Below, piece after piece: positions 1 through 64,000 of a stretch of 64,000 bases of DNA. The DNA is from an uncultured Chlorobiaceae bacterium (GTDB lineage Bacteria; Bacteroidota; Chlorobiia; Chlorobiales; Chlorobiaceae): positions 57,167 to 121,166 of the forward strand of contig CAIJVD010000028.1 in NCBI GenBank assembly GCA_903824045.1, given 5' to 3'. The position numbers and the translations under genes are program-made. Position 1 is the first letter of the stretch, and each line of letters opens with the position of its first letter. Under the pieces are notes generated by a model, which saw only the letters and a program-made list of their open reading frames with translations, was not told the DNA's origin and made no database searches.

Positions 1-765
1 CTCCATTTTGGCGACAGCGGCAAACAGATCGCGAAAGGGCATGTTCTGACCGACAACCAGATAACGCTCCCCGGAGCGGCCCCGTTCCCATGCGGCAACA
101 TGCGCATCGGCAACATCGCGGACATCAACAAACCCGGTGCTTCCCGAGGGGGAAACGGGTATCCTGCCGTTGTAGATCAGGCGAAGCACCTCGTTCGACG
201 AGCTGACAGAGGCGGGATTGGCCCGGTCAATGCCGATGACAACTCCGGGATTGACCATCACGACTTCAACGCCCTCGGCCACGCCGCGCAAACCCTCAAG
301 CTCAGCCAGATATTTTGCCTCCATGTATCCGTTCCTCCGCTGCCAGTCCTGGAATGATGTCGTCTCGGTGGAGATGGAGCCGTCCCCAGCAGCGCCAACG
401 GCGGCAATGGAGCTGGTCAGAACAATCCGTCGAACCTTGTTGAGAACGCAGGCGTTGACGACGTTTCGGGTACCGATGACATTGGTATTATAGAGCTGTT
501 CACGGTAGCTGCTGGTATAGGCAATCAGCCCCGCACAGTGGAAAACCGTATCAATACCCTTCAGCGCCTCCATGACGGAGAGCGGATCAAGCAGATCAGC
601 CCTGACAAGCTCAACCGGAAGAGCGTCAAGAAAGGCGCAGTCGGAACTGTTGCGGGCAATAACCCTGATAGCCTGCTGACCGGAAAGCTTTGAAAGGAGT
701 GCGTAGAGAATCTGGGAACCGATATAGCCCGTGGCACCCGTTATGGCAATGGTCGACTTGAGCAT
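1..765 (-). CDS. NAD-dependent epimerase/dehydratase (extended SDR), partial, 3' end outside window
   Basis: Reverse-strand reading from ATG at 765 gives MLKSTIAITGATGYIGSQILYALLSK..., with a Rossmann GATGYIG motif, open to the window edge. Confidence 0.85.
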   Translation of the reverse strand, partial: MLKSTIAITGATGYIGSQILYALLSKLSGQQAIRVIARNSSDCAFLDALPVELVRADLLDPLSVMEALKGIDTVFHCAGLIAYTSSYREQLYNTNVIGTRNVVNACVLNKVRRIVLTSSIAAVGAAGDGSISTETTSFQDWQRRNGYMEAKYLAELEGLRGVAEGVEVVMVNPGVVIGIDRANPASVSSSNEVLRLIYNGRIPVSPSGSTGFVDVRDVADAHVAAWERGRSGERYLVVGQNMPFRDLFAAVAKME

Positions 766-991
766 GAAAAGGCTGAATATTTCCGCATTTCTTTTCCAGA
801 TAGCCCAACGACGGGAGTCTCGGGGAACCGTCGTTTTTCTCCTTGCGGGAGGGAGTGGTGCCGGCCCTCAAACGCATCCCGACCCGTCTGGGAGTTCGAT
901 ATCGAGGACAAAGCTTCTCTGTTTACAAAAATAGGAAATAAAACTACATTGCACTCAATTCCTGTAAGAAGCATCATAAAATTTTTCGGTT

Positions 992-2272
992 ATGCCCAGA
1001 GAAAAGCGCCTGAAAAAGGCCGGTTCCGCAGCGGCAGAATTGATCCGCCAGGATGTTCTGCCAAACGGGTTGCGAGTCATAACCGATCCGGTCCCCTATG
1101 TAGAGAGCATCACCCTCGGCATCCAGATCGATGCCGGATCGCGGGATGATCCCGCAGAGTGCCCGGGGCTGGCGCATTTCATTGAACATGCGATCTTCAA
1201 GGGCACGAAGCGGCGAAGCTACATCGATATTGCCAGAAATATCGAAAAACACGGCGGCTACCTCGACGCCTATACCACGAAGGAGCACACCTTCATCTAC
1301 CTCCGCTGCCTTGCCGAGCACCTCGAGCCATCCTTCGACCTGCTCTCCGACCTCGTCTGCGACCCCGTCTTTCCCCCTGAGGAGATCGAGAAGGAGATGG
1401 AGGTTGTCATCGAAGAGATCAGCAGCGTCAACGACACCCCCGAAGAGCTTATTTTCGATGAGTTCGACCTGCGCTCCTTTCCGCGCCATCCGCTCGGCCA
1501 GCCCATCCTCGGCACAGAAAAAAGCGTCGAAAGCTTCAGCCAGACCGACCTGAAAGGGTTCATGCGCCGGCACTATATCCCCCGAAAAATGCTGCTCACC
1601 GCCACGGGGATGGTGGAGCATGACCGGATCATGAAACTCTCGGAACGCTTCCTTGGCTCACTTGCCGAACAGGCTGGAGAGAGCTACCTGCGCAAGCCGT
1701 TTCTGCCAGCTCACTACACCCCCTTTTCGGCAAAACTCAAAAAACAGCTCTTCCAGGCGCAGATTGTTCTCGGCACAGCCATAGCGCGTCATGACCCGCT
1801 CTTCTACAGTCTGATGGTGCTCAACTCAATGCTCGGCAATGGCATGAGCTCACTATTGAACCTCGAGCTCCGCGAAAAACGTGGACTGGCCTACAATGTC
1901 TACTCCTCGCTCTCATTCTATGAGGATATGACCGCGCTGAACATCTATGCCGGAACCGACAGCAACAAAAGCAAGGTTACCCTTGCATTGTTGAGGGAGC
2001 TGCTCCAAAGCGAGGCGCTGCAGAATCCAGACCCCGAAGAGGTGCTTGCGGCCAAAACCAAACTGCTCGGATCCCATATCATGGGCCAGGAAAAGATGAC
2101 ACGAAGAATGTCGCAGATGGCCTCAGACCTCTCCTATTTCGGCCGGTACATAGATCCGGCAGAGAAGAGTGCCGCCATAGGGTCTGTCACGGTGGATGAT
2201 ATCGCCGCAGCCTCAAGGATAATACTGCACGACGCTCCATTCTCAACCCTTGTCTACAAACCGAAACGGTAG
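992..2272 (+). CDS. M16 family zinc metallopeptidase (processing protease-like)
   Basis: 426 aa; inverted zinc motif HFIEH in GLAHFIEHAIFKGT; M16-type C-terminal REKRGLAYNVYSS. Confidence 0.93.
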   Translation: MPREKRLKKAGSAAAELIRQDVLPNGLRVITDPVPYVESITLGIQIDAGSRDDPAECPGLAHFIEHAIFKGTKRRSYIDIARNIEKHGGYLDAYTTKEHTFIYLRCLAEHLEPSFDLLSDLVCDPVFPPEEIEKEMEVVIEEISSVNDTPEELIFDEFDLRSFPRHPLGQPILGTEKSVESFSQTDLKGFMRRHYIPRKMLLTATGMVEHDRIMKLSERFLGSLAEQAGESYLRKPFLPAHYTPFSAKLKKQLFQAQIVLGTAIARHDPLFYSLMVLNSMLGNGMSSLLNLELREKRGLAYNVYSSLSFYEDMTALNIYAGTDSNKSKVTLALLRELLQSEALQNPDPEEVLAAKTKLLGSHIMGQEKMTRRMSQMASDLSYFGRYIDPAEKSAAIGSVTVDDIAAASRIILHDAPFSTLVYKPKR

Positions 2273-2365
2273 CCGACCCCGGAGCGGCGCCCTTTTTTAA
2301 AAGAGTGGATTAATTCGTATCTTCTAAACTTTCATTTTCACAATACCAATTAACCAGAGAGAGCC

Positions 2366-3649
2366 TTGCAAAAGAATATCAAGAACGTCAGCGAAACCGA
2401 ACAGGAGCTGGAAATCATTCTTTCCGCGGAAGAGTTTGGAGCCGAATATACCCAGGAACTGGAAGAGGCAAAGAGAACCGTACAGATCAAGGGATTCAGA
2501 AAAGGACATGCACCTGCAGGCCTGATCAAGAAACTGGCCGGACCAGCCATCGAGGCCTCTATTGCCGAAAAAATGGCTTCCAAGCATTTCGGTGACATTG
2601 TCGATGCCGAAAATATCAAACCGGCGAGCCGCGGTCAGCTCGTCGACTTCACCTTCACACCCGAGCAGCTCACCATCAGGCTCTCCTACGATATCCACCC
2701 TGAATTCGAGCTCAAGGATTACAGCGGCTACACCTTCACACGCTCGAACTATACCGTCTCGGACGAGGATGTTCAGCGCGAAATCAAGCTGATTCTCAAG
2801 GGCCATGGCACACTCGTCAGCATCGATGAGGCCGCATCCGACACCGACACCGTGATTGGTGATGTGACGAGGCTCAACGAGGCAGGAGAACCCGACTCAG
2901 AGCAGAAGACCGAGAACCATCACTTCACACTCGAATACCTCCCTGAGGAGAATCCCTTCCGCAAGGCCCTTACCGGTAAAAAAGCAGGCGAGAGCGTTGA
3001 TGTGACCGCCGATGCCCAGGATGCCGATACGCTGCCGACCACCTTCCGCGTTGCCATCAGCGAAGTCAAGCGCCTTGAGCTGCCTGAGCTGACCGACGAC
3101 TTGGTCAAGGAGATCACCGCAAACCGCCTCGAAACCGCAAAGGACTTCACTGGTGATGTCCGCATACAGATCACCGAGCACTTCACCTCAAAGGCTGACG
3201 AAGATCTTCTCGAATCGATCTCGGCAAAACTGATCGAGGAGAACCCGGTTCCCGCCCCGAAATCCATGATCACCTCTTTCGCGAACATGCTTGTCGAAAA
3301 TGCGAAGCGCCAGATGGGCGGCGGCTTCCCCAAAGGGTTCGACGAGAGCCAGTTCCGCGGCGCCATGGGTCCTAATGCTGAAAAGCATGCCCGCTGGCTT
3401 CTTATCAGCCAGAAAATAGCCGAGCTCTCACAGCTTTCCGTCTCTGACGACGACATCAAGGCATACGCTGAAAAAGAGGCAGAGAAAAACACCGCCATGA
3501 AGGCAGAGGATCTGCTCAACACCTACCTCTCCGCCGAGTTCAGGGACTACATCACCGACACCATCCTCAAGGACAAGATCTACGACATCATCAAGTCGAA
3601 GGTCACCATCACCGAGGAAGATGCACCGATCCCCGCACACAGAGGGTAA
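2366..3649 (+). CDS. tig: Trigger factor (ribosome-associated chaperone/PPIase), TTG start
   Basis: 427 aa; N-terminal VQIKGFRKGHAPAGLIKK ribosome-binding signature and trigger-factor C-domain. Confidence 0.93.
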   Translation: MQKNIKNVSETEQELEIILSAEEFGAEYTQELEEAKRTVQIKGFRKGHAPAGLIKKLAGPAIEASIAEKMASKHFGDIVDAENIKPASRGQLVDFTFTPEQLTIRLSYDIHPEFELKDYSGYTFTRSNYTVSDEDVQREIKLILKGHGTLVSIDEAASDTDTVIGDVTRLNEAGEPDSEQKTENHHFTLEYLPEENPFRKALTGKKAGESVDVTADAQDADTLPTTFRVAISEVKRLELPELTDDLVKEITANRLETAKDFTGDVRIQITEHFTSKADEDLLESISAKLIEENPVPAPKSMITSFANMLVENAKRQMGGGFPKGFDESQFRGAMGPNAEKHARWLLISQKIAELSQLSVSDDDIKAYAEKEAEKNTAMKAEDLLNTYLSAEFRDYITDTILKDKIYDIIKSKVTITEEDAPIPAHRG

Positions 3650-3670
3650 GCAGAAAGAAGAAAACGCAAT

Positions 3671-3711
3671 AAAAAAGGCAGAAGACTACCATCCGGTCTT
3701 CTGCCTTTTTT
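3671..3711. terminator. Bidirectional intrinsic terminator between convergent tig and acpS
   Basis: Perfect inverted repeat AAAAAAGGCAGAAGAC / GTCTTCTGCCTTTTTT with 9-nt loop. Confidence 0.9.
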
Positions 3712-3747
3712 AGTTTGTCCCTGCCATCCTTGCCCACAAAGCTTTTA

Positions 3748-4107
3748 CTAAGGCTCAAGCAGTGCCATGGCAATCGCTGATGTTCTGTCGTGGGCAATCG
3801 AAATCTTCATCCTCTGCCCCTCGGGAAAAGATGCAGCATCAACCGGGCGCACAAACGGGCGGCCCCGCTCATCATTGAGAATTTCAAAGCTCTTCCAGTG
3901 AACCTTTGCTGAAAAACCCGTCCCAAGCGCCTTGACGACCGCCTCCTTGGCCGCAAACCGGCCCGCCACGCTGGCCACAACCTGCGGCTTGTGCATGCAG
4001 ATAGCTATCTCCCCTTCGGAGAGAAAGCGCTGAAGAAACCTCATGCCAAAGCGACTGTAGAGCGTTTCGATCCGGTCAAGATCGACAATATCAACACCTA
4101 CCTCCAT
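3748..4107 (-). CDS. acpS: Holo-[acyl-carrier-protein] synthase
   Basis: MEVGVDIVDLDRIE...FAAKEAVVKALGTG motif; start set at internal Met of the 174-aa ORF. Confidence 0.93.
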   Translation of the reverse strand: MEVGVDIVDLDRIETLYSRFGMRFLQRFLSEGEIAICMHKPQVVASVAGRFAAKEAVVKALGTGFSAKVHWKSFEILNDERGRPFVRPVDAASFPEGQRMKISIAHDRTSAIAMALLEP

Positions 4108-4121
4108 AATCCGGCCTCCCC

Positions 4122-5009
4122 TCAAGCGAGCGCAATCGTCATTGAAAGATCCAGAGCCCTGACGCTGTGCGTAAGCTCCCCGATTGAAATGAAATCCACC
4201 CCCGTCTCGGCCACCTCCTGAACATTGTGCATGCCGATATTTCCCGATGCCTCCAGTTGCACGCTGGCGCATGCGGTTTTGGCATAATCGACAGCCTCCT
4301 TCATCAAATCGAGGGTGAAATTATCGAGCAGGATGATGTCAGGAACGCATACCAACGCGCGGCTCAGCTCATCGAGAGAGCGCACCTCAGCTTCGATCTT
4401 GACGTCAAGCTGCTGCTTTTCGCGGTATATCTGAGCCCTGCGGATGGCGGGAGCAATGCCTCCGGAAGCGTCAATATGGTTATCCTTGATGAGGATCATG
4501 TCGAAGAGCCCGAAGCGGTGGTTTACCCCGCCGCCGATGCGGACCGCCTCCTTGTCGAAATAGCGCAGGCCTGGCACCGTTTTGCGGGTATCGAGTATTT
4601 TTGCATTTGTATGGCTCACCTTGTCGACAAAGCTCCTGGTTCTGGTCGCAATGCCCGACATCCGCTGCATGAAGTTGAGCGCAGTCCGCTCACCGAGCAG
4701 CAGAGGGGAGAGCATGCCCGTCACCTCCAGAATCAGCTCCCCGCGTCTGACAGCCTGGCCGTCACGGCAATGCAGAGTGACCGAAAGAGCGTGGTCACAG
4801 GCAGCGAACACCTGGAGAGCGACATCAACGCCCCCAATAACTCCATCCTCCTTCGCCTTGATAACCGCACTGCCCTCCCTGCCGGGTTCGATGGTGGCCA
4901 TCGTCGTGATATCACCGGTATAGCGATCCTCCTCGAGAGCCAGCATGATCGCCCGTGAGCGGCACCCTTCGTAAAAGTCGTTTCGAGCCTTGTTCATGTT
5001 CGTTACCAC
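4122..5009 (-). CDS. nadC: Nicotinate-nucleotide pyrophosphorylase (carboxylating)
   Basis: 295 aa; LDTRKTVPGLRYFDKEAVRIGGGVNHRFGLFDMILIKDNH signature. Confidence 0.95.
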   Translation of the reverse strand: MVTNMNKARNDFYEGCRSRAIMLALEEDRYTGDITTMATIEPGREGSAVIKAKEDGVIGGVDVALQVFAACDHALSVTLHCRDGQAVRRGELILEVTGMLSPLLLGERTALNFMQRMSGIATRTRSFVDKVSHTNAKILDTRKTVPGLRYFDKEAVRIGGGVNHRFGLFDMILIKDNHIDASGGIAPAIRRAQIYREKQQLDVKIEAEVRSLDELSRALVCVPDIILLDNFTLDLMKEAVDYAKTACASVQLEASGNIGMHNVQEVAETGVDFISIGELTHSVRALDLSMTIALA

Positions 5010-5177
5010 CTGGTTGTATTTTCGGAGAGTTGCACCGTGCGGTCAATTTACATTTTTCGATTTTGATTTCAGACTTTTGTCGCTAACATTGTTAGCTTTA
5101 GAGAGTCTCTGAAGCATTGGCAAAGAGAGGAAATTGCCAGGGGTCACCCTTCCTGAAACCCGTTATCTGATTGTGTT

Positions 5178-5552
5178 ATGGCACACCACCGAGCCTCATG
5201 CGTCCGGTTGACAAATATGGTCTTCTATGCTCACCACGGGGTATTGAAGGAAGAGCACAGGGTCGGGGCGAAATATGAGGTCGACGCTGAGCTCTATTTC
5301 GAATTCACCGAAGCGGCAAAACAAGACGACATCACTAAAACCATCGATTACGGAGCGGTCTACCGCAAAATCAGCGAAGCGTTGACCGAAAGAAAATTCT
5401 TCCTCATTGAAGCGGTATCCTACGAGATTGCCAACGACCTTCTGCGCGACTTTGCGATTATTGAAAGCCTCACTATCAGGGTACGCAAACGCAACCCTCC
5501 GGTCGACGGGATCTGCGACTACGCCGAGGCCGAATACTCAACCTCGCGCTAA
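5178..5552 (+). CDS. folB: Dihydroneopterin aldolase
   Basis: 124 aa; FYAHHGVLKEEHRVG...DYGAVYRKI; followed by folK. Confidence 0.92.
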   Translation: MAHHRASCVRLTNMVFYAHHGVLKEEHRVGAKYEVDAELYFEFTEAAKQDDITKTIDYGAVYRKISEALTERKFFLIEAVSYEIANDLLRDFAIIESLTIRVRKRNPPVDGICDYAEAEYSTSR

Positions 5553-5564
5553 CAACTCACACTG

Positions 5565-6086
5565 ATGCACACGGCGTTTATCGGAATCGGTTCAAACATA
5601 GGGGATCGCCTTCTGCACCTCCAGGAGGCGGTCGATCACCTGGAACTGATTGACTCCACCTCAGTCTCTCGACTCTCTGCGGTATACATGACCGAGCCGG
5701 TCGGCGAAACGGAGCAGGCGCGGTTCTACAATGCGGTTGTTGGTGTCGAAACAGCTCTCACGCCTGAAGAGCTCAGACGACGCTGCAAGAAAATCGAGCA
5801 GGAACTTGGAAGGCCGGAAGCCTATCGCAAATGGAGCCCGAGGGTCATTGACCTCGACATCCTCCTCTACGACGACCTCTCTATCGATACTCCCGAACTC
5901 ACGATTCCTCACCCGGAACTGCATGAACGGAAGTTTGTGCTGATCCCGCTTCTCGACATTGCCAATCCCGTCCACCCCGCACTCCAGAAGAGCATCCTCG
6001 AACTGCTCGACCGCTGCGCAGACCGCTCGGTGCTGATCATGCTCAAAGAGCCGCTTCGGCATAAAAAAAGACGGGCCACCAGATAA
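5565..6086 (+). CDS. folK: 2-amino-4-hydroxy-6-hydroxymethyldihydropteridine pyrophosphokinase
   Basis: 173 aa; GIGSNIGDR and RVIDLDILLYDD signatures. Confidence 0.95.
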   Translation: MHTAFIGIGSNIGDRLLHLQEAVDHLELIDSTSVSRLSAVYMTEPVGETEQARFYNAVVGVETALTPEELRRRCKKIEQELGRPEAYRKWSPRVIDLDILLYDDLSIDTPELTIPHPELHERKFVLIPLLDIANPVHPALQKSILELLDRCADRSVLIMLKEPLRHKKRRATR

Positions 6087-6123
6087 GCAACCCGTCAAAA
6101 AAACTTTGCCGGCCAATCAATAC

Positions 6124-7278
6124 TCAGTTGGCAAATGTGATGTTCAAATTTCCCTCGATAAAATCAGCACCCTCGGTCTTCCGGCCAACAAGAACATTGG
6201 GCAGAATAATGCTTTTGCGGAAATTGTTGATATCGACAAGAAGCTCGTCACCCTTGATATTGACATTGAGCTTGGTAACCTCAACGTTCGGCAGATAGAG
6301 CTTAAGCACATACTTGCCGTTGACCTTCTCAAGGATTTGGGTCTTCTCATTGGTATAGAGAACCGCCGCGGGATTTTTGTCCTCAAACATCTCCTTGCTC
6401 AGCTCATAAAGGCGATCGGTATTGATAATCTCGGCCGTCGACTGTTTCACCCTGAAAATGGGCACCGGGTAGAAGCAGTTTTCAATAACCCTCAGATACT
6501 TGGTCTGGATATCGATGAGGCTCTGCAGGTAGGTGTCGTTTGAGCTCGTCGGAAGAATCTTGTTGACGACAGCCGCATCCAGCTTGTAGCCGAAAAGGTT
6601 GAGATAGGTCTGCACCCGCAGGGCTTCCTTTATCACCATGTTTTCGGGATTGAGCACAACTCGGAAGGTGGTGATAGACTTGTCCTGAAGCATTTGGTGA
6701 AGTTCCTTCATGTGCTCATTAACTTCCGGCATGAGCTTGAAGATGTTTTTCTTCGGCATGAATTTGCTCAGGAGCGGAGCCGCAAAGCCAATGGCCTTGG
6801 AGTGCCAGCCTCCGATTTTTTCCGAGTACCAGCCGTATGATTCCGGCATGCCGAGCAGACGCATGGTCTCTCCGGTCGGAGCTGCATCAACAACGACAAC
6901 ATCATAATTACCTGATTTTGCAGCCTTCCAGATATAGCGAAGGCTGATCATCTCCTCCATGCCAGGCATGATAGCCAGCTCCTCGGCCACAATCTCGTTG
7001 GCTCCGTCGTGCATCAGAATAGAGGAGAAATAGGAGTAGAGCTCGCTCCAGTTCTCCCTGATCTCCGCAAGCACATTCACCTCCATGGCAAAGAGATTCT
7101 TTTCAACCTCGACCGGAGTCGACGAAAGCTCCACACTGAGCGCATCGGCAAGACTGTGGGCAACATCGGTGCTCATGATCAGAACCCGCTGGCCTCTTCG
7201 GGCAATTGCCGTTGCCGTTGAGGCGGAAACAGTGGTTTTTCCGACCCCGCCTTTGCCCAGGTAAAGAATAATTCTCAT
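6124..7278 (-). CDS. ArsA/Get3-family ATPase with C-terminal HSP20-like (ArsA_HSP20-type) domain
   Basis: 384 aa; deviant Walker [23 protein letters not shown]-term [38 protein letters not shown]. Confidence 0.9.
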
Positions 7279-7320
7279 GGTGGTAATAAAGTGGACTTGC
7301 TGTTCTTGGTACGTCTGTTA

Positions 7321-8934
7321 CTATAAAACCTCTCCCTTCTTTTCCTCTCCCGCACCCTCGGCAGGAGCGCTCTTTTCACCCTCGATCTCCTCCGGCATAG
7401 TGAAACCCTCGAAAGCCGAAGCTATCTCTTCAGGGTCGGGCCATTCCGGTGAAGCGCTGCTTTCCTTCGCTGAAGCATCGGCCTTAACCTTTTCAGCGAT
7501 GATCGTGATTTTTTTCCGGGAACCCGAAGCTTCATCCTCACCCTCACCGGAAAGCGGCTTCGTTGCCGTTTCAGGAAAATCCGGTTCGGAGAGCGGCGTG
7601 TCCATGAGCATCATGTCCTTGACAATTGAAGGGATCTCGGCATCGTCAGCGGTGATTGAGATCTTCTTGCGACGCCCGACGAGCTCATCCTGGTGACCAT
7701 CTGAGGGTACGCTGCTTTTGGCAGATGCAGTTGAAACACTGTCGGCGATGCCTGCCGCCGCATCATGGCCGAAACAGTCCTCGGTAAGAGGCGAGTCGGC
7801 ATCACTGGTAATACGAATATTCTTCCTCTTGTAGGAGCTGTCATCGACGGCAAAGAAATCCCGTTCACTCTTGTTATTGGCGGGTGCTCCTTCGGCAGGA
7901 CTACCGGTTTTTTGTGCAGGATTTTGCGTTTTGCGCTTGGGTGGCGCGCTAAAACTTGAGGAGAGCTTGATAAGCTTTCCAACTGAACCGATCATGCCGT
8001 CATTCTGAACGGCAGTTTTGACGATATTCATCACGAACCGCTCGGCCTGGGGGTTTTCCGATATATTGGTCAATAGATCGTTCAGCGCGGTCAGCATGCC
8101 CGGAACGTGCCGCAGATCCTGCTTGACCTGGTCACGAAGCCGGAAAGGGGCATCGCCGATCAGATCCTTGATTGAGCCGGCAATGCCTTTCAGTGAGACC
8201 GGATCGCCTGACATAATCCCTTCAAGACCCCTCATCGCATCTGCCGGAGAGAACCCTCCCGACTGCTGCTCTCCGCCTGGCGACTCTGCGGGCGCATACC
8301 CTGTGTTCTGGTGTGGAATATCCGGGTTGGCATACCCTATAGCTGCCTTGTACTGCTCAAGCAGATCCTGCCCGTAGCCGATGCTGCTGTCGGCCTGAAC
8401 CGGACCGGAAGGGTCGAAATTGACACTCAGCGTACGCACAGGGCATGCCGAGCGCGCGGCATGAAGTACCGCAGCTGAGACATCGTCAGGCAGGGGTTGA
8501 CGGAAATTGGTGCCGAGATGCTCTTCGATAATCGACTCGATAACGGTATGAAGCTTGACGATCTGCTCCGCCTCGCGCCGTTCAACCATATCGAAAATCA
8601 CATAGACCGGCTCCTTGCCCTCCCTGCGTACCTTGAGGTTAAGGGTGGAAAAATCATGATCCTTGTTCCGGCTGCTCAGTGAAACGGACCCAAGCTCAAA
8701 GCGGTCGAGAAAATCTTTTGCGGAACCTCTGGCCCAGAGGTAGACCGCCTTGTCTGAATAGACGAGATAATCCTGAAACGCAATATTGCCGACCCGCTCC
8801 TGATGGGATTCATAGAAGACACCGTCAAAAAAAGCAACGGGATGCTCGCCGGCATTCATGAGACCCTTCTGAAAAAACTCAGCCACATCGTTCTGCTCAC
8901 TCTGAGCGGAAACATACAAAGATATATTAGCCAT
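7321..8934 (-). CDS. Uncharacterised protein in chlorosome locus; possible N-terminal PH-like domain, low-complexity C-terminus
   Basis: 537 aa ORF between an ArsA-type gene and csmA on the same strand; N-term NIAFQDYLVYSDKAVYLWARGSAKDFLDRFELGSVSLSSR... resembles bacterial PH (YokE-like) folds by eye. Confidence 0.75.
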   Translation of the reverse strand: MANISLYVSAQSEQNDVAEFFQKGLMNAGEHPVAFFDGVFYESHQERVGNIAFQDYLVYSDKAVYLWARGSAKDFLDRFELGSVSLSSRNKDHDFSTLNLKVRREGKEPVYVIFDMVERREAEQIVKLHTVIESIIEEHLGTNFRQPLPDDVSAAVLHAARSACPVRTLSVNFDPSGPVQADSSIGYGQDLLEQYKAAIGYANPDIPHQNTGYAPAESPGGEQQSGGFSPADAMRGLEGIMSGDPVSLKGIAGSIKDLIGDAPFRLRDQVKQDLRHVPGMLTALNDLLTNISENPQAERFVMNIVKTAVQNDGMIGSVGKLIKLSSSFSAPPKRKTQNPAQKTGSPAEGAPANNKSERDFFAVDDSSYKRKNIRITSDADSPLTEDCFGHDAAAGIADSVSTASAKSSVPSDGHQDELVGRRKKISITADDAEIPSIVKDMMLMDTPLSEPDFPETATKPLSGEGEDEASGSRKKITIIAEKVKADASAKESSASPEWPDPEEIASAFEGFTMPEEIEGEKSAPAEGAGEEKKGEVL

Positions 8935-9141
8935 TACCCTACCCGTTCACTTAGCACTTACTATTGAATTTGAACCGAAATCTATCAAAATTTTGGTAGA
9001 AAGAGAAATAACCTGATCGCTCGCAACCGGCTATTTTCAAGGCAGGAGGGCCTTGCCCAAAGTGGCGTTTATAAGGAAAAGGGGGGGGGCAATTCATCAA
9101 AGGGAAGGGGGACGGAAGATTATTTCGTCCGGTGCAGGGCA

Positions 9142-9178
9142 AAAAAAAGGCAGTGAAACATCTCTGGTCACTGCCTTG
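9142..9178 (-). terminator. Intrinsic terminator downstream of csmA
   Basis: Reverse strand AAGGCAGTGA-ccagagatgttt-CACTGCC followed by T8. Confidence 0.85.
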
Positions 9179-9200
9179 TCTACGATGCAGCTCTTGTCGC

Positions 9201-9443
9201 TTATTTGGCGAACTTTGAGTCAACTTCCTTTGAAGGAACAGCATAGCCTGTAGCTTCAGGAGAACCGCCACGAAGGCTAACGCCACTTCCTGCGCTGCCA
9301 TAAGCATTGCGATTGATTCTCATGGTACCTTTGCCCAGAGAGTCAAACAGCATCCCGACAGTCTCCCAGTGACCTTCAACCATCACTTCAAAAATGCGAC
9401 CGGCGGATGCCAGGATATCGGTAAATACGCCACCACCACTCAT
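9201..9443 (-). CDS. csmA: Chlorosome envelope/baseplate protein A (precursor)
   Basis: 80 aa [50 protein letters not shown]..., recognised CsmA sequence with C-terminal propeptide. Confidence 0.98.
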
Positions 9444-9587
9444 AACTCCTCCTTGGAATGTTTTATTGAAAAGCTTTCAGAAATTTTAGTCAGTATTCTG
9501 GTATCAATTTACAGTAATAAACAAAAAAACGCAAGAAAAAGATTCCCTCCCCCGGCGAGCCCGAAAGGACGGCGCTGGAGAGTCCTC

Positions 9588-10007
9588 TTACTTCTTTGGC
9601 TGAGGTTTCTGGAATGACCCGGAGAAGCTTTTCACTGCCTCGGAGGCGGAAACGCCAACATCGCCGACTGCCTTGGCCGCATTGCCTGTGACATTTTCAA
9701 CGGTGTCAACAGCACTGGAATAGAGCTGACCAGCTGTTCTCGATGCATCCTTGACGGTAATGGCCACGCGGTCAATAGTCTCGCCTACCACACCGCCGGT
9801 GTTGCCAAGAAGATTTCCGATACCCGATGCGTCGATAACTGCGCCGACCGTACCGGTTATTGTATCAAAAATGCCCCCTGCAAGATTAAGGCTTCCGACG
9901 ACAGCACTCTGGCCGGTCAGAAGAACGCTTTCGGCAACAAAGGTGAGGCGATCGGTAAAATCAAGTTCCTTGAACTCCTTGCGAGCTTTCTGGTACGATT
10001 CAGACAT
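9588..10007 (-). CDS. csmC: Chlorosome envelope protein C
   Basis: 139 aa; sequence type and position directly upstream of csmA match the csmCA arrangement of green sulfur bacteria. Confidence 0.9.
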
Positions 10008-10133
10008 GGTGTCCTCCTGTGGATGGTGAGGCGGCTCAAAGGCGGCCCCGATTGTGATATCGGCTTACGAGATTGTACTTGGATTCAAGTTAAACAAAAA
10101 AAAATCGCAAACCAATGCCCCTGCCCCGAAGGC

Positions 10134-11366
10134 CTACCCCCTGTGATTATTGGAGCTCCTGGTTTCGTTCTGCAGGCGGTCCTGCTCACGACTGTCAAGA
10201 TCAAACGGAATATGCAGCCACTTGTCCTTGAAGAAGGCATTGCCAGGCTCAAGGCCAGTCAGGCTTATCGGCAGCGTGATGATCTTGCGCTGATTGCCGA
10301 TCTGCACATAGAGCTCGTCGCCTGTAACCCAGACGTCGATATCAACCGGATTGGCAAACATGAGCTTCAGCTGCACCTCATAAATATCCTTGTTCCTGAC
10401 GAATTTGATCGGCGGCTCGTCATACATCAGGTCCGAAGGGTCGGTATCGCCGTACATGTCGTGGGCAAACTGCTCAAGAGCCTCAAGACCGACGATCTCC
10501 TGGTCATACATCTTGAGCTTCTTGACCGGCAGCGGTGCGAATCCCTCTTCGATCTCACCGAGATATTTCTGCTGGATACTCTTCCATTTTTCAAGGTATC
10601 CGCTGTCCTCATTAGTGTCGAGGAGCCTGTTGACCAGCACCATGTCCACCTTGAAGCCGTAGAGGTTCAGGTAGGTCAGGGCCCGCATGGTCTCCTTGAT
10701 CGACATCTTTTCGGCGTTCATGACGAGGCGTACCGTCGACTTGACGGTATCGGTAAGAATTTCGCGAATATCCTCAAGCTCGTCGAAAACCTGGTCTACA
10801 GACTCGACGGCATCTTCGGGAGGAATGAAGTATGCAATCTTGTCGGACATCTTCGAGAGCGGCTTGCTGAGCGGACGGATAATGTATTTGTTGACATTCT
10901 TGATCGCCTTCATTCCCCATGCGAGCGTATCGGGCAGAGAGAGGAGACGCAAGGTCTCGCCGGTCGGTGCAGTGTCGAGCACCAGAACGTCATAAAGGCC
11001 AGCGGTCTTGTAGCGTTTGATCCTCAAGAGGGAGAAGAGCTCCTCCATCCCGGGAAGAATAGTCATTTCATCGGCCATGACCCCCGAAACGCCCTGGGCC
11101 ATAAAAACCCTTGTATAGTATTTCTGTACCGACTGCCAGTTCTGCTTGAGATCGACATAGGGGTTGACCTCGATGGCATGAAGGTTCTCCCTGATCTTGG
11201 TTGGTTCAGCACCGAGCGGCAGATTGAAAGAATCCGAAAGACTGTGTGCCGGATCGGTCGAGAGGACAAGGGTTCTGTAGCCAAGCTCTGCCAGCCTGAC
11301 TGCGGTTGCCGCAGAGACACTGGTTTTGCCTACTCCGCCTTTTCCGGTGAATGTTAAAATGCGCAT
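10134..11366 (-). CDS. ArsA/Get3-family ATPase with C-terminal HSP20-like domain (second copy)
   Basis: 410 aa from [38 protein letters not shown]-term YEVQLKLMFANPVDIDVWVTGDELYVQIGNQRKIITLP. Confidence 0.9.
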   Translation of the reverse strand: MRILTFTGKGGVGKTSVSAATAVRLAELGYRTLVLSTDPAHSLSDSFNLPLGAEPTKIRENLHAIEVNPYVDLKQNWQSVQKYYTRVFMAQGVSGVMADEMTILPGMEELFSLLRIKRYKTAGLYDVLVLDTAPTGETLRLLSLPDTLAWGMKAIKNVNKYIIRPLSKPLSKMSDKIAYFIPPEDAVESVDQVFDELEDIREILTDTVKSTVRLVMNAEKMSIKETMRALTYLNLYGFKVDMVLVNRLLDTNEDSGYLEKWKSIQQKYLGEIEEGFAPLPVKKLKMYDQEIVGLEALEQFAHDMYGDTDPSDLMYDEPPIKFVRNKDIYEVQLKLMFANPVDIDVWVTGDELYVQIGNQRKIITLPISLTGLEPGNAFFKDKWLHIPFDLDSREQDRLQNETRSSNNHRG

Positions 11367-11718
11367 GAACCTGACATTGGATTTTTTGGGATACAACGAA
11401 AGTGCAAGATATAACTCTACGCTGATTCTGCAAAAGATTGCATCTCCTTCAACGCGCTCAATCCTGCAAAAAAATAGTGCGCCCCTCCCCCTGCCAGCAA
11501 TGCGCGCCTGCGTTAATCGACGGTGATTTCTTCGCATGAACCGCCCGCCGATGAGGGAAGAGTGCCGCAAGGTAACTGTCAATAAAAATGTTTTCGAATG
11601 AGCCCGATATTCCGGGGGCGTGATTTGGGGCCCAATGACTTGCAAATGAACGTTCTGCTAACTTAATTACGCCTTCAGCCGAAAACAGTCACTCTCACCA
11701 TCTTCGAAGAGCCCCGCT

Positions 11719-12513
11719 ATGCCCGAAACAAACTCCATTGTCGATATCCGGGCGACGATTGTCCGTAACCGCCCCGTCAGCCGGGATGTCAGCATTATCA
11801 CCCTCGAGTGTCCGGCTATCGCGCTTGCGGCAAAACCCGGAAACTTTGTCAACGTCAAGGTCAGCAGTGCTACCCAGCCCCTTCTTCGGCGTCCGTTTTC
11901 CATCCATGACGTCAGCGAAAGCGAGATAGAGCTCATGGTCAAATCCATCGGAAGCGGCACAGCGCTCCTCTCTGATGCGCCCGAAGGCTCAAGCGTCATG
12001 GTGCTCGGCCCCCTCGGCAACAGCTTTGACATCTCCGGCACTCCTTTTGACACCGCCATCCTCGTCTCTGGAGGAATCGGCAGCGCACCGATGCTCTTTC
12101 TGGAAAAAACGCTTGCGGCGAAAGGCAAAAAAGTGATCAACCTGATTGGCGGCCGAACAAAAGGAGACCTCCTTGCAGAATCTCTTGGCAACTGCCGCTT
12201 TGCAACGGACGACGGCTCGGAAGGCCTGAGAGGTACGGTTATCGATCTGCTTGAAAGCGAGCTCGCAGAACTCCGCAAAGAGGGCTCTCTCAAGGTTTTT
12301 GCCTGCGGGCCCAACCCTATGCTCAAAGCACTTGCCCGGTTCTGCCGTGAAAACAGCCTCCCCTGCGATCTCTCGCTTGAATCGGTGATGGGTTGCGGCA
12401 TCGGCATCTGCTACGGATGCAGCGTTGAAGTCATGGATCCCGCCGGCAGCATCCGTACCATCCTCCTCTGCAGGGAGGGGCCGGTCATCAATGCCGAACT
12501 GCTTGTACTATAG
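11719..12513 (+). CDS. pyrK: Dihydroorotate dehydrogenase electron-transfer subunit (FAD/[2Fe-2S])
   Basis: 264 aa; RRPFSIHDV FAD motif, VSGGIGSAP NAD motif, C-term CGIGICYGCSV...C cluster. Confidence 0.88.
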   Translation: MPETNSIVDIRATIVRNRPVSRDVSIITLECPAIALAAKPGNFVNVKVSSATQPLLRRPFSIHDVSESEIELMVKSIGSGTALLSDAPEGSSVMVLGPLGNSFDISGTPFDTAILVSGGIGSAPMLFLEKTLAAKGKKVINLIGGRTKGDLLAESLGNCRFATDDGSEGLRGTVIDLLESELAELRKEGSLKVFACGPNPMLKALARFCRENSLPCDLSLESVMGCGIGICYGCSVEVMDPAGSIRTILLCREGPVINAELLVL

Positions 12514-12587
12514 GGATGAGAGATATATCTTGAAACAAACGCGGAGAAAGATCCCGCAAACCTTGTCAAAACGAACCTCCATACATC

Positions 12588-13097
12588 ATGGCAAAAGGAC
12601 TGAATAAAGTAATGCTGATCGGCCATCTCGGAACCGATCCCGAATTAAGGGTCACCGCATCAGGTCAGTCGGTGGTCAATTTTACGGTCGCCACCAACGA
12701 AAGCTTCAAGGACGGGAGCGGAAACCTGCAGGAGAGAACCGAGTGGCACAGAATCGTCGTCTGGGGCAAGCTCGCCGAGATATGCAACCAGTACCTGAAA
12801 AAGGGACGGCAGGTCTATGTGGAAGGGCGCCTGCAGACCAGAAGCTGGGACGACACCAAGAGCGGCGAAAAGAAATATGCAACCGAAATAGTCTGCTCCG
12901 ACATGCAGATGCTCGGCGGACAGCGCGAGCAGGGTGCTGGACAGGGGTATGCGGAAGGTGGATCGCAGAGCTACGACCGCCAGCCGGCAAAGAGTGCTCC
13001 GCGCGACTACCCGCAGGGAGGAAACGACTATCCTTCACACCCTTCAGCCCCGTCAGGACCGATGGTTGAGAGCGAGAAAGACGACCTGCCGTTCTAA
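12588..13097 (+). CDS. ssb: Single-stranded DNA-binding protein
   Basis: 169 aa; [17 protein letters not shown]-term OB fold and acidic C-terminal tail EKDDLPF. Confidence 0.97.
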
Positions 13098-13102
13098 ATC
13101 GA

Positions 13103-13232
13103 TGCTGAGTGCTGAGTGGGAAGAGTTTGGTCCCGGGTTCTCCACGAATTACACCGATTTTCAGTAATCAGAAATTACTGCCGGTCGCGTTGAGGGTAAT
13201 CGGAATCCGTCGACTCAGCACTCAGCACTCAG
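13103..13232. repeat. Inverted pair of AGTGCTGAGT-type repeat tracts between ssb and holA
   Basis: TGCTGAGTGCTGAGT at 13103-13117 and ACTCAGCACTCAGCACTCAG at 13213-13232; inner hairpin CAGTAAT-cagaa-ATTACTG at 13162-13180. Confidence 0.75.
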
Positions 13233-13256
13233 AACTGGCTACTCGACAGTAAATCT

Positions 13257-14297
13257 ATGAATGCTCTAAAAAAAGCCACGCTTGCCGGAACCATTGCGCC
13301 GGTTTATCTCCTCTACGGCCCCGAAAGCTTTCTCAAGGAAGAGTGTGCTGATATGATAAAAAAGGCGGCCTTCCCGAACCCGGGCGATGCCGCATGCAAC
13401 ACGCTCGTCCTTTACGGTGGCGATATCACTCCGGGCGAACTGGTCTCGAAGGCAAGCGAATATCCGATGTTCAGCCCCCGGCAGCTCATCATTGTCCGGC
13501 AGTTCGAGAAGATGAAGAAACCTTCGACCAGAGAGCTGCAGAAACAGCATGAGGAGAAGTTCAACCGCTACATGCTGAGCCCTGCAGAGTTTACGGTTCT
13601 TGTCCTTGATGCGGATCCGGTCGACAAAAAGGAGCTCGACAAATACCCGTTCAGCGCATTGAAGCAGTGCCGCACCGACTTCCCCGCCATCAAGACCCCC
13701 GACATCTTTGCCGCCGACAGGGCAAAAGCATCGGGATGGGAGTTCGACCCCGATGCACTCAAGGCCTTTACCGCCTACATACAGCCCTCCTCGCGTGAAA
13801 TTTGCCAGGAGGTTGAAAAGATCATCCTCTACGCTTCCGCACGGAACAGCGAAAAGCGCATAATGGCGGCCGATGTTCTGGACTGTGTCGGCATCTCCCG
13901 CACCTATAACGTCTTTGAACTTGAAAAGGCCATTGCGGCCCGAAACCTGAGGCTCTCGAGCGGCATATCGCTGATGATCATGGATCAGGAGGGGCAGAAG
14001 GAGGGTCTCGGAAGCATTGTGCGCTACCTCGCGACCTTTTATATCCGGCTCTGGAAACTCTCGATGCCAGGGGTACGCCAGCTTCCAGCGGGGGAGATTG
14101 CAAAGATTCTCGGCATGTACGGCAAGCAGGAGTACTTCGTCAAGAACTACCTCACCTACGCTCGCTCTTTTTCGCTGCAGGATACCGAACACGCCATCGC
14201 CGCCCTGCGGGATGCCGATGGCGCCCTCAAGGGATTACGCCCATACCCGGATGAAAAGTTTCTCCTCCTCCAGCTCATGCAGCAGCTGCTGGGGTAA
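13257..14297 (+). CDS. holA: DNA polymerase III subunit delta
   Basis: 346 aa; PVYLLYGPESFLKEE N-terminus and YNVFELEKAIAARN typical of HolA. Confidence 0.88.
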   Translation: MNALKKATLAGTIAPVYLLYGPESFLKEECADMIKKAAFPNPGDAACNTLVLYGGDITPGELVSKASEYPMFSPRQLIIVRQFEKMKKPSTRELQKQHEEKFNRYMLSPAEFTVLVLDADPVDKKELDKYPFSALKQCRTDFPAIKTPDIFAADRAKASGWEFDPDALKAFTAYIQPSSREICQEVEKIILYASARNSEKRIMAADVLDCVGISRTYNVFELEKAIAARNLRLSSGISLMIMDQEGQKEGLGSIVRYLATFYIRLWKLSMPGVRQLPAGEIAKILGMYGKQEYFVKNYLTYARSFSLQDTEHAIAALRDADGALKGLRPYPDEKFLLLQLMQQLLG

Positions 14298-14344
14298 CGC
14301 TGCCACCAACATTTCGCTCCTCCGGAGCTTGAGCAGCCCCTCCG

Positions 14345-15346
14345 CTACAGCCAGCCCTGGCGCCGGTACCAGTCGATTGTTTTCGCTACGCCCTCAGAGA
14401 GGGTTGTTCCGGCCGTAAAACCGAGATCAAGCTGCGCCCGCTGGGCTGAACAGACCCAGTAATCCTGCACCAGTTCGTCGGCCTTGTCACGATTGATGAT
14501 CGACGGCTTTCCGGAGAGCGAACCAGCGGCACCGATGAGGGTTCCGGCGAGATAGACAAGCGGCTTGGGCAGCGAAAACCTGATAAGCTTCCGAAAGCCA
14601 AGCACCGGACGGGCGGCCGCTATCACCTCATCCCATGAAAGCGGAGCCGTTCCGCTTATATAATATGTCCTGCCGGCCGCAACCTCCGAGCGGGCGGCCG
14701 CCATGATGCCACGAACAAGATCATCCACATAGATCATGCTGAAACGCTGCCGGCCTGCGTTTCCCACCGATACCAAAACCCCTCGGGCAAGCATCTGGAA
14801 GATCTGGAGCACATCACGGTCTCCCGGTCCGTAAACCGCCGGGGGACGCACGATCGTAACAGGGAGGAACGCTGCATGCTCAAGCGCGGCCTTCTCACCC
14901 CGAAGCTTGCTGCGACCGTAAGCACTGACCGGACAGGGGAGATCACCTTCAGAGAGACCGGTGACCCCCTCTCGGGCCGGACCGGCCGCTGCCAGAGAGG
15001 AGACCAGAAGAAAGCGCTTCAGCGAGGGATTATGCCTTCGGGCGGCATCAATCAAGTTCCTCACGGGCATGAGGTTACCCTCGTCATATCCCGCCTCGTC
15101 AACCGCTTTGGTCACCCCCGCAAGATGCACGATCCGGTCTACGCCCCGTACCGCACGGCCAAGAGCCTGCTGGTCGCCAAAATCACCCCGAATCACCTCC
15201 AGCCCTTCTGGCAGTCCGCCTCCGGAACTCTCTCTGCGAAGAAATACCCGTACCCTGTCGCCCTCCCCCAGGAGAAAGCGCAGAAGCCTCATGCCTATAA
15301 ATCCGGTCGATCCCGTTACAAGAATTGTTTCACCCATAGCACTCAA
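14345..15346 (-). CDS. NAD-dependent epimerase/dehydratase (extended SDR)
   Basis: 333 aa; [22 protein letters not shown] active-site motif, VYGPGD. Confidence 0.9.
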
Positions 15347-15581
15347 GATATTCAGTTATTTCGGGAGGTCCAACATGTCGCAGCTCGGCATCAGCTTTTT
15401 GGGTAACAAAAAAACCACCCCTATGTTATGTCAAAAAAATAAAAAATTTGATACATTTCGGTTTCAGGGTAAAAGCCCCCTACTGAAACCCGGTCACCAG
15501 AAACATACAGAAGACAAACGACCGCAAGCACGAGTAATTCCGGCATTGATAGTGTTACAGCCGGGAAAAATTTGCATTCCT

Positions 15582-16784
15582 GTGGAGAAAACCAAAGACC
15601 TGTTCAAAAAATGCATTGATTTTACCCTTGCCGACGAAGTGAAGGCTCAGGGCATATATCCATTTTTTCACCCAATTGACGAAAACGAGGGGCCCGTCGT
15701 CTCTTTTGCCGGACGAAAACTCGTCATGGCCGGCTCGAACAACTACCTCGGCCTGACCGCCGACCCGAGAGTCAAAGCCGCATCGATCCAGGCCATCAAC
15801 AAATACGGAACAAGCTGCAGCGGATCGCGTTACATGACCGGCACGGTCAACCTGCATATCGAGCTTGAAGAGAAGCTTGCCGACTTCTTCGAAAAAGAAC
15901 GTTGCCTGCTCTTCAGCACCGGCTACCAGACCGGCCAGGGGATCATTCCAACACTGGTGCAGCGGGGCGAGTATATCGTTTCCGACCGCGACAATCATGC
16001 AAGCCTTGTGGCGGCATCAATCATGGCGCAGGGCGCGGGTGCAAACCTGGTACGATACAACCATAACAACATGGAAGACCTGGAGCGTGTTCTCCAGAAA
16101 ATCCCGGACGGCGCAAGCCGGCTGATCGTCTCCGACGGCGTCTTCTCCGTTTCCGGCGAGATTGTTGCCCTTCCCGAACTTGTTGCTCTTGCAAAAAAAT
16201 ACGGCGCCCGTATTCTTATCGACGACGCACACGCAGTTGGCGTGATCGGCAAAGGCGGCAGGGGAACCCCTTCCGAATTTGGTCTGGTCAACGACGTTGA
16301 CCTCATTATGGGCACTTTCTCGAAAACCTTCGGCTCCCTCGGCGGATACGTCGTCGGCGACCGTTCGGTCATCAACTACATCAAGCACAACGCCTCCTCG
16401 CTCATCTTCAGCGCATCGCCCACACCGGCAAGTGTCGCTGCCGTGCTGGCCACACTCGACATCATACGCAGCGAACCGGAGCTTACCGACCGGCTGATCT
16501 CGAACACCGATTATGTCCGCCAGGGGCTGCTCAAGGCCGGCTTCACCCTCATGCCGTCACGGACGGCAATTGTAACCGTGCTCATCAGCGACCAGATGAA
16601 GACGCTGGTCTTCTGGAAAAAACTGTTCGATGCCGGCGTCTATGTAAACGCCTTCATCCGCCCTGGAGTCATGCCCGGACACGAAGCGCTCCGCACCAGC
16701 TTCATGGCAACCCATGAGCGCGAGCACCTCGACAAGGTCATCACGGAGTTCATCTCCATCGGCACAGAGCTCGGCGTCATCTGA
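15582..16784 (+). CDS. PLP-dependent alpha-oxoamine synthase family acyltransferase (serine palmitoyltransferase/KBL-like), GTG start
   Basis: 400 aa from [39 protein letters not shown] lysine motif [15 protein letters not shown]. Confidence 0.88.
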
Positions 16785-17063
16785 GGCGCCAAAGCTCTCT
16801 CCCCCAAACTATCCCCGGTAACCGCTGGGGATCTGGTTTCCCGGCACTTAACCCGAACGCCCTCACACTGATGTTTTACAGCAACTTTTTATTTTATTGT
16901 TTTTTTTTTAATAAATTGAGGACACGAATGCTGATAACGGATTGAAGCAGTGCTTCTTCCAGCGGTGATGATGATGATCTGTATTGATGTTTGAGGGATG
17001 CTGACGGTAACCGGTTTTTGCTTTTTTTTGTTCGTATCATTGCAACCAGACCCACACACAACC

Positions 17064-19688
17064 ATGAAAAAAACGAACAGTAGTGTCCGTTTTGTTCTAT
17101 CAGCAGTCTGCCTTTCGGCGGTGCTGGTACCACTCCCATCCTATGGAGCCGATACCGGCACCATAAAGGGCAAAATCGTTGACAAAGCTGATGGAGAAGG
17201 CATCTACGGCGCCTCCATAACCATTCCCGGCACCACCATCGGCACTGCCACCGACATGAACGGCAACTTCACGCTCTCCAACGTTCCTGCAAAACAGGAA
17301 AAGATCTCAGTCTCCATCGTCGGCTACGCTGCTGCAAGCCAGACCGTAACCGTCACCGCTGGTCAGACCTCAGTGGTCAACCTCAAGCTCGGCCAGACCA
17401 CCGTCATGGCTTCGGAAGTCATCGTCGGTGCTTCTCTCTACAAGCAGGATCGCTTTCAGGTTCCTGTGACCGTCAACGTTGTATCACGCGAGAGGATCAA
17501 GCAGGAGAGCAACCCGACGCTTGACAAGGTTATCGAGGATGTTCCCGGTGTTGTTGTCACCCGCGCAGGCGGTCAAACAACCGCAAACATCCAGATTCGC
17601 GGTTCAAACACCTATCAGGGTGGTGCCATCGGTACCCGCGTACAGGGTTTCTACGACGGATTTCCGCTCAACGCACCTGAGTCAGGCGAAATCGCATGGC
17701 CAGCCGTCAACATGAACGCCGCCGACAAGGTCGAGGTGCTCAAAGGCGCAGCAGCAACACTCTACGGCTCAGGAGCCATGGGTGGCGTGGTCAACGTCTA
17801 CGGCCATCTGCCTGAAAAACTCGAAGTGAAAGCCGGGGCAAGCCTTGGTTTCTATGATACCCCTCCCTCGACCGATCAGAGTGCTTACTGGAAGCGCCAC
17901 ATCACTCCATTCTTCTATAACACCTATGTCGGCGTCGGCAACAAGGTCGAGAAGCTGACATACAGCCTGATTTACACCAATAGCCATGACGACGGCTACC
18001 GCCAGAACGCCCAGAACACTCTGGATGATGTCAAGCTGAAAGCCCGCTACGATATCGACTCCAAGCAGTACATCCAGCTGAGCAGCTTCTACAACAAGTC
18101 CAACGGCGGCTATGCCTATTCGATGCCGTATGACTTCTATGCAGTACCGACTCCGACATTTACGCCTCACCCTGAGTACGCATATGACTCCTATGTCAAT
18201 GCTAAAGCATTTGCGAGTGTGTCCGCATTTTCTGACTACTTGACGGCCCATCCAGGAGGCACAATTTCCATTGGAGGAAGAAGTTCGACAATTCCCACTT
18301 TCCCATACATGCTGTTTATGGGCCCAGGCAATCCACTTAATGGGTTGAAATCCGCCGCACAATATGCAGCGATTGTTAATGGTTTTGGTACGGGTATTGC
18401 CGATTACAAGCTCTATGACGTCTATGGTGACGACACCATCCAGCGCAAGACCGGTCAGGTAGGCCTCAACTACGTGAACCTGCTGAGCGAGAACGTCAGC
18501 CTTGATACTCGCGTCTATCACACCTACAATGAGACACGCATTGAGTACAATCCAACGCTCGCTGACCAGACCTATGCTACCGGCAAGGTGCGTACTCCCG
18601 GTGAGTTCAACGAAACCTACTCGAACCGCAACGGTGTCGGCACAAAAATCGACTGGAGAGCCAACAAGAACAATCGCATTCTTGCGGGTGTTGACGGCAG
18701 CGTCACCGATTTCATGACATCGACCGTATCGGCTGAGATTCCGGTCAAAAACACGCTCAAACCGATTCAGGAGAAAAATGCCTCCGCATTCCTGCAGGAT
18801 GAGTGGACCTTGACCGACAAGCTGACCTCCCTCGTTTCGCTGCGCTATGACTGGAGCGGCGTTGACGCCAGTCAGGCTGAAACAACCGCCGGCACCTTTG
18901 TTGCGCTTCAGCACCAGTCGGTTGATGCACTGAGTCCTCGCGTGGCACTGAACTACAAGGCCGCCGACGATATGTCCCTGCGTGCTTCATGGGGCAAGAG
19001 CTTCCGCGCTCCAACCCTCTCCGAACGCTTCATCCGCGATGGCGGCATGTTCCAGGGAACACCCAATGAGGCTCTTGACAAGGAGACCATGACCGCTTAT
19101 GAACTCGGTATGTTCAAGCAGTTTGGTGACAAGGTATCGCTTGACATCGCAGGATTCCTGAGCGACTACGACAACCTTATCGAGTCTATCATCAACCTCG
19201 ACCAGACCTTCAAGTACAGGAACATCACCAAGGCCCGCATCTGGGGTGTTGAAACCGGCCTTAACTTCAGGCCGAACAGCGAATGGGCGTTTAATGCGGC
19301 ATACACCTACATGAATGCCAAAAACCGTTCATATGTTGCAGGACAGAGCTCAAATCAGGATCTGAACCCTGATCCGACATGGCTCCCTTACCGTCCCGAG
19401 CACACCGTTTCTGCAGGCGCTACATTCAAGCCGGACAACAAGCTCTCAGTGAACTTGAGTGGCCGTTATGTCGGTACCTACAAGTCGGTTAGCTCCTATC
19501 CTAACGCTACCCGCGCCAACTACCCTGGTGGCTTCATCGTACTCAACACAGGTGCGAAGTACCAGTTGGGCGAAGGCGCAGTGCTGAGCCTTCAGTGCAA
19601 GAACATCGGCAACGTGCAGTATGAAGAGGCCGAATGGTTCCGCGCTCCAGGACGCAGCTATGTTGCCGGTCTGGATTTCACCTTCTAA
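17064..19688 (+). CDS. TonB-dependent outer-membrane receptor with N-terminal carboxypeptidase-regulatory-like domain
   Basis: Signal peptide MKKTNSSVRFVLSAVCLSAVLVPLPSYGA; GTIKGKIVDKADGEGIYGASI; plug and barrel segments; C-terminal GLDFTF. Confidence 0.93.
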   Translation: MKKTNSSVRFVLSAVCLSAVLVPLPSYGADTGTIKGKIVDKADGEGIYGASITIPGTTIGTATDMNGNFTLSNVPAKQEKISVSIVGYAAASQTVTVTAGQTSVVNLKLGQTTVMASEVIVGASLYKQDRFQVPVTVNVVSRERIKQESNPTLDKVIEDVPGVVVTRAGGQTTANIQIRGSNTYQGGAIGTRVQGFYDGFPLNAPESGEIAWPAVNMNAADKVEVLKGAAATLYGSGAMGGVVNVYGHLPEKLEVKAGASLGFYDTPPSTDQSAYWKRHITPFFYNTYVGVGNKVEKLTYSLIYTNSHDDGYRQNAQNTLDDVKLKARYDIDSKQYIQLSSFYNKSNGGYAYSMPYDFYAVPTPTFTPHPEYAYDSYVNAKAFASVSAFSDYLTAHPGGTISIGGRSSTIPTFPYMLFMGPGNPLNGLKSAAQYAAIVNGFGTGIADYKLYDVYGDDTIQRKTGQVGLNYVNLLSENVSLDTRVYHTYNETRIEYNPTLADQTYATGKVRTPGEFNETYSNRNGVGTKIDWRANKNNRILAGVDGSVTDFMTSTVSAEIPVKNTLKPIQEKNASAFLQDEWTLTDKLTSLVSLRYDWSGVDASQAETTAGTFVALQHQSVDALSPRVALNYKAADDMSLRASWGKSFRAPTLSERFIRDGGMFQGTPNEALDKETMTAYELGMFKQFGDKVSLDIAGFLSDYDNLIESIINLDQTFKYRNITKARIWGVETGLNFRPNSEWAFNAAYTYMNAKNRSYVAGQSSNQDLNPDPTWLPYRPEHTVSAGATFKPDNKLSVNLSGRYVGTYKSVSSYPNATRANYPGGFIVLNTGAKYQLGEGAVLSLQCKNIGNVQYEEAEWFRAPGRSYVAGLDFTF

Positions 19689-19726
19689 GGCAGGTCCCAA
19701 CAGCAACAACAACGTCGTCAAGACTC

Positions 19727-19761
19727 AAGCCAGCCCCTCTCCGCGAGGGGCTGGCTTTTTT
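19727..19761 (+). terminator. Intrinsic terminator after TonB-dependent receptor
   Basis: GCCAGCCCCTC-tccgc-GAGGGGCTGGC followed by T6. Confidence 0.9.
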
Positions 19762-19843
19762 AATCGTTAGCAATCTTCCCCCGATTTTGTTAGATTTGCT
19801 CATTCCGTAAAACAGATAAACAACGCACATCTCTTGTTATTCT

Positions 19844-22800
19844 ATGCACGATAAAATCAGAATCGCCGCAGTTGTCGGGATGGAACAATGCAACCAGCGG
19901 GTATGGCGTGAGGTGACCGAAAAGATAGGCGCACATGCCGAATTGACCCAATGGACCGACCAGGATCTTGAGCACCAGAATCCGGAAGCGGCTGAAGCCA
20001 TCCGGAATGCTGACTGTGTTTTCACCACGCTGATTCAGTTCAAGGTACAGGCTGACTGGCTGCAGGAACAGCTCGACAAGTCGAAGGTTCAGGTGGTCTT
20101 CGCTTACGAGTCGATGCCTGAGGTGATGCAGATGACGAAGGTAGGCAGCTACGTGGTATCGGGTGACGGGGGCGGCATGCCGGATATTGTCAAGAAGGTA
20201 GCAAAGATGCTGGTGAAGGGACGTGACGAGGATGCCCTTTACGGATACATGAAACTGCTGAAGATCATGCGGACCATGCTGCCGCTGATCCCCAAAAAGG
20301 CAAAGGATTTCAAGAACTGGATGCAGGTTTACACCTACTGGATGCATCCAACTGCCGACAACCTCGCCTCGATGTTCAACTACATCATGGCCGAGTACTT
20401 TGAGGTCGCCATCAAGGTCGCAAAGGTGGAGGAGGTTCCCACCATGGGTTTCTACCATCCCGATGCGCCCGACTACCTTAAAGATCTCCACCACTACGAA
20501 AAATGGCTGCACAAGCGGGATAAAGGCTCTGCCTCCAGACGCAATATAGGAGTGCTCTTCTTCCGCAAGCACCTCCTGCAGGAGAAGGAGTATATCGACA
20601 ACACCATCCGCGCCATCGAAGCGAAGGGTCTCAACCCCCTGCCGGTGTTTGTGATGGGCGTTGAGGGTCACGTTGCCTCCAGAGAGTGGTTTACCCACGC
20701 AAATATCGACATGCTGGTCAACATGATGGGCTTCGGCTTTGTTGGCGGGCCGGCGGGCGCAACCACACCGGGAGCATCTTCGGCCGCTCGCGACGAGATT
20801 CTTGGCAAAATCAACGCACCCTACGTCGTCTCCCAGCCGCTCTTCATACAGGATTTCGCCTCATGGAAGTCGCAGGGCGTCGTGCCGTTGCAGTCGGCCA
20901 TGACCTACTCACTGCCCGAGATGGACGGCGCTGTCTGCCCGGTCGTGCTCGGTGCTATCAAGGAGGGTCGCCTGCAGACCGTGCCTGACCGCCTCGAACG
21001 ACTTTCAGGCCTTGCAAAGAAGTTCTCCGACCTGCGCCACACGCCAAACCGCGAGAAGAAGATCGCTTTCGTGGTCTACGACTATCCGCCGGGTATGGGC
21101 AAAAAGGCAAGTGCCGCCCTGCTCGATGTGCCGAAAAGCCTCTACAACTTCCTCCTCTCGCTGAGTGCCGACGGCTACAATGTCGGTGAACTGCCGGAAT
21201 CGGCGGAGGCACTGCTTGCCATGCTCGATCGCGCTACCGATTTTGAGATTCAGGCTCACGAGCAGGATTGCTTTGCGATCGACCGCGAGGTATACAACCG
21301 CATCACTACCGACCGCGAGCGCGAGCGCATCGAAGGCCGCTGGAGCGGATTCCCCGGCGATATCGCCCCCGTCGGCCCCGACAGGCTTTTTGTCGGCGGT
21401 ATCACCCTCGGAAACATCTTCATCGGCGTCCAGCCGCGCCTCGGCGTACAGGGCGACCCGATGCGACTGCTCTTCGACAAGGAGAACACGCCGCACCATC
21501 AGTATATCTCCTTCTACCGCTGGATCAGCCGCGAGTTCGGGGCAAACGCCCTTGTCCACGTCGGCATGCACGGCACGGCAGAGTGGATGCCCGGCCTCCA
21601 GCTTGGCGTTACCGGCGACTGCTGGTCGGACGCGCTGCTCGGCGAGGTTCCCCACTTCTACATCTACCCGGTCAACAACCCGAGCGAGGCGAACATTGCC
21701 AAACGCCGCGGCTACGCCACCATGATTTCGCACAACATCCCTCCGCTTGCACGTGCCGGGCTCTACAAGGAGCTCCCTGCATTCAAGGAGATGCTCAGCG
21801 ACTACCGCGAGCGCGGTCTGGAGAAGATTGTCGACGTCGAGACCGAAGAGATCATCATCCAGAAGGCGCAGCAGCTCAACCTGACCGATGACTGCCCCCG
21901 CGTGAAGGATGAGTCGTTCCAAAACTATATCAGCAGGCTCTACACCTACATGATGGAGCTTGAAGGCCGCCTGATATCCAACTCGCTGCACGTTTTCGGC
22001 GAAACCCCGAAACTCGATTCGCAGGTTACCACCATTACGGAGTACCTGAAGGTCCGCGGCAATGAGAAATCGCTCCCATCCATCATCCTGCAGGCCATCG
22101 GCGAAAGCCGTACCTACGGCGACTACGCTGCGCTTGCCACACGCGCCCGCCAGGGTGAACCGCTGGCACTGAAGATGCGTGAAACGGTGGATGAGCATAC
22201 CCGGACGTTTATCGATCAGACCGTGTTTGGGCAGAACGACCCGAAATCGGTGCTCGACTCGCTGACCGGCGGTGCCAGGATTACGCAGGAGATGGCCGAG
22301 GCAATCAACACTTCAATCCAGGAGGGTCTTGCCCTGAAGCGCGCATTGCAGGACAACGGCATCGAGATGAAGAACTTCCTTCGCGCACTGTCGGGAGAGT
22401 ACATCCCCTCGGGAGCCGGCGGCGACTTGGTGCGCGACGGCGCAGGCATTCTGCCGACCGGGCGCAACATCCACGCCATCGACCCCTGGCGCATTCCGTC
22501 GGAACTGGCCTTCAAGCGCGGCAAGCAGATTGCCGACTCCATTCTCAAGCGACACATCGAAGAGAACAACGGAGAGTACCCTGAGACTATCGCACAGGTG
22601 CTCTGGGGCCTCGATACCATCAAGAGCAAGGGTGAAGCCGTTGCGGTCATCATTCACCTCATGGGCGCCGAACCAGCCTACGACGCGCAGGGCAAAATCA
22701 GCCACTACCGTCTTGTGCCGCTCGAAAAGCTCGGCCGACCGAGAATCGACGTGCTGATCCAGATCAGCTCCATTTTCCGCGACACCTTTGGCGTACTGGT

Positions 22801-23647
22801 CGACCATCTCGACAAGCTGGTGAAGGATGCAGCGAAAGCATTCGAGCCGCACGAGATGAACCATATCAAAAAGCATGTTGACGCCGCACTGAAGGATGGC
22901 AAGGATTTCGAAAGCGCCACCTCCCGCCTCTTCACACAGGCCCCCGGAGCCTACGGATCGCAGGTCGAGGAGCTGGTTGAGGATTCGGCATGGGAGTCGG
23001 AAGAGGATCTCGACAACATGTTCGTCAAGCGCACCGGATTTGCCTACGGCGGAAACCGCTACGGCGACCAGCAGAGTGACATTCTCAACAACCTTCTCAG
23101 CACAGTAGACCGTGTCGTTCAGCAGGTAGACTCCGCCGAGTTCGGCATCTCCGATATCGACCGCTACTTCTCCTCATCGGGAGCCCTCCAGCTCTCCGCA
23201 CGCCGCCGCAACCCCAAGGGCGACAACGTGAAGCTCAACTATGTCGAGACCTTTACGGCCGACGTCAAGATTGATGATGCCGACAAGGCGCTGAAGGTCG
23301 AGTTCCGCACCAAGCTGCTCAATCCAAAGTGGTTCGAGACCATGCTCGACCAGGGGCATAGCGGAGCCGCGGAAATCAGCAACCGCTTCACCTACATGCT
23401 TGGATGGGACGCTGTCACCAAAGGCGTGGACGACTGGGTCTACAAAGAGGCCGCCGAAACCTATGCGATGGATCCGAAGATGCGTGACCGGCTGATGAAG
23501 ATCAACCCGAAAGCCTTCAAGAACATCGTCGGCCGCATGCTCGAAGCCAGCGGACGCGGCATGTGGAACGCAGATCCGGATATGATCGAAAAGCTCCAGG
23601 AAATCTACTCCGACCTCGAAGACCGCCTTGAGGGGATCGAAGTGTAG
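19844..23647 (+). CDS. bchS: Magnesium chelatase H-subunit paralog (BchH/BchS/BchT family)
   Basis: 1267 aa CobN/BchH family (HVGMHGTAEWMPGLQLG, YPVNNPSEANIAKRRGYATMISH). bchS label is from tandem position upstream of bchH-bchM-bchE, less certain than the family. Confidence 0.9.
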   Translation: MHDKIRIAAVVGMEQCNQRVWREVTEKIGAHAELTQWTDQDLEHQNPEAAEAIRNADCVFTTLIQFKVQADWLQEQLDKSKVQVVFAYESMPEVMQMTKVGSYVVSGDGGGMPDIVKKVAKMLVKGRDEDALYGYMKLLKIMRTMLPLIPKKAKDFKNWMQVYTYWMHPTADNLASMFNYIMAEYFEVAIKVAKVEEVPTMGFYHPDAPDYLKDLHHYEKWLHKRDKGSASRRNIGVLFFRKHLLQEKEYIDNTIRAIEAKGLNPLPVFVMGVEGHVASREWFTHANIDMLVNMMGFGFVGGPAGATTPGASSAARDEILGKINAPYVVSQPLFIQDFASWKSQGVVPLQSAMTYSLPEMDGAVCPVVLGAIKEGRLQTVPDRLERLSGLAKKFSDLRHTPNREKKIAFVVYDYPPGMGKKASAALLDVPKSLYNFLLSLSADGYNVGELPESAEALLAMLDRATDFEIQAHEQDCFAIDREVYNRITTDRERERIEGRWSGFPGDIAPVGPDRLFVGGITLGNIFIGVQPRLGVQGDPMRLLFDKENTPHHQYISFYRWISREFGANALVHVGMHGTAEWMPGLQLGVTGDCWSDALLGEVPHFYIYPVNNPSEANIAKRRGYATMISHNIPPLARAGLYKELPAFKEMLSDYRERGLEKIVDVETEEIIIQKAQQLNLTDDCPRVKDESFQNYISRLYTYMMELEGRLISNSLHVFGETPKLDSQVTTITEYLKVRGNEKSLPSIILQAIGESRTYGDYAALATRARQGEPLALKMRETVDEHTRTFIDQTVFGQNDPKSVLDSLTGGARITQEMAEAINTSIQEGLALKRALQDNGIEMKNFLRALSGEYIPSGAGGDLVRDGAGILPTGRNIHAIDPWRIPSELAFKRGKQIADSILKRHIEENNGEYPETIAQVLWGLDTIKSKGEAVAVIIHLMGAEPAYDAQGKISHYRLVPLEKLGRPRIDVLIQISSIFRDTFGVLVDHLDKLVKDAAKAFEPHEMNHIKKHVDAALKDGKDFESATSRLFTQAPGAYGSQVEELVEDSAWESEEDLDNMFVKRTGFAYGGNRYGDQQSDILNNLLSTVDRVVQQVDSAEFGISDIDRYFSSSGALQLSARRRNPKGDNVKLNYVETFTADVKIDDADKALKVEFRTKLLNPKWFETMLDQGHSGAAEISNRFTYMLGWDAVTKGVDDWVYKEAAETYAMDPKMRDRLMKINPKAFKNIVGRMLEASGRGMWNADPDMIEKLQEIYSDLEDRLEGIEV

Positions 23648-23676
23648 GGAGTTCCTCATGAGGATAGAACAAGTTT

Positions 23677-23718
23677 TGGCCGCTCATTTCACTTAAAATG
23701 AGCGGCCATCTCTTTTTT
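23677..23718 (+). terminator. Intrinsic terminator after bchS-like gene
   Basis: 13-bp perfect stem TGGCCGCTCATTT-cactta-AAATGAGCGGCCA then tctcttttttga. Confidence 0.88.
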
Positions 23719-23753
23719 GATCCTTCGATAAACACTGTTCACCTCCCAGATCG

Positions 23754-23855
23754 TGTCATTTCGTCCCGACTTGTCGGGAGAGAAATCCATTACCCGCTCA
23801 CCGCCCAATAATAATCCCGAAGCAAATCAGATCCCTCTCTGCGTTCGGGATGACA
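23754..23855. repeat. Degenerate inverted-repeat intergenic element (TGTCATTYCG...CGGGATGACA type)
   Basis: Left TGTCATTTCGTCCCGACTTGTCGGGAG, right CTCTCTGCGTTCGGGATGACA; imperfect inverted ends. Confidence 0.5.
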
Positions 23856-24008
23856 ATCAAAATCTCCTCAGCTGCTGCCAACAGTTCACGCCTCCGGCAG
23901 TTCCCCCCGCCACAGTCCGCCTTCTTTTCAATTCAAAATCCGGAATTCAAAATCCACAATTTTCTTTATTACTGAACCGTTTGATATATTTCGGCTAAAG
24001 ATTTATTG

Positions 24009-24434
24009 ATGACTATCAGAGCGCACAACATAGTCCGCACTTTCTGGCGTAGTATCGAGATTCTCATCTTCTTTGGGATCTCCGTTGTCGGCTTTAACAT
24101 CCTGTTCAGGACGACATCATTCAACGCCAAAACGAAAGATCGCTCCTTCTCCGGCGGCCACGCCCTTGGAGCAGGTCTCGCTGGCCATTATCGCTCCCTC
24201 CCCCTGCATGATGGATCCCCGAATACAAAGGCGCTCGCCCCGCTCTCCTCAGAGAAAAAGGTTCTCCGGGCGACTCGAAACACTACCGACGCCGCACGCT
24301 TTCACCTGCTCTCTGTCATCGAAAAGCATCTCGCCAAAGCCGACCCCGGCCTGAGCAAAGAGCGATCTCTTTTTCTATCCCCCCTCGACCAGCCTCACAA
24401 CCTCATTCAGCAGAATCGCACACTCCTGATCTGA
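24009..24434 (+). CDS. Hypothetical small protein between the two chelatase H genes (doubtful ORF)
   Basis: [37 protein letters not shown]...; one possible TM helix, no recognisable family. Confidence 0.3.
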
Positions 24435-24567
24435 TAGCAGCCCGTCCATTCGGATTGTTCACCCTGGCACCGAAGCACGCAAAGAGCAACACTCTTGTTG
24501 CATCGAGCATTTGTTCCACAGGATATTAACGGGCGACGTCACCTTTACTACAGAAAGGCTGCAACGA

Positions 24568-27500
24568 ATGCATTTTGTATTTCTTACCATGGAGGCCACC
24601 AACAACAGCACCTTGAAGGCTGCTGCTGGCGAGCTTAACAGAAAGTTCAATCTCGGGCTGGAGGTTTCGGTCTTCAGCCTCGGACTTCATAACAGCAAAA
24701 AACTCTGGGAAACGCTGGAGAGTACCCTGCCGCAGGCTGATTTTGTTTTCGGCTCAATGCTCTTCAGCGAAGATATCGTACGCCCTCTTGAGAAGCTGCT
24801 GGAGAATCTCGCCTGCCCGGTCTGCATGATCACCAGCAATCCTGCGCTGATCTCGCTTACCCGTCTCGGCCGGTTTTCACTCCGCAAACCCAAACAGGAA
24901 GAGGTCGGAGAGCCTGGCATTTTCAAGCAGTGGGCCTCCAAACTGATGCCCAAGCACAAGCATGGAGAGAGCCAGCGCCAGCTTGCGCTGGTTCGCAATG
25001 TCAGCAAGCTGATGAAGCATCTGCCGGGCCGTGCAAGGGACATCCACACCTTTATCTCAGCCCACCAGTTCTGGCTCAACGGCTCGCAGGACAATCTTGA
25101 ACGCTTCCTCTCCCTGATCGCCGACCGGTACATGCCTGAGTGGAAGGGAAAGCTTCCACAAGAGGACCCTGTATTCTATCCCGATTCCGCGATCTGTCAC
25201 CCGGATGCACCCGAACCGTTCTTCTCCGCTGCAAAATTCACAGAGTGGGAGAAAAAAGAGCAACCCTTGCTCAACAAAGGGCCGGTGGCGATCCTTGCCA
25301 TGCGCTCGACGATATTGAGCAAAAATATGGATCACCTCAATGCGCTGGTCCGTTCCTTCGAGTCAAAAGGGATCAAAAGCTGCATTGCCTACAGCGGCGG
25401 CCTGGATTTCCGTCCGGCTCTCGAGCAGTTCTTCAGCCCTGAAACGCCTGGCTCATTCAAGCCCGCGCTCCTCGTCAATGCAACCGGATTCTCGCTTGTC
25501 GGAGGCCCGGCGGAGAACAAGTCGGCTGACGCTGTCGAAATCCTGAAAAAACTCGACACACCCTGTTTCAACCTTATCCCTCTCTCGTTTCAGCCGATCG
25601 AGCAGTGGCGTGAAAGCCCCCTCGGCCTCACCCCGCTCCAGACCGCCCTGAGCGTGGCCGTGACAGAGCTTGACGGCACCGTTGAGCCCCAGGTCTACGC
25701 CGGCACCGAAACAGGAAGCGAGCGCTCTGTGCCGCTCGAAGAGGAGGTGCGCACAATCTCGGCAAGAGTGGAGCGATTCCTTCGCCTTCAACAGAGAGCG
25801 ACCGCCGACAGGAAAATCGCTATTGTACTTTTCAACTTTCCGCCAAATCTCGGCAATGCCGGCACCGCGGCCTATCTCAACGTCTTTGAGAGCCTTCACC
25901 GCCTTCTGCTTGAAATGAAAACAGCCGGATACCAGCTCGAGGTGCCCGAGAACGCAGAAGCGCTTAAAGACCGGCTGCTCGAAGGCAACCGCCTTGTCTA
26001 TGGAACCGACGGCAATGTTGAGGGCCATCTCTCTGTGGAGGAGTACCGGCGCTTCTTCCCTGCCTATGAAGGAATCGAGCCGTTCTGGGGGGATGCCCCC
26101 GGTGAAATCCTCAACGACAGGAAGCGTTTTCATATTCTCGGCTGCTCTCTCGGCAACGTCTTTATTGGCCAGCAACCGAGCTTCGGCTACGAACGTGACC
26201 CGATGCGCCTGCTCATGGCCAAGGATGCGGCGCCGAACCATGCCTTCGCAGCGTTCTACTCCTGGATGGAACACAGCTTCCAGGCTGACGCACTGCTCCA
26301 CTTCGGCACACATGGCGCTCTCGAGTTCATGCCCGGCAAGCAGGTTGGGCTCTCGGCCTCATGCTGGCCGAAAAAACTTATCGGCAGTCTGCCGAACTTT
26401 TACTGCTACTGTGTCAACAATCCGAGCGAAGGCGCCATTGCCAAACGACGGGGCTTTGCGACGCTGGTGAGCTACCTGGCGCCCCCTCTTGAACATGCAG
26501 GGCTCTACAAGGGGCTGAGGAAGCTGAAGGATCTTGTGTCGGCCTTCAGAAACTCTCCCTCGGACGAGCTGCTCGAAGAGATTAAAGCGCTTGCTGTGGG
26601 CCTCGAACTCGACCCTGGAGCTGGAGATACCCCCACGGGAGAGTACCTGACCAGGCTCCAGAGCGAGCTCTACCTCATTGAGGAGCGCATGATACCGCTC
26701 GGCCTGCACATCATGGGCGAAGCTCCCTCGCCGGAGAGCCTCGGCGATCACCTTGCGCTCCTTTGCCAGCACAGCCGACCTGAACTCGACGGGGCCTCAC
26801 TGCCTGAGCTGATTGCGCGCCACATGCACTACGACTACCTGAAGCTGCTCGATCTCATGGAGCGTGACCCCGAAGCCCAACTCCAGTGGCAGAGGGTTAC
26901 GGCGATCTCGCGTGAGGCTGTCAAACGCTTCACCGGCCATATTGCGCCCCCAAAGGGCAGCACACTCTCCATCTCACGACTGCTGGAAGGGACTCTTGGC
27001 GTGAGGATAAAGGAGGCTGACGACTATCTGCGCAGAGAGGCTACAATAAAGCCTGGAGAGCTGGGCGATCTTTGGCGCTTCCTGAACAGGGTGCTCATCA
27101 ATCTTGCCGAGAACCCGGAGCTGAAGGCTGTGCTGCACGCACTCGACGGAAAATATACCCCTCCATCCCCCGGCAATGACCTGGTACGCAATCCGGAGAT
27201 TGTGCCAACGGGCAGAAACATTCACAGCCTCGACCCCTACACCATCCCCTCCGCCTTTGCCCAGGAGGCCGGTAAACGTACTGCCGAAGAGCTGCTCCTG
27301 CAGTACCGCAAAGAGAGCGGCACACTTCCTGAATCAATCGCCCTTGTGCTCTGGGGCACCGACAACCTGAAAAGCGACGGAGAGGGGGTTGCCCAGGCTC
27401 TCTGGCTTTTGGGCGCACGGGTCAAGACCGATGAGCTGGGCAAGATCGGTGATGTGGAGCTGATCCCCCTCGTGGAGCTGCACCGCCCCCGCATCGACAT

Positions 27501-28398
27501 CGTCATGACCATCAGCGGCATCTTCCGAGATCTGCTCACCCTGCAGGTACGCCTTCTCGACAAGGCGGCCCGACTGGCAGCGGCGGCCGACGAACCTCTT
27601 GAAATGAACTTTGTGCACAAGCACGTACTTGAAGAGATGCAGGAGAGAAACTGCAGCTTCGAGGAGGCCTCGAACAGGGTATACTCGAACGCACCGGGCA
27701 GCTACGGAGCAAACGTCAACCACCTGGTCGAAAGCAGCACCTGGGAAGAGGAGAGCCAGCTTGCCGAGGCTTTTGTCAGCCGAAAGAGCTTTGCCGTAAC
27801 CCCTGAGGGAAACTGGGAGGAGTGCCCGGACGCCCTGCGCTCGGCACTGCAGCATGTCACCCTCGCCTTCCAGAATATCGACAGCTACGAGATCGGCATT
27901 TCTGATATTGATCATTATTATGAGTATCTTGGCGGGGTTTCCAAAACCGTCGAGCACCTGAGCAAGAGGAAACCGAAGGTGATGGTCGGCGACATCGACA
28001 CCACCGGAAAAAAGCAGCGAATCTGCTCGCTTGAAAAGATGGTCTCTCTCGAGGCCCGCACAAAGCTGCTCAATCCGAAATGGTATGAATCGATGCTTGA
28101 GCACGGCTACGAGGGGGTTCGGGAGATCGAATCCCATCTGAGCAATACCTATGGATGGAGCGCAACAGCCTCAGCGGTGAGCAACCTGACCTATTCGGAG
28201 TTCAGCACCACATTCCTGCAGGATCGCGAGATGCTCGAAAGGCTTTCAGCTCTCAACCCCCATGCGACAATCTCCATGACACGGAGACTTCTCGAGGCGC
28301 ATTCAAGGGGCTTTTGGGAAGCGGAGGAAGGCACCATCGAGGAGTTGCAGGAGCTCTACCAGGATCTTGAAACAAGAATAGAAGGGGCTCACGAGTGA
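24568..28398 (+). CDS. bchH: Magnesium chelatase subunit H
   Basis: 1276 aa from [56 protein letters not shown]; directly upstream of bchM. Confidence 0.92.
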
Positions 28399-28449
28399 GC
28401 AGCAGCACAGTTTACAACCGAATCAATTACAAAACATAACACCCACACC

Positions 28450-29148
28450 ATGAGCAGTACCTCTTTCAATGCTGAAGAACACAAGAAAATGCTCCGTTCG
28501 TACTTCAACGGCCAGGGTTTTCAGCGATGGGCGTCGATATACGGGGACGACAAGCTGTCGTCGGTACGAAACACTGTGCGTCAGGGCCATGCCCTCATGA
28601 TGGACAAGGCATTCGACTGGCTTCAGCAGCTTGGTCTCCCGAAAGGAGCGACCGTACTTGACGCCGGCTGCGGAACCGGGCTTTTCAGCATCCGGCTTGC
28701 AAAAGAGGGTTACAAGGTGAAAGCTGTCGATATTGCATCGCAGATGGTCGACAAGGCCAAAGCCGAATCTATCCGACAGGGTGTCCAGAAGAACATCGAA
28801 TTCGAGGTCAATACGATTGAATCGGTCAGCGGCTCTTACGACGCCGTGGTCTGCTTCGATGTGCTGATCCACTACCCCGCCGAAGGCTTTGCCGAAGCGT
28901 TCCGCAACTTGAGCAGTCTCACTCCCGGCTCGGTCATTTTCACCTACGCGCCCTACAACAACATTCTTGCCTTCCAGCACTGGATTGGAGGCTACTTCCC
29001 GAAAAAAGAGCGACGCACAACCATTCAGATGATCAAGGATGAGGAGATGAAGCGCGCTATGGGCGAGGCAGGAATGGAGGTGAAAAGCAGAGAGAAAATC
29101 AGTCTTGGATTTTACCATACAATGCTCATGAACGCCTCTCACCGTTGA
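28450..29148 (+). CDS. bchM: Magnesium-protoporphyrin IX O-methyltransferase
   Basis: 232 aa SAM methyltransferase [28 protein letters not shown]; context bchH-bchM-bchE. Confidence 0.93.
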
Positions 29149-29293
29149 GGTCCGGGGATGAAAAGCGTTAAAGAATCTCGCGATAAAATTGTAGTTTAAT
29201 GGTTCGGGGATTTTGTGGCGGATGAGTCGGGATACCGATGATTGAAGTTGCAATCCCTATTTTGTAATAAACATATCTGGAGGATGGATTCCG

Positions 29294-30934
29294 ATGAAAA
29301 TACTGATGGTTCAGCCAAATTATCACTCAGGTGGTGCTGAAATTGCCGGTAACTGGACGCCGAGCTGGGTTGCCTATATCGGTGGCGCCCTGAAACAGGC
29401 AGGCTTCGATCAGGTGCGATTTGTCGATGCGATGGCCGACAACCTTGAGGACGAACAGATCGAGGAGGTCATCAGAAAAAACAAGCCTGACATTGTGATG
29501 GCAACCAATATTACCCCGTCCATCTTCAAGGCCCAGGATATCATGAAGATCGCCAAAAAGGTCGATCCCAAGATCCGGACCCTCATGGGAGGCATCCACT
29601 CTACCTTCATGTACCCACAGGTGCTGAGCGAAGCCCCTGAAACCGACTATGTCGTCCGCGGTGAAGGCGAAGAGGTAACGGTCAATCTCGTCAAGTCCAT
29701 TGCGGCCGGTACCGACAAAGAGGATCGCGCCAACATTACCGGCATCGCCTATATTGACGATGACGGAAAGGTCTTTGCAACTCCTGCTCACCCCGTTATC
29801 GAGGACCTCGACACCCTCTCTCCCGACTGGAGCCTCTACGACTGGGACAAATACATCTATACCCCTCTTAACTGCCGTCTTGCCGTCCCGAACTTTGCAA
29901 GAGGTTGCCCCTTTACCTGTACCTTCTGCTCGCAGTGGCAGTTCTGGCGCCGTTACCGCGCTCGCAGCCCGAAGAATTTTGTCGATGAGATCGAAATTCT
30001 TGTCAAAAAGTACAATGTTGGATTCTTTATCCTTGCCGATGAAGAGCCAACGATCAACAAGCAGAAGTTCGTTTCGCTCTGTCAGGAGCTTATCGACCGC
30101 AAGCTTGACGTCACCTGGGGCATCAACACCCGCGTGACCGATATCATGCGCGATGCCGACCTTCTTCCGTTCTTCCGCAAGGCCGGTCTGGTGCACGTCT
30201 CTCTGGGTACCGAAGCTGCAAGCCAGATGAACCTGAACCGGTTCCGCAAGGAGACCACCATCGAAGAGAACAAGCTTGCCATCAAGCTGCTCCAGAAAAA
30301 CGGCATCGTGGCTGAAGCCCAGTTCGTCATGGGACTTGAGCATGAAACAAAAGAGACCATTGAGGAGACCTACCAGCTCTGCAAGGACTGGGATCCCGAC
30401 ATGGCCAACTGGACCATCTACACCCCATGGCCTTTCTCCGACCTCTTCAAGGAGCTCGGCGACAGGGTAGAGGTGCGTGACTACTCCAAGTACAACTTTG
30501 TTTCGCCGATCATCAAGCCGGACAACATGGAGCGTGAGGATGTGCTCAAAGGCGTGCTGAAATCTTACGCACGATTCTATGCGCGCAAGACCTTCTTCAG
30601 CTACCCGTGGATCAAGGATCCCTATGTGCGCAAGTACATGCTCGGGTGCCTCAAGGCGTTTGCCCAGACAACCATTACCAAGCGATTCTACGACATCGAC
30701 CGCGTCAAGACCAAGAATAACAAGATTGAGATTGATCTCGGTTTCGACAAATCCAGAATCCTGACCCAGGCAGAGGTCAAGAACCTCAAGGAGCTCCGCC
30801 CGGAGATGGTTGCCGACATGAGCTTCGGCCTGAAGGAAGCCGGATACCAACGCGAGCACGACGAGCACAACTGGGGTGAGTTCGACGAGACCACCATCAA
30901 GGACCGGACATCCGATACCATCCGGAACTGCTGA
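29294..30934 (+). CDS. bchE: Mg-protoporphyrin IX monomethyl ester oxidative cyclase, anaerobic (B12-binding radical SAM)
   Basis: 546 aa; N-terminal B12-binding-like domain; radical SAM motif ARGCPFTCTFCSQWQFWRRYR. Confidence 0.95.
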   Translation: MKILMVQPNYHSGGAEIAGNWTPSWVAYIGGALKQAGFDQVRFVDAMADNLEDEQIEEVIRKNKPDIVMATNITPSIFKAQDIMKIAKKVDPKIRTLMGGIHSTFMYPQVLSEAPETDYVVRGEGEEVTVNLVKSIAAGTDKEDRANITGIAYIDDDGKVFATPAHPVIEDLDTLSPDWSLYDWDKYIYTPLNCRLAVPNFARGCPFTCTFCSQWQFWRRYRARSPKNFVDEIEILVKKYNVGFFILADEEPTINKQKFVSLCQELIDRKLDVTWGINTRVTDIMRDADLLPFFRKAGLVHVSLGTEAASQMNLNRFRKETTIEENKLAIKLLQKNGIVAEAQFVMGLEHETKETIEETYQLCKDWDPDMANWTIYTPWPFSDLFKELGDRVEVRDYSKYNFVSPIIKPDNMEREDVLKGVLKSYARFYARKTFFSYPWIKDPYVRKYMLGCLKAFAQTTITKRFYDIDRVKTKNNKIEIDLGFDKSRILTQAEVKNLKELRPEMVADMSFGLKEAGYQREHDEHNWGEFDETTIKDRTSDTIRNC

Positions 30935-30969
30935 TCGGTCGATCACTTTTCCAATCGTCCAGACAACAG

Positions 30970-31000
30970 AAAAACCCTCCGCTACCGGGGGGTTTTTCTT
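30970..31000 (+). terminator. Intrinsic terminator after bchE
   Basis: gaaaaaCCCTCC-gctac-CGGGGGGtttttc. Confidence 0.75.
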
Positions 31001-31013
31001 GTTTCTGAGAATC

Positions 31014-31065
31014 TGGGGTCAGGTCTTGTATTTTGACTTTTGTCAAAATACAAGACCTGACCCCA
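31014..31065. repeat. Perfect 24-bp inverted repeat with TTTT loop, GGGGTCAGGTC family (REP/RAYT-like)
   Basis: TGGGGTCAGGTCTTGTATTTTGAC-TTTT-GTCAAAATACAAGACCTGACCCCA. Confidence 0.95.
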
Positions 31066-31070
31066 ATCGC

Positions 31071-31490
31071 TTACTTGACGAGGATATCCTTTCCCGCCGT
31101 GGGTTGAGGCTCCCGTTTTGGCAGGACGATCTTGAGCACCCCGTTGTCATACTTGGCCTCAATCCTGTCGGCATCGACATTGTCTCCCACCGTGAAGCTC
31201 CGGCTGAGACTTCCCCATGAGCGCTCGATACGGTGATACCCTTTCTTCTTCTCCTCCTCGCTTTGCGACCTTTCGGCAGTGATGCAGAGAACATCATCTT
31301 CCATCTTCAGCTTGACATCCTCCCGCTTTATGCCCGGCATATCGGCCTCGATATAGAGAGCATCGTCGTCTTCACTGATATCCACCTTGAAGGTCGGGGA
31401 CATCATCGATGAGAAAAAAGGAGAGACCTTGTCGGTAAAAACATCCTCAAACATTCTCAGAGGATCCCTTCCATACAGTTTCAGTGCCAT
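31071..31490 (-). CDS. Hsp20/alpha-crystallin small heat-shock protein
   Basis: MALKLYGRDPLRMFEDVF...; YIEADMPGIKREDVKLKMEDDVLCI; NGVLKIVLPK. Confidence 0.95.
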   Translation of the reverse strand: MALKLYGRDPLRMFEDVFTDKVSPFFSSMMSPTFKVDISEDDDALYIEADMPGIKREDVKLKMEDDVLCITAERSQSEEEKKKGYHRIERSWGSLSRSFTVGDNVDADRIEAKYDNGVLKIVLPKREPQPTAGKDILVK

Positions 31491-31574
31491 AGCTCCACCT
31501 CCCATTGTTTATCAGTTGTCACACGTTTCTGATGTATCACACAGGGGGATAAATTAAAACACGGGCGACCGCGG

Positions 31575-31614
31575 AAAAATTCCCCGGGGGGCAGGGCATG
31601 AATCGCCCCCGGAA
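31575..31614 (-). terminator. Intrinsic terminator downstream of DUF4438 gene
   Basis: Reverse strand TTCCGGGGGC-gattcatgccct-GCCCCCCGGGGAATTTTT. Confidence 0.65.
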
Positions 31615-31638
31615 GAGTCTATTGAAACAAGGAAATAA

Positions 31639-32541
31639 TTACCCTTTGGCGCCGGACGGAAGGGTTGTGCCGATGCCGAGGCGGTCGGCAATGTTGGCTG
31701 CCGGATCGATGACAGGGCGGATAAGCGGCGAAGCGCTGGTCATCAGGGTGGTGACTCCGGGCCCGTGCCCTGCCTCGAGGCAGTCGCTGTGGACGACGAT
31801 GCCGATGCTGATAGCTCCCTTGCGGTATGCCCTGCCATAGCGGTTGTCATGGTCGAGCAGCGCCACAAAATCCCCGAAGCGGATCTTGTCGAGGCCGTAC
31901 TCCTTTACCGTATCGGGATCGCTGGTCATGATGTCGTAATCGCCCTTTGCCACATGAGCCGAACCGATGCCCGAGCCCATGCAGACGGCAGGCACAACGG
32001 TGGTGACGGGCACTTCAAGCACTCCCTTGGAGAGCTCTCGAATCTTCATTGCCTGCAGAAGATCGGGGTCGAGGTTGAAAAGCGTGACATCCGGATAATC
32101 GGTGAGTTTCAACCCCTGCCCTCTCCCCCTGATGATGATGGTATCGCTGTAGAGCAGCTTCTCCTTCACCTCGCGAGGGAAGTCGACAATCACATGTTCC
32201 GAGCCGCCATGATGTCCCAGCACACGCCCTTCGGCTCCTTTAGCCTCACCAGTCACAACCGTTGCCAGGTTGCCCGCACAGGAGTATATCTGAAGACCGA
32301 CATTCGGATGCTCGAAAGGCTTCTGGGTATCGGCCGTACAGCTGACGCCCGGCTCAATGTGATCGCCCTGCCAGCCGAATGCAGGATCGCCGACCTGGAC
32401 ATTCAGGGTAATTCCCCCTATTGAAGGAAGAATGAATGGCCGGCCCTGATGGTCGACCTCCCAGTTCCCTCTTGTCCTGGGTTGACCGGGCTGGCACTGC
32501 AGGAGAAACTCTACCAGCTGTTTTTCGTTGGTCTTAAGCAT
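31639..32541 (-). CDS. DUF4438-type conserved protein
   Basis: 300 aa; [28 protein letters not shown]...[13 protein letters not shown]...[11 protein letters not shown]. Confidence 0.8.
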
Positions 32542-32576
32542 GTTTTTCTGATGGTGGTGAGCGTGTTAATAAAAAT

Positions 32577-33308
32577 TTACAACGGTGCATCAAACCCCGG
32601 TCTGCGGAATGCCCTTGCGGCAGGAAAGCGCAGTTCGAGAGAGCGGCGAAGCCTGTCAAGATCCAGAAGAATTGCAAGGGTACTATCCTCAAGCTGCGGA
32701 TACTCCTGGTAGAGCGTGCTCCACGCGGCAAGAGAGCGATCGATGGTGAGGAGGGCGACAAGAGCGCTGCCGCAGGCATCCCCCTGCGGCTCATCGATTC
32801 CGGAAGCCGCTTCGCCAAGTCGACCTTCGAGGGCGCGAACGATTTTCGGATAGATAAAATACTGATATCGTCTGATTACCTCCTCAGCATCGCTAACCCC
32901 TTCCAGCAGATCGTATGGAGTAGCCTCATCAAGCTCTCGCGTCGCGAACCACTCGCCGACCATGCCGGCATAGACAAGTGCAGAGGTTGCACAGGGATGC
33001 TCACGTGCGTTGTGGTGAGGGCTCTGCGACTCGCCGCCAACGCCACACTCCTTCTGCAGTTCATCGAGTTCAATCCCCTCTCTGGCAGCAAACTCTGTGA
33101 TGAGGCGCATTGCCGCCGCAAGGGCATCCCCACTCTCACGCCAGAAATCGGCAGTGAAGACATCAAGCTCCTCAAACGGAGTGCGGGCAGAATCAGGCGC
33201 AGAGGATTCGATCTGAAACTGCAAACATCGGGCGGTAAACAAGCAGCGCTCGCACCACCTGTCGCAGTAGTTATAGATACCCGAAATCTGATCTTGTTCC
33301 TCAGCCAT
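32577..33308 (-). CDS. Uncharacterised protein with N-terminal Cys cluster
   Basis: About 243 aa from MAEEQDQISGIYNYCDRWCERCLFTARC (Cx3Cx2Cx5C). Confidence 0.75.
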   Translation of the reverse strand: MAEEQDQISGIYNYCDRWCERCLFTARCLQFQIESSAPDSARTPFEELDVFTADFWRESGDALAAAMRLITEFAAREGIELDELQKECGVGGESQSPHHNAREHPCATSALVYAGMVGEWFATRELDEATPYDLLEGVSDAEEVIRRYQYFIYPKIVRALEGRLGEAASGIDEPQGDACGSALVALLTIDRSLAAWSTLYQEYPQLEDSTLAILLDLDRLRRSLELRFPAARAFRRPGFDAPL

Positions 33309-33372
33309 GAGATGCATTTGGTTGGCGATCAGCGGCAGCAAAAGCGTGCCCCGATCGCGATTCCACACTTGC

Positions 33373-33789
33373 CTACCAGTCGATGGGCCCCCTCAGCGAC
33401 TTGACCGCAGAACGCTTCTCTTTCCGCTCAAGCCGCTTGAGTCTTGAACTGCCGGTCGGCCTTGTTGGACGGCGTTCGAGCGGAACATCAGCGGCCCGGT
33501 CAAGAATTTCCTGAAGCCTGCCAAGAGCATCCTCACGGTTTTTCTCTCTTGTCCGATAGCGCTGGGCCTTGATGACGAGAATCCCCTCCTTGGTGATCCG
33601 GCGATCTTTCATCTCAAAGAGTCGCTCCTTGATGGCATCGGGAAGAGAGGATGCCGGAATGTCAAAACGCAGGTGCACCGCACTCTCTACCTTGTTGACG
33701 TTTTGGCCGCCTGCACCCTGTGAACGCATGGAGTGCAGTTCAATTTCCGCCTCAGGAACAGTGGTGGATGGTGTGCTTCTGGTGGCCAC
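33373..33789 (-). CDS. arfB: Peptidyl-tRNA hydrolase ArfB / class-I release-factor-like protein (GTG start)
   Basis: GGQ motif in SMRSQGAGGQNVNKVESAVHLRFDI; basic C-terminal tail; starts just after HAD gene stop. Confidence 0.85.
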   Translation of the reverse strand: MATRSTPSTTVPEAEIELHSMRSQGAGGQNVNKVESAVHLRFDIPASSLPDAIKERLFEMKDRRITKEGILVIKAQRYRTREKNREDALGRLQEILDRAADVPLERRPTRPTGSSRLKRLERKEKRSAVKSLRGPIDW

Positions 33790-33811
33790 AGTTATGGTTG
33801 AATGTCCGTTA

Positions 33812-34414
33812 TCAGGAAGAGGTGCCGCCGGCATCAAGAGATGCCATAACCGCCGGCCACGAGTCGAACTGGATGCTTCGTATGCCTGCCGAGCGGGCAG
33901 AGATACAGTTTTCAAGCCTGTCATCAATCAGAATCAGCTCACGGGCCGCAATCCCCGAATCCGAAAGAACATGGTGGAACGCATCAGGAGAACTTTTCAA
34001 AAACCCGTGCTCAAAGGAAAGATAGTAACGTTCCCGGTTCCGGAGAAGCGGATAGTTTTCAAGGAGAAAAGAAAAGTGAATCGGGTCGGTATCGCTCATG
34101 ATCCAAATCGGAAACCGCCGACCGAGCGCTTCAATAGATGCGTCGGCGCCCTGGAGGGGGGTAAAGATACGCTCCCAGACTCCCCTGACCTCTTCGCGGG
34201 CAAGAGGCGCCGTCCTCGGGTCGGCAACAATCAGGTCGAGAAAATCATCAGGCGCAATTCTGCCGGTATCAAGCAACCTCTTGGGCTCACCGCTACAGTA
34301 TTCGGCAAAAATCTCCTGGACCCCAATCGGTTCGCGGGGCAGAACACTCCGACAGAACGGCACGAAATCAACAGAGACCATTACGTTGCCGATGTCAAGC
34401 AGAATAACACTCAT
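33812..34414 (-). CDS. HAD-superfamily hydrolase
   Basis: MSVILLDIGNVMVSVDF...IWIMSDTDPIHF...ILIDDRLENC, HAD motifs I-IV. Confidence 0.85.
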   Translation of the reverse strand: MSVILLDIGNVMVSVDFVPFCRSVLPREPIGVQEIFAEYCSGEPKRLLDTGRIAPDDFLDLIVADPRTAPLAREEVRGVWERIFTPLQGADASIEALGRRFPIWIMSDTDPIHFSFLLENYPLLRNRERYYLSFEHGFLKSSPDAFHHVLSDSGIAARELILIDDRLENCISARSAGIRSIQFDSWPAVMASLDAGGTSS

Positions 34415-34455
34415 AAGCAGTTTGATATGGCCGCTTTTTTTGGAAAGCCGGGGCA

Positions 34456-34498
34456 AAAAAATAGACAAAGCGTGCGTAACATGCACACTTTGTCTATT
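34456..34498 (-). terminator. Hairpin/intrinsic terminator downstream of csp gene
   Basis: AATAGACAAAGCGTGC-gtaacat-GCACACTTTGTCTATT; T-run on the minus strand after the stem. Confidence 0.75.
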
Positions 34499-34633
34499 GA
34501 AACAGTCCGTTTGCCCGGCTTAAACAAACCGGGTGCGACGAGCCTAAACTGCCGCATTCATGAAGCAAGCGGATAATGCCGAAAAAAATCAACTGGCAGA
34601 ACAGGACAAGAGAGCCCTGCGAATCGAAAACAC

Positions 34634-34843
34634 TTACAGCGGGTTTACATTCTCAGCCTGAAGGCCTTTTGCGCCCTGTGTTACTTCCATCGTGACTTTC
34701 TGGCCTTCAACAAGGGTTTTGCGCCCTGTGCCGATGATTGCGCTGTGATGGACAAACACATCTTTTCCGCCTTTCTGCTCAATAAAGCCGTAGCCTTTTT
34801 CTTCGTTGAACCATTTGACGGTTCCTTCAACCTGAGTACCCAT
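34634..34843 (-). CDS. Cold-shock-domain protein
   Basis: 69 aa [30 protein letters not shown]. Confidence 0.97.
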
Positions 34844-34999
34844 ATCTACCTCTTTTTAATTTTGCCAGTTATGCTTGGCGTTACAATGAGCAAACCTCAA
34901 CATGAGGCGCTCAAAAACGAATTTATTCTTCGTGAAAATTAATTTACTCACTTTACGGTAATTCAAAAAGAAAGTTGTGCAGTTTAGCTCAATTAGAGC

Positions 35000-35033
35000 A
35001 AAAAAAACCCTGGGGCACAAAACAGTGTGCCCC
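35000..35033 (-). terminator. Intrinsic terminator downstream of WD40 gene
   Basis: Reverse strand GGGGCACACTGTTTTGTGCCCCaggGTTTTTTTTGC. Confidence 0.8.
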
Positions 35034-35065
35034 GGTCTGCAACAACGCCTGCAGAGTGGGCAGGC

Positions 35066-36016
35066 CTACCCTATCGCCCAGAACTTGATCTTGCGATCAT
35101 CACTGCCGCTAACAATCATCTTGCCGTCCGGCGAAATATCGACCGACTGCACTTCGAGAACATGACCTCGATAACTGTGCAGCTGCTTGCCGCTCGCGAC
35201 ATCCCAAAGCCTGACCGATTCGTCATTGGCCGCACTTGCGAGCTTTGTGCCATCAGGGCTGAAACAGACGCTCCTGACAGCATCCTCATGGCCTTCGAGC
35301 ACCTTGAGGGTCTGGCCGCTTGTTGCGTCGAGAATCCTGACTTTGGAATTACGGCCACCAAACGCTATGAGGCTATCATCCGGACTGAACACGACTGCGT
35401 GTGAAAGCGTATCCCCCGTTTCGAAATTAGCTATATTGGCGCCGGTTTTGGCGTCCCAGATTTTCAGAATCGGCTCCTCTCCGCAGCTGACGATCTTCTG
35501 GCCGTCATGACTGTAGGCAAGTGATTCAATGTATGATTTATGGCCTGAAAAGAGTGCACGCTGACGCCCTGTCTCTACATCCCAGAGACGGATGGTCGTA
35601 TCACGCGAACAACTCGCAACAACCGTGCTGTCAGGACTGAACGCCACCATGCGAACAGCGGTTGCGTGACCTTTGCAGACATGAAGGCACTCACCGTTCT
35701 CTGCATCCCATATCCTTACGGTACTGTCGGTGCTTCCGCTGGCAAGACGTTTGCCGTCGCGGCTGTAATCGATGCACTCCACCCAGGTTTCGTGGCCTTT
35801 CATGGTGAAGATCGGCTTGCCGGACTCCACATCCCAGAGCATAACCAGTTCATCAAATCCACCGCTGAGCAGCTTTTTGCCATCCGCGCTGAATTTGACA
35901 CCGAGCACCCTGTCAAGATGACCTTCCATCGTCTTGATCAGGTTGGCATCTTCGCGGACAGCGGGAAGCTTCAGTTCAACTTCCTTTTTGCCGAACAGTT
36001 TCGATAGAAATCCCAT
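35066..36016 (-). CDS. WD40-repeat protein (seven-bladed beta-propeller)
   Basis: About 316 aa; seven GH...WD-type repeats after MGFLSKLFGKKEVELKLP. Confidence 0.93.
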   Translation of the reverse strand: MGFLSKLFGKKEVELKLPAVREDANLIKTMEGHLDRVLGVKFSADGKKLLSGGFDELVMLWDVESGKPIFTMKGHETWVECIDYSRDGKRLASGSTDSTVRIWDAENGECLHVCKGHATAVRMVAFSPDSTVVASCSRDTTIRLWDVETGRQRALFSGHKSYIESLAYSHDGQKIVSCGEEPILKIWDAKTGANIANFETGDTLSHAVVFSPDDSLIAFGGRNSKVRILDATSGQTLKVLEGHEDAVRSVCFSPDGTKLASAANDESVRLWDVASGKQLHSYRGHVLEVQSVDISPDGKMIVSGSDDRKIKFWAIG

Positions 36017-36134
36017 GAGAGTTGTCTTGTTTGAATTGATACTCTTCTTCTTGCAACGAAAGGCACAACGCCCTCGCCGCAATTAACCGTCCAATTTAAA
36101 AAATTTTATGACCTTCACCGCATTCTCCGCCGCA

Positions 36135-37295
36135 TCAGGAGAAATTGTAGCTCCGACCTTTCCAGCGCGACCCTTTGCCGGATTTCGCCAGGTAAAAGGA
36201 GTTACCGGCGATAGCCAGAAGAACAAGCTGTGAGAGTGGATGGAGAAAGGCAAAAAGCAGGGGCTGGCCGAAAAAACGGGTAATAAGGAGCCTGCTGAGA
36301 AGGGCAAGCAAAATCTGCAGAAGAGGCAGCAAGAAAAGTGAAAGGGAGAGATCGCCTCCCTGAATAGCGTAAAGGGTGAAGAGAACGGGGCCGATGTAGA
36401 CGCCCAGAAGCATCGTCATCAGGAGCACAAGCGCCGGAGTGCTGTAGCCGAGACCGGCAAAGAGGTTCTTGGAGAACCCCTCCCATATCTCGCGGAGGGT
36501 ACGGTACATCCGGCAGCTGACAATTCCGGAACCGTCGAACGCCGAAACCCGGCCGCCGCTCTTTTTTACAGCCATGCAGAGCCATACATCCTCAACTATG
36601 GCATCTCTGACGGCAGCATGACCCCCGATTCGCCGGTAGATCTCCCGCTTGAAGAGAATAAACTGGCCGTTGGCAAAGCTGAACGCCGGTCGTGGGCTTT
36701 GCCAGACAAGCCGGACCGGAAGAAATGACATGAGAATAAAATAGATCAGCGGCACCACGAGCTTTTCCCAGAAAGATTCAAGCTCCTGACGCGGGGTGAG
36801 CGAAAGCATGTCGCTTCCTGAGGCAGCAAGCGCGCCGAGGGCCCTGCGGAGAGCATCGGGCTCGTGCATGGTATCTGCATCGGTAAAGAGCAGCCGTTCG
36901 CCTGAGGCAGCTTCGGAAAGCTGGAAGCATGCCCACGCCTTGCCATGCCACCCATCAGGCAGCGGCTTGCCCTGCAGCAGCCTCAAGCGTCCGGGAAACT
37001 CTGCTGACAGGCGGTAAAGAATGGAGGGAGTGGAGTCGGTTGAGCCGTCATCAAGCACGAGAATCTCGAAAGCATGGTAGTCCTGCCTGAGCAGTGAGCG
37101 CAGGCAGCGCTCGATATTCAACTCCTCATTGCGCGCAGGAACCAGAACGGATGCGAGCACCCCGTCATGGGGCGCACTCTGCGGGATGGCCTTGAGGTCC
37201 CGGAGATTGAGAAGAGCGATGCAGAGAAATACCAGCAGAAAGAGCACGACCAGTATCTGATAGAAAAGCAGCATGGCGATGATAAAAAAGGCCAC
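36135..37295 (-). CDS. Membrane-associated family 2 glycosyltransferase; candidate carotenoid glucosyltransferase (CruC-like)
   Basis: 386 aa; SVLVPARNEELNIERCLRSLL, DDGSTDSTPSIL, DADTMHEPDAL; C-terminal TM segments. CruC is suggested only by type and proximity to bchK. Confidence 0.85.
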   Translation of the reverse strand: MAFFIIAMLLFYQILVVLFLLVFLCIALLNLRDLKAIPQSAPHDGVLASVLVPARNEELNIERCLRSLLRQDYHAFEILVLDDGSTDSTPSILYRLSAEFPGRLRLLQGKPLPDGWHGKAWACFQLSEAASGERLLFTDADTMHEPDALRRALGALAASGSDMLSLTPRQELESFWEKLVVPLIYFILMSFLPVRLVWQSPRPAFSFANGQFILFKREIYRRIGGHAAVRDAIVEDVWLCMAVKKSGGRVSAFDGSGIVSCRMYRTLREIWEGFSKNLFAGLGYSTPALVLLMTMLLGVYIGPVLFTLYAIQGGDLSLSLFLLPLLQILLALLSRLLITRFFGQPLLFAFLHPLSQLVLLAIAGNSFYLAKSGKGSRWKGRSYNFS

Positions 37296-37339
37296 CCTTT
37301 CGGGCAGCCTTCAAGTTTGCAAGCGCAAAAAAGCCTCTA

Positions 37340-38224
37340 TTAGTCGATCAGCTTGTTGATGTTATACTCGAATATCCCCTCGGCTCCGGCCCGTTTCAGT
37401 TCGGGAATCAGCTTGCGCACGATTTTCTCGGTAACAATGACCTCAAGGGCAACCCACTGCTCCTCCGCCAAGTGGGAGATGGTCGGCTGGCGCAGGGCTG
37501 GAATGATAGAGATGATCTTGTCAAGCGAAGATTTCGGGGCGTTCATCTTCAGGCCAACCTTCCCCTGTGCATTGATGGCACCCTGCAGCAAGAGAGCCAT
37601 GCTCTCGATCTTCTCCCGTTTCCACGGATCCTCCCATGATGCCTTGTTGGCAATCAGCTTGGTGTTTGATTCAAGAATGGTCTCAACAATCCGGAGCTTG
37701 TTTGCCCGGAGTGAGGAGCCGGTTTCGGTCACCTCCACAATGGCGTCGGCAAGATCCGGCGGCTTGACCTCAGTGGCACCCCAGCTGAACTCGACGGAGG
37801 CAGTCACCCCGTTTCTGGCAAGATATTTCTTGGTGATGTTGACCACTTCAGTGGCGATATGCTTGCCTTCAAGATCTTTGACGGACTTGATCGGAGAGTT
37901 CTCCGGCACGGCAAGCACCCAGCGCACGGGCCTCATCGATGCCTTTGAATAGACAAGATCGGCAACCTCCACAACCTCCGCATCGGTCTCGATGATCCAG
38001 TCCTTGCCGGTCAGACCCACATCAAAGGCACCAAGCTCGACATAGTGGGCCATCTCCTGTGCCCTGATAAGTATGGCCTCCAGCTCGTCGTCGTCTATCG
38101 AAGGGAAATATGATCGGCTCTGAACGGAAAAATGGAACCCGGCATGGGCGAAAAGATCAATGGTGGAATCCTGAAGACTTCCTTTTGGCAATCCGAGTTT
38201 CAGGACCCTGTTTGAATTACTCAT
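37340..38224 (-). CDS. hisG: ATP phosphoribosyltransferase (long form)
   Basis: 294 aa; [16 protein letters not shown]...[13 protein letters not shown]...[27 protein letters not shown]. Confidence 0.95.
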
Positions 38225-38254
38225 GGCAGCTGAGGTCTATGATATTGATGAACG

Positions 38255-39001
38255 TTATAACTCCTTTAATTGAAAAACACCATCCCGGAACACTCCATAA
38301 GGCGCCGAGCCTTCGATCCATGTGCCAAGATTTACATAGCGGGAAGATCCATCGGAAAGCTCACTCATCCCAAGCAGATGGTTGTGACCGCACACAAAAT
38401 AATCAAACTTCCTCTGGCGGGCCATCGATTCAGCGAAATTCAGCAATCGGTCCCGATCGAAATACCTGTTGTCGGGCTTGTGCTGCCGGCTGAGCAGTGA
38501 GAGTTTTTTCATCACGGCGACCGCCAGATCAGGGTGAAACCCACTAAAAAGCGCAAGATTGAAGCGGTTCCTTACAAGACGGGTAAAGAGCTTGTATCCC
38601 AGATCACCCGCGCCAAGACCATCACCATGCGCAACAACAAACCGGCGCCCATCAATCTCTGCCTCGTTCATGCCGTAGAGCGTCCGAATGCCAAGCTCTT
38701 GGTCAAAATAACGACCGAGATAAAAGTCGTGGTTGCCGGAGATATAGACGACCTCTACACCGTGCCGGACAAGATCAGACAATAAACAAAATAATCTGGT
38801 AAAACCCTTTGGGATGAGATGGCGGAACTCCATCCAGTAGTCGAGGATATCGCCGACCATATAGAGGGAACGGCCCTCTGCCCTGATCTGGGCAAAAAGC
38901 CGTTCGAGGTTGTCCAGCTTGAGCTGCTCGGTTTTTTCGTCCTGCAGCCCAAGATGAAGGTCACTGATAAAATAGGTCCCCGGCATTACCCTTTCCCTCA
39001 A
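38255..39001 (-). CDS. lpxH: UDP-2,3-diacylglucosamine diphosphatase-like metallophosphatase
   Basis: 248 aa; SDLHLG, GDILDYW, GNHDFYL, HGDG, CGHNH metallophosphatase motifs. Confidence 0.85.
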   Translation of the reverse strand: MRERVMPGTYFISDLHLGLQDEKTEQLKLDNLERLFAQIRAEGRSLYMVGDILDYWMEFRHLIPKGFTRLFCLLSDLVRHGVEVVYISGNHDFYLGRYFDQELGIRTLYGMNEAEIDGRRFVVAHGDGLGAGDLGYKLFTRLVRNRFNLALFSGFHPDLAVAVMKKLSLLSRQHKPDNRYFDRDRLLNFAESMARQRKFDYFVCGHNHLLGMSELSDGSSRYVNLGTWIEGSAPYGVFRDGVFQLKEL

Positions 39002-39699
39002 AGAATCCCTGAAGCCACGATGACAGCAAACGGGATGGTCAGGTTGTCCACCTCTTTGGGGCTCACGCCTTCAACGATTGTGGCAATCACCGCAATGGTG
39101 ATGATCTTTGCGGCATTGAACTCCATCGGGATGACAAGATTGACAAAAAAGAGGCCTGCAAGAGCACTGCCGACAAGGAAGGCAAGGCTGCCCTCAACAC
39201 TCTTGTCGCTGAGAACGTGGTATTTCATCTTGCCGTAGCGGGTACCGATGATCGGCGCAAGACCGTCACCCCAGCCGAGAACCGCCATGGCCAGAACACC
39301 GGCGAAATGCTTGTAGTAGATGGTACCACAGATCATGGCAACAATAACGAAATAGAGTGTACCCTTGAGAAGCTCACGCTTGTTGCCGGTACGGGTCATG
39401 GTCTTCACTGCCTGGTCATCATCCGCAGCAAAAAGCCCTTTCTGGATCAGAAGCAGTGTCCATACGGCAAAAACGGTGATGTTGAGATACTGCGACCATC
39501 CGCCGTCAATAAAAAGAGGAAGAAACACAATGACCGATCCCGCACAGATGTGGGTGATCTTGCGGCTGATGTCCCTCGGCAGGCCATGGTTGGTCACCAG
39601 ATAGTCCATGAGGGGCGGGACGCTGAAGACATAGACGAAGGTCATGAGGGTGACCAGCGCATTATGCCATACGACCGGTAGCGAAAAAAATGTTTCCAT
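38998..39699 (-). CDS. Polyprenol/phytol kinase-like membrane protein
   Basis: 233 aa; RKITHICAGS, GWGDGLAPIIGTRYG, SDKSVEGSLAF, VEGVSPKEVDNLTIP, typical of the VTE5/dolichol-kinase-like family. Confidence 0.8.
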   Translation of the reverse strand: METFFSLPVVWHNALVTLMTFVYVFSVPPLMDYLVTNHGLPRDISRKITHICAGSVIVFLPLFIDGGWSQYLNITVFAVWTLLLIQKGLFAADDDQAVKTMTRTGNKRELLKGTLYFVIVAMICGTIYYKHFAGVLAMAVLGWGDGLAPIIGTRYGKMKYHVLSDKSVEGSLAFLVGSALAGLFFVNLVIPMEFNAAKIITIAVIATIVEGVSPKEVDNLTIPFAVIVASGIL

Positions 39700-39819
39700 A
39701 GTGCCTTGATGATTTAGGATTTCGGAAATAAGACGAGTGCAGCCAACACTGGCACAACCCGCCTTCCCTGGAACAAAAAAGGGTACCCGGTCAGCCCTGA
39801 AGGCTGAACAGTCAACATC

Positions 39820-40818
39820 TTACAGGTATTTATAGCCGACCATCCCGGCAACAAAGAGGTTATTAACCAGAAAGAGTATGTTGTTGGCTATCTGGTAACG
39901 AAGAAATGCGTTATGCTCGTGGACGTCACTCTTGCCGAGCACATTGCCGAAGCCGTCTTCGACCGCGCTGTTCATGAACGATATGCTCCCTTTCGGGTCA
40001 TGCAGCAACTGAGCCTGGATGACAACGCTCAACACAAGACCGACAAGAACAAAACATGCGGGTATAACAAACCCCCAGGAGAACGCAAGAAAGGCCAGGG
40101 TGGCAAAGACAGTGTCGATAATTGCAAAAGAAACGAGAAAGGTGTTTCTGGCACCGATCATCACCGTCAGCGATTTGAGCCCACCCTCCTTGTCACCTGC
40201 AGCCGACTTGAAATCATTGAGAATGATCAGCGCTACTGCCATGAAAAAGTTCAGGGTTGCCATCCAGATCGCTTCGGGACGGATGTCGCCGAAGAGCGCA
40301 TTGGCCGCGAGAAAGGGGGCAAAACCGTAAGAGAACCCGACCGCCGGAGCTGAACCAAAAATATTTTTTTTCAGTTTGAGCGGAGGCGCTGAGTAGATGT
40401 AGGCTACAAAGAGAGCCGTCATGATTGATGACACGATAATAAGACCGCGAAGGCCACCAATATGCAGGCCGAGATAGACCGCGATGGCGATGGCCAGAAG
40501 AAGGGCCACAATGCTGTTGGCCAATCCTTCCTTCGGAGAGAGCCTCCCGGAAGGAATGGGGCGGGTCGGCTCATTGACTCTGTCGAGCTCAAGATCAAAA
40601 CAGTCATTGACCGACTGGCTGAAGCCGGTGCCAAGAGGACCGAACATCAGAAAGATTGCAAACAGAAGCAGATAGTCATGAAGAGTCGGCTGCATGGCTC
40701 CTGAAGCCATAACGCCGGCGGCAAGGCAGGGAAAGACGCTGATCCAGGTAACCGGATCGAGCAGTTCAAGATGGGCTCTGACTTTATCGGTGAATCCAAG
40801 TCTTGCGGAAACTGGCAT
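39820..40818 (-). CDS. bchK: Bacteriochlorophyll synthase (UbiA family), BchK-type
   Basis: 332 aa; NDCFDLELDRVNEPTRPIPSGRLS and DFKSAAGDKEGG; BchK vs BchG by overall resemblance only. Confidence 0.82.
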   Translation of the reverse strand: MPVSARLGFTDKVRAHLELLDPVTWISVFPCLAAGVMASGAMQPTLHDYLLLFAIFLMFGPLGTGFSQSVNDCFDLELDRVNEPTRPIPSGRLSPKEGLANSIVALLLAIAIAVYLGLHIGGLRGLIIVSSIMTALFVAYIYSAPPLKLKKNIFGSAPAVGFSYGFAPFLAANALFGDIRPEAIWMATLNFFMAVALIILNDFKSAAGDKEGGLKSLTVMIGARNTFLVSFAIIDTVFATLAFLAFSWGFVIPACFVLVGLVLSVVIQAQLLHDPKGSISFMNSAVEDGFGNVLGKSDVHEHNAFLRYQIANNILFLVNNLFVAGMVGYKYL

Positions 40819-40963
40819 GCGTTACTTCTCTCCGGCCATAATGAACGGCCTTTTAAAAATGAATAATGAGGGTGGGCTCAACAAACCCTAAGTTACAAAT
40901 ACCGTTCAAGATAAAAAAGCCCCTTCTGCCGCGGGAGAAAGGGGGCAAAGAGGGGCGGCGGGG

Positions 40964-42286
40964 TCAGGCAGGGCGACCAGTGAGGGTTGCTGAGGTCGCT
41001 CCGGTTATGACGACATCAACCAGCTCACCGGGATGATGCCCCTGGCGCTCAAAAACCACCGCGCGGTTTGTATCCGTTCTGCCCATAAGCTGCGCTGAAG
41101 AGCGGCGGCTCTCCGATTCGGCAAGGACCTCGACGACTGAGCCGACCGCCTGCTGGTATATTTCCGAAGAGATGGAGTTCTGAAGGTCGATGATCTCCTG
41201 AAGCCGCCTCTTTTTGACCTCTTCGGGCACATCGTCGGCAAGCGTTCTGGCCGCAAGGGTTCCGGGCCGTGTGGAATAGAAAAAGGTGTAAGCCAGATCA
41301 AACCGGATATCAGAGAGCAGCTGGAGGGTGGACTGGTGGTCAGACTCCTCTTCACCGCAGAATCCCGCAATAATATCGGTTGAGAGGGCGACCCGGGGGA
41401 TGACCGAGCGGATCAGGGCGATTTTTTCTCGGTACTCTTCGATCGAATGGCCCCGGTTCATCTGAGCCAGCACTCTTGAAGAGCCTGACTGAACCGGAAG
41501 ATGGATATGGTTGCAGATATTGGGCCGCTCAGCTATGGCCCGCACAAGCGCTTCGGAGATATCCTTGGGATGTGAGGTTGTAAAGCGGATACGAGCCGCC
41601 GGGGCCTCCTGGCTGACAGCACCGAGGAGTTCGGCAAAACTGCGTCCCTCTCCGGGATCGCTGTAGGAGTTGACATTCTGGCCGAGAAGGGTGATCTCCC
41701 GGTACCCAGCCGAAGAGAGCTTGCGGACTTCAGCAAGAACCGAGCTGAAACGGTGGCTCCGCTCCCTGCCGCGGGTAAAGGGGACGACGCAGTAGGCGCA
41801 CATGTTGTTGCAGCCGCGCATGACCGGCACAAAGGCACTTATGGAACTCGGCCGCCTTGGGTCGATCCCCTCATAGGTTTCGGCCGGGTTGAACTCAAGG
41901 GCTGAAGGCCTTCGTCCGGCGCGAACCTCTTCGATCAGAAAGGGAAGGGCGCGATAACTGTCTGGCCCGGCAAGAAAATCAATTGCCCCGGAGAGCCCGA
42001 GCGTCTCCTCCTTCCGATACTGGGGAATGCAGCCTGTAATGCCGAGAATCAACCCCTTGCGCCTTTTTTTCAGCCCCTGCAGATGCTGCAGGTAGTTCTC
42101 AATCCGATCAACAGCGTTCTCCCGGACCGCACAGGTATTGAGCAGGATAATGCCCGCCTCATCCTCATTTTCGGCTTGAGAGTAGCCCTCATTAAGCAGC
42201 AGCGCCGTCATGATGGAGGAGTCGGCCTGGTTCATCTGGCAGCCGAACGTATGGATATAAAAGGTGTTGCTCCAGCCTGTCGTCAT
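40964..42286 (-). CDS. miaB: tRNA-2-methylthio-N6-dimethylallyladenosine synthase
   Basis: [24 protein letters not shown], radical [25 protein letters not shown]-terminal TRAM. Confidence 0.95.
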
Positions 42287-42349
42287 GATTGGCACTCTCG
42301 TTCAAGGGTAAGATTAAAATGCTGAAACCGGGGCTGACTCCCCCGTCGG

Positions 42350-42790
42350 TCACCCGTCCAGCGCTATTTTCCGTGCAACAACCACAGAGAAAAGCCCTGT
42401 CACCGAGAGCTGGATCAGGGGAAACAGGCCGATGCCGAACAGTTCAGGCATTGCAGGGCGGTAGCGCCAGAGATGCAGCCAGAAGATGCTGGCGTACTCC
42501 ATGCCAAAAGCCGCAACGAGACCAGAGAGAGAAAACACAAGCGTGTTCTTCCACTCAGGCACCCAGAAAAGTCTCCGGGCTCCGAGAGCGGTCAGCAGGT
42601 AGAGGCCAGTGACAGCGAGCGCATCCATAGAGGCCATGAAAAGCATCATCGGCACATACCTCTCGGCTGCCATCGATGGATGCCCTTCATAAAGCAGTCC
42701 GTGCAGAGACTCCCAGCAGAAGTTAACCAGAAACGCCGCCGTCACAAGCGCAGCAAAAAAAAGCGCCGTTCTTTTACCTTTTGTCTCCAT
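42350..42790 (-). CDS. Small multi-TM membrane protein, unknown function
   Basis: 146 aa hydrophobic ORF with about 4 predicted TM segments. Confidence 0.7.
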   Translation of the reverse strand: METKGKRTALFFAALVTAAFLVNFCWESLHGLLYEGHPSMAAERYVPMMLFMASMDALAVTGLYLLTALGARRLFWVPEWKNTLVFSLSGLVAAFGMEYASIFWLHLWRYRPAMPELFGIGLFPLIQLSVTGLFSVVVARKIALDG

Positions 42791-42819
42791 GACGGCAGAA
42801 ACCTCTCACGGCGCCGTCC

Positions 42820-43431
42820 TCAGACGCCAAAATGGATGTGCTTGAATTTTTCGAGAAGCGATTCGGATTCCTCTTTGCATTGACCGCATACTGTACCGAG
42901 CTTCGTGCGCTCCTGGAGCTCAAGATAGGTTCTGGCACCCTCAAGAATTGCCTCCTCGATATCGTGATCGGTAACGTTCATGCACTGGCAGACAATTTTG
43001 GCCTGCTCCTGCTTCACCTTGTCGGTCATCCCGTTGCGGGTGTAATAGTTGTTGATTGCCGCCCGAAGTGCCTTGTCGCCCAGCACAGAGCAGTGAATCT
43101 TGTTGTCCGGCAGTCCGCCCAGCTCCTTGGCAACGTCCTTCGGAGAGACATTAAAGGCCTGATCGAGCGTCTTGCCCTTCACCATCTCGGAAAGAATCGA
43201 GGTGCTGGCAATGGCACTCGCACACCCGTAAGTTTTCCACTGGCAATCGGTAATAACCCCTTTCTCACCATCAACCTTTATGACCACCATCATCTGATCG
43301 CCGCACTGCAGATTCCCCTCCATGCCGACACCATCAAAAGCATCGGTGTCCTCTCCCTGAAGAATATTCTTCGGGTTCATGAAGTGTTCCTTCAATGTAT
43401 CGCTATATGCCCATTCGCCTGCTTTAAGCAT
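42820..43431 (-). CDS. nifU: NifU-like Fe-S scaffold (IscU-like plus BFD-like domains, no Nfu domain)
   Basis: 203 aa; NLQCGDQM, YGCASAIASTS, IHCSVLGDKALRAAI, VCQCMNV...TVCGQC; overlaps nifS. Confidence 0.92.
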   Translation of the reverse strand: MLKAGEWAYSDTLKEHFMNPKNILQGEDTDAFDGVGMEGNLQCGDQMMVVIKVDGEKGVITDCQWKTYGCASAIASTSILSEMVKGKTLDQAFNVSPKDVAKELGGLPDNKIHCSVLGDKALRAAINNYYTRNGMTDKVKQEQAKIVCQCMNVTDHDIEEAILEGARTYLELQERTKLGTVCGQCKEESESLLEKFKHIHFGV

Positions 43432-44620
43432 GCACTCCTCCTTTTATATATGCCGTTGACATGTTTCTGATTCGTTGAATTGTTCGTGGTAATACGTCGA
43501 GCACATACTCGACCTGCTCCATGGTGCTCTCCCGGCCCAGGCTGAAGCGGATTGAACCGTGCGCATGCTCGGCATTGACACCGGTAGCCAGAAGCACATG
43601 CGAAGGGTCCAGAGAACCCGATGCGCAGGCCGAGCCGGTCGAAACCGCAATACCTTCAAGATCGAGGTAGAGCAGCACAGCCTCGCCCTCCACTCCGGCA
43701 AAGGAGACGTTAAGCGTACCGGCAAGAGAGTCGGTCGGATGGCCGTTAAAACTGATATCATCAATGCGTTCCTCTATACCGCGGCTCAATGCACGCTTGA
43801 GATCCAGCAGTCGAGCATGCTCTCCCTGCATCTCCTGCGCCCTCATCTCGACCGCTTTGCCAAGACCGAGAATACCGAGCGTATTTTCAGTTCCAGCACG
43901 CCGACCCTTCTCCTGGTGACCGCCCCTGATGAAAGGGCAATAGGGAGTCCCCTGCCTTATGAAAAGGGCGCCAACGCCTTTCGGCCCGTATATCTTGTGG
44001 CCGGAAATGGTCAAAAAATCGACGCCGAGCTTGCGAACATCAACCGGCAGCTTGCCGACAGCCTGGACGGCATCAGTATGCATCAATGCGCCGCTTTGGT
44101 GAACCAGTGCCGAAATGGCCTCGATATCCTGAATCGTGCCGATCTCGTTATTGGCCATCATAATGGAAACCAGACCGACATCATCACCAAGCATCCCTGC
44201 AAGCTGATCGAGATCGATCTTGCCGTAGCGGTCTACATCGAGATATTTGACCCGTACTCCCCGATGGGCAAGACATTCGGAGGTCTCGAGCACACAGGGA
44301 TGCTCGATCTTGGTTGTGATGATCGTCCCCCGCATCCTGGTGCCCGGAATGCACTGGCTCGTTGAGCAGATGAAGAGCGAAAGCACGGTATTATTGGCTT
44401 CCGAACCGCTGCCCACAAAAACAATTTCCTGCTCGTTGGCACCAATAAACTCCGCAACCTTACGGCGGGAATCCTCAACATTTGCCCTGGCTTCACGCCC
44501 GTAGGCATGCATGCTGGATGGGTTGCCAAACATCTCCATGGCCGCGATCATCTCCGTTTTAACCTCGGGATGCAGCGGCGTGGTGGCATTGTTATCGAAA
44601 TAAACCTTCATCTCTGCCAT
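43424..44620 (-). CDS. nifS: Cysteine desulfurase, NifS-type
   Basis: 398 aa; YFDNNATTPLHPEV, SGHKIYGPKGVGALF, STGSACASGSLDPSHVL. Confidence 0.95.
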   Translation of the reverse strand: MAEMKVYFDNNATTPLHPEVKTEMIAAMEMFGNPSSMHAYGREARANVEDSRRKVAEFIGANEQEIVFVGSGSEANNTVLSLFICSTSQCIPGTRMRGTIITTKIEHPCVLETSECLAHRGVRVKYLDVDRYGKIDLDQLAGMLGDDVGLVSIMMANNEIGTIQDIEAISALVHQSGALMHTDAVQAVGKLPVDVRKLGVDFLTISGHKIYGPKGVGALFIRQGTPYCPFIRGGHQEKGRRAGTENTLGILGLGKAVEMRAQEMQGEHARLLDLKRALSRGIEERIDDISFNGHPTDSLAGTLNVSFAGVEGEAVLLYLDLEGIAVSTGSACASGSLDPSHVLLATGVNAEHAHGSIRFSLGRESTMEQVEYVLDVLPRTIQRIRNMSTAYIKGGVHA

Positions 44621-44935
44621 AATAGCTCAATATTCGTTAAGACAGCCGAACGCCGACTGTTTGAGAGTTCCTTGAGAAGCGTGTAGAGTCATAAGAATTC
44701 GAATAATAGGCAATAAACTTTCTTTATCACAACGTGAGTCCACCATTAAATTTAACCCCAGCAACCGAGCCTCCTCCCCTCGCCCCGCTCCATTCACCTT
44801 AAGCAAGAAGCAGGCACATGCATCAAGTAATGAGAAAAGCATCCAATTAATTCCGGAACAAAGATAAAATTAATCCGGTTTTCAGCAAAGCGAAGAAGCA
44901 CGATTTTACAAAAAAAGCGGGCGGGCAGAGATGAG

Positions 44936-45895
44936 TCAGTCAAGAATAAGAATGCGGGAGGTGGTGGGCTGGAGTTTTTTGCCGTTCAGGAAGATTTCAA
45001 CATTGCCAGGGCGCCCGATATTGACCCAGAATTTCCGACGGGCCTCATAACGCAGAACCTGGCCGCTTTTGAACTGGGCTCCGGCATAGACTTGCGAACT
45101 GTCGTCAGCAATAACCTTCACCCAGGAGTTATCACCCAGAATATGCACAACGAGAACCTTCCGGTTGGGAGAGGCGGGCGAAAAGGAGATGCGATCCTTC
45201 CATTTTGCAGAGCCCTGATCGGAAACCACGGGTACAGGCACAACAACCGTTTTGGGCGCGGGGGGCTTGACTGGCGCCGGTGCTTTCAACGAAAGAGGCT
45301 TGGGCTGAACCGGCACGGAGGGCGCGGGGGCCGGGGCTGGAACAGGCGGCGTTGTAACAAGGGAGTCGACGATCTGTTCGGCAACAGCAACGGTGTCGTC
45401 AACTGCTACGGCAGCAGGATAGGATGGTGGTGGTGGAGAGGGTCGAGAGGCAACTTGAGCTGATCCGAAAAGATAGAGTGCACCAAACAGCAGCAGGAGA
45501 GCGGCCGCACCTGCAAAAAGAAGGCGCCTTGAGCGGCGAAGCCGAAGCCGGGGAATGGTCAGGTTTTTTTGGGGAGGCGCAACGCGCTCTGACGCGCTCC
45601 TTCCGGCTGCACCGTCACCTTTCAGGGCAGTTGAAAGCTGTAGCTCTTTCCTGCACCGCTCAAGAGTATCGGCATCTCCAACACCGACATGCTGTGCATA
45701 TTTTTTGAGGTAGGCAAAAACGTAAGCCCCTGAGAGAAAACCAAACTCACCCTCTTCGATTTTTTCGACATAGTTCTTCTGAACCGTTATGAGGCGGCTA
45801 ATATCTTCAATGGAAAGTTCCCTTTCCATTCTGGCTTTTTTCAGTTCCCGAGCAATGAGCTCAAGCGCCGCACTGCCCGATACCTTTTCCGTCAT
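44936..45895 (-). CDS. RodZ-like helix-turn-helix transmembrane protein with C-terminal DUF4115-like domain
   Basis: About 319 aa; N-term LKKARMERELSIEDISRLITVQKNYVEKIEEGEFGFLSGAYVFAYLKKYA; TM LFAGAAALLLLFGALYLF; Pro-rich linker. Confidence 0.85.
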   Translation of the reverse strand: MTEKVSGSAALELIARELKKARMERELSIEDISRLITVQKNYVEKIEEGEFGFLSGAYVFAYLKKYAQHVGVGDADTLERCRKELQLSTALKGDGAAGRSASERVAPPQKNLTIPRLRLRRSRRLLFAGAAALLLLFGALYLFGSAQVASRPSPPPPSYPAAVAVDDTVAVAEQIVDSLVTTPPVPAPAPAPSVPVQPKPLSLKAPAPVKPPAPKTVVVPVPVVSDQGSAKWKDRISFSPASPNRKVLVVHILGDNSWVKVIADDSSQVYAGAQFKSGQVLRYEARRKFWVNIGRPGNVEIFLNGKKLQPTTSRILILD

Positions 45896-45989
45896 ACCCT
45901 TGACCCGGATTTCAATACCATGAGGGAAAGCGTAAAATCTGTCATTAGCAAATCTATAAAAAACCCTCAAGCCAATCAACAAAAAGAGA

Positions 45990-46015
45990 CAATATATTAT
46001 CTCTCTTATAGAGTT
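45990..46015 (-). terminator. Possible terminator/palindrome downstream of TPR lipoprotein
   Basis: Reverse strand AGAGATAATATATTGTCTCTTTTTG. Confidence 0.5.
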
Positions 46016-46044
46016 TTTCTATAATAAAATAGAGGGCGTTTTCA

Positions 46045-48111
46045 TCACTCCGCGCCGTAAAACGAGATGTATTTCCAGGGGTCCCTGCCTGCTGACTCTG
46101 TGGTAAAGAGGGCTGATGAGCCCGAAAGGGTGCCAGGTGCTGGCACACTGATCTCCCGCCGAAAAGCCTCCAGTTCCGCGCCACTGTAGCCTTTCCAGAG
46201 AAGAAAGACCCTGTCACCGGGGAAATTGAGCTTCGCTATCCTCGCTCCCTCAACATTTTCCGCACGATAGAAAAGCGTTTTCAACGCACTCCGATTTTCC
46301 GCAGGATTTGCACTCAGCAGCGAAAACTCTTTTATCGACTGCAGGAAAAAGTATCGTCTGTCAGGCACGGAACGACGGGCAGCGTCGAGGATATGCCAGG
46401 GAAAAAGATCTTCTGAAATTACGACAATACTTTTGTAACCACGGAGCGAAGATGCTATCGGATCGTAAAAAACTCTCGCCAGACGCTCCCCTGTCGGCGA
46501 AACCGGCTGGTGCCCTCCGGTTGCTGCAGCAAGTTCCCGGCGGAATGCCGCGGTGAGCGAGATCGGAGTCCCGAGAGAGTCGAAAACAGCCGCACCGCCT
46601 TCAAGCTGGAGCTGCCGCCGACCGATGAGCATGACCCCGGCAAGCGAGTCCGAAACGATCGGCTTCACGATTGCCTCTTCATCCCTCAATGCATTCTGAA
46701 CCGCCTGGAGGGTAACCGGCGTCATCTGCATTGCATCGGCAGCGACCGGACTTAGTGCGCGCACTTCAGGAAGCAGCGCAAGCAGGCGGCCGCGCTTGAT
46801 ATTCAGAGCCTGATCCGCCGCCCGGTTTTTCTCATACCCCTCTGCGCGAATAAAGATATCGGCCTTGCGCTGCAGCAATCCGGAAATCTCATGCTGCAGG
46901 CGGCTCACCTCGCCGTCAAGCGCCTCATTGCCTTTGGGTAGCATCATGCTCCGGCCGTAGAGCTGCAGGGAGCGCTGCAAATCGAGAGTTCCGCTCTGTT
47001 CGGCAGCATTGAACAGCTCGAAAATCCTCGATTTCCGAAGCAGAAGACCATTGAGAAGACGAGCGGACTGTTTTTCAAGCTGGAGAAGATCCCTCGTCGG
47101 AGAGGGGGGCGCAAAATACCTCGCGACCGAAAAGCCCTTCTGAAGTGCGGCGATCCGTTCGGGCTCCTCAACCGAACTGCTTCCGGCAAGCATAAAAAGA
47201 GATGCCGCGTGGGCGTACTGCAAATTCCGGCTGCGGAAGTACTCTGAAGCCTCACGGAAAGGATCGCTCTTGCGGACAATAACCGCGTTCGATTCCAGGC
47301 GGAGTATCTGCAGAAGAAGGGGATTTTTGGCCTCCGGGGCAAGGTTGAGCGCCCGGAAGAGCAGATAGCTTGCGTTCCTCTGCTGTTTTTCAAGGAGCTG
47401 GAGGCTTGAAGAGGCCTCCCTGAGCGCTTGTATCCTCTCAACCGCTGAACCCTCCATCGCGAAGACCCTCGCCGACTCCGCGGCTATCTTGGCGGCAATG
47501 ATATCGGGCTTCTCCAGCACTATTGGGGGCTCAGCCACCGCACACTGCAAGAGACCCGCCAAAGCCCTGATTCTCAAAACCGGATTTTGCTCACTGCCGG
47601 TAAACTTCCGATATATTCCGACCGCTTTTGAATACTCGCCACACTTCCGGTAGAGAGCGGCAAGTTCAAAACTGCAGGCACTCGAAGGCGAAGGTACCTT
47701 TTCAAGAGAAACAGCAGCATCCTTGAAACGTCCCAATTCACGAAGCCATGAGGCATGATCGAAAAGCACCACGCTCCTGAGTGAATCAGAAAGCTGCCCG
47801 GCGGGCAGACCCTCAAGAAGCGCCGCACTGCGAAGCGCCTGATAGTACTCGCCGGTCAGCCCCTCCAGCGACCGCTTCTCATTCAGGGCGCGAATGGTCC
47901 CTGCCGAAGCGTGCTTGAGGGTATCGGCCGCCAACCCCTTGTTATAGCAGTCGATCGCCTTGCGGTACTCACCGCGAAGCGCCAAAGAAGATGCCTGCCG
48001 GTATGACTGGGCCGGCGACTGTGCATCACCGGCTGAATCACACCCTGAAAAAAGCAGCAAAAGGCCGAGAATTACTATTCCTGGCGACAGCGACAGGAGC
48101 CTGATATTCAT
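46045..48111 (-). CDS. TPR-containing lipoprotein with CHAT-like C-terminal domain
   Basis: 688 aa; lipobox LLLLFSGC; TPR-like helices; C-term LARVFYDPIASSLRGYKSIVVISEDLFPWHILD. Confidence 0.8.
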   Translation of the reverse strand: MNIRLLSLSPGIVILGLLLLFSGCDSAGDAQSPAQSYRQASSLALRGEYRKAIDCYNKGLAADTLKHASAGTIRALNEKRSLEGLTGEYYQALRSAALLEGLPAGQLSDSLRSVVLFDHASWLRELGRFKDAAVSLEKVPSPSSACSFELAALYRKCGEYSKAVGIYRKFTGSEQNPVLRIRALAGLLQCAVAEPPIVLEKPDIIAAKIAAESARVFAMEGSAVERIQALREASSSLQLLEKQQRNASYLLFRALNLAPEAKNPLLLQILRLESNAVIVRKSDPFREASEYFRSRNLQYAHAASLFMLAGSSSVEEPERIAALQKGFSVARYFAPPSPTRDLLQLEKQSARLLNGLLLRKSRIFELFNAAEQSGTLDLQRSLQLYGRSMMLPKGNEALDGEVSRLQHEISGLLQRKADIFIRAEGYEKNRAADQALNIKRGRLLALLPEVRALSPVAADAMQMTPVTLQAVQNALRDEEAIVKPIVSDSLAGVMLIGRRQLQLEGGAAVFDSLGTPISLTAAFRRELAAATGGHQPVSPTGERLARVFYDPIASSLRGYKSIVVISEDLFPWHILDAARRSVPDRRYFFLQSIKEFSLLSANPAENRSALKTLFYRAENVEGARIAKLNFPGDRVFLLWKGYSGAELEAFRREISVPAPGTLSGSSALFTTESAGRDPWKYISFYGAE

Positions 48112-48330
48112 CGTCTGGAGCCTCCAGCTCCCATCTCGTTGTTGATTATTGGAGGAACAACCCGAGCCGCAATTGCACCGGCCCGCTCTGCGAAGTTCCC
48201 GGCTCGACCGGTTCGGTAAAACAGCATGAGCTCCTGAACCAAGGTATCACTATATTATCTCAAAGCAGGGCTGAAAGTGACCGCCCGGAGAGTTGAGATC
48301 ATCAGCAACCCGCTACATCTATATGTATCA

Positions 48331-48789
48331 ATGATTACAGAAAAAACAAAAGCCCCTGGATTTACCCTTCCCGATTCCGAAGGAGCGATGGTCTCTCTTG
48401 CTGATTTTGCCGGAAAAAAAGTGCTGCTCATTTTCTACCCCGGCGACGACACCCCTGTCTGCACCGCACAGCTTTGCGACTACCGCAACAACGTCACCGA
48501 ATTCACGAAACGGGGCATTGCAGTGGTCGGCATCAGCTCCGACAGCCCGCAGTCTCACAAAAGTTTTGCCGAACGCAACAGCCTCCCCTTCACACTTCTG
48601 AGCGATACCGAAAAAAAGACCGCAAAAGCCTACGATGCTCTCGGCTTTCTCGGCATCTCTCAGCGCGCCTACGCGCTCATTGACGAAAACGGCATCGTGC
48701 TTCTGGCATACAGCGACTTTCTGCCGATTACCTACCAGCCGATGAAGGAGCTGCTGGCCAAAATCGATGCCGGCGTATCAGGCTCATGA
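48331..48789 (+). CDS. Peroxiredoxin (AhpC/TSA, Bcp-like)
   Basis: MITEKTKAPGFTLPDSEG...FYPGDDTPVCTAQLCDYRNN. Confidence 0.93.
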   Translation: MITEKTKAPGFTLPDSEGAMVSLADFAGKKVLLIFYPGDDTPVCTAQLCDYRNNVTEFTKRGIAVVGISSDSPQSHKSFAERNSLPFTLLSDTEKKTAKAYDALGFLGISQRAYALIDENGIVLLAYSDFLPITYQPMKELLAKIDAGVSGS

Positions 48790-48964
48790 TGCCGCCACGC
48801 TGAGGCTTCAAGCCGGGAGCTTTTGAGTCGGCAGGTAAAGATGATGACATTGCAACAAGAGGGGCCGATTTCCGGGAGATGCCGGAGAGGGGGCTCTTGT
48901 TATGCGGGTTATGTGATGGCAACCAAATGTACGGCCGTTGATTGGAAATTAACTTCAAGAGTTC

Positions 48965-49651
48965 ATGATCGAATCAATTATTGCCTATCTGCAATCCGCC
49001 AGCCCCGATGCAATATACCTGGTACTCTTCCTGATCGCCTTTCTGAAAAATTTCATCCCGTTTTTGCCCCTTGATGCGCCTATTGCATTGACGGGGTACC
49101 TGCTCATGTTCACAAAGGTCACTATCGCTTCGGCAATTATATGGCCAACCATCGGCTCAACATCCGGCTTTATGGTTATCTACCTGATAAGCCGGCGATT
49201 CGGGCTAAAACTCTATGCTCGCGACAACACCTCTTTGCCGCCTCAATGGGGGGGGCGAATCCATCGTATTTTTCCGCCTCATGAGATGGAGCTTGTGCGT
49301 CAGCGATTTGCCACCCACGGCTACCTGGCCGTACTGGCCAATCGTTTTCTCTTGGGCTCCCGCACCCTGATCCCGCCAGTAACGGGGCTGATGCATCTGA
49401 ACACCTTTCTGGTAGTGCCCGCAGCCGCAGCAAGCGCATTGGCCTGGAATATGCTGCTGCTCTATGGCGGGTATTTTCTCGGCCGGAACTGGGAAAGCAT
49501 CGGCGGATTCGTCGCTGTTTTCAGCATACCGGTAAGCGTGCTCTTCTTTGTACTGATGGCAAAAAAAATCATTCACTTCATCTATGAGAGAAAGGAACAT
49601 GCAGCGGAACTTCGGCGTCAGCAGGAAGAACAAAGCGCTTTGATCGAGTGA
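48965..49651 (+). CDS. DedA family membrane protein
   Basis: 228 aa; DAPIALTGYL...GSTSGFMVIYLISRRFG...RFLLGSRTLIPPVTGLMHLN. Confidence 0.88.
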   Translation: MIESIIAYLQSASPDAIYLVLFLIAFLKNFIPFLPLDAPIALTGYLLMFTKVTIASAIIWPTIGSTSGFMVIYLISRRFGLKLYARDNTSLPPQWGGRIHRIFPPHEMELVRQRFATHGYLAVLANRFLLGSRTLIPPVTGLMHLNTFLVVPAAAASALAWNMLLLYGGYFLGRNWESIGGFVAVFSIPVSVLFFVLMAKKIIHFIYERKEHAAELRRQQEEQSALIE

Positions 49652-49741
49652 TCTTTTTTTCAAACCCGCATATGCTTTTCACTAATTATTTGCTACCTTT
49701 CTCGACTTTTCCCTTCAGCAACGCAAACAGCAGAAAGAACA

Positions 49742-50164
49742 ATGGAAAGAACGCTTACCATCCTCAAGCCGGACTGTGTCCGCAAAAATCTTATCGGAGC
49801 AGTCATCGACAAAATTGAACGTGCCGGCTTCCGTGTTGTTGCCATGAAAAAAACCAGACTCACCAAAGCAACCGCCGGAGAGTTCTACGGCGTCCACCGT
49901 GAGCGTCCATTCTACGGCGAACTGGTCGAGTTCATGTCATCAGGTCCCTGCGTTCCGATTATCCTTGAGAAAGACAATGCCGTAGCCGACTTCCGCAAGG
50001 TCATTGGCGCAACCGACCCCGCAGAGGCCGATGCAGGCACCATCCGCCAGCTCTATGCCGACAGCAAGGGCGAGAACATCGTCCACGGATCCGACTCGGC
50101 AGAAAACGCAGCCATCGAAGCATCCTTCTTCTTCTCATCCGAAGAGGTGGTAAGCGTCAACTGA
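49742..50164 (+). CDS. ndk: Nucleoside diphosphate kinase
   Basis: 140 aa; [18 protein letters not shown]...[12 protein letters not shown] active-site motif. Confidence 0.98.
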
Positions 50165-50197
50165 TCCAGAAGAAGATCGACACCAAACATCCTCCGC

Positions 50198-50229
50198 AAG
50201 AGAGCCGCCCCGAAAAGGCGGCTCTCTTT
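50198..50229 (+). terminator. Intrinsic terminator after ndk
   Basis: AAGAGAGCCGCC-ccgaaaa-GGCGGCTCTCTT. Confidence 0.8.
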
Positions 50230-50243
50230 GTTCCAAAACAAAA

Positions 50244-50361
50244 ACGTTCACAACTATTTCAACGTACAAGGAGACAATGCACATCGGAGCTGAAAAAGGT
50301 GAAAAAGAGGGGACGTTCACAACTACTTAAACTTACAGAGACACAAAGCATGTTGGAGCTG
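50244..50361. repeat. Two imperfect 49-bp direct repeats, period 69 bp
   Basis: acgttcacaactatttcaacgtacaaggagacaatgcacatcggagctg (50244-50292) vs acgttcacaactacttaaacttacagagacacaaagcatgttggagctg (50313-50361). Confidence 0.75.
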
Positions 50362-50364
50362 CTC

Positions 50365-51462
50365 TTATCCCCCCTGGTGATCCGGAGCGTCGGCGGGCTG
50401 TGCGCGCTTGATATCGGAAAGAAACCCTGCGAAGACCTCCCCGTACATCTCCCAGACTGTCACGAAAAGTGCCGCAATGATTGGTCCGAGGATGAAGCCG
50501 AAAATGCCGAAAAGACCTATCCCCCCGAGAGTTCCGAAAAAGATGAAGAGCTCGTGCATTGCCGTGTCGCGCCCGATCAGCATGGGACGAAGGATATTGT
50601 CGATATGGCCGACAACGACCGAGCAGAAGAGCAGAAGGCCGATTGCCTGGGGATACTGCCCTGTTGCGACGAGATAGATGACTGCCGGCACCCAGACGAT
50701 CGGCGGACCGAGCACTGGAATGACGGAGATGAGCGACATGATGGTACCCCAGAATACCGCGCTCTCGATCCCGGCAACATGAAGGGCAAGCCCGGCAAGC
50801 GTTCCCTGCACAACACCCACCACAAGGTTTCCCTTGATTGATGCTCTGGTCACCGAAAGAAACCTTTCGAGCAACCGTTGCTGATCGTGCTCGCCGAGGG
50901 GCAGACAGGAGAGCGTCTTATCGAGCAGCATTCTGCCGTCTCGAAGAAAAAAGAACATGGTATAGAGAAATACAAAGATGAGAAAGAGATCGTTGACGGC
51001 CGAGTAGGTAAGCGACGAGATCATGCTGAAAAGCATGGTGCCGGCTCCCGAGGCAAGCTCCCCTGCCTTGCGCAGAATCTCACCCTGCCAGGGCGCTATC
51101 TGGTCGTAAAAGGGAAGGGCCTGAAGCTGCTGGGTGAATGAGGCAGGGTTCTGAAGCTGGAGCTGAATCCAGGGAATGGCAAAGCGGCTCATCCTGACAG
51201 CCTGCTCCACAACAACGACCGAGAGTGCTGCGAGAGGCAGAAAAACCATGACGAGCAGCGTGAGCATGGTCAACAGCGCACTCAGGTTTCGACGTCCCTT
51301 CAGCCACCGCTCAAAGCGGCTGAACAGCGGCATTGCCAGCGCAGAAAAAATAGCGGCAAGCAGTACCACCATAAAAAAGTAGCGGGTCATCGCAAAAAAA
51401 ACAGCGGAGATAAAGAGGGCAAGAACAAGAAGAATTGCCTGGTTTGGTTTGATAGTGCTCAT
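50365..51462 (-). CDS. AI-2E family transporter (PerM-like)
   Basis: 365 aa polytopic protein; C-terminal VGHIDNILRPMLIGRDTAMHELFIFFGTLGGIGLFGIFGFILGPIIAAL. Confidence 0.93.
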   Translation of the reverse strand: MSTIKPNQAILLVLALFISAVFFAMTRYFFMVVLLAAIFSALAMPLFSRFERWLKGRRNLSALLTMLTLLVMVFLPLAALSVVVVEQAVRMSRFAIPWIQLQLQNPASFTQQLQALPFYDQIAPWQGEILRKAGELASGAGTMLFSMISSLTYSAVNDLFLIFVFLYTMFFFLRDGRMLLDKTLSCLPLGEHDQQRLLERFLSVTRASIKGNLVVGVVQGTLAGLALHVAGIESAVFWGTIMSLISVIPVLGPPIVWVPAVIYLVATGQYPQAIGLLLFCSVVVGHIDNILRPMLIGRDTAMHELFIFFGTLGGIGLFGIFGFILGPIIAALFVTVWEMYGEVFAGFLSDIKRAQPADAPDHQGG

Positions 51463-51515
51463 GATCTCTCCATAGTCATAGTGATGCCCTTTTTGTTGAA
51501 ACCCATCCCCCCTAC

Positions 51516-52259
51516 CTAAAACCAGGCCGACCGATCCTCTCCAAGAAGCTCTGCGCGGACCATGGCAACTGCAAAAATCCCGGCCGTTTCGGCCCTGAGA
51601 ATGTTTCGGCCAAGCGAAATCTCGGCAAAACCGGCACTCCTTGCCGCCTCCACTTCAGCCTCACTGAACCCCCCCTCGCCACCTATAAGAAAGATCGTCT
51701 TTTTTCCGGCACATTGCACCACCGGTGGCAGCGCTGAGCCCTCCCAGGGGATCAGACGGAGATCAAAGCCGGGAAGAGCAAGCACTTGTTTCAGCGTCAT
51801 AGGCTCGGTCAGCTCCGGAAGATAAAACCGCTTTGACTGCCGGGCGGCCGAGAGCATAATGGTGTTCCACCGCTTCAAGCGCCCCTGCACCCGATCGCGG
51901 GCGGGCAGGGCGAGCGTCCTCGAGGTAATCAGGGGAATGACTGATGAGACCCCGAGCTCGGTGGCCTTTTCAAGAAAGAGCTCGAAGCGCTGGGGCGCCT
52001 TGAGCATCGAGAGGGCAACCGTCACACCGGTGGCCGGTCGCTCAAGAAACGAGTGGGAGGTTATCTCTCCGTCAAGCGACTTTTTATGCACCGAGAGGAT
52101 CGTCACCTCACAACGCAAGCCGTTGCCGTCGGTGACAAGAATCCGCTCACCGCTCTTTTTGCGCAGAACATTGACCAGATGATGAAACTCATCGCCTTCG
52201 ATCAGGAGGCTCCCCCTCCGGAGATCGATGTTTTCGTGGGAAGTATAGAACAGTTCCAT
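51516..52259 (-). CDS. rsmE: 16S rRNA (uracil1498-N3)-methyltransferase
   Basis: 247 aa; HHLVNVLRKKSGERI...LIGGEGGFSEAEVEAA...LGRNILRAETA. Confidence 0.95.
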   Translation of the reverse strand: MELFYTSHENIDLRRGSLLIEGDEFHHLVNVLRKKSGERILVTDGNGLRCEVTILSVHKKSLDGEITSHSFLERPATGVTVALSMLKAPQRFELFLEKATELGVSSVIPLITSRTLALPARDRVQGRLKRWNTIMLSAARQSKRFYLPELTEPMTLKQVLALPGFDLRLIPWEGSALPPVVQCAGKKTIFLIGGEGGFSEAEVEAARSAGFAEISLGRNILRAETAGIFAVAMVRAELLGEDRSAWF

Positions 52260-52265
52260 AGCGTA

Positions 52266-52958
52266 TTACTCCTTTGCTGCCAGTGCAACAGCGGCCAGAG
52301 AGACCTTTTCCGCCCCTCCGCGCCGCAGCGCCTGAGCAGCGGCAGCCATGGTTGCACCGGTTGTGATGACATCGTCGACAAGAAGCACGTGACGGGCCAT
52401 AGCTCCCTGACCGGCCTGAAACGCCCCCTCAAGATTTTTTCTGCGATCCGGCGCAGCAAGGCCGGTCTGTGAACGGGTATAGCGTGTTCTTGAAAGCAGT
52501 TCGGGGCGCACCGGCCTGTTGAGCACCGCCGCGACGCCCTCTGCAATCTTTTCGGACTGATTGTAGGAGCGCTCGATTTTTTTCAGGCGGTGGAGCGGAA
52601 CCGGCACAATGCATTCGATCTCCTGGGTGTCGACGCCCTCGGCAATCCACTCGCCAAGATGACGTCCAAACGTGGAGCCGAGCCTGAAGAGACCTTCATA
52701 CTTCATGGCGTGCAGCGCGTGCTGCAGAGGGCTCTCCTTGTGAAAAAGGTAGCGGCACCACCCTCGATCAAAATGAAAGTTCTTGCCGAACCGTGAGCCA
52801 ATAAGGTGACGAAGCATCAGCTCAGAGGCAGAGAGGGTTGCAAACGGATCGAACTCGGCCATGCAGGATGAGCAGCACTGCTCCTCACCTTTCTGAAGCA
52901 GTTTCCGGCAGACAACGCAGACGTTTGGAAACAGGAGATGAAGCAGCTCGTCACGCAT
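52266..52958 (-). CDS. ComF family phosphoribosyltransferase-like protein
   Basis: 230 aa; zinc-finger CVVCRKLLQ...CCSSCMAEF; PRPP motif VLLVDDVITTGAT. Confidence 0.93.
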   Translation of the reverse strand: MRDELLHLLFPNVCVVCRKLLQKGEEQCCSSCMAEFDPFATLSASELMLRHLIGSRFGKNFHFDRGWCRYLFHKESPLQHALHAMKYEGLFRLGSTFGRHLGEWIAEGVDTQEIECIVPVPLHRLKKIERSYNQSEKIAEGVAAVLNRPVRPELLSRTRYTRSQTGLAAPDRRKNLEGAFQAGQGAMARHVLLVDDVITTGATMAAAAQALRRGGAEKVSLAAVALAAKE

Positions 52959-52976
52959 GGCCAGGCCCCGTTATGT

Positions 52977-53960
52977 TCAACTGAAACACAGGGCGGCTGC
53001 GCCGTAGATGCCCGCCTTGTTGCCAAGAAGAGCCGGCACCAGCTCGAGCCCTTCATGCATCGAAGGAAGCGTGGAGTGGCGAAGCTGGTCGAGTGCGGGA
53101 TCGAAAATAAGGGATCCGGCCGCAGAAATCCCGCCACCGATAACGAATTTCCTGATATCCATAAGCGCCGTGACATTGGCCAGGCCCACGCCGAGAATTG
53201 ATCCTACCCGCTGCCAGAGAGCCAGGGAGAGTTCATCACCCTCCTTTGCGGCCTTTTCAAGATGGCGGGGAGAGAGCCGGGAGTAGTCATGGTCGCACAG
53301 CATGCCGACTGAAGAGCCGGAAGGTGAAGCGTCGATCATACGTCGGGCGAGCTCCACGATGCGATCCTTGCCGATCAGGCTTTCAAGTGTCCCCCGAATG
53401 CCCGCATGTTCGGCGGTGCCTTCAAAGTCGATAATCATGAAGCCGATCTCCCCGGCAGTGCCGTTCGGGCCGCGATAGAGCTTCCGCTGCAGCACTATAC
53501 CGCCGCCGACTCCTGTGCCGAGAGTCACCAGCAGAAAGTCGCTGAACTGGCGGCCAGCACCATAGACCGCCTCGCCGAAAGCCGCGGCATTGGCATCGTT
53601 GTCGAGAATGACGCTAAAAGAGAGCTGCTCCTGCTCTGCGAGACGCTCCTTCAGGGCATCGCGCAAGGGATAGACTCCCCAGCCGGGAAGGTTCGGCGGA
53701 TAGCAAAGCTCTCCCTTTTGGACATCGACCGCACCCGGTGCACCAAGCCCGACACCGGCGAAGCTGCCGGGGTCGATCGTTACGGCGGCATCCCGATAGA
53801 GCTCGCCAACAAGGGTCGCCAGCTGCCCGACGATCCCTTCAGGTCCCGACGAGGTCTGGGTGGGAATGGTTCGATCGAAAAGAATGCCCGTCTCCTCTCC
53901 GACGACCGCACCCTTTATGGCCGTACCTCCAAGATCAATGCCAATCGCCCATCGAGACAT
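52977..53960 (-). CDS. ROK family glucokinase-like sugar kinase
   Basis: 327 aa; IGIDLGGTAIKGAVV, DNDANAAAFGE, VTLGTGVGGGIV. Confidence 0.93.
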   Translation of the reverse strand: MSRWAIGIDLGGTAIKGAVVGEETGILFDRTIPTQTSSGPEGIVGQLATLVGELYRDAAVTIDPGSFAGVGLGAPGAVDVQKGELCYPPNLPGWGVYPLRDALKERLAEQEQLSFSVILDNDANAAAFGEAVYGAGRQFSDFLLVTLGTGVGGGIVLQRKLYRGPNGTAGEIGFMIIDFEGTAEHAGIRGTLESLIGKDRIVELARRMIDASPSGSSVGMLCDHDYSRLSPRHLEKAAKEGDELSLALWQRVGSILGVGLANVTALMDIRKFVIGGGISAAGSLIFDPALDQLRHSTLPSMHEGLELVPALLGNKAGIYGAAALCFS

Positions 53961-53978
53961 GCTGATGTGTTCTATGAA

Positions 53979-54776
53979 TTAACTGTTGAAGGGTCGGATG
54001 AACTTCCGGCCGTGTGTTCCCGATTCAAAAAAGTTGAGAATCTCCACAATCTCCGCATCCTGGGGCAGCTCCGTTTTCACCTTTTCGAGAGCATTGGCAA
54101 GAAGCAGCCCCGACTGAAAGAGAATTCTGTATGCACTCTTGATGAGGGTGATCTTTTCGGGGGTGAAGCCTCGGCGTTTAAGACCGATAAAGTTCAGCCC
54201 CTCGTAGCGGAAAGATTCATTGCCCGATGCCATGACAAAGGGCGGTACATCGAGCGTTGCCCTGGAGACCCCGCCCACCATGGAGTTACGGCCAATCCTG
54301 ACGAACTGATGAATGCCGGTCAGCCCTCCAATAACAACATGATCGCCAACCTCACAATGTCCTCCAAAGGGGACACCGTTTGCGACCACCACATGGTTGC
54401 CGATCACACAATCGTGGCCCACATGCACGTAGGCCATAAAGAGATTATCCGAACCAATGACCGTCTTGCCGCTTGCGCTTGTCCCCCGGTTGAGGGTGAC
54501 ACACTCTCTGACTACCGTCCTGTCACCGACATAGAGGTAGGTCTTCTCTCCTGCAAACTTGAGATCCTGGGGGGCGGTGGCGAGCACCGCGCCGGCATGG
54601 ATCCTGCAGTTGCTGCCGATCCGTGCGCCTGAGGCGATATAGACATGGGGGGCGATAACGGTGCCGGCGCCGATTTCAACATCATCCTCGATGACGGTGT
54701 AGGGGCCGACCGTAACGCCCTCTGCGAGAACCGCACTGCTGCCGATAACGGCCGTGGGGTGAATTGTGCTCTGCAT
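53979..54776 (-). CDS. lpxA: Acyl-ACP--UDP-N-acetylglucosamine O-acyltransferase
   Basis: 265 aa left-handed beta-helix hexapeptide repeats; AYVHVGHDCVIGNHVVVANG; GLKRRGFTPEKI. Confidence 0.93.
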   Translation of the reverse strand: MQSTIHPTAVIGSSAVLAEGVTVGPYTVIEDDVEIGAGTVIAPHVYIASGARIGSNCRIHAGAVLATAPQDLKFAGEKTYLYVGDRTVVRECVTLNRGTSASGKTVIGSDNLFMAYVHVGHDCVIGNHVVVANGVPFGGHCEVGDHVVIGGLTGIHQFVRIGRNSMVGGVSRATLDVPPFVMASGNESFRYEGLNFIGLKRRGFTPEKITLIKSAYRILFQSGLLLANALEKVKTELPQDAEIVEILNFFESGTHGRKFIRPFNS

Positions 54777-54781
54777 AGAGG

Positions 54782-57427
54782 TTACTCCTTCATGGTTTCA
54801 AACTTCTCCATCAATCCGGGCTGTTTCAGATCCCTGGATAGCGATTCGATAATGCGATGAGCGTCATCCTTCATTCCGATGTCGCGGTAGGCCCTTGCAA
54901 GGACATAAAAAAGACGCGGATCGGACTGGACCGACGACTGGCTTCGAAGTTTTTCGAGATAGTTAATATACAAAGTGGCTTTCTGCTTTTCACCAAGCCG
55001 AACATAAAGGGAGATGATCGATCCGGCAAGTTCCGGGTTCAGCGGATACATCGCCAGCGGAAAGCGCGCTCGGGCAGCATCAAGCACCTCAAGGGCGAGC
55101 GCTCCCCTTCTGGCGGTGCGCCGGACGCCTCTCTGGTCAGAAACAGCAAGCTCCTCCCCCGGCTTCAGGGCAAGTTCGAGCGCAAGGCGGACATAGAGCG
55201 GGGTATAGTTTCCACAGAGCCGCCTTGAGGTCTCTTCAAGAAAGACCGCCGGATTGTTGAGATTTGTGTAGCGGTAGACATTCATCAGATTCCTGTAGAG
55301 GAGTGCCGGGTTGACATAGCTCATCGGATCGGCGCTCCTGATCGGCACCAGCCGGTAGGCAAGGCCATCGAGGCGAAGAAAGCCGTCAAGCCCTATCATG
55401 CTCTCCGGATCGACCGTCAGGGCGAAGTAGATCGGACGGTCATTAATGTTGTTCATGACAATCTCGTAGACCGCTATATCCTGCGGACGCAGATAGCCCT
55501 GACCCTCGTAGGTCATGCCCGGCTTCAGCAGCCACACAAGGGTATCCTTCGGCTCGGAGGGAAGCAGAACCCCCTCGCTGCGGGCCTGGCGGAGCACTGC
55601 CTGACGGAGTGCAGGTGCAGGCAGGACGGCATCTACCGAGTCGATCGGCACATAGGTAATACCGGCAATCTCCCCGTCGCCAAGGCTGAAGTCGATCTTG
55701 CGGGCCCCTCTTGGCCGGGTGTTCTTGAGCTGTTCAAGATACCAGCCGGTATTGGCAAGGCTGAGGTTGACCACCCTTACATCGGTACGGATATGCTCGA
55801 CCTCCTGAAGATACCAGAGCGGAAAGGTGTCGTTATCGCCGTTGGTAAAAAGAATGGCATCTTTTTCACAGCTCTGCAGCATATTCCAGGCCCACTCCCA
55901 TGGCACATGGTTGCCCGACCTGTCGTGCACCCTGTAGTTTGCCTGCAGCATCCTCCCGTTGACCAGAAGAAGGGCCGCGGCAACCGTCAACACGGCAAGG
56001 ATCATCGGGCTTTTGAGGCCAAACGGCTTGAAGCGTTTCTGGAGCCAGAGCCAGATGCTCTCAACCCCTATCCCTATCCAGATGGCAAAGGCGAAAAAGC
56101 TGCCGACGTAACTGTAGTCCCTCTCCCGAGGCTGAGGTTCAGTCTGGTTAAGGTAGATGACGAGCGCCGCTCCGGTCAGCACAAAGAGCGCGGTAACAAC
56201 GAGACCCATCTTCCACTGCCGTCTGAAATGAGTGACGGCACCCGTAACACCAACAAGAAAAGGGATCCCCCAAAGCACCGACCAGTCGACGCCGGCCCCT
56301 TCCATATCGTGCTCCCGACCAATAAACTGCCAGCCAAGATAGCGGAAGTACATCTTCTGCATCTGGTAGGAGAGAAAATAGTCGAGATCGCTTGAGTACT
56401 GCTGGTAGTAGTACTGGTGAATCGGCTCCGGTGACCAGCGCCGCGGCCAGAGAGGCATGTCGCCATACTGCTCCCTGTTGACATAGGAGAAAAAGGATGT
56501 AGCTGTCGAAGGGTTGTTCTCGTTGATTGGCGGCCCGGCATGCGCCCGGACATAGATCAAGCTATAGGAGGTATAGCCGATGATGATCAGAAAAAGCGAG
56601 GCCATCAGCGTGTTCAAACGGGGCATCTTGTGCTGGTGCGAATAATAAATGCCGTAAGAGATCACTGCAAGAAGAAGTGCGAAACCCCACCATGAGGTAA
56701 GCTGGAGAAGAACGGGAAGCCCTCTGATGATGCCGATGTAGATCAGAAAAAATAGCCCGACAGTAACAAGCGCAAACACGGCAAATGACTTACGGGTAAC
56801 CTCATATTTTTTGATGTAGTAGACGACCGCAACCGCAAAAACTGCAAGCAGGCTGAGCAGATGAACGCCGATGGAGAGCCCGATGACATACATGACGAGC
56901 ATCAGCCACCGCTCGTGTCCGGGTTCAGGAGCCTCGTCATACCAGCGAAGACTCAGCCAGATAACCAGGGCCGTAAAGACCGAAGAGGAGGACCATACCC
57001 CGGCTTCTACGGCGTTGAACCAGAATGCATCGGAAAAAGCGAGTGCCAGGGCTCCGACAGCTGCCCCGCCGTAAGCTGAAATTTTTTCGGCCGCACTCCA
57101 GCTTTCAGGATCGGTTCGACGATAAAAAATAATAAGACGAACCGTTATGAGATAGGTCAGCATCACGGTAGCGGAGCTGGCGAGCGTGCTGATCAGGTTG
57201 ATCCTTTCGGCTGGATCGCTGAAAATCGGCAGCATGGAAAAGAGGCGGCCGACAAGCAGAAAAAGAGGGGCACCGGGCGGATGCGGAATGCCGAGGGTAT
57301 AGGCCGCCGCAATGGATTCCCCGCAATCCCAGAAGGAGAGCGTCGGCGCCATGGTTGCCAAATAGATCGTTTCCGCGACAAGAAAAAGAAGTGCAGCAAG
57401 AGCGCGGTTGAAGGTCCGGTGTGTCAT
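54782..57427 (-). CDS. DUF2723 family multi-TM protein with C-terminal TPR-like region
   Basis: About 881 aa; TMAPTLSFWDCGESIAAAYTLGIPHPPGAPLFLLVGRLFSM signature; many TM segments. Confidence 0.88.
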   Translation of the reverse strand: MTHRTFNRALAALLFLVAETIYLATMAPTLSFWDCGESIAAAYTLGIPHPPGAPLFLLVGRLFSMLPIFSDPAERINLISTLASSATVMLTYLITVRLIIFYRRTDPESWSAAEKISAYGGAAVGALALAFSDAFWFNAVEAGVWSSSSVFTALVIWLSLRWYDEAPEPGHERWLMLVMYVIGLSIGVHLLSLLAVFAVAVVYYIKKYEVTRKSFAVFALVTVGLFFLIYIGIIRGLPVLLQLTSWWGFALLLAVISYGIYYSHQHKMPRLNTLMASLFLIIIGYTSYSLIYVRAHAGPPINENNPSTATSFFSYVNREQYGDMPLWPRRWSPEPIHQYYYQQYSSDLDYFLSYQMQKMYFRYLGWQFIGREHDMEGAGVDWSVLWGIPFLVGVTGAVTHFRRQWKMGLVVTALFVLTGAALVIYLNQTEPQPRERDYSYVGSFFAFAIWIGIGVESIWLWLQKRFKPFGLKSPMILAVLTVAAALLLVNGRMLQANYRVHDRSGNHVPWEWAWNMLQSCEKDAILFTNGDNDTFPLWYLQEVEHIRTDVRVVNLSLANTGWYLEQLKNTRPRGARKIDFSLGDGEIAGITYVPIDSVDAVLPAPALRQAVLRQARSEGVLLPSEPKDTLVWLLKPGMTYEGQGYLRPQDIAVYEIVMNNINDRPIYFALTVDPESMIGLDGFLRLDGLAYRLVPIRSADPMSYVNPALLYRNLMNVYRYTNLNNPAVFLEETSRRLCGNYTPLYVRLALELALKPGEELAVSDQRGVRRTARRGALALEVLDAARARFPLAMYPLNPELAGSIISLYVRLGEKQKATLYINYLEKLRSQSSVQSDPRLFYVLARAYRDIGMKDDAHRIIESLSRDLKQPGLMEKFETMKE

Positions 57428-57452
57428 AGATATAAGCGTATCGGTAAAACTG

Positions 57453-58577
57453 CTAACCAAAAATCAGATCGCCTGCAATAAGATCGGCAAACAAAAAACC
57501 CTTGCCAGTCAGGTAGAGCGCTCCCCCCTCCTCATAGATCCACCCTCTCTCTGAAAATCGTGAAATGGCCGCTGAAAGGCGATGCCCTAATTTATTCCCT
57601 TTTCTCAAAAACTCAACATCGACACCGCGGTTTATTCGCAGGGAGAGAAAAACCTCCTCGGTAAAGCGCTCCTCCCCGGAAAGCTCTTCGCGAAACCCCT
57701 CGGCCCGCTGGGGATCGGCCAGATACCTGGCGAGGCTCGAAACGTTTGCCGTCCGGATCTCCCTCTCCGGGGAGACAAGGAAACTGTGCGCTGAAGGACC
57801 AAAGCCAAGGTACGGCTTGCGCTCCCAGCTGGCAAGATTATATCGCGAATGGTGGCCCGGAAGCGCGAAATTGGATACCTCGTAGTGGAGGTATCCGCGC
57901 AGCTGTATGGCCTCAAGGGCACCTTCATAGAGTTCAGCCTGCACCCCGTCGTCCGGCACCCGCAGAGCGCCGCTGCGCACCATCCGGCTCAGCTGCGTCT
58001 TCGGCTCCAGAGAGAGCATGTAGACCGAAAGATGGTGCGGCTTGAGCTCAAGGGCCCGATCCAGATCCTCTTGCCAAAGAGAGAGACTCTCTGTGGGAAC
58101 GCCGCAGATGAGATCGACGCTTACGGACGGGAAGGTGCGAAGCGCCGCGGCGGTTACCTCTCTGGAGTCACTGGCTGTATGCGGGCGGCCAAGGGCTCGC
58201 AGCTTTTCGGAGGTAAAGGACTGTGTGCCGATGCTGAGCCTCGTTATCCCCGCCGAGCGAAGAGCCTCAAGCGCGTTGCCCCCGAGATCCTCAGGATTGG
58301 CCTCAAGGGCTATCTCGATATCCGGGTTGAAGCTGCAGAGCGAAGCAACCTGCTCAAGCCATTCGGCGATATAGTGCACCGGCACCATCGAAGGGGTACC
58401 GCCGCCGAAATGAATGGCAGAAATTGTCCGACCCTTCAGCTCCTCCGAGCGAGCAGCAGTCTCAAGGGCAAGGGCCCGGAAAAACGCATCGATATGATCA
58501 CGCTTCGTAACGAGATAGAAATCGCAGTAGCTGCAACGCTGGCGGCAGAAGGGTATGTGCACATAAAGAGTCAGCAT
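57453..58577 (-). CDS. hemW: HemW / coproporphyrinogen III oxidase-like radical SAM protein
   Basis: 374 aa; LYVHIPFCRQRCSYCDFYLV; HFGGGTPSM; HLSVYMLSLEPKT. Confidence 0.92.
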   Translation of the reverse strand: MLTLYVHIPFCRQRCSYCDFYLVTKRDHIDAFFRALALETAARSEELKGRTISAIHFGGGTPSMVPVHYIAEWLEQVASLCSFNPDIEIALEANPEDLGGNALEALRSAGITRLSIGTQSFTSEKLRALGRPHTASDSREVTAAALRTFPSVSVDLICGVPTESLSLWQEDLDRALELKPHHLSVYMLSLEPKTQLSRMVRSGALRVPDDGVQAELYEGALEAIQLRGYLHYEVSNFALPGHHSRYNLASWERKPYLGFGPSAHSFLVSPEREIRTANVSSLARYLADPQRAEGFREELSGEERFTEEVFLSLRINRGVDVEFLRKGNKLGHRLSAAISRFSERGWIYEEGGALYLTGKGFLFADLIAGDLIFG

Positions 58578-58614
58578 GAGCCGGAGATGGTGCGGAACGG
58601 GGAAAGAAGCCGGA

Positions 58615-59202
58615 TCAGGAGCCGGAAAGAATGTACTCCGTCACCGCCTGATAGAGGTCGTCGGCCACAAATTCCGGAATGATCTTCCTCTGCAGGCAGA
58701 TCTCCTCCTCATTATGACCGGTCCTGACGAGCACCGGCCGGAGTCCGGCACGCAGACCGCACTCAACGTCAATCGTCTTGTCGCCGATAAAAAAAGAGGC
58801 GCTCCGGTCGACGATGAGTCCCTCGGCAAGGTAATCGGTGATGGCCTGCTCAACCATGCCGGTTCCCGGCTTGCGGCAATCAGCAAAACGGTCGTACTCC
58901 GGATGGGGGTAATCGGGATGGGAGGGGCAGTAGTAGCAACGCTCAAAAGCGGCACCGCTTGCCGCCAGCAGTTCATTGAGATAGCGGTTCACCTCTTCGA
59001 CCTGCTCGACGGTCGCTATGCCCCGTGCAATGCCAGCCTGGTTCGATATGATAACGATCCGGTAGCCAGCCTTGATGGCAAGCGCAATTGCCTCATCGGC
59101 ACGCTCTATAAGATGAAACTGCTCTTTCAGATAGACGTAGGTGCCGGCATCCTTGTTAATGGTACCATCCCTGTCAAGAAAAAGGACCTTGATCGTCTGC
59201 AC
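58615..59202 (-). CDS. gmhB: D-glycero-D-manno-heptose 1,7-bisphosphate phosphatase-like HAD protein
   Basis: 195 aa; FLDRDGTINKDAGTYV, ISNQAGIARG, FIGDKTIDVECGLRAG. Confidence 0.88.
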   Translation of the reverse strand: MQTIKVLFLDRDGTINKDAGTYVYLKEQFHLIERADEAIALAIKAGYRIVIISNQAGIARGIATVEQVEEVNRYLNELLAASGAAFERCYYCPSHPDYPHPEYDRFADCRKPGTGMVEQAITDYLAEGLIVDRSASFFIGDKTIDVECGLRAGLRPVLVRTGHNEEEICLQRKIIPEFVADDLYQAVTEYILSGS

Positions 59203-59210
59203 CGCTCCCC

Positions 59211-60680
59211 CTATTGCTCAAGAAGTTCGCGATAGAGCTGACCATACTCCCCGGCAGACTCTGTCCACGAAAAGTCGCGGGCCATGGCCGAAGAGACCAT
59301 CTGCTGCCAGCACTCTGGGTCATTGAAGCACTCAAGAGCCTCCGAGAGCTTTCCGGCAAGAGCTTCCGGAGTGTAGTCATGAAAAATGAAACCTGAACCG
59401 GTATCACCCGAAAGTTCATCGATGGTTTCGGTAATCCCGCCACCCGCATAGGCTACAGGAATCGTACCGTAGCTCATGGCGAACATCTGGATCATGCCAC
59501 AGGCCTCAATCTTTCCGGCCATCAGAAGAATATCGAGTCCGGCAATGGCAAGATGGAGGAAGCTGTCTGCATATTCGGTAGTAACGCTGACCTGCTCCGG
59601 ATGCTTCAGGGCGAACTCCTGGAAGAGTTTTTCGTACTTGCGGTCGCCCGCTCCGTAGATGACAAGCTGGATATCGAGTGCGACAAGCTGCTCAAGGCTC
59701 TCATGAATCAGCTCGGCACCCTGAAACTCGTCAAAATTGGCGATGACCCCGACCACCGGAACACCTTCACAGTAGGGAAGTTTTACCTCATCGAGAAGCG
59801 CTTTCTTGTTGTCGAGCTTGCCGTCCATATGCTCGACGCCGTAACGCTTCTTGATAAGCTTGTCGGTAGAAGAGTTCCACTGTCGGGTATCGATGCCGTT
59901 GCGAATGCCGTGAAAGATATCGCGGCGCTCATTGAGCACACTGCCGAGACCAAAGGAGTCAGCTCCATCCTGAAGGATCTGCTCGGCGTAGCTTTTGGAG
60001 GTCGTCGTCAAAAGACCGACGTTCTCGACGCCCGTATAGAGCATGTTCACCTCATCGTTTGTGCAATGAAGCGAAGAGCACACCTCGTCAGGAAGCAGTT
60101 TCTGGAAGACCTTGAAGGGAAGAACGCCCTGGCGATAGACATTGTGAACGGAAAAAACCGTTTTTATATCCTTGAAAAACTCATGGTCGGCATAGACCGT
60201 TTTCAACAGAAGCGGGATAAGGCCGGTCTGCCAGTCGTGGCAGTGAATAATATCGGGCTTCCAGCCGAGACGCTGGAGGGTTTCAAGGACGCCGACATTG
60301 AAAAAGATAACCTTTTCGGCAGCCCCTTTCAGATCGGATTCGTTGTGTATATCGGCAAAAAAGCCGTTGCGCTTGAAATATTTCTCGCTGTAGAGAAAAT
60401 ATGTCTGGATTTTACTCGATGGCAAGGCGGTCACCTTGACATGAAGCAGGTCGGTTTTCTCCTTGAGGTGAACCTCAATGTCGGACAGACGAAGAACGTC
60501 GTGCAGCCGAAACTTGCGGTCATTGATGGTTCCGTACTTTGGCATCATAATACGGGCCTCGAACCCTTCTTCTTCGAGAGCCTGGGGGAATGACGCCATA
60601 AAATCAGCAAGCGCGCTGATTCTTACAAAAGGAGAAACTTCACCGGAGACATAAAGAACCTTAAAATTTCGTCTGGACAT
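59211..60680 (-). CDS. glgA: Glycogen/starch synthase-like GT5 glycosyltransferase
   Basis: 489 aa; KVLYVSGEVSPFVRISALADF...IIHCHDWQTGLIPLLL...GIRNGIDTRQWNSSTD; hallmark motifs altered. Confidence 0.8.
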   Translation of the reverse strand: MSRRNFKVLYVSGEVSPFVRISALADFMASFPQALEEEGFEARIMMPKYGTINDRKFRLHDVLRLSDIEVHLKEKTDLLHVKVTALPSSKIQTYFLYSEKYFKRNGFFADIHNESDLKGAAEKVIFFNVGVLETLQRLGWKPDIIHCHDWQTGLIPLLLKTVYADHEFFKDIKTVFSVHNVYRQGVLPFKVFQKLLPDEVCSSLHCTNDEVNMLYTGVENVGLLTTTSKSYAEQILQDGADSFGLGSVLNERRDIFHGIRNGIDTRQWNSSTDKLIKKRYGVEHMDGKLDNKKALLDEVKLPYCEGVPVVGVIANFDEFQGAELIHESLEQLVALDIQLVIYGAGDRKYEKLFQEFALKHPEQVSVTTEYADSFLHLAIAGLDILLMAGKIEACGMIQMFAMSYGTIPVAYAGGGITETIDELSGDTGSGFIFHDYTPEALAGKLSEALECFNDPECWQQMVSSAMARDFSWTESAGEYGQLYRELLEQ

Positions 60681-60806
60681 CTATAGGGAAATCAATCTGT
60701 ATTTTTTCTTCAAAATCTTTCATAGATCTGCATTAGTTTTTAATTTACGAATTTTCACGGTCAGTTACAATCAAGCCACCTCTCACCTGGCCATCGAAGG
60801 GTATAC

Positions 60807-62522
60807 ATGCAGCGTCACAAACGCATCACTACTATCATCCCCCTTTTTTTTCTCCTTCTCTCCGGAGGGTGCGCTTCAGACCGCCCGCCTTCGGGAAGCA
60901 GTGCAGAGCGCGCTCCGCTGCAGGTGGTTTTTTCCGACCCGGCTCCTTCAGCCCTCAACAGCTCGCCGGAATACATTCGACTGAGCTTCAACCATGAAAT
61001 CACCGCCCGCCAGCTCATCGACGCGATCGCCTTCACCCCGCCAATAAGCGCATGGGAGCTCACCGCATCAGGAAAACAAGCCGAAATAAAGCTTCTCACT
61101 CCGCTCGAAAAGAACCGTACCTACATCCTGACACTGAACAAGCAGCTCACCCCAAATCAGGCTCATCAGGCTAATCAGGCAGAGACCTTCAGCACCCCAT
61201 ACACCCTCGCATTTTCCACAGGCCCGGAGATCGATGGCGGAACACTCTCCGGAACAGTTGTCAACGAAGCGATCTCCGGGGCTCCCGGCAGCCTGATCCT
61301 TGCATTTGCCGACAAACATGAAGCTGCCGCATCGCAGCAGCTCAAGAGCGACGCGCCCGATTACCTCGCCCAGACGGATGACGCCGGCAAATTCTCTTTC
61401 GGCCATCTTCGGCCTGGTTCATACCGAGTTCTGGCGGTGAACGACCGGAACCATGACATGCGCTACACGCAGGGCAGCGAAGAGATCGGCCTTTGCAGCC
61501 CCCAACTCATTCAGACAGAAACTTCCGGAATAGTGCTAAAGCTTGAGGGTCTGGAGAGTGCGGCCGGGGAGCTGGCTTCATGCGCCCCTCTCGACCGGGA
61601 GCGGATTGCAATCAGCCTTGCCCGCCCTGTCAACACCACCGATTTTAATCCCGAAAAACTCGAAATCCGCCAGGAGGGCACCCCTGAACCGCTTGCAATC
61701 AACGGCTGGTACAGCAAAAACCGGACGATGCGGGAGCGGGAGTTCATTATTGTCACCGGAGGTATGGAGGCCGGACGAAGATGCACCATTCGGATGAAAA
61801 GCGGCGGCGATAATGCAGGCAGAGGGGCCATCTCGTTCTACGCCTCCGGCCGCTCACCCTCCGGCCGGCCGATCTCGGCATCAATTCTTCCCGAAAACAG
61901 AAGCGAGCCGGCATACCTTGACAAAGCATGGCCTGCACTGGGCAAGAGAGTCACTATCTCCTTTTCAAAGCCAGTCGAACTGGAGGTGGCCCGCAGCATG
62001 ATCTCCATCGAGGAAACCGGTGCTGCTCACTCTTCGCCACTCCCCTTTTCAATTGCCCGAATCGACGCCAGAACCTTTGCGGTAAAACCGGAAGGGGGAT
62101 TCAAGCCGGGGCTTGCATACCTCGCCTGCGTGAAGCCGGGGGCGGCGAAAAAGCCGATTATTTCAAGATTCAGGAGTGCTTTGAAAGAGGAGAGCGGTGC
62201 CATTAGCGGGACATGCTTCAGCCGAAGCGAACAGGTTATTGTGGAGGCAAGAGCGGAGGGTTCCGGGGTATGCTACTGCAGCGCTGCTTCTCCAAACCGG
62301 AACGGAACATTCAGCTATACCTTCAGCGAACTCCCTCCCGGCAGCTATACCCTCAGCGCCTACGCCCCATTGGAAAAGGGCGCTGCCGATCCATACCGGC
62401 AGAGAAACCCCGGCTCACTGAACCCTGCCCTTGCTGCCGAGCCATTCGGGCTCCATGAGGGCAAGGTGATGGTACGTGCCGCATGGACAACCGGCAACAT
62501 CGACATCCATATTTCGAAATGA
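60807..62522 (+). CDS. Lipoprotein with N-terminal bacterial Ig-like domain
   Basis: 571 aa; lipobox LLLSGGC; SPEYIRLSFNHEITARQLIDAIAFTPPI... Ig_5-like; SGTVVNEAISGAPGSLILAF. Confidence 0.85.
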   Translation: MQRHKRITTIIPLFFLLLSGGCASDRPPSGSSAERAPLQVVFSDPAPSALNSSPEYIRLSFNHEITARQLIDAIAFTPPISAWELTASGKQAEIKLLTPLEKNRTYILTLNKQLTPNQAHQANQAETFSTPYTLAFSTGPEIDGGTLSGTVVNEAISGAPGSLILAFADKHEAAASQQLKSDAPDYLAQTDDAGKFSFGHLRPGSYRVLAVNDRNHDMRYTQGSEEIGLCSPQLIQTETSGIVLKLEGLESAAGELASCAPLDRERIAISLARPVNTTDFNPEKLEIRQEGTPEPLAINGWYSKNRTMREREFIIVTGGMEAGRRCTIRMKSGGDNAGRGAISFYASGRSPSGRPISASILPENRSEPAYLDKAWPALGKRVTISFSKPVELEVARSMISIEETGAAHSSPLPFSIARIDARTFAVKPEGGFKPGLAYLACVKPGAAKKPIISRFRSALKEESGAISGTCFSRSEQVIVEARAEGSGVCYCSAASPNRNGTFSYTFSELPPGSYTLSAYAPLEKGAADPYRQRNPGSLNPALAAEPFGLHEGKVMVRAAWTTGNIDIHISK

Positions 62523-63118
62523 ACCCACAAAATACTCTTTCCAGCATGAACACTCCCTCAAGAATAGGACCGAACTCGATCATACAGACCGTTGCTGCGC
62601 TTGAAGCATCATTCGGCAAAGCTGAAGCCGAGGCCATTCTCCAGCGCATCGGCCAGGGGCACTGGATCGGAAACCTTCCAACGGAGATGACCGAGGAGTC
62701 GAAGTTTCATGCACTGGTAACAGCGGTCGAAAAGGAGATTGGCGAAAATGCCACCGCATCCATCCTTGAGGAGTCCGGACAGAGAACGGCGAAGTACTTG
62801 CTCAGGGTGAGGATACCGGCGATTTTCCAGAAAGTGGTGAAGCTTCTGCCTCCCAGAGCGGCATTCAAGCTTCTGCTTTTTGCCATAAGTAAAAACGCAT
62901 GGACCTTTGCCGGCAGCGGCCAGTTCAGCTACACCATGAGCCGCCCACCGGAAATCTCGGTCAGGGTGACCTGGCCGAGCCTTCCGGTGGGCGGCAACTT
63001 CTACCTCGGCACCTTCAAGGCGCTCCTGCATGAGCTGGTAAACCCTGATACAACGGTTACACCGACTATCAGAAAAGAGGGCAACAGCATCCTCTGCCGC
63101 TACCGCTGCGAAATATGA
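62519..63118 (+). CDS. bchJ: BchJ-like protein (V4R-family, bacteriochlorophyll biosynthesis)
   Basis: About 199 aa; IGPNSIIQTVAALEASFGKAEAEAILQRIGQGHWIGNLPTEMTEESKFHALV...; ATGA overlap with upstream lipoprotein gene. Confidence 0.82.
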   Translation: MNPQNTLSSMNTPSRIGPNSIIQTVAALEASFGKAEAEAILQRIGQGHWIGNLPTEMTEESKFHALVTAVEKEIGENATASILEESGQRTAKYLLRVRIPAIFQKVVKLLPPRAAFKLLLFAISKNAWTFAGSGQFSYTMSRPPEISVRVTWPSLPVGGNFYLGTFKALLHELVNPDTTVTPTIRKEGNSILCRYRCEI

Positions 63119-63145
63119 GGTAAACTTCCGGCCTGGAGTCGCTGC

Positions 63146-63622
63146 TTAGAACGCACGAATGGCCCGAACATGGCTGCCGTTCGACTTCTTGCCGACGACC
63201 TGCACACCACTTCCGAAGCTCTGGGCCCATGCCTCTTCTGCATTGCCCTCCGAGAAGCTCCAGTAGACGGTTTCGGCAAAGCCACCAACCTCACGACGGT
63301 GCAGAAAGAGCTGATTGAGCTGCTCCTTGTTGGGAAGAACCCAGTTGCTGAACCCATCGACAAACTCAGTCGCAACGTTAGTGGCGCTATACCAGGTATG
63401 AAACCCCTCCTCTTTGCCCAAAGAGTGCCCCTTGGCATCCGAGCGGGCGGCAATAAGGCCATGCTCTCCGGTGCTGTCCAGATAGAAGACCACTCCTCCC
63501 CCATAGCTCTCGCCAATTTTTGGCGAGGCCGCAAAGACCTGCACCGAAACCGCAAAGATGCTCAGGCTGGCAAGGAGCAGCATGACAAATTGCTTATTGA
63601 AAGCTTTTTCTCTACGTTTCAT
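63146..63622 (-). CDS. Exported DUF1566-type protein
   Basis: 158 aa; signal peptide; IGESYGGGVVFYLDSTGEHGLIAA...WVLPNKEQLNQLF...YWSFSEG...VRAIRAF. Confidence 0.85.
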   Translation of the reverse strand: MKRREKAFNKQFVMLLLASLSIFAVSVQVFAASPKIGESYGGGVVFYLDSTGEHGLIAARSDAKGHSLGKEEGFHTWYSATNVATEFVDGFSNWVLPNKEQLNQLFLHRREVGGFAETVYWSFSEGNAEEAWAQSFGSGVQVVGKKSNGSHVRAIRAF

Positions 63623-63712
63623 GATAGCTGCGTTAAGGTTGGATACAAGGAGTGACCATTCGACAGTGTAAGCCGGGTGCCGGCAATGCTTACAGGAAGA
63701 TATAAAAAGATT

Positions 63713-64000
63713 GGCTCTTCGCGGAAGTTAGTGGAATGAGTTGATAAAGTCGTAGACTGCAGTATTTCAATACGAGCCACCGAGATGCAAAAACTTACTG
63801 ACCATTACCAACAGCTCTTAGGATTTCCAGCCATCTGGCAGGTAGACGATGTCAACCTTTCAGTTTCTGGGTTGAAGATAGAAGTTCACCTCAAGTTTGT
63901 AGGCAATGACGTAGTATGTCCTGAGTGTGGAGATGCCGGCACACTCTACGACAGGGCTCCGGAGCAACGGTGGCGCCATCTTGATACCATGCAGTTTGAA
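63713..64000 (+). mobile_element. Left end of an ISL3-family insertion sequence (continues past window)
   Basis: GGCTCTTCGCGGAAGTTAGTGGAA resembles an ISL3-type terminal inverted repeat; followed by transposase start. Confidence 0.75.
63785..64000 (+). CDS. ISL3-type transposase, N-terminal part
   Basis: Reads MQKLTDHYQQLLGFPAIWQVDDVNLSVSGLKIEVHLKFVGNDVVCPECGDAGTLYDRAPEQRWRHLDTMQFE; N-terminal zinc-finger CPECG. Confidence 0.85.
   Translation, partial: MQKLTDHYQQLLGFPAIWQVDDVNLSVSGLKIEVHLKFVGNDVVCPECGDAGTLYDRAPEQRWRHLDTMQFE

Follow-up and report, generated by a model that had tools for sequence, protein, structure and literature searches.

The window, by which we mean the whole stretch of 64,000 nucleotides analysed from an uncultured Chlorobiaceae bacterium, contains a locus of five minus-strand genes in the order AT1-csmC-csmA-U-AT2, with the following parts:

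10134..11366, minus strand: AT1, a Get3d-type ATPase (ArsA_ATPase plus C-terminal alpha-crystallin/ArsA_HSP20 domain), 410 aa, 0 Cys; PF02374 E 5.8e-117, PF17886 (ArsA_HSP20) E 1.3e-19
11319..11345, minus strand: P-loop of AT1, GKGGVGKTS
10941..10976, minus strand: switch II of AT1, DTAPTGETLRLL
10203..10388, minus strand: alpha-crystallin (ArsA_HSP20) domain of AT1, residues 327-388
9588..10007, minus strand: csmC, chlorosome envelope protein C; PF11098 E 8.9e-63
9201..9443, minus strand: csmA, chlorosome baseplate protein, 80-aa precursor; PF02043 E 3.6e-31
9204..9230, minus strand: conserved C-terminal tail of pre-CsmA, with the K-x-[IV]-x-x-[KR]-F signature
7321..8934, minus strand: U, a 537-aa protein with a predicted PH-like N-terminus and a long tail of I-x-I/V motifs
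8515..8934, minus strand: predicted PH-like N-terminal domain of U, residues about 1-140
7807..7827, minus strand: U tail motif 1, RKNIRIT
7651..7671, minus strand: U tail motif 2, RKKISIT
7498..7518, minus strand: U tail motif 3, RKKITII
6124..7278, minus strand: AT2, a second Get3d-type ATPase, 384 aa; PF02374 E 3.8e-83, PF17886 E 1.2e-18
6466-6483, minus strand: ENCFYP of AT2, with its single Cys, Cys268
6133..6321, minus strand: alpha-crystallin (ArsA_HSP20) domain of AT2, residues 320-382

All five genes lie where the first-pass annotation had described them, Pfam matches bear out the four with a known family, and the P-loop and switch motifs, the alpha-crystallin segment and the cysteine counts that it had claimed for the two ATPases are likewise as found here. 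A scan detected promoters no more commonly than expected by chance, and a terminator scan gave 9 against 5.8 +/- 2.9. The csmCA unit is known to have its own transcripts, a mono- and a dicistronic mRNA; as csmCA is thus transcribed by itself, the five genes may not form one operon.

Both AT1 and AT2 possess an ArsA/Get3 ATPase domain with an intradimeric (deviant) Walker A motif, GKGGVGKT, match TIGR00345 above its cut-off and end in an alpha-crystallin domain for which PF17886 also scored above cut-off. In ATPase fold and motifs they resemble the Get3/TRC40 proteins of tail-anchored protein targeting, but the absence of a CXXC zinc motif and the added alpha-crystallin domain set them apart from Get3/TRC40 proper. 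These same two features, together with a single Get3 domain, are shared with Get3d (NosGet3d All4481 and Arabidopsis Get3d), among which green sulfur and green nonsulfur homologues have already been counted (PMC10248533). Modelling shows a Get3d-like fold for AT1, as the predicted structure aligned to NosGet3d (8egk) over 398 columns, nearly its whole length, and matched Get3 (3zq6) at E 1e-25, with an rmsd to Get3 structures of 5-7 A. Unlike Get3d, however, AT1 and AT2 have complete switch I and switch II motifs, and their genes stand alongside csmA and U. Chlorosomes are unmentioned in the main text of the Get3d paper (PMC10248533), as they are in that of a study of ArsA homologues (PMC2963123), whose Clusters 8 and 11, with members from Chlorobium, Chloroherpeton, Chloroflexus and Chloracidobacterium, appear to be the AT1/AT2-type families.

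The complete block was found at 47 of 51 named Chlorobi csmA loci, the four incomplete ones being apparently contig-truncated, and its order, csmC included, is kept in all three Chlorobia families sampled despite changing flanks. Seeming losses of csmC in genome G056 and of U in G056 and G067 were not real and reflect contig ends. The proximity of csmE to an ArsA gene in some Chlorobiaceae was dropped as a second linkage, since the two genes converge and are separated by about 3.6 kb containing unrelated genes. In Chloroflexales, an AT1-type ATPase lies immediately upstream of csmA at 29/29 csmA loci (median gap 114 bp), and csmA is then followed by U homologues and a second ATPase. An ATPase also adjoins csmA upstream in 20/20 csmA+ Chloroflexia genomes, and the arrangement ATPase-csmA-U-U is kept in two divergent ones. 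Linkage of csmA, ATPase and U is therefore fixed in two phyla, and since the order is constant in three Chlorobia families and ATPase-csmA-U recurs in Chloroflexota, it does not reflect chance. The random placement relative to csm genes that the first-pass annotation had set against its own proposal was seen neither in the Chlorobi nor in the Chloroflexales and Chloroflexia samples.

The genome comprises seven ArsA-family loci. In the tree, AT1 and the csmA-upstream ATPases of both phyla form a single clade (support 98/96), without any csmA-less member among the sampled genomes, whereas AT2 is placed with Get3d-like ATPases of a general kind, which csmA-less bacteria possess as well, and the second ATPase of Chloroflexales represents a subfamily other than that of AT2. 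The two ATPases are thus not a symmetrical pair, and the earlier suggestion of a pair, perhaps a heterodimer, is not supported in that form, since what is conserved is not a fixed pairing of AT1 with AT2.

For the U protein of the window no Pfam or NCBIfam family was found; Pfam bPH_3 reached E 0.0016 at best among 29 members of the U family and did not match the window protein. An AF2 model of its N-terminal 345 aa suggests a PH-like fold at the N-terminus, the top Foldseek matches being PH-like and weak (best E 2.7e-4). Chlorobi U is homologous to U1 and U2 of Chloroflexales, with profile E-values of 6e-20 to 5e-13 against U2 and an hhalign value of 98% over 289 columns. Ignoring relatedness, its presence in 35/37 csmA+ versus 0/111 csmA- Bacteroidota corresponds to a Fisher p of 6e-32, and that in 20/20 csmA+ versus 0/61 csmA- Chloroflexia to 2e-19; in both samples together, U occurs in 55/57 csmA+ and 0/172 csmA- genomes, and the two csmA+ genomes without it are explained by contig breaks. 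No gene tested, the ATPases included, is tied to csmA more tightly, a link that the first-pass annotation had missed. Equal conservation in chlorosome-less lineages, against which the initial reading had also been staked, was not observed, the sampled chlorosome-less relatives having neither U nor a member of the AT1 clade. The U tail, taken as disordered from low pLDDT and composition alone, is rich in basic I-x-I/V motifs (counts of 40, 50 and 87, with means of 5.2, 3.6 and 8.6 after shuffling, taken from related sequences and with shuffles uncorrected for relatedness); in the N-terminal part, serving as control, I-x-I/V motifs were at chance level in Chlorobi U and U1 and slightly raised in U2 (26 vs 18).

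On balance, we lean towards reading the block as a module dedicated to chlorosome biogenesis, in which CsmA would be handled by Get3d-type ATPases tethered by U. Its parts differ in strength: a role in chlorosome assembly is very likely, and CsmA is probably the client of the ATPases. AT1 and a further ATPase of the Get3d type, namely AT2 in Chlorobia and a member of the other subfamily in Chloroflexales, would together act as an ATP-driven holdase or targeting factor, which would receive newly made CsmA, hold this amphipathic protein soluble and hand it to the growing chlorosome baseplate or envelope. U would be the scaffold, its PH-like domain docking on the membrane or on the nascent chlorosome and the basic I-x-I/V motifs of its tail filling the groove of the alpha-crystallin domains of the ATPases. 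Such tethering, which we propose with some reserve, is modelled on partners such as BAG3, whose I-x-I/V motifs bind alpha-crystallin domains at their beta4/beta8 groove (PMC8047445). U has repeated I-x-I/V motifs in common with BAG3-type scaffolds carrying IPV/I-x-I motifs, with groove binding hypothetical in its case, and differs from BAG3 in its PH-like domain and in the basic flanks around the motifs. In Get3d, furthermore, the alpha-crystallin domain is packed on the Get3 dimer (PMC10248533), so that the groove may not be free, and that of AT2 is not acidic, which weakens a simple charge match with the basic motifs of U. More tentatively still, the C-terminal tail of pre-CsmA could be the recognition signal, a handle that would be read by the machinery and lost on CsmA installation; its K-x-[IV]-x-x-[KR]-F signature was present in 105/105 real CsmA/CsmE sequences. 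In the openly accessible literature searched, no mutant or biochemical work on AT1, AT2 or U was found.

Chlorosome assembly is unsettled between budding and aggregation models, and CsmA is reported to be the sole chlorosome protein common to the phyla (PMC9316378), the others being described as poorly conserved (PMC10972752). According to our results, csmA is accompanied in Chlorobia and Chloroflexota by two more families, that of the AT1-type ATPase and that of U, and in the samples searched U is no less sharp a marker of csmA+ genomes than csmA itself. We do not place these two as chlorosome residents but consider them candidate chlorosome assembly factors. The csmA cluster in two unrelated phyla points to a shared chlorosome-building machinery and suggests that chlorosomes spread along with it. 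That chlorosome building in the two phyla would depend on all of the above as one hitherto unrecognised machinery, in which the I-x-I/V repeats of the PH-like scaffold U hold a Get3d-type ATPase by its alpha-crystallin domain and the ATPase reads a conserved C-terminal tag of pre-CsmA to load the baseplate, is doubtful as a whole.

Among other explanations, the ATPases could, like Get3, target hydrophobic or membrane proteins of the photosynthetic apparatus other than CsmA, with U as their membrane docking partner and csmA adjacent through co-production instead of as client. In its favour, the protein that Get3d binds in vitro is tail-anchored (PMC10248533), which CsmA is not, and the same clade includes further copies of alpha-crystallin-domain ATPases encoded at a distance from csm genes (C26, C31). 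We nevertheless consider this improbable, since the position upstream of csmA is conserved in two phyla, which does not hold for other photosynthesis genes, and since U tracks the presence of csmA and is missing from csmA-less relatives. Such relatives include Roseiflexus-type phototrophs.

Somewhat less probable again is a module that positions or partitions chlorosomes, with deviant-Walker ATPases working like ParA/MinD-type positioners and U as an adaptor linking them to the chlorosome, a plan like that of McdA-McdB for carboxysomes. Known positioning systems combine an ATPase, an adaptor with a long low-complexity tail and an envelope protein; AT1 and AT2 belong to the same SIMIBI class, and a PH-like domain would suit a surface adaptor. 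However, their motifs are of the Get3 type, they carry an alpha-crystallin domain, and their best matches are Get3/Get3d structures and not ParA/MinD. Descent and transfer without joint function, in which a photosynthesis island moved csmA, the ATPases and U between phyla, fits the view that chlorosome genes have moved in this way (PMC3150298) but appears very unlikely, as the Chlorobia block persists between changing flanks and the sampled csmA-less genomes show no U copy, contrary to what neutral linkage predicts over such divergence.

Finally, export of arsenite or another anion, evoked by the Pfam name and by a passage in PMC11269200 citing Eisen 2002 for six ArsA homologues historically annotated in Chlorobium tepidum, is rejected as scarcely credible, in agreement with the first-pass annotation, because each protein has one PF02374 stretch, arsenite-site cysteines are missing (0 and 1 Cys in total), the NCBIfam ArsA scores (87.6 and 121 bits) lie far under the cut-off of 650, and the genome has a separate two-domain ArsA (C19:4532). 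A parallel is offered by the gas-vesicle ArsA homologues (PMC2963123), also ArsA-family ATPases in a gene cluster building a cell structure, which differ in forming a separate, distant clade on the tree and in having no csm link. One such homologue is present in this genome (C6:38067).

The window carries, on its minus strand, a block in the order AT1-csmC-csmA-U-AT2, in which two Get3d-type ATPases (AT1 and AT2) bracket the genes for chlorosome envelope protein C (csmC), the chlorosome baseplate protein (csmA) and a protein we call U, with intergenic gaps of 126 (AT1-csmC), 144 (csmC-csmA), 266 (csmA-U) and 42 bp (U-AT2):

10134-11366, minus strand, AT1
7321-8934, minus strand, U, 537 aa
6124-7278, minus strand, AT2

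All five genes lie where the first-pass annotation had placed them, and the ATPase motifs and cysteine counts it described were likewise borne out by a sequence check. Elsewhere in the window, a TonB-dependent receptor-like gene (16998-19688) stands just ahead of a long ORF (19844-23647) that, judged by eye, resembles a BchH-type magnesium chelatase subunit.

This block is a conserved chlorosome-linked gene module. Among 148 sampled Bacteroidota genomes, csmA was present in 37, all Chlorobia, and csmC in 36 of these, the single miss being G056, where AT1 runs off the contig end. The order was invariant in loci fetched from three Chlorobia families wherever the contig permits, and it was complete in 47 of 51 named Chlorobi csmA loci; in the remaining four, genes are missing from one end, a pattern we read as contig truncation. 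In Chlorobiaceae, the flanking genes are nadC/folB/folK at one end of the block and pyrK-like/ssb/holA at the opposite end. Of the two other families, f2 has one locus (L079) with nadC/folB/folK still beside the block and the pyrK-like gene farther away, and another (L080) keeping only the pyrK-like gene; in f3 loci, neither flanking set turned up nearby. Thus, the surroundings become less constant but the block itself persists. A contig assigned to a Latescibacterota MAG (L162) also bears Chlorobi-like AT1, csmC and csmA, its AT1 being 92% identical to that of the window, and is probably misbinned.

Chloroflexales loci were found by a scan with a Chloroflexus CsmA sequence whose identity was verified by 100% matches to Chloroflexus records. 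In all 29 loci, a same-strand ATPase lies immediately upstream of csmA (median gap 114 bp). Furthermore, csmA occurred in 20 of 81 Chloroflexia genomes, each with the upstream ATPase, including G156 and G165, in which a divergent csmA is followed by two U genes. Locus L131 reads ATPase-csmA-U1-U2-second ATPase-third ATPase, U1 and U2 being homologues of U; the third ArsA-family protein (L131:14132-15247; equivalents in L128-L156) has about 366-388 aa and an ArsA_HSP20 domain, and its P-loop is degenerate.

The Chlorobi U profile matched all 27 U2 proteins (E 6e-20 to 5e-13) and U1 somewhat more weakly, and hhalign of U against U2 gave 98% over 289 columns. Profile searches recovered U in 35 of 37 csmA-bearing Chlorobia (both exceptions, G056 and G067, stem from contig breaks) and 20/20 csmA-bearing Chloroflexia, and in none of 111 Bacteroidota and 61 Chloroflexia lacking csmA, although a very distant homologue elsewhere could escape a profile made from csmA-linked proteins. 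Across 251 Chloroflexota genomes, the 14 with U all had csmA. A further U-like match in G156 (C2:1569715-1570272) is remote from csmA. In the structural model, the U N-terminus takes the form of a PH-like sandwich, predicted with good confidence over residues 1-172; its fold matches to PH domains are weak, and the remainder is low-confidence.

Basic I-x-I/V motifs in the U tail occur well above shuffled sequences, and f2/f3 proteins carry one at or near the C-terminus; as the definition was set after viewing the sequences, which are related, these counts describe rather than prove. CsmA has a conserved tail as well: K-x-[IV]-x-x-[KR]-F, with D for K permitted in one position, fits the last residues of CsmA/CsmE in 105 sequences. 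The linker just before it shows no conservation across the lineages. Eight more ORFs caught by a loose regex were not CsmA on inspection. Since this C-terminal end is removed from mature CsmA, its conservation suggests recognition during biogenesis. The predicted structure of AT1 (mean pLDDT 82.8) resembles those of Get3 and Get3d. Get3d bound a tail-anchored protein in vitro (PMC10248533), and alpha-crystallin grooves are the binding site for I-x-I/V motifs (PMC8047445); by analogy, the module's ATPases may bind clients, with motifs docking in such grooves. In one Chlorobium, csmA is essential and csmC dispensable (PMC12214013). Among the open-access papers searched, none mentions both chlorosome and Get3, and the ArsA passages of two of the three that mention chlorosome and ArsA do not discuss the csmA linkage; subscription reviews may have noted it.

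ATPase relationships were taken from two trees, the careful one with nine rows from csmA-less genomes. One clade (98/96) unites Chlorobi AT1, the Chloroflexales csmA-upstream ATPase, the G156/G165 copies and Chlorobi paralogues from contigs C26 and C31, and holds none of those nine rows, an exclusivity limited to that sample. A second clade (100/100) joins the Chloroflexales second ATPase, copies from G156/G165 and the Chlorobi copy adjoining fabI, and appears to correspond to Cluster 11 of PMC2963123, where a Chloracidobacterium protein is also listed. AT2 groups with ATPases of csmA-less Chloroflexia and three csmA-less Bacteroidota.

The window's genome (G000) has seven ArsA-family loci: AT1, AT2, three copies of 395-433 aa (contigs C31, C26, C23), a gas-vesicle type (C6) and a two-domain ArsA (C19). 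Its Cluster 11-like ATPase (C23:149013-149909; L109) lies upstream of a fabI-like gene, and the Chloroflexales relatives lie inside the csmA block. Several Chlorobium genomes hold extra AT1-like-scoring copies outside the block (G094:C115, G114:C3, G071:C20, G090:C46, G141:C42), some near additional csmA-like matches. In some Chlorobiaceae (L088-L091; G102, G063, G117, G145), csmE lies no more than a few kb from another ArsA paralogue with an alpha-crystallin domain, the two being convergent with unrelated genes between them in L088 and L090.
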